From contig CAKTLG010000030.1 in the NCBI GenBank assembly GCA_934572465.1, forward strand, positions 1 to 22,989: a stretch of 22,989 bases of DNA, in the 5' to 3' direction. Source of the stretch: an uncultured Oscillospiraceae bacterium (GTDB lineage: Bacteria > Bacillota > Clostridia > Oscillospirales > Oscillospiraceae). The notes under the pieces are model-generated. The model was not told the DNA's origin. It did no database searches and saw only the letters and a list, made by a program, of their open reading frames with translations. This document shows positions 1 to 22,989 of this stretch, piece by piece (the first letter of the stretch is position 1; every line of letters begins with the position of its first letter). The position numbers and the translations under genes were made by a program.

Positions 1-78
1 CGAACACGGAAGTTAAGCTCGCTTCTGCCCACAATACTTGGCTGGCGACGGCCCGGGAAGATAGGTAGCGCCAACACG
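1..78 (+). rRNA. rrf: 5S ribosomal RNA, 3' part
   Basis: The window opens inside a 5S rRNA: the CGAACACGGAAGTTAAGC segment is the conserved loop B/helix III region, and the sequence then runs through helices IV and V to a 3' end near 77. The 5' part, about 40 nt, lies outside the window. A strong terminator follows immediately, so this is the distal end of an rRNA transcript. Confidence 0.93.
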
Positions 79-80
79 AA

Positions 81-109
81 AGAGGACATCTGAAAGGATG
101 TCCTCTTTT
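81..109 (+). terminator. Terminator of the rRNA transcript
   Basis: A perfect 10-bp stem (AGAGGACATC / GATGTCCTCT) with a 6-nt loop is followed by a T run. It starts a few bases after the 5S end and is a classical factor-independent terminator. Confidence 0.9.
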
Positions 110-154
110 GCTATGCAAGGACCAGGTTGGTTTACACGCCGGTGGAATACGCTG

Positions 155-185
155 ACCGGAAAGGGGGCTCTCCCTCCGGTATTTT
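155..185 (+). terminator. Possible second terminator
   Basis: ACCGG and AGGG pair with CCCT and CCGGT around a short loop, followed by ATTTT. It could be a backup terminator for the rRNA operon. The stem has bulges, so the call is tentative. Confidence 0.35.
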
Positions 186-345
186 GCGGTCTCTTTTCGC
201 TCATATGACCTGCGCCATAGCGGCCTCTTGATTATGCGGCTTTGTCCTGCTGTTGCTGGGTGCAGGTGTGCAGCGCAAAGGCTGTGTCGTGGCAGCCGCT
301 GCCGGCGCTTTGGCGGCCATGACTTTGTGCGCATTGCGTGAGAGA
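186..345. other. Intergenic stretch with a possible membrane-protein remnant
   Basis: No intact gene is seen here. On the plus strand one frame is open from 232 to a TGA at 370 and reads as a hydrophobic peptide (CGFVLLLLGAG, then an Ala-rich stretch). It has no start codon or ribosome binding site, and a TGA lies immediately upstream. It may be the tail of a decayed membrane protein related to the gene at 429, or it may be chance. Confidence 0.3.
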
Positions 346-348
346 GTG

Positions 349-378
349 TTGAACTGTTGCGCTGCTACATGATATAAT
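349..378 (+). promoter_or_regulatory. Sigma-A-type promoter for the small membrane protein
   Basis: TTGAAC (349-354), an 18-bp spacer and TATAAT (373-378), about 50 bp upstream of the start codon at 429. Confidence 0.7.
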
Positions 379-428
379 GCTCATAAAAGTGCAGCGAAAA
401 GGCTGGTTTTCTGAAGGAGCGTGATGGA

Positions 429-731
429 ATGCTTGACGTTTGGCTGGGTGGGGCGGAGCTTACGACTGTCTGCCTGATCGTCTCTGCTGTTGCGCTGCTG
501 CCGATCCAGCTTTTGCTTTGCTTCAGGGTGAGAAGCAGGATGATCCGTCTGCTGCCCGTGGTCGTGCTTGCCCTTACTGCGCTCATTTTTTGCTGCAAGG
601 CGGTCACAAGCACTGACTGGGACAGCTTTGGCTATACCTTCCTTGCGATCCTTGCAGGGCTTATGCTGTTTATGTGCGGCATCGGCTGGGGGATCTGGGC
701 GATCGTAGGGATCGTCAAAAAGAGAAGATAG
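429..731 (+). CDS. Small integral membrane protein, unknown function
   Basis: This 100-residue protein has three predicted membrane-spanning segments, at about residues 10-30, 38-57 and 70-92, and ends in a positive KKRR tail. No family was recognised. The ATG at 429 is preceded by GAAGGAG at a 9-nt spacing; a nearby ATG at 424 is in another frame. It has its own promoter (349-378) and shares a bidirectional terminator (about 752-800) with the convergent MerR gene, so it is a one-gene transcript. The clean promoter, ribosome binding site and terminator support a real gene even though the function cannot be named. Confidence 0.75.
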   Translation: MLDVWLGGAELTTVCLIVSAVALLPIQLLLCFRVRSRMIRLLPVVVLALTALIFCCKAVTSTDWDSFGYTFLAILAGLMLFMCGIGWGIWAIVGIVKKRR

Positions 732-751
732 GAATCGCTGATATTCCGACG

Positions 752-800
752 CAAAAGGGGAGGGACAGCTCTTTTTACGAGAGCTGTCCCTCCTTGATCT
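752..800. terminator. Bidirectional terminator between convergent genes
   Basis: A 14-bp perfect stem (759-772 with 780-793, GGAGGGACAGCTCT) has a 7-nt loop. AAAAGGGG on the left gives a T run for the minus strand, and CTTGATCTTT on the right a weaker one for the plus strand. Confidence 0.85.
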
Positions 801-1616
801 TTATTTCTTCTTTACCGGATAGCATACCTCGGTGACGAACTCCGCGGGGTCCTGTGTTTCGTGCGGGCTGACGTGGTAGATGTCGAACATCGGGCCGGCG
901 TATTCGTAGCCGTTGGCCTCGATCCATTCCGTCAGCGCGGCTGTGACGGCACCGATCTGCTCGTAGCTGCCCTTGAAGGTGCAGCCGGCGTAAGTGACGG
1001 CGGGCAGCGTGCGGAATTTGACGTGCTCGGTGTCGGGATACGCTCTCCTGACGGTCTTCTGTGCCTCGATCTCGACATTTTCCTCCTTATATTCGCCGTC
1101 GAGAAAGACGACGCAGCAGTAGCAGGGGTCGGAGGGAATGAGTTCGAGCGGGGCGGTCTCCCTGCAGAGCACGCCCCATACGCGCCCCTCGTCCTCGTAG
1201 CGGGGGATGGTCATGCGGACGGTGGCGGCGTAGCGCTCGGGCAGGGTCTTGATGGTGACATTGTAATGCATATTTTCTTCCTTTCTCAGCCGCTTGCGGG
1301 CTGTGTCCAGAAGCCGCAGCTGGTGCGTGAGCTGCGCCTGCTCCGCCAGCAGAGCCTCCTGCCGCGCGGCAAGATGCGCGTCCAGCTGTGCGGGATCGTC
1401 ATAAACGGGCAGCAGGGCGCGGATCTCAGAGAGCCCGAAGCCCATGTCGCGCAGCGCCGCGATGCGGCAGACGGTGGGCAGCTGGGACTCGCTGTAGTAG
1501 CGGTAGTCGGTGAAGCGGTCGATGCGGTCGGGCCGGAGCAGCCCAATCTCGTCGTAATAGCGCAGCATACGGATGCTGACTCTGGACAGCTTTGAAAAAT
1601 CTCCGATCTTCAGCAT
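801..1616 (-). CDS. MerR-family transcriptional regulator with GyrI-like effector domain
   Basis: This 271-residue protein has the layout of BmrR/Mta-type one-component regulators. Residues 1-70 form the MerR winged helix (KIGDFSKLSRVSIRMLRYYD, then a YRYY motif). Residues 74-112 form a charged dimerisation helix, and residues 116-271 an effector-binding domain of the GyrI/AraC-binding type, which in relatives binds hydrophobic cationic drugs. The ATG at 1616 has GGAGG 8 nt upstream. The promoter in front has the 19-bp spacer typical of MerR-controlled promoters, suggesting autoregulation. No efflux pump is adjacent, so the target beyond itself is unknown. Confidence 0.9.
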   Translation of the reverse strand: MLKIGDFSKLSRVSIRMLRYYDEIGLLRPDRIDRFTDYRYYSESQLPTVCRIAALRDMGFGLSEIRALLPVYDDPAQLDAHLAARQEALLAEQAQLTHQLRLLDTARKRLRKEENMHYNVTIKTLPERYAATVRMTIPRYEDEGRVWGVLCRETAPLELIPSDPCYCCVVFLDGEYKEENVEIEAQKTVRRAYPDTEHVKFRTLPAVTYAGCTFKGSYEQIGAVTAALTEWIEANGYEYAGPMFDIYHVSPHETQDPAEFVTEVCYPVKKK

Positions 1617-1648
1617 GGCGGTACCTCCGTGTTTTTGAGCTCAGATAC

Positions 1649-1679
1649 AGGATAGGCCCTGACATGATGTGAGAGTCAA
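1649..1679 (-). promoter_or_regulatory. MerR-type promoter with 19-bp spacer
   Basis: On the minus strand: TTGACT (1679-1674), 19 bp, then TATCCT (1654-1649). The over-long spacer holds an imperfect dyad, CTCTCACAT / ATGTCAGGG, which is the normal arrangement for MerR activators that untwist the promoter. Confidence 0.7.
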
Positions 1680-1717
1680 GAGGTTTTTTCAAAAAGGAAG
1701 AGGCGGCGGACGAGTGC

Positions 1718-2581
1718 TTACAGCGCGATCAGCTCATAGTCCTTGGAGCCGACGCCGAGCGCCGCCGCGGAATCGACGGTGCGCTTGCCGTTGCGGCTTT
1801 CGATGCGCTCGATCAGGTGATCGCGGCCGGGGTCGTCGGAGGCGTAGACGAGGTCAAGGCACGCCTGATCGACGGCGACGGGGTCGAGCGAGGCAAGAAT
1901 GCCGATATCCGCGATGCAGGGATCCTCGGCGACGGCGCAGCAGTCACAGTCGACGGACATATTCTTCATCACGTTGATGAAGACCATATTGCCCTTGAAA
2001 TAGTCGACGACGGCGGAGGCCGCGTCGGCCATGGCGTCGAGGAATTTGTTCTGCTCGGTCGTCCACATCTCGGCGGGGTTGCCGGCGCCGTGGATATAGG
2101 CCTTGCCCGCGCTTGACGCACAGCCGATGGACAGCTGCTTGAGCGCGCCGCCAAAGCCGCCCATTGGATGGCCCTTGAAGTGGGAGAGAACAAGCATGGA
2201 GTCGTAATTGGCAATATCCTTGCCGACGAGGTCTTTCTGAATGCTCTTGCCGTTCGGGATGGGCAGCTCAAGGTCGGGGCCTTCGGCGTCGAGGATGTCG
2301 ACATCAAAGTGCGTGCTCCAGCCGTGCTTGATCATCGTGCGGCGGTGCGCCTCGGTGGTGTTGCGCTCGCCGGGATAGGCGGTGTTGCATTCGACGACCG
2401 TGCCATGCACGGCCTCGATCATCGGCTGCCAGAAGTCGGGGCCGAGGAAGTTCTGATTGCCCGGCTCGCCGGAGTGCAGCTTGACAGCGACCTTGCCGGT
2501 CAGCTCTTTGCCGACGGCTCTGTACAGCGCGACGACGCTCTCAGGGGTGATGGTTTTGGAAAAATAGACGTTTGGTCTCAC
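1718..2581 (-). CDS. DUF362 domain-containing protein
   Basis: About 287 residues. DUF362 proteins carry a conserved core often linked to iron-sulfur chemistry; no reaction is assigned. Visible signatures are SHFKGHPMGGFGGALK in the middle and DPVAVDQACLDLV near the C-terminus. Between them is a cysteine cluster, CDCC plus one more Cys seven residues on (C214, C216, C217 and C224 counted from the upstream ATG). Unlike many relatives it has no CxxCxxC ferredoxin domain. AGGAGG is only 2 nt from an ATG at 2587 but 8 nt from the GTG at 2581, so GTG is the better start. The gene has its own promoter at 2648-2676. The family call is firm, the role unknown. Confidence 0.87.
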   Translation of the reverse strand: MRPNVYFSKTITPESVVALYRAVGKELTGKVAVKLHSGEPGNQNFLGPDFWQPMIEAVHGTVVECNTAYPGERNTTEAHRRTMIKHGWSTHFDVDILDAEGPDLELPIPNGKSIQKDLVGKDIANYDSMLVLSHFKGHPMGGFGGALKQLSIGCASSAGKAYIHGAGNPAEMWTTEQNKFLDAMADAASAVVDYFKGNMVFINVMKNMSVDCDCCAVAEDPCIADIGILASLDPVAVDQACLDLVYASDDPGRDHLIERIESRNGKRTVDSAAALGVGSKDYELIAL

Positions 2582-2647
2582 GATCATATCCTCCTGTGTG
2601 TTTCTTGCAGTATGCTCCGCATGGGGGGAAAATGCGATCCGGCATTC

Positions 2648-2676
2648 AGTATATCATTCCCGCCGTGTGCGGGCAA
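2648..2676 (-). promoter_or_regulatory. Promoter for the DUF362 gene
   Basis: Minus-strand TTGCCC (2676-2671), 17-bp spacer, TATACT (2653-2648), with a near-extended GATATACT -10 region. It lies in the gap after the antiporter gene. Confidence 0.65.
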
Positions 2677-2701
2677 GAGCAAAGTGCGTGCGCCGCGCGG
2701 A

Positions 2702-3916
2702 TCAGTCCGCCTTCTCGGGCGCCTGCTGGTGCAGCAGACGCGGGCTGGCCGCGTCGATCAGCAGCGCGCCGAGCGGCGCGGTGATGAGGATGCCGAGCAC
2801 TGCAACGGACAGCACGGCCCCGCCGCAGGAAAGCCCCGCCGCCAGCGGCACAGAGCCGATGGCCGCCTGCACCGTGGCTTTGGGCAGGTAAGCGAGCACG
2901 CAGAACAGGCGCTCGCGCCGCTCGAGCGGCGTTTTGACAAGACAGAGCGCGACGCCCAGCGAGCGGAACACGAGCGCGCCGAAAATGAGTACGACCGCAC
3001 TGCCGCCCAGCGCGGCGGTATAGCGGACGTCGACAGCCGCGCCGACGAGCACGAAGAGCAGGATCTCGGCAAACAGCCAGAGCTTGCCGAGCTTTTCGGA
3101 CAGGCGGCGGGAGACGGGCACGGGACTTTTTGCCCGCAGCGCACAGGCCATGGCGGCCACGGCGAGCAGGCCGGAGACGGGGACGACGCCTTGAAGCAGA
3201 TCCTCGGACGAAACGAGCAGGAGCGCGACGCCCAGCACGATGATGATCTTTATGCTGCCGCGCACGCAGCGGCCATGGTGGAAGGCCGTCTCAAAAAAGC
3301 GGTGGAGCAGGAGACCCGCCGCCGCGCCGAGCAGGATGCCGAGCGCGATGGAGACGGGGATATCAAGAAACGCGCGCACCTGCGCCTGCCCGCCCTGCGC
3401 CATGCCGAGAAACGTGGTAAAGAGCACGATGACGAAGATATCGTCGCAGGACGCGCCCGCCATGATGAGCTGCGGGATGCCCTTGTCCGTTCCGCGGCGC
3501 TCTTCCATCAGCTGCACCATACGCGGCACGACCACAGCGGGCGAGACTGCCGCGAGCACTGCGCCCATGACAGCGGCTTCAACGGCCGTAAGGCCGAGCA
3601 GGCGCGGCGCAAGCAGCACGTAGCCGAGGATCTCGAAGCTTGCAGGCAGACACGACATGAGCAGCGCAGGACGCCCCACACGCCGGAGGTCGGCGAGGTC
3701 GAGCGAAAGGCCAGCCTTGAGCAGAATGATGATGAGCGCGAGCTTGCGCAGCTCGGCGGAGATGGCGAGCAGCGACGGATCGAGCACATTGAGCGCGCAC
3801 GGGCCGAGCAGGATGCCGACAAGCAGCAGACCGATGATGCGCGGCAGGTGCAGCGCACGGAAAAGCGCCGCCAGCGCAAGGCCGCAGAGAAGAACGAGCG
3901 CAAGTGAGAGCAGCAT
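2702..3916 (-). CDS. Cation:proton antiporter family protein under fluoride riboswitch control
   Basis: This 404-residue, very hydrophobic protein has about 11-12 membrane helices and belongs to the Na+/H+ exchanger (CPA) fold. Features seen are GLLLVGILLGP (29-39), SPAVVVPRM (125-133), an Asp-Asp pair at 158-159 (ASCDDIF) in the position of the ion-binding aspartates of electrogenic CPA2 members, and PKATVQAAIGS (345-355). In-frame ATGs at 3952 and 3937 fall inside leader hairpins. The ATG at 3916 has GGGGG 7 nt upstream and is the likely start. Fluoride riboswitches are known to control CrcB/Fluc, CLC-F and some CPA-type antiporters, so this protein probably exports fluoride or limits fluoride stress (inference). 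Transport of Na+ or K+ remains possible. Confidence 0.9.
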   Translation of the reverse strand: MLLSLALVLLCGLALAALFRALHLPRIIGLLLVGILLGPCALNVLDPSLLAISAELRKLALIIILLKAGLSLDLADLRRVGRPALLMSCLPASFEILGYVLLAPRLLGLTAVEAAVMGAVLAAVSPAVVVPRMVQLMEERRGTDKGIPQLIMAGASCDDIFVIVLFTTFLGMAQGGQAQVRAFLDIPVSIALGILLGAAAGLLLHRFFETAFHHGRCVRGSIKIIIVLGVALLLVSSEDLLQGVVPVSGLLAVAAMACALRAKSPVPVSRRLSEKLGKLWLFAEILLFVLVGAAVDVRYTAALGGSAVVLIFGALVFRSLGVALCLVKTPLERRERLFCVLAYLPKATVQAAIGSVPLAAGLSCGGAVLSVAVLGILITAPLGALLIDAASPRLLHQQAPEKAD

Positions 3917-3940
3917 AAAAAAACCCCCTTTTCGGGGCAT
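3917..3940 (-). promoter_or_regulatory. Possible ribosome-binding-site-masking hairpin
   Basis: In the antiporter leader, CCCC-GAAAA-GGGG forms a compact hairpin that includes the GGGGG Shine-Dalgarno (3924-3928). The upstream half can instead pair as GGGGCAT with ATGCCCC, freeing the ribosome site. The alternative pairing is seen in the sequence; a regulatory role is inference. Confidence 0.45.
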
Positions 3941-3941
3941 G

Positions 3942-3987
3942 AAAAAAGCCAATGCCCCTGTGATAAAGTCACAGAAGTCATCAGCTT
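3942..3987 (-). terminator. Riboswitch-controlled terminator (expression platform)
   Basis: On the minus strand AAGCTGATG (3987-3979) pairs with CATTGGCTT (3954-3946), with two G-U pairs; an inner CTGTGA/TCACAG stem extends it, and a run of six U follows. The 5' arm is the conserved 3' segment of the fluoride aptamer, so aptamer and terminator exclude each other. Confidence 0.85.
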
Positions 3988-4032
3988 ACAAGCGGTTTAG
4001 GCGTTCGCCACGGGAGAACCTCATTCCCAAGG
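3971..4032 (-). ncRNA. Fluoride riboswitch (crcB motif) aptamer
   Basis: Read on the minus strand, GGGAATGAGGTTCTCCC forms P1 with its loop. GAGGT in that loop can pair with ACTTC downstream (pseudoknot). TAAACCGCTT-GT-AAGC forms P3, followed by the conserved CTGATGACTTC. This matches the crcB-motif architecture of the Thermotoga petrophila and Bacillus cereus fluoride aptamers, with a small extra GGCG/CGCC hairpin between P1 and P3. Fluoride binding should stabilise the aptamer and prevent the terminator at 3942-3987, switching the antiporter gene on. Confidence 0.88.
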
Positions 4033-4036
4033 CAGT

Positions 4037-4064
4037 ATTATACCATGCCGCGCGGAAAAAGCAA
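4037..4064 (-). promoter_or_regulatory. Promoter for the fluoride riboswitch transcript
   Basis: Minus-strand TTGCTT (4064-4059), 16-bp spacer, TATAAT (4042-4037). Transcription would start near 4030, exactly at the 5' edge of the aptamer. Confidence 0.75.
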
Positions 4065-4099
4065 GGGGTAGTTCGTTCTGCCCTCCGGAACGGACAGGG

Positions 4100-4131
4100 C
4101 GGCGGCAGGAGCCGGCTCCTGCCGCCGTTTT
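4100..4131. terminator. Strong GC-rich hairpin downstream of the 4130-4468 gene
   Basis: A 28-nt perfect inverted repeat (4100-4127, arms CGGCGGCAGGAGC) directly abuts the stop codon of the minus-strand gene. A TTTT follows only on the plus strand; on the minus strand there is no U tract, so termination there is less certain. Confidence 0.55.
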
Positions 4132-4468
4132 ACGGCATCGGCCGCCGCGCGCGGCGCGCGAGCAGCGCGTCATAGGCATGTGCGGCGCCGCGCCAGTCGA
4201 TCACATCCACGCGCAAAGCGAGAACCTCCTCGCTGACCGGTGCGGACGGCACCGTCAGCTCCAGCAGCACTGTACCGTGCGGCGGCGCGCTGTCATGCGC
4301 GGCGATGAGCCAGAGCGCGTCGTCCGGCATCATCAGCAGCAGGACGCGGCCGCCCGTGCCGCGCCGCAGAGCGTGCAGCAGTATGGCGCGCAGCTCCTCG
4401 CGCGGGCCGAATGCGCGCATGAGCGCCGCCTCAAATGACGGCGCAGGGGAAAGCAGGGCTTCGTTCAA
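4130..4468 (-). CDS. Hypothetical protein
   Basis: About 112 residues; no family recognised. The protein is rich in Ala, Leu and Arg, with a hydrophobic core (RVLLLMMPDDALWLIAAHD) and no signal peptide or membrane helix of convincing length. A GTG at 4477 is possible, but GAGGTGG (4480-4474) is correctly spaced only for the TTG at 4468. The stop lies within the foot of the hairpin at 4100-4131. GC-rich codon use matches the neighbours. It may be a small soluble protein, but confidence is limited because GC-rich DNA opens frames by chance. Confidence 0.55.
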   Translation of the reverse strand: MNEALLSPAPSFEAALMRAFGPREELRAILLHALRRGTGGRVLLLMMPDDALWLIAAHDSAPPHGTVLLELTVPSAPVSEEVLALRVDVIDWRGAAHAYDALLARRARRPMP

Positions 4469-4562
4469 ACTGACCACCTCGCCGCTATTCTATGCGCGCA
4501 CCGGCAGGAAAAGCACCGCTGGCACGGAAACCGCCAATGCGCAAAAAAACTCAAAAAGGCTA

Positions 4563-4591
4563 TTGACAAATGCAGACGCTTATGCTATATT
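4563..4591 (+). promoter_or_regulatory. Promoter for tRNA-Ala
   Basis: Perfect TTGACA (4563-4568), 17-bp spacer, TATATT (4586-4591), about 47 bp upstream of the tRNA. Confidence 0.85.
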
Positions 4592-4637
4592 CTTATTTGT
4601 TCCGGGCCGTTCCGGCGAGGACGGGAACGTACAAGTT

Positions 4638-4713
4638 GGGGGTTTAGCTCAGCTGGGAGAGCGCTTGACTGGCAGTCAAGAGGTCAGCGGTTCGATCCCG
4701 CTAATCTCCACCA
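4638..4713 (+). tRNA. tRNA-Ala (anticodon GGC)
   Basis: A full cloverleaf of 76 nt with CCA encoded. The acceptor stem GGGGGTT/AATCTCC includes the G3-U70 pair that identifies alanine tRNAs. The D-arm begins TAGCTCAG. The anticodon stem-loop is CTTGA-CTGGCAG-TCAAG with anticodon GGC, and the T-arm carries GGTTCGATCCC. It has its own promoter and terminator, so it is a single-gene unit. The degraded mobile element begins just downstream. Confidence 0.97.
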
Positions 4714-4770
4714 AAACAATATAATCCGAACCTTTTGCCGATTGGTCATGGGTTCGGATTTATTGTTTTT
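4713..4770 (+). terminator. Terminator of tRNA-Ala
   Basis: ATCCGAACC (4725-4732 region) pairs with GGTTCGGAT (4751-4759), extended by AAAACAATA against TATTGTTTT, and ends in a T run. Confidence 0.8.
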
Positions 4771-5164
4771 ATGGAAGAAATTGAAGACTGGTAACGAAAA
4801 AAGTGGGAGGATTGCCGATTGTGGCAATCCTTCCGCTTTCTTTATGTAGACGCGGAGTCCGAAATCTCCTTCTTTGCTTTCCATTCGGCAAATGCCTTTT
4901 TGCCGTCTTCGCTTTCGTAGTACATTGTCGGCTGCGGCGCAGTTTCTTCTGCGCCTGTTCCACGGTGAAGTACATCCGGATGGTACCGTCAGTTTCGAGA
5001 AAACCGTTTACTTTTGAAATGCTTGCCCGATCCAGCATCAGGGCGTACAGCACTTTTGCATCGTTGGATAGCTCAGCAAGACTATCCTCCATCAAAAACC
5101 GTGGAAACGGTATGTAGGATGCAGATAAGCTCTCGCTTGTAAATTTCAAAAACTTCTGTGACAT
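4769..5164 (-). pseudogene. Truncated RepA-type replication initiator (mobile-element remnant)
   Basis: The N-terminal 75 residues match the RepA_N family of replication initiators found on Firmicutes plasmids and integrative elements: YIPFPRFLMEDSLAELSND, AKVLYALMLDRASISKVNG and FTVEQAQKKL. Homology stops near residue 80; full proteins are usually well over 200 residues. What follows is basic, low-quality sequence in this frame. From 4925 down to 4842 a different frame reads TMYYESEDGKKAFAEWKAKK then stop, which looks like the true C-terminus of another element-encoded protein. So a deletion near 4921-4928 joined two genes out of frame. AGGAGG precedes the ATG at 5164. Lower GC and the recombinase remnant next door support foreign origin. 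Confidence 0.8.
4797..4830 (-). terminator. Terminator at the end of the element remnant
   Basis: Minus-strand GGATTGCC-(6 nt)-GGCAATCC, then TCCCACTTTTTT. It was presumably the terminator of the gene whose C-terminus survives at 4842-4925. Confidence 0.75.
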
Positions 5165-5170
5165 AATCCT

Positions 5171-5214
5171 CCTATCCCATCCATCAAAACCAGTATTGAT
5201 AGGATTGATGGATG
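5171..5214. repeat. Overlapping inverted repeats in the repA leader
   Basis: CATCCATCAA (5178-5187) pairs with TTGATGGATG (5205-5214). A second, overlapping pair is CCTATC (5171-5176) with GATAGG (5198-5203). TATTGATAGG occurs at 5194-5203 and again at 5245-5254. Possible operator, attenuator or origin-related structure of the former element. Confidence 0.5.
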
Positions 5215-5224
5215 ACTATATTGA

Positions 5225-5353
5225 GCGTTGATCGTCGGAACGTATATTGATAGGGCATTATCTGCCAAAACAGCAGATCGACCGGAGTTCCAGCACATGA
5301 TCAAGGACAGCGCAAAAGAACTGTTTGAGATCGTACTTGTATGGAAGAACTAG
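5225..5353 (+). pseudogene. Fragment of a large serine recombinase
   Basis: A 42-codon open stretch reads IVGTYIDRALSAK, then RPEFQHMIKDSAKELF and IVLVWKN before a TAG at 5351. This is the heart of the resolvase N-terminal domain of element-encoded serine recombinases (YIDxAxS...RPxFQxMIxDS...VIVWKLDRFxR). The catalytic-serine region upstream and everything after the K-LDR position are missing, and there is no start codon. It is on the opposite strand to the repA remnant, 60 bp away, so nearly the whole element between the two has been lost. Confidence 0.85.
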
Positions 5354-5393
5354 AAGAAATTGTTCTGTTACTCTCGCGGTTACTTTCGCAGTG

Positions 5394-5705
5394 CTACGTC
5401 CCGCGGTAGATGTCCTGCATGCGCCGAACCTGCGCCGTGCGCTCGATCTGCCTGCCATGCAGGTAGTCATACAGCGAGCGCATTCCCTCCGGCAGCTCAC
5501 CGTGATCCTGCTGGTAGCGCTGGATCACCGCTGTGACTTCGTTGTGCAGCAGCGTCATGTGGCGCAGCTCGTCGGTCGAGAGGTCGTAGAACGTCTTCGC
5601 CAGCGTGGGACGTTCATCCTTATACTCAAGGGCGCACTTTGCGTATTTCTTGGCGTCCTCAATCTCCTCGTCGACCATTTCGACAAGCTTCTCAATGAGT
5701 TTCAT
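5394..5705 (-). CDS. Small ferritin-like helical protein
   Basis: 103 residues, almost all helical. The pattern of Glu/His residues on amphipathic helices (VDEEIEDAKKYAKCAL near residue 10, STDELRHMTLLHNEV near residue 44) is ferritin/rubrerythrin-like, but only half the length of a full four-helix bundle. It may act as a dimer, and metal binding is unproven. ATG at 5705 has GAGGTG 7 nt upstream. It lies 10 bp downstream of the jelly-roll-like gene and forms an operon with it. This pair recurs in phage-like or mobile cargo regions of gut clostridia (family knowledge, not checked here). Confidence 0.72.
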   Translation of the reverse strand: MKLIEKLVEMVDEEIEDAKKYAKCALEYKDERPTLAKTFYDLSTDELRHMTLLHNEVTAVIQRYQQDHGELPEGMRSLYDYLHGRQIERTAQVRRMQDIYRGT

Positions 5706-5715
5706 AGGGCGCACC

Positions 5716-6075
5716 TCACAGTTTCTCGACCGTGACCGCAAGGTTATTGATGACCGATGCCACGCCGCCAAGGAGCAGCGACAGGAGAGAGCTCTCACAG
5801 CCGCAAGCATTGCGCACGATGGCCGTCAGCTTGAGATTGGCTACGCTGTTGGCAGCGACCGTCTGCGCGGTCAGAGAGACGTTACCGGCAGCGGAGGGGG
5901 CTACTGTCGCGCTCACGTCGACCAGATAGTAGCCCTGACCGCAGAGCACGATCGCGTTGCCGTCCTGGCGGACATTGCACCCATAGCGGCGTGCAGTGGT
6001 GCCGACCGGCACGATGCCGCCGGCCGCAACGGTGGGATTGCTGACATTGGTCGTGTAGATCGCAGATTTGCTCAT
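5716..6075 (-). CDS. Jelly-roll-like (C1q/BclA-type) structural protein
   Basis: 119 residues, rich in small and beta-branched residues. The pattern AIYTTNVSNPTVAAGG, VPVGTTARRYGCNV, GYYLVDVSATVAPSAAGNV is typical of short C1q/TNF-like beta-sandwich proteins found among phage and spore-surface structural proteins. The tail has CGC and a hydrophobic stretch (SSLLSLLLGGVASVI) where family members often oligomerise. ATG at 6075 has AAAGGA upstream. A hairpin with a T run sits only 18 bp upstream of the start (6094-6130), so expression may be attenuated. First gene of a two-gene operon with the ferritin-like protein. Confidence 0.65.
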   Translation of the reverse strand: MSKSAIYTTNVSNPTVAAGGIVPVGTTARRYGCNVRQDGNAIVLCGQGYYLVDVSATVAPSAAGNVSLTAQTVAANSVANLKLTAIVRNACGCESSLLSLLLGGVASVINNLAVTVEKL

Positions 6076-6093
6076 GAAATCATTCCTTTCTCC

Positions 6094-6130
6094 AAAAAAT
6101 CAAAGCGGAGCGACGATTGCCGCCCCGCTT
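6094..6130 (-). terminator. Terminator/attenuator just ahead of the 6075 start codon
   Basis: Minus-strand AAGCGGGGCG pairs with CGCTCCGCTT around an 8-nt loop (one G-U pair), followed by TGATTTTTT. It lies directly before the ribosome binding site of the next gene. Confidence 0.7.
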
Positions 6131-6219
6131 GCCTCGCCAGTTAGGGCGTTACCATTTTCCCTGCGTGGGGAAGATGGATCAGATGTTGCCGTTACCGCCG
6201 CAGCAGTGCGAAGCGCACC

Positions 6220-6255
6220 AAAAAGCCGCCCGTGAACTCCTCACGGGCGGCTTTT
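6220..6255 (-). terminator. Terminator after the SLH fragment
   Basis: GCCGCCCGTGA (6225-6235) pairs perfectly with TCACGGGCGGC (6241-6251); T runs follow on both sides, so it can work in either direction. Confidence 0.85.
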
Positions 6256-6262
6256 GGAATAT

Positions 6263-6520
6263 TCACTTGTTGACTGCTGCGAGGATGTGGTAAGCGTGCG
6301 CGGTCTCGGCGCGGGCAGCGGGAGCGGCCGGACGGAGGTTGTTGTTTTCGTCAGTCTCGAGGATGCCGTTCATAACGCACCAGTGCATCGCTTCGTCCGC
6401 ATATGACGCATCCGAGCAGTTCAGCGGGAAGTACCACATGCCCTTGAAGCCGCCGCCGTTATGCTGCACATAGCGGTAAATGATCGTCGCATAGCGGCGG
6501 CGAGCCGCGAGACAATCTGC
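6263..6520 (-). pseudogene. C-terminal SLH-repeat fragment of a truncated protein
   Basis: From a GTG at 6469 there are 68 residues, but the same frame is open back to a TAG at 6521-6523 and the homology continues there (YATIIYRYVQHNGGGF). The rest reads WYFPLN, then DEAMHWCVMNGILETDE and AARAETAHAYHIL. These are one and a half SLH repeats of the kind found at the end of cell-wall hydrolases and surface proteins. The N-terminal enzyme or passenger part is gone, so this is a 5'-truncated gene, probably inactive. It is followed by its own terminator. Confidence 0.75.
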
Positions 6521-6523
6521 CTA

Positions 6524-6760
6524 AAATCGTTGCTACACGCTAAGAGTCAATACCGCCGTGGGAGCCGCGGAAAAGGCCTCCTCGCCATGACGGTGCCGCC
6601 GATAGCCGCTCTTGCGCACAGGGGAGCGATGCACAAAGCGGTTGCTTTTTTGCGGGGAATATGACACAATGATCCATATACATACCAGCCCGCAGGAGGG
6701 GCACCGTGCCGGTCTCGGCGCGAATGGACTTCCGCGGGATGGTGCAAGACCGATCGCAGC
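6524..6760. other. Intergenic region upstream of the large SLH protein
   Basis: No credible gene is seen. A weak promoter candidate on the plus strand is TTGCTT (6642-6647), 17 bp, CACAAT (6665-6670). Frames that are open here on the minus strand are GC-driven and have no ribosome binding site. Confidence 0.4.
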
Positions 6761-6805
6761 GCAAGGGGGTACCCCCTTGCATGGGGATTTCATCCCCATG
6801 CAAGG
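6761..6805. repeat. Two overlapping perfect palindromes
   Basis: GCAAGGGGGTACCCCCTTGC (6761-6780) is a perfect 20-nt palindrome. Its right arm is also the left arm of a second hairpin with a 14-bp stem (CCTTGCATGGGGAT, 6775-6788, with 6792-6805, 3-nt loop). The two structures cannot form together. They lie in the untranslated leader of the large SLH gene. No T run follows. Confidence 0.75.
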
Positions 6806-6868
6806 CTCCTTTGCCCGCGCCTTTTCACGGGGTACGGGAAAGACGCAGACCGAAAGGGAGGACGAGAG

Positions 6869-9800
6869 ATGAAAAAACGCCTGCTTCACCTGCTGATGAT
6901 CCTTTGCGCGGCGCTGACCCTGTGCGTCGCAGCCTCCGCCGCGAGCGTCACGCAGGTCAGTACCGACGCCCAGCTGAGAGCCGCGGCTGCGAACGCAAGC
7001 ATTTCGGAAATTCAGCTGACGGCTAACATTTCCCTTGAAAGCACGCTGGAGATCAAGCGCACGCTTACGCTGGATCTGAACGGCCATTATCTGGAGCCGA
7101 GATCCGGCGGCCGGTTCAGGGGCGTCAGGCTCGGCTCCGATACGTGGATCACACTGACCGTCAAAGACAGCCAGAAGGATAAGGATGGGACGAAGGCCGG
7201 CGCGATCCGAAACGGCGTAGATACCACCGGCGAGGGTGGCGGCGGCGTATATGTCGGCCCCGGCGCAACGCTCATTCTGGAAGGCAGTGATATCCTCAAC
7301 TGCAAAGCCCAAAGCGGCGGCGGCGTGTATCTTGATTCCGATGCAAAGCTCGAAATGCGCGGCAGCAGCGGGATCAGCGGCTGCAGCGCCGTCTCCGATA
7401 GTTCCAATGCGTATGGCGGCGGCGTGCATGTCAGCAGATTTGCATCTATGCTGATGACGGATAACAGCAGCATTGCCTCCTGCTCGGCTGAGGCCGGCGA
7501 TGACGGCGGCTACTGCTATGGCGGCGGCGTCTATGTCGATGCCGGCGAGCTTACAATGGAGAAAAGCAGCAGTATTATCAACTGCAAGGCGGCAGCCAAA
7601 AGCCACGTTGCGGGCGGCGGCGTATACGCACGCAATTCATCCTCGTTCGTCATGAGCGGCGGCGATATTGGCAATTGTACCGCGACGGGCGACAGCTTTG
7701 TTTCCGGCGGCGGCGTTTACTCCGGCGGCAGCTTCCGGATGACCGGCGGCACCATTGCCGATAGCTGCACGTCAACGGGGAACTCTTATGCCTACGGCGA
7801 CGGGTTGTTTATTGAGGACGACCGGATGAACGCCGACGGCGGTACCGTGGAGTGTGCAGTCCGCATTTCCAATGGTAGGATCGGCTGCAGTGAGGATGCG
7901 GCCGGCAGCACCACGTTTACCGGAAATGTATCCAACGCGGGCACCATTTCGGGCGGCACGTTTGAAGGCTGGGTGACAAACAGCGGCGATAGCGGATACA
8001 TCTGCGGCGGCACGTTTGGCGAAAACTCCGGCGTGAGCACTGTCAGCTTTGACGCAGCCGGCGGAACACCGGTAACGAAGAAATGTTATACCATTACCGG
8101 CAGCCCGATCTCCTACTACGATTACCGCGGCGGCCGGCTTGACTTGAGCAGAGAGGGGTACGATTTTGACGGCTGGTACTATGGCAATAAAAAGTGGGAT
8201 TTCAAAACGGATGCCGTCACCGAGAACATAACGCTTACGGCACGCTGGATATCGCATTCCGCCGTGTTTATGATAACGTTTGACGCAAACGGCGGCGCTT
8301 TCATGGTCGGCGGGGACTCTATCGAACAAAAGATCTCGAACGTGCGGTACAACACCTGCGCTGTGGAGCCGGACCCCGCGCCGGTCCGCTTCGGTTATAC
8401 GCTCGCGGAATGGCGCGACAAAGACGGACGCAAGTGGGATTTTGAAAAGGATGTAGTCAAAGGAAATATGACGCTCTACGCCGCGTGGACGCCTGCGGTC
8501 TACACCGTGGAATTTGATTCGGCCGGCGGCACCGATATCGCGGCACAGGAGGGCATCGAGCACAACGCACACGTCACCGAGCCGGAGGACCCGACAAAGG
8601 CGGGCGCGGTCTTTGACGGCTGGTATTACAACGGAAAGCACTGGAATTTTCGGTACGATCCCGTGACCGGCGGCATGACGCTTGTGGCGCGCTGGGTCGG
8701 CGGCGCGCAGACGATCCCCGTCACCGGCGTGTCGCTGGACATGAAGAAGCTGAGCCTTGAAAAGAGCGAAAGCACCTCGCTGACCGCCATAGTTGCTCCG
8801 GCAGATGCCGATGACCGGCGTGTCAGCTGGGAAAGCACGGATACGTCGGTCGCAGCGGTGGATGCAAGCGGCAACGTGACCGCAAAGGGCGCGGGCATGG
8901 CGATGATCGTCGTCCGCACCGCGAACGGAAACCGGATCGACACCTGCACCGTCACCGTCACGGATGCCTCCGCGCCCGCGCCGGAGCCCAGCCACACGCA
9001 CAGCTACAGCGAAACATGGGACAAGGATGCGGCGCATCACTGGCGCGTCTGCACGGGCTGCACAGTCACAACGGGATTCAACACGCACGATTACGGCAGC
9101 TGGAATGTGACCCGGCAGCCCACCGCGACGGAGACCGGCGAGCGTGAGCGCAGCTGTACCACCTGTGGCTACGTAGAGAGGCAGACGATTCCCGCGATCG
9201 GCGGATCGCCGGAGCCCAGCCACACGCACAGCTACAGCGAAACATGGGACAAGGACACGACGCATCACTGGCGCGTCTGCGCCGATGCGGATTGTCCGGA
9301 TCCGGAAGCCAGTGTGCGCGACAAAGCGGAGCACGGCTACAGCAGCGATGCGGACGCCACCTGCAACACCTGCGGCTATAAACGCACTGTCTTGCCGGCG
9401 CCCGCGCCTGTGACGCCCGCTGCTCCCGTTACGCCCCCTGTGCCGCAGCCCTCGAAAGCGGAGGATGAAGGCAAGCAGGAGGACACGACAGACGGCTCAG
9501 ATTTTACGGATGTGGACAAAAACGACTGGTTCGATGAAGATGTACGCTATGTCAGTGAAAAGAAGCTGATGAACGGCGTCTCCGGTACGGAGTTTGCCCC
9601 TGACGCGGCGGTGACACGCGGGATGGTCGTGACCATCCTTGCCCGTATGGAGGGCGTGAGCACCGGCGGTACGCCGTGGTATGCGGCAGGCCGCGCGTGG
9701 GCGATGGAAAACGGTATTTCCGACGGTACGAGCATGGAAGCGCCGATCACGCGCGAGCAGCTTGCGGCGATGCTGTTCCGGTATGCTGTTTTCAAGGGGA

Positions 9801-9997
9801 TGGATGCGGTGACGCTTGCAGATCATCTCGCGCAGTTCAGCGACCGCGGACAGATCAGCACTTGGGCCGTATCCGCCTTGAACTGGGCGGTCGGCAGCGG
9901 GATCATGAACGGCAGGAGCGGCGGAGCGCTGGACCCGAAGGGAACAGCGGCGCGCGCGGAGCTGGCGGCGATGCTGCGGCGGTTTTTGGAGCAATAG
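6869..9997 (+). CDS. Large secreted SLH-anchored surface protein (beta-helix, InlB, BIG2)
   Basis: 1042 residues. Layout: signal peptide 1-25 (MKKRLLHLLMILCAALTLC, cleavage near ASA); right-handed beta-helix about 40-385 with recurring GGGVY turns (122 onward); three InlB/Listeria-Bacteroides repeats at about 390-457, 466-540 and 544-610 (FDAAGG / FDANGG / FDSAGG ... GWYY ... ARW); a BIG2 Ig-like domain 616-700; two copies of an HTHSYSETWDKD module (705 and 781) with CxxC pairs; a Pro-rich linker; and three SLH repeats 878-1042 that should bind secondary wall polymer. It is therefore exported and non-covalently attached to the cell wall, and probably acts in adhesion or as surface coat. GGGAGG precedes the ATG. 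It is the only gene of its transcript. Confidence 0.93.
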   Translation: MKKRLLHLLMILCAALTLCVAASAASVTQVSTDAQLRAAAANASISEIQLTANISLESTLEIKRTLTLDLNGHYLEPRSGGRFRGVRLGSDTWITLTVKDSQKDKDGTKAGAIRNGVDTTGEGGGGVYVGPGATLILEGSDILNCKAQSGGGVYLDSDAKLEMRGSSGISGCSAVSDSSNAYGGGVHVSRFASMLMTDNSSIASCSAEAGDDGGYCYGGGVYVDAGELTMEKSSSIINCKAAAKSHVAGGGVYARNSSSFVMSGGDIGNCTATGDSFVSGGGVYSGGSFRMTGGTIADSCTSTGNSYAYGDGLFIEDDRMNADGGTVECAVRISNGRIGCSEDAAGSTTFTGNVSNAGTISGGTFEGWVTNSGDSGYICGGTFGENSGVSTVSFDAAGGTPVTKKCYTITGSPISYYDYRGGRLDLSREGYDFDGWYYGNKKWDFKTDAVTENITLTARWISHSAVFMITFDANGGAFMVGGDSIEQKISNVRYNTCAVEPDPAPVRFGYTLAEWRDKDGRKWDFEKDVVKGNMTLYAAWTPAVYTVEFDSAGGTDIAAQEGIEHNAHVTEPEDPTKAGAVFDGWYYNGKHWNFRYDPVTGGMTLVARWVGGAQTIPVTGVSLDMKKLSLEKSESTSLTAIVAPADADDRRVSWESTDTSVAAVDASGNVTAKGAGMAMIVVRTANGNRIDTCTVTVTDASAPAPEPSHTHSYSETWDKDAAHHWRVCTGCTVTTGFNTHDYGSWNVTRQPTATETGERERSCTTCGYVERQTIPAIGGSPEPSHTHSYSETWDKDTTHHWRVCADADCPDPEASVRDKAEHGYSSDADATCNTCGYKRTVLPAPAPVTPAAPVTPPVPQPSKAEDEGKQEDTTDGSDFTDVDKNDWFDEDVRYVSEKKLMNGVSGTEFAPDAAVTRGMVVTILARMEGVSTGGTPWYAAGRAWAMENGISDGTSMEAPITREQLAAMLFRYAVFKGMDAVTLADHLAQFSDRGQISTWAVSALNWAVGSGIMNGRSGGALDPKGTAARAELAAMLRRFLEQ
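8981..9052 (+). repeat. 72-bp direct repeat, copy 1
   Basis: Nearly identical to 9209-9280; the few differences are around GATGCGG versus GACACGA. It encodes the EPSHTHSYSETWDKD module of the SLH protein. Confidence 0.9.
9209..9280 (+). repeat. 72-bp direct repeat, copy 2
   Basis: Second copy of the module at 8981-9052, 156 bp further on. The near-identity at the DNA level points to recent duplication or gene conversion. Confidence 0.9.
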
Positions 9998-10019
9998 ACC
10001 GGATCTGGAAAAGCGTATA

Positions 10020-10060
10020 AGAAAGCTGACCTGCCGCATTTGCGGCAGGTCAGCCTGCTT
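10020..10060. terminator. Bidirectional terminator
   Basis: A 14-bp perfect stem (GCTGACCTGCCGCA, 10025-10038, with 10041-10054). On the minus strand it is followed by TTTCTT; on the plus strand by CTGCTTCTT. It serves the SLH gene and the convergent TetR operon. Confidence 0.75.
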
Positions 10061-10174
10061 CTTGAGGGGCTCGACCGCGATCAGGGGCCTTTGCGCGGCA
10101 TTCTGCCGTTCGCTGTGACATCGCGGCGCGTTCAACCGGCGATGGAGCCCGCGCCGTCCTGTCCGCAGTTCCGC

Positions 10175-10714
10175 TCACATACCGGCAATTTTCCTGACGG
10201 TATTCGCCGTTCTTATCGTCAGCTTCGAGCCGATATTCGCGCTGGCCGTTTTTGACCACCAGTTCGTCTTCTGATAGTCCTTTCGGCTGAACGACCAGAA
10301 CACGGCCGCCTTATATTCCTGTATCTGCTCCAGCCCCTCCTTCGGCTCGCCGATCTCGTGATAGACGTCCTTGAAGGCTGTGGGCGGCAGGATAAAAATA
10401 AGGTTATCGTAGATCTCCTGATCCTCCGTTCCTCACCAATCGGGCGTATGGCGCAGGATGTCCGCAAGCTCCTTCTGCGCCATGACGAAAACGGAAATAT
10501 CCAGGCTGAATTGACGCTGGATCATGCGCTCGATCCGGCCGGTGAGCGCCGCTGCATCCGCTTCCTCGCCGGAAAAGATCACATTGCCGCTGTTCAGCCA
10601 GGTCCTGACCTCAATAAAGCCGAGCGCTTCAAAGCCCTTCTTCAATTCTGCCATCGGCACTTTGTTTTTGCCGCTGATGTTGACGCTCCGCAGCAGGGCG
10701 ATATATCGTTCCAT
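10175..10714 (-). pseudogene. DUF1697 family gene interrupted by one in-frame TGA
   Basis: The frame spans exactly 180 codons (179 residues), the normal length of DUF1697 proteins, with a single TGA at codon 94 (10435-10433). Before it: MERYIALLRSVNISGKNKVP, LNSGNVIFSG and ADILRHTPDW. After it, same frame, GTEDQEIYDNLIFILPP, YKAAVFWSF and a tail KTASANIGSKLTIRTANTV. Relatives normally read PxWWG here, so TGA most simply replaces the second Trp codon (TGG). No other defect is seen, which implies a recent mutation, readthrough or a base-call error. DUF1697 function is unknown. The ATG follows the upstream stop codon with no gap, so it is the last gene of the TetR operon. Confidence 0.85.
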
Positions 10715-11071
10715 CTAGTTCGCCTCGCGCAGATGCTTCAGGTTTTCCAAAACGAACGGGCTGTTTGCTGCGATGCGTCCCAGCGTCGGGCATCCGTCCA
10801 TCTGCGCGCAGTCCGCACAGGTATCGAGCCCCTTCTCCCGCACGCAGTTATGTACGGGGCAGAGCCTGTCGCAGAACGGCGTTTTTGCGCCCTCCGCGCG
10901 GCAGCCGGTGCAGCGGGTCATTTCCGGCGTGATCGGCACCCCGTTGAGCTTTGTCCACAGGGCGGCGGTCTTCTCGCGCAGAGAATTGTCGTTTGTCATC
11001 GTTGCGATCCTGGCGTCGCAGGCCTCACAGTCAAGCCCGCAGCAGCCGATGAGTATGCCAGTGTGTTCCAT
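10715..11071 (-). CDS. DUF3795 cysteine-rich protein
   Basis: 118 residues with many cysteines in metal-site style pairs: CCGLDCEACDA near the N-terminus, CTGC, CDRLCPVHNC, and CADCAQMDGC near the C-terminus. This fits DUF3795, a family of small probable zinc or iron-sulfur binding proteins without an assigned role. The ATG at 11071 has GGAGGGAA upstream; an earlier in-frame ATG at 11146 overlaps the acetyltransferase gene and is not used. It lies 23 bp after the acetyltransferase gene and abuts the DUF1697 gene (TAG then ATG). Confidence 0.83.
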   Translation of the reverse strand: MEHTGILIGCCGLDCEACDARIATMTNDNSLREKTAALWTKLNGVPITPEMTRCTGCRAEGAKTPFCDRLCPVHNCVREKGLDTCADCAQMDGCPTLGRIAANSPFVLENLKHLREAN

Positions 11072-11094
11072 CGTTCCCTCCGTCGATCCGTGTT

Positions 11095-11574
11095 TCAGTC
11101 TGCGAGCTGCTTCAGCGTGTCTCCCGCGATGCGGTAGACCGTCCAATCCGACATGGGCTCCGCCCCCAGAGAAAGGTAGAAGTCAATGCTCAGCTTGTTC
11201 CAGTCAAGGCACCACCATTCCAGACGGCCGCAGCCGCGCTCGACGGCAATGGACGCCAGCTTTTTCAGGATCGCTTTCCCATAGCCCTTCCCGCGGCATT
11301 CGGGCCGGACGTACAGATCCTCCAGATAAATGCCCGCGCGCCCAAGGAAGGTGGAAAAATTATGGAAGAACAGGGCGAACCCGACTTCCGTTCCATCCTC
11401 GACCGCAAAGATCACCTCCGCCTTCTGCCGCTCGAAGATCCATTCCTCCAGTGTCGCCTCATCGGCGACCACCTCGTCCAGCATTTTCTCATAATCGGCA
11501 AGCTCCCTTATGAATTGCAGGATCAATGCCGTATCCTTTCGCTCGGCGTTCCGAAAAGTCAGCTTGCTGTTCAT
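11095..11574 (-). CDS. GNAT-family N-acetyltransferase (spermidine/thialysine type)
   Basis: 159 residues covering the whole GNAT fold. Motif A is at 89-99 (VRPECRGKGYG), which holds the acetyl-CoA pyrophosphate (RxxGxG). GIYLEDLYV leads into it, and RLEWWCLDWNKLSIDFYLSLGA gives motif B and the tail. LEDLYV and the WNK...FY pattern resemble the SAT/thialysine (diamine) acetyltransferase branch, so a polyamine or amine substrate is likely but unproven. The ATG at 11574 has GGGAGGGA upstream. Third gene of the TetR-led operon. Confidence 0.88.
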   Translation of the reverse strand: MNSKLTFRNAERKDTALILQFIRELADYEKMLDEVVADEATLEEWIFERQKAEVIFAVEDGTEVGFALFFHNFSTFLGRAGIYLEDLYVRPECRGKGYGKAILKKLASIAVERGCGRLEWWCLDWNKLSIDFYLSLGAEPMSDWTVYRIAGDTLKQLAD

Positions 11575-11593
11575 ATCTGTTCCCTCCCGTAAA

Positions 11594-12346
11594 TTAGACG
11601 ATATCATCCGTATGCTCCCGCACCATTTTCGGCAGCGTTCTTGTCAGGATCAAGGTATAGGCGGCCGTAATGGCGATCAGAACGGCAATATGGAGCAGAC
11701 GCGCTTCCGTGGTGAGCGCCGCATCATTGGCAAACGTGCCGAGCGTGTTGATGGCGGAGTGAACGATGATGCAGGGGATCAGGCTCCCGCCGCGATAGAA
11801 GATCGTGACGAGCAGGAAGCCGACCGCGATGGCAAAGACGATCTGGCACAGATTGCTCACAAGATCCATGCCGCTGCCGTTGAACAGGTTGATGATATGC
11901 CCGATGCCGAAGGTCACGCTGGAGATGATAATGGCCGACCTGATGTTATCCTTTGCGATGGCCTTGAACAGAAGCCCGCGGAAGATCACCTCCTCCAGAA
12001 ATCCGACGCAGAGCATACACACGATGCGGCAGACCGTTTCCGCCGCCGTGTAATTCATCGCGGTGCCGTTCCAGAGATTTCCCGACGCCAGGATCACGAG
12101 CGGCACATAGTAAAGGAACCGCCGCGCGGGAACGGGCGATTTGCAAAGCCCGTACCGCTTCATGAGATCGTTCTTTCGGATAAAGGTGAAAAGAACGACG
12201 GCCTGCAGAACGCAGAAAGCGGCGCTTGCCGCGTAGTCGATCCCGATGAGCGCATTGAGCGGATTCGCCAGCGATTGCAGAACGCAGTAGACCGCGATCC
12301 ATACGAGGGCGAACCTCAGCTCATTTTTTTCATATAGCGTTTTCAT
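11594..12346 (-). CDS. CPBP-family intramembrane metalloprotease
   Basis: 250 residues with about seven to eight membrane helices. The CPBP (Abi, Rce1-like) motifs are in order: EEVIFRG (E118, E119, R123), FGIGH (H150) and HSAIN (H196). The glutamates and histidines form the active site in the family. Members process prenylated proteins or peptides, and in Firmicutes are often linked to bacteriocin immunity. The start overlaps the TetR stop by ATGA, so translation is coupled and the protease is probably the main target of that repressor. The substrate is unknown. Confidence 0.9.
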   Translation of the reverse strand: MKTLYEKNELRFALVWIAVYCVLQSLANPLNALIGIDYAASAAFCVLQAVVLFTFIRKNDLMKRYGLCKSPVPARRFLYYVPLVILASGNLWNGTAMNYTAAETVCRIVCMLCVGFLEEVIFRGLLFKAIAKDNIRSAIIISSVTFGIGHIINLFNGSGMDLVSNLCQIVFAIAVGFLLVTIFYRGGSLIPCIIVHSAINTLGTFANDAALTTEARLLHIAVLIAITAAYTLILTRTLPKMVREHTDDIV

Positions 12347-12915
12347 GTCGTTTCCTCCTGAGCAGCCAGTATTGCGCCTCTATAGGCGCGTTCCAGATGA
12401 GAATTGATGGTCTCCTCGTCGTATTTCAGCGAATTGTTGGCGATGATGCTCGCATACCCGTGCGCAAACAGAAAAACCGTCAGAAAGACCTTTTTCGTCT
12501 GCTCCATGCCGAACCCCAGCGCCTCCCGCATCGCTGAAAGAACAGGGGTGAGTTCCTCGGCGTCGATCAGCTCAAGCAGCGTGGCCCCGCCGAAAAGATC
12601 CGACTGAAAAAGAAAGCGGAACAAATGCGGTTCTTCGATGGCAAAGCGGATATAGTTCAGCCCGATCCCGAGCATAACGCCGTTGGAAGGACGCTTCAGC
12701 TCCATCAGATAGTCCGAGTGATAGCGGTCCGCCTTTGCATAGACGGCCCTTTTCAATTCTTCGATCGTTGCGAAATGATACATGACGGGCTGCGTGGAGC
12801 AATGCAGCCTTTCCGATACCGTTCTGGCGTTGACGTTCCCCGCGCCCGTTTCACGGGCGACCGCAAAGGCTGCGTCAACGATCATTTCTTTTGTGACCTT
12901 TGCTTTTGCTGGCAT
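12343..12915 (-). CDS. TetR/AcrR-family repressor
   Basis: 190 residues. The N-terminal TetR HTH is clear (VTKEMIVDAAFAVARETG, then VNARTVSERLHCSTQPVMYHF), followed by an all-helical ligand domain. The ATG at 12915 has GGAGG 7 nt upstream; earlier ATGs at 12921 and 12954 lie in or above that ribosome site. It is the first gene of a five-gene operon. A CATAAT-4-ATTATG palindrome just downstream of a consensus promoter is the expected operator, so the protein should repress its own operon until a ligand binds. The ligand is unknown. Confidence 0.92.
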   Translation of the reverse strand: MPAKAKVTKEMIVDAAFAVARETGAGNVNARTVSERLHCSTQPVMYHFATIEELKRAVYAKADRYHSDYLMELKRPSNGVMLGIGLNYIRFAIEEPHLFRFLFQSDLFGGATLLELIDAEELTPVLSAMREALGFGMEQTKKVFLTVFLFAHGYASIIANNSLKYDEETINSHLERAYRGAILAAQEETT

Positions 12916-12930
12916 GACCATACCTCCATA

Positions 12931-12946
12931 CATAATCAGAATTATG
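12931..12946. promoter_or_regulatory. Probable TetR operator
   Basis: Perfect inverted repeat CATAAT-CAGA-ATTATG, lying about 10-25 bp downstream of the -10 box, around the start of transcription. The position suits repression by road-block. Confidence 0.75.
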
Positions 12947-12956
12947 CATAACAAAA

Positions 12957-12985
12957 ATTATACATCGGCAGGCGGCGCTTGTCAA
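12957..12985 (-). promoter_or_regulatory. Consensus promoter of the TetR operon
   Basis: Minus-strand TTGACA (12985-12980), exactly 17 bp, TATAAT (12962-12957). A full match to the vegetative consensus, which normally needs a repressor to hold it down. Confidence 0.9.
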
Positions 12986-13271
12986 CCCGCATGGCGGGCA
13001 AAAAATGCCCTTTTGCGATACGGAGCGCGTCTGCGTCGGATGCGGCCTGGGAGAAGCGCGGACGATCCCCGCCGCGGCCTGCTCTCTCAGATGTCCGCCT
13101 CGCCATTCCGAAGATGCAAATAAATCTCAGACCCTATGCTCCCAGCTTATTGTTTTCGACCTTTTCGCGCCGTATCCTATAACTATCGCCCAAAATGAGA
13201 GAGAACCACGGGATATGAAAAGGAATGCGCCGCAATTGCTGCCGCGGCCCGTTCCGCTGACGAAAGGAACT

Positions 13272-14357
13272 ATGGAAAATATGAAAAAGCATCTTCTACT
13301 TGTATTGGCGCTGGTGATGTGCATCGCGCTGACAGCCTGTAAGAGCGACGCGGCCAAAAGCGCGGACGGCCTGATCGCTGCGATCGGCGAGGTGACGCTT
13401 GACAGTGAAAGCAGGATCATCGAAGCCGAAAACGCCGTGGCCGCGCTTGAGGAGAAGGACCGGTCGCAGATCGAGAACGAGCAGCTCCTGCTGGATGCGC
13501 GCAGCCAGTACGATGAGCTTGTGAAAGACCGGGCTGCGAATGAGATCTCCGCTGCGATCTCCGCTGTCGGAAAGGTGACGCTGGACAGCGAGCCTCGCAT
13601 CACGGCCGCGCGGGAGCTGTATGACGGCAGCGATGCGGACGTTCAGAAGCGGGTCGCCAACTACTCCGAGCTGCTGGCGGCGGAGGAAGCGCTGGCCGGC
13701 TTAAAGGCGCAAGAGGTCATTGCGCGCATTGATGAGATCGGCGAGGTCTCGCTGCAAAGCGAGGAAAAGATCACCGCGGTCAAGGATGCCTATGATTCCC
13801 TGCCCGCTGCCGCAAAGAGCAGGGTGACAAATGCGGAGGCATTGGAAACCGCGGTGCAGACGATAGAGACCCTGAAGGCTGAAGCGAAGGAAAAGGCCAG
13901 ACAGGAAGCGTTTTCAAAGCTGAAAACGGAGACGGACAAGGTCGAAGGCATCACGTGGTATCAGTCCAAAAACGAACCGACGTATATCAATACCAGAAGC
14001 TTTGTCCTTCCCTACATCGGCCAGAACAGCTCGGGTACATGGCTTCGCCTGAAGTGCAATTACACCGGCGACGACTGGGTCTTCTTCACAAAGATCACCT
14101 TTTTGGTCGATGGCGAAAAATATACGAAATACTTTGATTATTTCGATGTCGAAAGGGACAACGACCATGGCGACGTTTGGGAGGTCGCTGACTTTGCGCC
14201 CGGCGACGCCGATATCAAAATGCTCGAAGCGATCGCAGATTCGTCGGAGACGATCGTTCGCTTCGAGGGCGACAGCAAGTACTATGATCTGACGATCAAG
14301 AGCGCGGACAAGCAGGGCATCAAGGATGTTCTCGCCGCCTATGAGTTTGTCAAATAA
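13272..14357 (+). CDS. Lipoprotein with three alpha-helical repeats
   Basis: About 361 residues. A signal peptide with lipobox ALTAC (Cys about 23) marks a membrane-anchored lipoprotein outside the cell. Residues about 30-215 hold three repeats of about 57-62 residues, each starting with a version of IxxIGxVTLDSExxI and continuing into charged helices with a final KSRVTNAEAL-like segment. The C-terminal 130 residues (about 225-361) form a separate beta-rich domain (WYQSKNEPTYINTRSF ... DDWVFFTKITFLVDG ... YDLTI). No catalytic motif is seen. The ATG at 13272 is next to AAAGGA; the ATG at 13281 is an alternative. A binding or scaffolding role is likely, the ligand unknown. Confidence 0.85.
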   Translation: MENMKKHLLLVLALVMCIALTACKSDAAKSADGLIAAIGEVTLDSESRIIEAENAVAALEEKDRSQIENEQLLLDARSQYDELVKDRAANEISAAISAVGKVTLDSEPRITAARELYDGSDADVQKRVANYSELLAAEEALAGLKAQEVIARIDEIGEVSLQSEEKITAVKDAYDSLPAAAKSRVTNAEALETAVQTIETLKAEAKEKARQEAFSKLKTETDKVEGITWYQSKNEPTYINTRSFVLPYIGQNSSGTWLRLKCNYTGDDWVFFTKITFLVDGEKYTKYFDYFDVERDNDHGDVWEVADFAPGDADIKMLEAIADSSETIVRFEGDSKYYDLTIKSADKQGIKDVLAAYEFVK

Positions 14358-14365
14358 ACGATACC

Positions 14366-14405
14366 AAAAGCGCGCAGGCTTCAGGAGACTGCGTGCTTTT
14401 TCAGC
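14366..14405 (+). terminator. Terminator of the lipoprotein gene
   Basis: AAAGCGCGCAG (14367-14376) pairs with CTGCGTGCTTT (14389-14399) with one G-U pair, followed by more T. Confidence 0.8.
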
Positions 14406-14411
14406 TTTTTC

Positions 14412-14440
14412 TGGACTTTTTGCGCTTTTTGGCATATACT
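14412..14440 (+). promoter_or_regulatory. Promoter for the L,D-transpeptidase gene
   Basis: TGGACT (14412-14417), 17 bp, TATACT (14435-14440), ending 44 bp before the start codon. Confidence 0.55.
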
Positions 14441-14484
14441 GTCATAATTAGGCAAAAGTATTCAGAAATCGGAGGGATCTGCAC

Positions 14485-15870
14485 ATGAACAAACGGCTGC
14501 GCGTCCTCGCGGCGCTTCTGGCGGCGGTGCTTTTGAGCGGCCTGCTCACGGCGGGGGAGGCCGGCTCCGCCTCCGCTGCGGGAAGCCCGTACTATATCAT
14601 GGTCAACCGGAAAATGAACACCGTGACGGTGTACACGCAGGACGAGGCCGGAGAATATACCGTTCCCTATAAAGCGATGATCTGCTCGACCGGACGGCAG
14701 GGCCATGCCACGCCGCTCGGCAGCTTCCAGCTCACGAACGTCAGAAAGCAGTGGTGCCTGATGTTCGACGGCTCCTACGGCCAGTATTCCACTCAGTTCA
14801 GGGGCAATTACCTTTTCCACTCCGTCTGCTATACGGCGCCGGACCCGTCGAAGCTGATCGCCTCGGAGTATAATATGCTCGGCGGCGTCGCCTCGCTCGG
14901 CTGCGTGCGCATGCAGACGGCCGACGCAAAATGGATCTATGAAAACTGTCCCGCCGGCACGCGGGTCACCATCTACGACAGCGACGACCCCGGCCCGCTG
15001 GGAAAGCCCGAGCGGCTCGTGGACGCGATCCCCGATGACTGCGGCTGGGATCCGACCGATCCGCGGCCGGAGAATCCATGGACACAGAAGCCGGTGGAGG
15101 AGATCCGGCTCTCCGCGGAGTCGGCGTCGCTCACTGCGGGCGGCAGCCTGACGCTGACGGCGGCGTGTCTGCCGGAGGACGCGGGCATCAAAGCCGTGGT
15201 CTGGACGTCGGATGCGCCTGAGGTCGCGTCGGTGCAGAAGGGCCGCGTGGTCGCGCTGCGGGAGGGTACCGCCGTGATCACGGCGAGCTGCGGGCGCGCC
15301 AGCGCGTCCTGCACGGTCACGGTGACGGGCGAGCTGCTGCCGTTCGCCGATCTGGCGGCGGGGGCGTGGTACTATGACGACATCCGCTTCGCCGCCTCGC
15401 ACGGCGTCCTGCACGGAGACGGGCAGGGGCGCATGGATCCGAACGGCGTTGTGACCTGGGCGACGGCGCTCCAGATCGCCTATAATCTCGCGGGGAGCCC
15501 GCGGATCGAAACGGCCAATGAGCGCTGGTACGGTCCGGCGCTCGCGTGGGCGGAGGAGCACGGCCTGCTCGAGCAGATGACATTCCGTGCGGGCGCGCCG
15601 ATCAACAGGCAGGAGATGGTGACGCTCCTGTACCGCTGCGCGGTGACGACCGGCCAGATACCGGAGTATTTCGGCGCCTTCAGCGGCGTCGCGGACGTGC
15701 CCGGGGCGTCCGACTATGCCGTGGACGCCGTGCGCTGGGCGATCGGCACGGGGATATTGAAGGGCGACGGCGCGCAGCAGCTCGAGCTGTTCTCGCCGCT
15801 GACGAGGGCGCAGGCCGCCGCCGTGGTCAGGCGTTATCTCCAGCAGCAGGAGAGCCTGCTCGCCGCATAA
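14485..15870 (+). CDS. SLH-anchored L,D-transpeptidase (YkuD domain)
   Basis: 461 residues. Signal peptide 1-32 (cleavage near ASAAG). YkuD catalytic domain about 36-165 with H112 (NYLFHSVC) and the catalytic Cys140 in SLGCVRM. A BIG2 Ig-like domain follows at about 205-285, then three SLH repeats at about 288-455. L,D-transpeptidases make 3-3 peptidoglycan cross-links, resist most beta-lactams, or attach proteins to the wall. Here the SLH tail would hold the enzyme on secondary wall polymer. GGAGG lies upstream of the ATG. Own promoter and terminator. Confidence 0.93.
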   Translation: MNKRLRVLAALLAAVLLSGLLTAGEAGSASAAGSPYYIMVNRKMNTVTVYTQDEAGEYTVPYKAMICSTGRQGHATPLGSFQLTNVRKQWCLMFDGSYGQYSTQFRGNYLFHSVCYTAPDPSKLIASEYNMLGGVASLGCVRMQTADAKWIYENCPAGTRVTIYDSDDPGPLGKPERLVDAIPDDCGWDPTDPRPENPWTQKPVEEIRLSAESASLTAGGSLTLTAACLPEDAGIKAVVWTSDAPEVASVQKGRVVALREGTAVITASCGRASASCTVTVTGELLPFADLAAGAWYYDDIRFAASHGVLHGDGQGRMDPNGVVTWATALQIAYNLAGSPRIETANERWYGPALAWAEEHGLLEQMTFRAGAPINRQEMVTLLYRCAVTTGQIPEYFGAFSGVADVPGASDYAVDAVRWAIGTGILKGDGAQQLELFSPLTRAQAAAVVRRYLQQQESLLAA

Positions 15871-15880
15871 AAACTGATCG

Positions 15881-15919
15881 AAAAAGCGGGAGGAACCGTG
15901 AGGTCCCTTCCGCTTTTTT
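15881..15919. terminator. Bidirectional terminator
   Basis: AAAAAGCGG with GGGA pairs with TCCC and CCGCTTTTT; T runs lie on both sides. It serves the transpeptidase and the convergent CPBP gene. Confidence 0.8.
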
Positions 15920-15935
15920 GCGCCGCCGGCCCGCG

Positions 15936-16463
15936 TCAGAGCCGGACGTTCGTGACCGCGAGATCGTACAGCAGATGCGACAGGATGAGAGAGAGCATCG
16001 TGCAGCCGCGCCATTTCTCATACGCCGCGCCGAACAGCAGCCCGATGCAGAGCGGTATCAGGAACTGCGCGATACCGGCCCGTCCGCCGGTCAGATGAGC
16101 GAGCGCAAAGATCAGCGCGCTTCCCGCGACGGCGAGGGCGGGGGACTGCCACCGCCGTTTGATCGCGCCCTGTAAGCACCCGCGGAAAAACAGCTCCTCT
16201 GCCGCCGCGACCAGCAGCTGAAAGAGGAAGAACTGCGCGGCGCTGCCCGCTGGCAGCGCGAGAAACTGAAGCACTGAAAACGAGCCTGTGAGCGCGATAT
16301 TCAGCGCGCCCACGAGCACGACCGGCACGAGCCCCAGCCCAACGCCGCAGAAAACGTGGGCGGGGCGCACCGGCTGGAGCGGCCCGCGCCACGGGCGCAG
16401 CAGCGCCAGCGCCGCCGCAAGCAGCGCGAGGTTGATGAGCCAGTATTTCAGATCAATCAGCAT
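15936..16463 (-). CDS. CPBP-family intramembrane metalloprotease (short form)
   Basis: 175 residues with about five membrane helices. CPBP motifs: EELFFRG (E89, E90, R94), FALAH (H123) and SHLLYD (H163). It is shorter than the CPBP protein at 11594-12346 and unrelated to it outside the motifs. It is divergent from dpaA with 109 bp between the starts. The context (spore genes) might hint at a role in late sporulation, but neither sequence nor promoter shows this. Ends at a terminator shared with the transpeptidase. Confidence 0.88.
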   Translation of the reverse strand: MLIDLKYWLINLALLAAALALLRPWRGPLQPVRPAHVFCGVGLGLVPVVLVGALNIALTGSFSVLQFLALPAGSAAQFFLFQLLVAAAEELFFRGCLQGAIKRRWQSPALAVAGSALIFALAHLTGGRAGIAQFLIPLCIGLLFGAAYEKWRGCTMLSLILSHLLYDLAVTNVRL

Positions 16464-16572
16464 CCCGCGTCCACGTCCTCTCCCGTTTTTTCAAGCTTAT
16501 CATGCCGCCGCGCGATTTGCAATCAAGAACTGCGCCGCGCGCGCATACCCTTTATGGAAAAGGGGGAATGAG

Positions 16573-17400
16573 ATGGCTCGAACGATAGCATTTTTGGGCG
16601 GCGATGCGCGCATGCGCCTGCTCGCGCAGATGATGGCGGCGGACGGATACGATGTCTGCTCGTGGGGGCTTGACGGCGCGCCGGAGGAGCGCGCGCTGTG
16701 CGACGCGCTGAAAGCGGAGATCATCGTCCTGCCGCTGCCGATGGAAAGGGACGGAAAACTCGCCGGCACGGACGTCGCGGCGGACGATCTGCTGCGCGCG
16801 CTGCGCCCGACGCAGCGCATCTTTGCGGGCAATGCCGGTGCGGAGACGATGGCGCGCGCCCGCGCGCTGGGGCTTTCCGTCACGGATTACTTCACCGCCG
16901 AGGAGCTGAGCGTGCGCAACGCGATCCCGACGGCGGAGGGCGCGATCGAAGCGGCGATGAAGCACACGAGCGTCACGCTGCACGGCACGCCCTGTCTTGT
17001 GCTCGGCTTCGGCCGCATCGGAAAGCTGCTGGCGCACGATCTGCACGCGCTGGGGGCGAAGGTCACGGTCAGCGCGCGAAAGCTCTCCGACCTTGCATGG
17101 ATCGACGCCTTCGGCTACGCGCCGCTGCACATAAACCGGCTGAGCGGCGCGCTGGGGGAATTCCGCGTCGTATTCAACACCGTGCCGCATCAGGTGATGG
17201 ACGAAAAGCTCCTTTCCGAGCTGCCGGCCGACGCGCTGCTCATCGAGCTGGCGGGCCGCAGCGGCTTCGACCCTGCAGCGGTGGAAAAGCTGCGCCTTTC
17301 CTATGTCAAGGCGGGCGGACTGCCCGGGCGCGTCGCGCCGGAGACGGCGGCGCTTGCGATCAAAAAGACTTTATGTAAACTCTTGGAGGAGGACGTATGA
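16573..17400 (+). CDS. dpaA: Dipicolinate synthase subunit A
   Basis: 275 residues, the normal length of SpoVFA/DpaA. With DpaB it converts the dihydrodipicolinate precursor (4-hydroxy-tetrahydrodipicolinate) to dipicolinic acid, in the mother cell during sporulation. The N-terminal part has the flavin-like IAFLGGDARMRLLAQ start, and the second half a Rossmann NAD(P)-binding motif LVLGFGRIGKLLA (about 141-153), with NAIPTAEGAIEAAM just before it. The ATG at 16573 has AGGGGG 6 nt upstream. It overlaps dpaB by four bases (ATGA). No clear sigma-K promoter could be identified in the 109 bp upstream. Confidence 0.95.
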   Translation: MARTIAFLGGDARMRLLAQMMAADGYDVCSWGLDGAPEERALCDALKAEIIVLPLPMERDGKLAGTDVAADDLLRALRPTQRIFAGNAGAETMARARALGLSVTDYFTAEELSVRNAIPTAEGAIEAAMKHTSVTLHGTPCLVLGFGRIGKLLAHDLHALGAKVTVSARKLSDLAWIDAFGYAPLHINRLSGALGEFRVVFNTVPHQVMDEKLLSELPADALLIELAGRSGFDPAAVEKLRLSYVKAGGLPGRVAPETAALAIKKTLCKLLEEDV

Positions 17401-17957
17401 AGATCGGTTTTGCCTTTTGCGGCTCGTTCTGCAACCATCCCGAGCTGCTGAAAATTTACGAGGACATCGCGCGCGAGCACGAGCTTGTGCCCATTCTGTC
17501 AGAAAACGCCGCGCGCTATTCCACGCGCTTCGGCACGGCGGAGGATTTTGTTTCCCGCGTTGAGGCCATCGCGGGCCGCAGCGCCGTGCGCGACATTGTT
17601 GAGGCTGAGCCGCTGGGCCCCCAGGGAGCGATGGAGGTGCTCGTCGTCGCGCCCTGCACGGGCAACACGCTCGCAAAGCTCGCCCACGGCATCACCGACG
17701 GGCCGGTGACGATGGCGGCAAAGGGCCACCTGCGCAACGGCAAGCCCGTCGTGCTCGCCATTGCGACGAACGACGGCCTATCCGCCAGCGCGCCGAACAT
17801 CGCCGCGCTGTTGAACCGCAAGAACTACTACTTCGTCCCCTTCGGGCAGGACAATGCCGAAGCAAAGCCCACCTCGCTCATCGCGGACTTCCGCCGGATC
17901 CTGCCGGCGGTCGAGGCGGCGATGGCAGGCCGCCAGCTGCAGCCCCTTTTGCTATAA
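17397..17957 (+). CDS. dpaB: Dipicolinate synthase subunit B
   Basis: 186 residues, a flavoprotein-fold subunit of dipicolinate synthase (SpoVFB). It begins MKIGFAFCGSFCNHPELL; the middle has VVAPCTGNTLAKLAHGITDG and AAKGHLRNGKPVVLAIATND, typical of the family, and the C-terminal part FVPFGQDNAEAKPTSLIADF. Translationally coupled to dpaA by the ATGA overlap, with GGAGGA inside the end of dpaA. Together the two genes mark the organism as an endospore former. A terminator follows. Confidence 0.95.
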   Translation: MKIGFAFCGSFCNHPELLKIYEDIAREHELVPILSENAARYSTRFGTAEDFVSRVEAIAGRSAVRDIVEAEPLGPQGAMEVLVVAPCTGNTLAKLAHGITDGPVTMAAKGHLRNGKPVVLAIATNDGLSASAPNIAALLNRKNYYFVPFGQDNAEAKPTSLIADFRRILPAVEAAMAGRQLQPLLL

Positions 17958-17976
17958 GGCTGCGGAAGCGGAAAAG

Positions 17977-18000
17977 TTGCACGTCTGCGTGCAATCTTTT
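17977..18000 (+). terminator. Terminator of dpaAB
   Basis: TTGCACG (17977-17983), TCTG loop, CGTGCAA (17988-17994), then TCTTTTC. Confidence 0.75.
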
Positions 18001-18062
18001 CGAAAAAACTGCGATGTAACATCTGCCTTGCGCGGAAACAGCGCGCCGCTCATTTAACTTGC

Positions 18063-18091
18063 TTGAAAAAAAGTCCGCTCCCCTCTATACT
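18063..18091 (+). promoter_or_regulatory. Promoter for the DUF2812-like membrane protein
   Basis: TTGAAA (18063-18068), 17 bp, TATACT (18086-18091), 32 bp before the start codon. Confidence 0.8.
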
Positions 18092-18123
18092 TGAGCACAG
18101 AGAGAAGAGGGGGAGGGCGCGAT

Positions 18124-19392
18124 ATGGACGAAAAGCTGCATGAGCTGAGCCGTCAGGCGGCGGAGGAGACCGCCTGCGCGAATAATGCGGAGAGCGCGCC
18201 GAAGACGGAGAGCGGCGCGGGCGGGCTGTCGGAAAAGAGCTTCCGCGGCAGCGCCTGCGATCCGCGCGGAATCGAGCGGTGGCTCGCCGAGCGCGCGGCG
18301 GACGGCGACGAGCTGGTCGACTGGAACCGCTTCCGCACGGGCGAGCCGCGCCGCTGCAAGTTTTATCTTGAGCCCGCCGCGGAAAAGGGCGGGCCGGACG
18401 CCGCGCTGCGCAAAAGGCGTGCGCTCGCGGGCTGGAAATTTGTCTGCACGTCGAAAAACGGCGTGTTCTACGTCTGGCGCGGCGAGGCGGCGGCGCACAC
18501 CCCCGCGCCGCGCGAGTGTACGGAGAGCTATGCCTATCGCACGGTGCGCGGCAAGCTGCTGCGCAGCCGCCTGTCGCAGCTTTTGCTGCCGCTTGCCGCG
18601 GCGCTGCTCTGCTGGTGGACTGTAAGAGAGTCTGACCTTCCGGTGCGCGGGTTGATCACCGTCGGGACGGAGTCGATCGTACAGGGCGTGTCGCTGCTCA
18701 GCTCCCTTGTCTTTGCGGCGCTCAGCGACGCGCAGGAGCGGCGCAATCTCCGCGCGCTCAAGCGCGCGATGGAAAACGGCGAGTCCGTCGGCCCCGCCCG
18801 GCGCGACCGCTGGGCAAAGCCCGGTAAGATCGTCTCGGTCGTCTTTCTTATCCTGACGTTCGTGCTGGGCCTGTACGGCCGCGGCGCTTCCGATGGTGAA
18901 ATGTACGACACGCCGCCGCTGCCCTATGTCAGCGCCGAGATGCTCGGCGGAGACGCGGTGGACTGGTACGAGCTGTGCGAGCAGCGCACGGTGCTCGGCG
19001 GGCACATAAGCGCTCTGGGCGAGCCGCCCTACGCGGGGATGATCGGCGATTGGTGGCTTTACAGCACGGAGCTGGACTTTTACGCGCTGCGCATCTCCGC
19101 GCTGGCCGCTCCGCTGACGCATGAGCTGCGCGATTATTTCGCGGCGAGCGGCGACCATCATGAGAGCAGCGCACGAAAAATTGAGGCCGACAGCTTTGAC
19201 GAGGCGTACTATATCGCAAATACGTTCTTCCGCTACCCGAATTCCGCCGCGCCGGAGGATCGGATCGTCCGCCAGTTCCTCATCCTGCGCCGCGGCGGCT
19301 GCGTGCTTTTCTACCGCACGGAGGCGCCGGAGGGGCTGCTCGGCCATCTGGACGAATTTGAGACGGTTTTCGAGCAGTACCGGCTGTCGTAA
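18124..19392 (+). CDS. DUF2812-like membrane protein
   Basis: 422 residues. After an acidic, probably disordered N-terminus, residues about 45-125 look like DUF2812 (IERWLAERAADGDELVDW, KFYLEP, GWKFVCTSKNGVFYVWR). Three hydrophobic segments follow at about 155-175, 185-215 and 240-262. A soluble C-terminal half (about 275-422) contains a second DUF2812-like pattern (YYIANTFFRYP ... FLILRRGGCVLFYRTEAPEG). The ATG at 18124 has GGGAGGG 7 nt upstream; an ATG at 18091 sits on the -10 box and is excluded. DUF2812 genes usually sit with PadR regulators; none is here. Function unknown. Confidence 0.78.
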   Translation: MDEKLHELSRQAAEETACANNAESAPKTESGAGGLSEKSFRGSACDPRGIERWLAERAADGDELVDWNRFRTGEPRRCKFYLEPAAEKGGPDAALRKRRALAGWKFVCTSKNGVFYVWRGEAAAHTPAPRECTESYAYRTVRGKLLRSRLSQLLLPLAAALLCWWTVRESDLPVRGLITVGTESIVQGVSLLSSLVFAALSDAQERRNLRALKRAMENGESVGPARRDRWAKPGKIVSVVFLILTFVLGLYGRGASDGEMYDTPPLPYVSAEMLGGDAVDWYELCEQRTVLGGHISALGEPPYAGMIGDWWLYSTELDFYALRISALAAPLTHELRDYFAASGDHHESSARKIEADSFDEAYYIANTFFRYPNSAAPEDRIVRQFLILRRGGCVLFYRTEAPEGLLGHLDEFETVFEQYRLS

Positions 19393-19395
19393 AAA

Positions 19396-19436
19396 GGAAA
19401 GAGGGCGCGTTCCCATCGGGAACGCGCCCTCTTTTG
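19396..19436. terminator. Bidirectional terminator
   Basis: A 15-bp perfect stem (AGAGGGCGCGTTCCC, 19400-19414, with 19418-19432), ATC loop, TTT on the right and AAAAAGGAAA on the left (T run on the minus strand). Shared by convergent genes. Confidence 0.9.
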
Positions 19437-19442
19437 TATGCG

Positions 19443-20225
19443 TTACTGTTCGCCTTCGAGTTTTTTCAGCTCCTTTAAGTCGGTGCGCAGCGTGTTGAAC
19501 GCGGCGGGCAGCTGCGAGATCATCGCGTCGGTGCGCCGCAGCTCGCTGGAAACATTGGCGCAGGTGGTGCCGAGCGTGGCGATGACCAGCTCGCACTGCT
19601 TGGTGCAGGCGTCGATCAGCTCCTGCGCTCTTACGCGCGTTGCAGTGTCGAGCGCGTCGGCGCGCTCGCGCGCAGACAGCTCAATCTCGGCGATGTGCGC
19701 CTTGACGCGCGCGTACTCGTCGAGCTGCGGGCGCAGCGTCTCCAGCTCACTGGCAAGCTGCGCGCGCTCCGATTCCAGCGCGGAGAGCCGCGCGCCGGAG
19801 GACTCGCGCGCCTCGGCAAGCGCCTGCTCCTGCGCACCCTTCTGCTCGCGCAGGCGGCGTTCATAGTCCTGCCGCAGCGCGTCCTGCTCCTGTGCAGACT
19901 GTGCGCGCAGCGCTTCGAGCGCCTGCGCATCGGTCTCGTACTGCGCCTTGAGGGCGGCAAGCGCCTCCTGCGCCTCGCCGAGCTGCTTTTTGAGCGTTAC
20001 CTGCAATTCCAGTGCCGCGCTGTAGGACCCGGCCAGCTTGTCGTGCGCGCCCTTGGCATCGGAGAGCTCGTCGCGCAGCGAGGCGTTCTCGCGGCAGAGC
20101 GCGTCGCTCTCCTGTTCGAGCTGCTCGATCCGCTGCTTGCTCTCAAGCGCGGTCTTTTCGATATAGCGGATAACGTCGTCGCGGTTGAAGCCGCCGAAGA
20201 CGGAGCTTTTAAAGGTATTTTCCAT
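19443..20225 (-). CDS. DivIVA-like coiled-coil protein
   Basis: 260 residues. The N-terminus (FKSSVFGGFNRDDVIRYIEK) matches the short conserved head of DivIVA/GpsB-like proteins, including the FxGGFxRxxV pattern. Nearly all of residues 25-200 is continuous heptad coiled coil rich in Glu, Gln, Ala and Leu, and the C-terminal 50 residues form a further helix. DivIVA proteins sense membrane curvature at poles and septa and recruit partners; this one is likely a spore- or division-site scaffold (inference). The ATG has AGGTGG 8 nt upstream. It lies 98 bp downstream of the XRE-solenoid gene on the same strand, but a terminator stands between them. Confidence 0.8.
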   Translation of the reverse strand: MENTFKSSVFGGFNRDDVIRYIEKTALESKQRIEQLEQESDALCRENASLRDELSDAKGAHDKLAGSYSAALELQVTLKKQLGEAQEALAALKAQYETDAQALEALRAQSAQEQDALRQDYERRLREQKGAQEQALAEARESSGARLSALESERAQLASELETLRPQLDEYARVKAHIAEIELSARERADALDTATRVRAQELIDACTKQCELVIATLGTTCANVSSELRRTDAMISQLPAAFNTLRTDLKELKKLEGEQ

Positions 20226-20283
20226 CGTGATCCCACCTTTTTTCTGTTATAGCCCATGGTAGCACAGTTCCCGCCGCTTGACA

Positions 20284-20313
20284 AGAAGAAAAGCGCGGGT
20301 TCCGTGCCGCGCT
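20284..20313 (-). terminator. Terminator after the XRE-solenoid gene
   Basis: Minus-strand AGCGCGG-(8 nt)-CCGCGCT followed by TTTCTTCTT. Confidence 0.7.
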
Positions 20314-20323
20314 CTTCCGCTTT

Positions 20324-21115
20324 TTACTTTTGGTTGACGCTGCCGCCGACGGACCTGCAGCGCACGCTGTCGCCCGCCGTCACGTCGCCGCCGACGTCGC
20401 CGCAGGTGACGCTGTCGCTTGCGCGGACGCTGCCCTCTACATTGCCGCCGATTCGGGCGCTGTCGCCCGCCGTCACGTCGCCGCCGACATTGCCGCTGAT
20501 GCTCGCGCCGTCGCCCGCCTGCACATTGCCGCCCACGCCGCCGCAGGTGACGCTGTCGCCCGCCTGCACGCTGCCGCCGACACTGCCGCACCTTACGCCG
20601 TCGCCGGCGTTCACGCCGCCGCCAACATCACCGCAGGTGACGCTGTCGCCGGCCTGGATGCCGCCCTTGATGGTCGTATCGGTGCAGACGACGGAAAAGT
20701 CGCTGTAAATATCCTGCGCCGAGCCGGAAAAATGCAGCTCGACGGTCTTGCGCACCTTGTCATACTTGTCGTGGCGGAAGAGGCTGCCCGCCTTCGGCAC
20801 GAGCAGCCGGTGCCCCTGGAAGAGCACGGCGTGGATCGAATCGTCGTCCGCCCACGGCAGCTCCGCGCTCACGGGGAGCACCTGACCGTCCGCCGGCGCG
20901 TCCGCCGCGCGCTCGCGGCCAAACAGCTCGTCGAGCGTCATGCCAAGCGCGTCGGTGAGCGGCGGGAGCAGCTGGATGTCGGGGCAGCATACGTCGCTCT
21001 CCCATTTGGAGACGGCCTGATTGCTCACGCCCAGCGCATTTGCCAGCGCCTCCTGCGTCATTCCCTTTTCCTTGCGGCTGCGCGCAATGCGCGCGCCCAT
21101 CGTCAGTTCTTCCAT
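20324..21115 (-). CDS. XRE-family HTH protein with C-terminal repeat solenoid
   Basis: 263 residues. Residues 6-65 form a Cro/C1-type HTH (ARIARSRKEKGMTQEALANA, then SNQAVSKWES). A linker domain of about 85 residues follows (IHAVLFQGHRLL ... VELHFSGSA). From 149 to 261 there are about eight 14-16-residue repeats built on GGxVxAGDSVxCGDV, strongly predicted as a beta-solenoid like bactofilins or polymer-forming cytoskeletal proteins. Many repeats carry one Cys at the same place, which would form a stacked Cys ladder. AGGAGG lies 8 nt before the ATG. It is second in a short transcript after the small gene at 21158. The HTH makes DNA binding likely; the solenoid may multimerise or sense redox state or metal (inference). 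Confidence 0.88.
   Translation of the reverse strand: MEELTMGARIARSRKEKGMTQEALANALGVSNQAVSKWESDVCCPDIQLLPPLTDALGMTLDELFGRERAADAPADGQVLPVSAELPWADDDSIHAVLFQGHRLLVPKAGSLFRHDKYDKVRKTVELHFSGSAQDIYSDFSVVCTDTTIKGGIQAGDSVTCGDVGGGVNAGDGVRCGSVGGSVQAGDSVTCGGVGGNVQAGDGASISGNVGGDVTAGDSARIGGNVEGSVRASDSVTCGDVGGDVTAGDSVRCRSVGGSVNQK
20330..20670 (-). repeat. Tandem 42-48-bp repeats encoding the solenoid
   Basis: About eight copies on the minus strand, recognisable by recurring GGCGGC...GACAGCGTCACCTGCGG blocks. The copies vary in third positions, so the array is not very young, but GACAGCGTCACCTGCGG-like cores are nearly exact in several. Confidence 0.8.
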
Positions 21116-21157
21116 AGTTATATCCTCCTGTCCTGCGTCATCGTGAAAGCGGCGTGC

Positions 21158-21295
21158 TCAGCGGAACGCGCCGAGTATCGGGAATGCGAGCGGCGGGCGC
21201 TCCGCGCCGAGTGCGCGGGTGAGCGCGTCGAGTGCCGTCTCCCGATTTCTAAGCCCCCGCGTCTCGCGCCGGAGCCGGTATGTGATGGCCTTCAT
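21158..21295 (-). CDS. Small basic protein, unknown
   Basis: 45 residues, Arg-rich (MKAITYRLRRETRGL, RNRETALDALTRALG). The ATG at 21295 has AAGGAAGGA 9 nt upstream and a good promoter at 21358-21387. The frame is open further upstream, but that part lies before the transcription start. It precedes the XRE-solenoid gene by 42 bp and is probably cotranscribed with it. No family recognised. It could be a real small gene or a leader peptide. Confidence 0.45.
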   Translation of the reverse strand: MKAITYRLRRETRGLRNRETALDALTRALGAERPPLAFPILGAFR

Positions 21296-21357
21296 GGTAA
21301 CAGATCCTTCCTTGCCCCGTGCTGCAGCCGCGGCGTTTGCATTACCGGTATGGCCCC

Positions 21358-21387
21358 AGTATAGGGGGCGCACAGAGGAAAAGACAA
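21358..21387 (-). promoter_or_regulatory. Promoter for the small gene and XRE-solenoid gene
   Basis: Minus-strand TTGTCT (21387-21382), 18 bp, TATACT (21363-21358). Confidence 0.65.
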
Positions 21388-21418
21388 TGGCGCGGTGGTT
21401 GAATCGCTCGTTTTTCTT

Positions 21419-21434
21419 TCCAACCTGCGGTTGG
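21419..21434. repeat. Perfect inverted repeat TCCAACC-TGC-GGTTGGA
   Basis: A 7-bp-arm inverted repeat between the LysR stop and the promoter at 21358-21387. It has no T run on the minus strand, so it is not a clear terminator for lysR; it might be an operator. Confidence 0.45.
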
Positions 21435-21473
21435 ATTCCGCGAACCGCGGACAGCTGCACGCGAAGGAGCGCC

Positions 21474-22367
21474 TCAGCGGCGCACGGTCACCTCCTCGAT
21501 GCCGTGCGTATAGTCGACGACATGCTGGAGGAAGAGCTGCGTGATCGTGGAGGGCAGGAAGCCCTTCTTGACCGCCACGCCGATCTCGCGCGACTGCGCG
21601 ACGTTCAGCGGCAGGCTCGCCACGTGATAGCGCTCCGGCTGGAGCAGGATGCTGTGCACGATGCTCACGCCCAGACCCGCCTCGACCATCGACAGCAGCG
21701 CGAAATCGCTCGTGACGTCGTAGGTGATCTCGGGGTGGATGTTGTACTGATCGAGCAGGCGGTTGAATTCATAGTCCTGTATCTCCATCAGTCGCACGAA
21801 GTTTTCGTGCGGCAGCTGCTCGAGCGGGAAGACCGGCGCGTCCGCCATCGGATGATCTTTGGGCAGGATCGCGACCATCGTATCGTGCAGGATGGGGGTC
21901 GTCTCAAAGTCGCTGGAGGCTGGCATGGCAAGAAAGCCGCAGTCGATCGCGCCGCGCCGCAGCCACTCGGAGATCTCGTAATACTCGCCCGTGAGCAGCT
22001 GGATCTGAATATTCGGATAGCGCTGGTGGAAGTCCTTGAGGATCTCCGGCAGCAGGCTGATGGCGAGGCTCGTAAAGCAGCCCAGGCGCAGCGTGCCGGA
22101 CTGCACGCCGTGCAGCTCGGAGACGGCGAAGTTCAGATCCTCATAGTCCTTGACGATCTCGCGGATCGTGGGCAGCAGCACCATGCCGTCAGACGAGATC
22201 TCGATGCCGGAGTGGTTGCGCGTCAGGAGCTTGACCTGCCAGTCCTGCTCCAGATCCGAGATCATTTTGCTCACGGCGGACTGCGTGTAGCCCAGCTCGT
22301 TCGCCGCCTGCGTGATGCTGCCGGTCTCCACGGTGCGGAGGTATGCGATGTACTTGCGGATGCTCAT
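21474..22367 (-). CDS. LysR-family transcriptional regulator
   Basis: 297 residues, the standard LysR length. The N-terminal winged HTH is at 3-62 (YLRTVETGSITQAANELG, then YTQSAVSKMISDLEQDW). The effector-binding domain runs from about 90 to 290 (GTLRLGCFTSLAISLLPEIL, then WLRRGAIDCGFLAMPA). GAGGTAA lies about 8 nt before the ATG. It is divergent from the ArgC-family gene at 22546 with a 178-bp gap containing a T-N11-A palindrome, the classic layout in which LysR controls both itself and its neighbour. The co-inducer may therefore be tied to arginine or a related pathway (inference). Confidence 0.93.
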   Translation of the reverse strand: MSIRKYIAYLRTVETGSITQAANELGYTQSAVSKMISDLEQDWQVKLLTRNHSGIEISSDGMVLLPTIREIVKDYEDLNFAVSELHGVQSGTLRLGCFTSLAISLLPEILKDFHQRYPNIQIQLLTGEYYEISEWLRRGAIDCGFLAMPASSDFETTPILHDTMVAILPKDHPMADAPVFPLEQLPHENFVRLMEIQDYEFNRLLDQYNIHPEITYDVTSDFALLSMVEAGLGVSIVHSILLQPERYHVASLPLNVAQSREIGVAVKKGFLPSTITQLFLQHVVDYTHGIEEVTVRR

Positions 22368-22401
22368 GATGTGTTACCTCAATGTCGATATGGCTGTTAA
22401 G

Positions 22402-22416
22402 ATTCCAAATTGGAAT
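22402..22416. promoter_or_regulatory. LysR-type operator (T-N11-A palindrome)
   Basis: Perfect palindrome ATTCCAAATTGGAAT, containing the T-N11-A pattern of LysR boxes. A partial copy (TTTCCAAAACTAT, from 22439) lies nearer the divergent promoter, as in a recognition-site/activation-site pair. Confidence 0.75.
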
Positions 22417-22438
22417 GCAGAGATAAAAATATATTCGC

Positions 22439-22467
22439 TTTCCAAAACTATGTGCAGATTATACAAT
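22439..22467 (+). promoter_or_regulatory. Weak, probably activator-dependent promoter of the ArgC-family gene
   Basis: TTTCCA (22439-22444), 17 bp, TACAAT (22462-22467). The poor -35 overlaps the second LysR half-site, as expected for a LysR-activated promoter. Confidence 0.5.
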
Positions 22468-22545
22468 AGGCGTTAAGAAAATTCAATGCCTGTAGACAGA
22501 ATTTTCAAAGCCATCCGGCGAGAGATAATAAGGAGGAAAACAGAC

Positions 22546-22989
22546 ATGATCCATTATTCCTGCATCGGTGCTACCGGTTATGTGTGCGGCGAGGTGCTGC
22601 GCATGATGGTCAACCATTCCGAAGGCGAGCTTGTCAACGTGCTCGATACCTACGGTGTGGGCGACGCGATCTCGACTCACCATCCCGCGCTGCGCGGCTT
22701 CTACGATCAGGTCATCATGGACCTCACCGAAGAGACCGTCCGCGAGACTGCGAAAAAGAGCGACGTTATCATGATCCAGGTCCCCTCCGGCGACGTGGCC
22801 AAGTGGGCGGAGATCGTGCTCGCTGAGGACTGCGCCATTATCGACATCGGCGCCGACATCCGCTTCCGCGACGTCGACGTGTGGGAAAAGTGGTATGGTC
22901 AGAAGCACCCCAACGCCAAGATGACCCACGAGGCCGTTTACTGCATCCCCGAGGTCATGCGCGATCTTGCCAAGGGCAAGAAGCTCATC
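22546..22989 (+). CDS. argC: N-acetyl-gamma-glutamyl-phosphate reductase family protein, 5' part
   Basis: 148 residues, running off the window. ArgC reduces N-acetyl-glutamyl phosphate to the semialdehyde with NADPH, the third step of arginine synthesis. Seen here: the dinucleotide motif CIGATGYVCGEVLR near the start, DVIMIQVPSGDVAKW, IDIGADIRFRD, YGQKHP and HEAVYCIPEVMR, in ArgC order. The catalytic Cys (PGC motif) would come just after the window edge. The sequence is rather divergent (QVPSGD in place of the usual LPHG), so a specialised paralogue is possible. AGGAGG lies 9 nt before the ATG. Divergent from lysR. Confidence 0.82.
   Translation, partial: MIHYSCIGATGYVCGEVLRMMVNHSEGELVNVLDTYGVGDAISTHHPALRGFYDQVIMDLTEETVRETAKKSDVIMIQVPSGDVAKWAEIVLAEDCAIIDIGADIRFRDVDVWEKWYGQKHPNAKMTHEAVYCIPEVMRDLAKGKKLI

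Follow-up and report, generated by a model that had tools for sequence, protein, structure and literature searches.

A fluoride riboswitch before an NHA2-like antiporter gene, and a likely read-through hairpin in a subset of its relatives

We analysed a stretch of DNA of 22,989 nucleotides (here called the window, meaning the whole stretch) from an uncultured Oscillospiraceae bacterium, in which a leader on the minus strand joins a known kind of switch to a known kind of gene, probably with a hairpin in read-through RNA in this lineage. The aptamer, the terminator, the gene family, and the complementarity of the segments together with its recurrence in a subset of relatives are all computed results. 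Our preferred reading, to which we assign a probability of roughly 0.55, is that the leader is a transcriptional ON switch for fluoride, in which a hairpin between the 3' arm of the terminator (segment 3) and the bases that follow the U-tract (segment 4) keeps the ON state in RNA that has been read through.

The aptamer shares a strand with an intrinsic terminator

The features of the leader and its gene are as follows.
4037 to 4064, minus strand: promoter-like element, TTGCTT (4064-4059), 16 bases, then TG-G-TATAAT (TATAAT at 4042-4037); putative, read by eye
3965 to 4037, minus strand: fluoride riboswitch aptamer (crcB motif; Rfam RF01734, 42.7 bits, E 6.3e-9)
3942 to 3986, minus strand: intrinsic terminator, stem AGCTGATG to CATTGGCT (arms 2 and 3) with a six-T tract at 3947-3942 (fold, -20.3 kcal/mol; partly in the pattern scan)
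3952 to 3958, minus strand: segment 3, GGGGCAT, within the terminator 3' arm; pairs with segment 4, with counterpart pairings in relatives
3934 to 3940, minus strand: segment 4, ATGCCCC, which closely follows the U-tract; can pair with segment 3 and, via CCCC, with the ribosome site
3923 to 3938, minus strand: possible hairpin masking the ribosome site, GCCCC-GAAAAG-GGGGT, then T; not conserved as such (pattern scan and fold)
3924 to 3928, minus strand: ribosome binding site GGGGG, separated by 7 bases from the ATG (from the sequence)
2702 to 3916, minus strand: gene for a CPA2 cation/proton antiporter of 404 aa, SLC9B/NHA2-like, with a DD motif and LPKATVQAAIGSV (PF00999; PDB 7b4l)

An earlier sequence-only reading of this DNA had proposed a crcB-motif aptamer at the 5' edge of the transcript and had called for a covariance-model search as a check. 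That search bears the aptamer out: RF01734 matches 4037-3965 of the minus strand at a score above the gathering score of 34. The aptamer is real, and by its E-value it exceeds chance; the fold of the entire leader is only moderately above chance (z -2.0, with 5 of 200 shuffles folding equally well). Since TATAAT, with a TG one base 5' of it, lies directly 5' of the aptamer, the aptamer probably opens the transcript, and its start would approximate the transcript 5' end as had been proposed. The TTGCTT hexamer is a poor -35, and the promoter-like element is absent among the matches of a consensus scan, whose -35 threshold it misses.

The terminator consists of an 8-pair stem of AGCTGATG with CATTGGCT, to which CTTCTGTGA with TCACAGGGG adds further pairs, and of a run of six T; its stem (3986-3947) has a computed fold of -20.3 kcal/mol for the stem alone. 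The conserved 3' segment of the aptamer, CTGATG, lies in AGCTGATG and thus doubles as the 5' arm of the terminator (arm 2), a proposal of the earlier reading that both the RF01734 match and the computed fold confirm. From the U-tract to the ATG (3916-3914) the leader reads ATGCCCC, GAAAA, GGGGG and seven T. Both of the alternative pairings that had been pointed out in this interval exist on paper. GGGGCAT (3958-3952) with ATGCCCC (3940-3934) forms seven pairs at a computed -10.0 kcal/mol, or -11.1 kcal/mol with two extra pairs, and GCCCC (3938-3934) with GGGGT (3927-3923) reaches -8.9 kcal/mol; the two are mutually exclusive.

The preferred reading predicts the following course of events, in which the fluoride response, the locking role of the 3:4 hairpin and the role in transport are all inferred. 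Without fluoride, arm 2 would leave the aptamer and pair with arm 3, so that the terminator forms and RNA synthesis halts at the U-tract. With fluoride, arm 2 would be held in the aptamer, the polymerase would read through and the antiporter would be produced, most likely to export cations against protons and so to serve pH and ion balance under fluoride stress. Arm 3, unoccupied in the read-through RNA, would then pair with segment 4 just after the U-tract, which could prevent the terminator from re-forming later and leave the aptamer and mRNA leader in the ON state. The 3:4 pairing would be without influence on the termination decision itself, because segment 4 has not yet been transcribed at that point.

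Bases after the U-tract can pair with the terminator 3' arm in a subset of relatives

In the window, the complementarity of GGGGCAT and ATGCCCC has p values of 0.017 and 0.0075 in two tests in which the downstream segment was shuffled. We compared it with the leaders of related antiporter genes, drawn from loci that had been found by antiporter similarity or by RF01734 and therefore no random sample. A first set of 141 gave 114 parsed leaders (27 unparsed), reduced to 91 when near-identical ones were removed. In the larger set, automatic parsing found the terminator layout in 157 of 180 antiporter loci, leaving 23 unparsed, and removal of near-identical leaders left 122 distinct ones; some rows may be misassigned by the parse, among them L034, which has its own terminator of another type.

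In a subset of these relatives the bases right after the U-tract are complementary to the terminator 3' arm, and the pairing is kept with differing sequence, as in CGCAGGAA:TTCCTGCG (L132, L137), CAGGGGAAG:CTTCCCCTG (L107), CACAGGGGCAT:ATGCCCTTGTG (L170) and, as a further example, GCAGGGGCAT:ATGCCCTTGC. When each segment 3 was scored with its own segment 4 and with those of other leaders, the first set of 91 gave -6.15 for own pairing versus -5.05 for swapped (z -5.4), with p below 0.05 in 26 leaders. For the 122 leaders, with those lacking a duplex scored as zero, the values were -8.34 and -6.62 (z -7.8), and none of 10,000 swaps was as good. The signal was found both among leaders whose antiporters are under 62% identity (49 leaders; z -6.8, 0 of 10,000) and among the remaining 73 (z -3.9, 1 of 10,000).

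The excess could also arise without any function for the hairpin. On such an account the leader is a plain terminator-type fluoride riboswitch, and 3:4 complementarity is a by-product of base composition, of descent, or of selection at the DNA level for termination efficiency after the U-tract. Several results lean this way. When segments were swapped only between nearest neighbours, the own score of -8.34 in the 122 leaders compared with -7.71, -7.62 and -7.39 for one, three and five neighbours (p 0.16, 0.05 and 0.01), and inside the two identity halves p ranged from 0.04 to 0.34. Because the gain over nearest relatives is this small, part of the excess seen at the level of the whole set may be inherited through shared descent rather than selected. 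Fluoride-riboswitch terminators moreover favour purines at their 3' ends, according to the accessible text of PMC13273304, and many of the 122 leaders, by eye mostly AT-rich ones, are without 3:4 pairing. Against this account, the own-versus-swapped signal recurs in three separately defined sets, namely the family of G585 (22 leaders; z -4.3, 0 of 20,000), the window with L001-L080 (66 leaders; z -3.5, 8 of 20,000) and a further set of 13 leaders (z -2.6, 138 of 20,000), but not in the genus of G276, where arm 3 is nearly constant in the 10 leaders and own partners have no advantage over swapped ones (z +1.3). The long helices of differing sequence also speak against it, as does the poorer pairing of a reversed segment 4 of equal composition (-6.90 vs -8.34). 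We consider the by-product account possible but less probable than our preferred reading.

Further counts describe how far the pairing extends. Uninterrupted 3:4 stems of 8 or more pairs occur in 17 of the 122 leaders, versus a mean of 8.8 and a maximum of 15 after swapping. Comparison of Watson-Crick pairs gave 66 that were better in 3:4 and 22 that were better in 2:3, in the 45 best rows and so with a bias in favour. Terminator-like hairpins elsewhere in the loci (256, taken from a crude finder script and not necessarily all terminators) have a median p of 0.47, with 9.8% at p 0.05, versus a median of 0.25 and 19.8% for the 91 antiporter leaders (Mann-Whitney p 0.0003). The 14 fluoride leaders of the GACTCCTAC type that were parsed, with three further sites unparsed, showed no sign of 3:4 pairing: their median p was 0.51, and two of them reached p 0.05. 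When the downstream segment was shuffled in each of the 122 leaders, 25 reached p 0.05 and 16 reached p 0.01, and on this count of 25 a universal 3:4 hairpin was rejected.

The first of the two pairings in the earlier reading, in which the bases after the U-tract pair with the terminator 3' arm, thus stands in outline through the relatives, with the weak nearest-neighbour controls as a caveat. We conclude that a 3:4 hairpin is likely in a subset of relatives that includes the window, and is not a family-wide rule. If the read-through RNA does have a selected hairpin, then both the persistence of the ligand-bound leader and the response of mRNA that has already been made would change. Leaders L107, L132, L134, L170 and L180, with long 3:4 helices of differing sequence, are ready-made objects for testing it.

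Masking of the ribosome site is not a conserved second layer

The sequence-only reading had gone further and suggested that transcription and translation are switched jointly. CCCC of segment 4 would mask the ribosome site in RNA that escapes termination, and with fluoride segment 3 would take segment 4 and release the site. We addressed this by computing the exposure of the ribosome site with the terminator formed (OFF) and with arm 3 free (ON), for 89 of the 91 leaders with a short coding part and for 80 of the 91 with a longer one, where linkers were also shuffled as a control; the 80-leader run excluded leaders in which the site was unclear, the start lay more than 60 bases from the U-tract, or the linker was shorter than 4 bases.

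Some leaders behave as the double layer predicts. In the window the masking hairpin (-8.9 kcal/mol) and the 3:4 pairing (-11.1 kcal/mol) exclude one another, and freeing arm 3 raises computed exposure from 0.21 to 0.77 in L098 and from 0.14 to 0.65 in L101, the only two in which the effect is clear. With only 9 coding bases a rise of more than 0.3 was seen in 13 of 89 leaders. In the OFF fold, natural linkers also leave the site slightly less exposed than shuffled linkers do (0.213 vs 0.239, p 0.0009; 80 leaders), and a G-rich Watson-Crick stem of at least 4 pairs covers the region of the site in 19 of 122 leaders including the window, a count made without shuffled controls and with leaders that carry inserted elements among the 122.

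The general trend runs against it, however. Across the 80 leaders the mean change in exposure was 0.010; with shuffled linkers it was 0.029 (p 0.047), a difference opposite to the one the double layer predicts, and the ON fold was likewise less exposed than shuffled (0.223 vs 0.268). With 9 coding bases exposure fell by more than 0.3 in 7 of 89 leaders, and 103 of the 122 are without a 4-pair masking stem. GGAGG precedes the start in 80 of the 122. In the window itself GGGGG pairs weakly with the gene start once arm 3 is free, which lowers exposure from 0.19 to 0.09; with less coding sequence the values are 0.19 and 0.20. Masking of the ribosome site as a conserved layer was rejected, as exposure showed no general rise in either of the two computations. 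The relatives keep the aptamer while the masking hairpin is not conserved, a comparison that the earlier reading had itself named as a way to refute it and that counts against the hairpin. A double layer is possible in the window and is unsupported as a conserved mechanism; as an account of the leader it is unlikely.

An extended version would make arm 3 an arbiter of three states, in which pairing with arm 2 means stop, pairing with segment 4 locks the ON state and frees the site, and loss of fluoride returns segment 4 to the site and turns off mRNA that has already been made. A single aptamer would in that case govern an mRNA twice, first at its transcription and later at its translation. 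This is more doubtful still.

The hairpin GCCCC-GAAAAG-GGGGT with its T run might instead be a second intrinsic terminator, with 3:4 as its antiterminator, giving two stops. The pattern scan lists it as terminator-like, and, since segment 3 is transcribed earlier, 3:4 is the best fold at most of the growing-chain lengths computed short of the end of the T run; but the hairpin has just five pairs and by eye is absent in the relatives shown, whose T-rich spacers between site and ATG occur without one, and we regard a second terminator as improbable.

Tandem aptamers precede an antiporter gene in two genomes of another genus

In another genus of the Clostridia such control of both transcription and translation seems to be reached by two tandem aptamers, one transcriptional and one translational. 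G513 (L189 5818-5969, contig G513:C11) has aptamers scoring 38.1 and 42.6 bits, separated by 28 bases, ahead of a PF00999 antiporter gene. A terminator-like stem (-11.3) and a run of seven T come after the first aptamer; in the second, CTCCTATAA is complementary to TTATAGGAG, which holds part of the ribosome site. The tandem is repeated with altered sequence in G1183 of the same genus (L197 372-540, contig G1183:C42), with a terminator of -13.5 and a masking stem of -11.6, before an antiporter frame that appears interrupted or shortened. An aptamer match was found in 12 of the 13 genomes searched in this genus, and the tandem in these two.

Judged by its layout, the tandem is a better candidate than the window for joint control of transcription and translation by fluoride, and would offer a natural two-layer fluoride switch. 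A 2022 survey places fluoride among the riboswitch classes without tandems (PMC9481103, in the part accessible), and an engineered pair of fluoride riboswitches has been described (PMC8814607, likewise in part).

The L189 contig also carries a third aptamer (516-586, 34.6 bits) before a MutS-like frame and a weak match (3567-3606, 21.9 bits, below threshold) before a P-type ATPase frame, and is possibly a cluster of fluoride-controlled genes.

The antiporter is SLC9B/NHA2-like and frequently linked to the riboswitch

The product of the gene belongs by family to the cation/proton antiporters. Its sole Pfam match is PF00999 (Na_H_Exchanger), at 144.1 bits against a gathering score of 26.2; CrcB/Fluc and CLC-F gave no match in this search, in agreement with the earlier statement that the output gene is neither CrcB nor CLC-F. 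The best solved relative is 7b4l (SLC9B2/NHA2), with E 3.8e-39 for the single sequence and 3.8e-49 for a 17-row family profile. The proposed Asp-Asp antiporter of CPA type was also confirmed: D158-D159 in AGASCDD is invariant in 17 of 17 aligned antiporters and aligns with the DD of NHA2, with which the protein shares both the aspartate pair and LPKATVQAAIGSV, and the PKATVQ motif of NHA2 is kept. The start methionine (ATG 3916-3914) is common to all 17. The closest relative in the genome collection is that of L001 (71%), and proteins P0002-P0006 are 82-100% identical to the window antiporter, with P0006 covering 75% of it.

RF01734 was found at gathering score upstream of the antiporter in 70 of 80 loci, these being the best 80 of at least 561 confirmed in species genomes. 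Among the others, L063 has a sub-threshold match of 29.0 bits, L015 starts only 33 bases before the gene, and RF01734 was absent at E 0.1 in 8 of the best 80, including L047, whose leader looks similar. It was also present in 18 of 20 further chosen loci (19 of another set of 26, plus L149), with antiporters about 54-68% identical. The association of aptamer, terminator and antiporter is already known. In the accessible text of a review (PMC11139923), Na+/H+ antiporters are the next-most common riboswitch-associated genes after fluoride exporters, and their link to the riboswitch is explained by pH homeostasis. The frequency of the link marks this SLC9B/NHA2-like subfamily as likely fluoride-stress antiporters. 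It is very improbable that the antiporter itself carries fluoride as a fluoride/proton exchanger, a candidate role in the earlier reading that the frequent linkage (70 of 80 and 18 of 20 loci) might suggest but that is not supported given the PF00999-only Pfam match, the retained cation-antiporter motifs and the ascription of such antiporters to pH homeostasis.

Individual loci carry other elements in this region. At L046 a GA-cis RNA (RF02987, 96.5 bits; 2895-2983) intervenes between aptamer and antiporter gene. In 4 of 188 loci (L016, L097, L099, L155) the U-tract of the terminator is separated from the remainder of the leader by a repeat element with GTGCCATTTCCTCGCCCC in common; past this element, L016 and L097 again show bases resembling segment 4. 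L013 has two successive terminator blocks (469-645) with CTAATGAC and CTGATGAC; the aptamer match is in the first only, and the second looks like a partial copy. The antiporter also occurs behind a leader with CTGATGAC and a terminator on the IMG/VR contigs L081 and L082, which are putatively viral.

Downstream on the antiporter strand the window encodes a DUF362 protein and then a MerR/GyrI-like regulator. Elsewhere, on the plus strand, are surface proteins with SLH and Big_2 domains, one with Flg_new repeats (6869-9997) and one with a YkuD L,D-transpeptidase domain (14485-15870), and adjoining genes for dipicolinate synthase subunit A-like and B proteins (16288-17957). The A-like protein matches from residue 97 on, below the NCBIfam cut-offs, and B passes; from these genes the organism is probably a spore former of the Clostridia kind.

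Comparison with known systems

Transcription-terminating fluoride (crcB) riboswitches such as that of Bacillus cereus crcB share with the window an aptamer 3' segment that is also part of the terminator, as described in the accessible text on their strand-exchange mechanism. What the window has in addition is a segment after the U-tract that is able to pair with the terminator 3' arm. A 2026 covariation model of whole fluoride riboswitches aligns the post-aptamer sequence only as far as the termination site (PMC13273304, in the part accessible), and since the alignment ends there we interpret segment 4 as lying outside that model. A search of the open-licence literature found no report of a conserved post-terminator partner, and in the literature that we found a read-through hairpin is proposed only from the probing of single RNAs.

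Dual transcription/translation attenuators resemble the window in having a terminator near the gene and possible masking of the ribosome site. In the published criterion for them the terminator hairpin lies at most 10 nt from the start codon (PMC2258182), whereas in the window the ATG follows the stem by 30 bases and the U-tract by 25. An antiporter under a fluoride riboswitch is also found at Clostridioides difficile CD0656-0657, where, in the accessible account (PMC11477304), an NhaP-type antiporter stands behind the gene for a CLC-type protein; in the window, by contrast, the antiporter gene comes directly behind the riboswitch. The SLC9B2/NHA2 Na+/H+ exchanger shares the DD and LPKATVQAAIGSV with the window protein, which differs in being bacterial and linked to fluoride riboswitches.

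The closest parallels to the proposed 3:4 hairpin come from chemical probing, in the accessible text of PMC10687018. For B. cereus crcB the authors suggest that an alternative structure of the unpaired terminator nucleotides could help the fluoride-bound aptamer to persist, and for the pfl ZTP riboswitch of Clostridium beijerinckii an alternative hairpin of the downstream terminator stem is described. In both, terminator nucleotides refold in the read-through RNA, as proposed for the window, and could preserve the ligand-bound aptamer. Those hairpins were proposed from the probing of single RNAs, whereas that of the window comes from the comparison of leaders and would take its partner strand from the bases after the U-tract.
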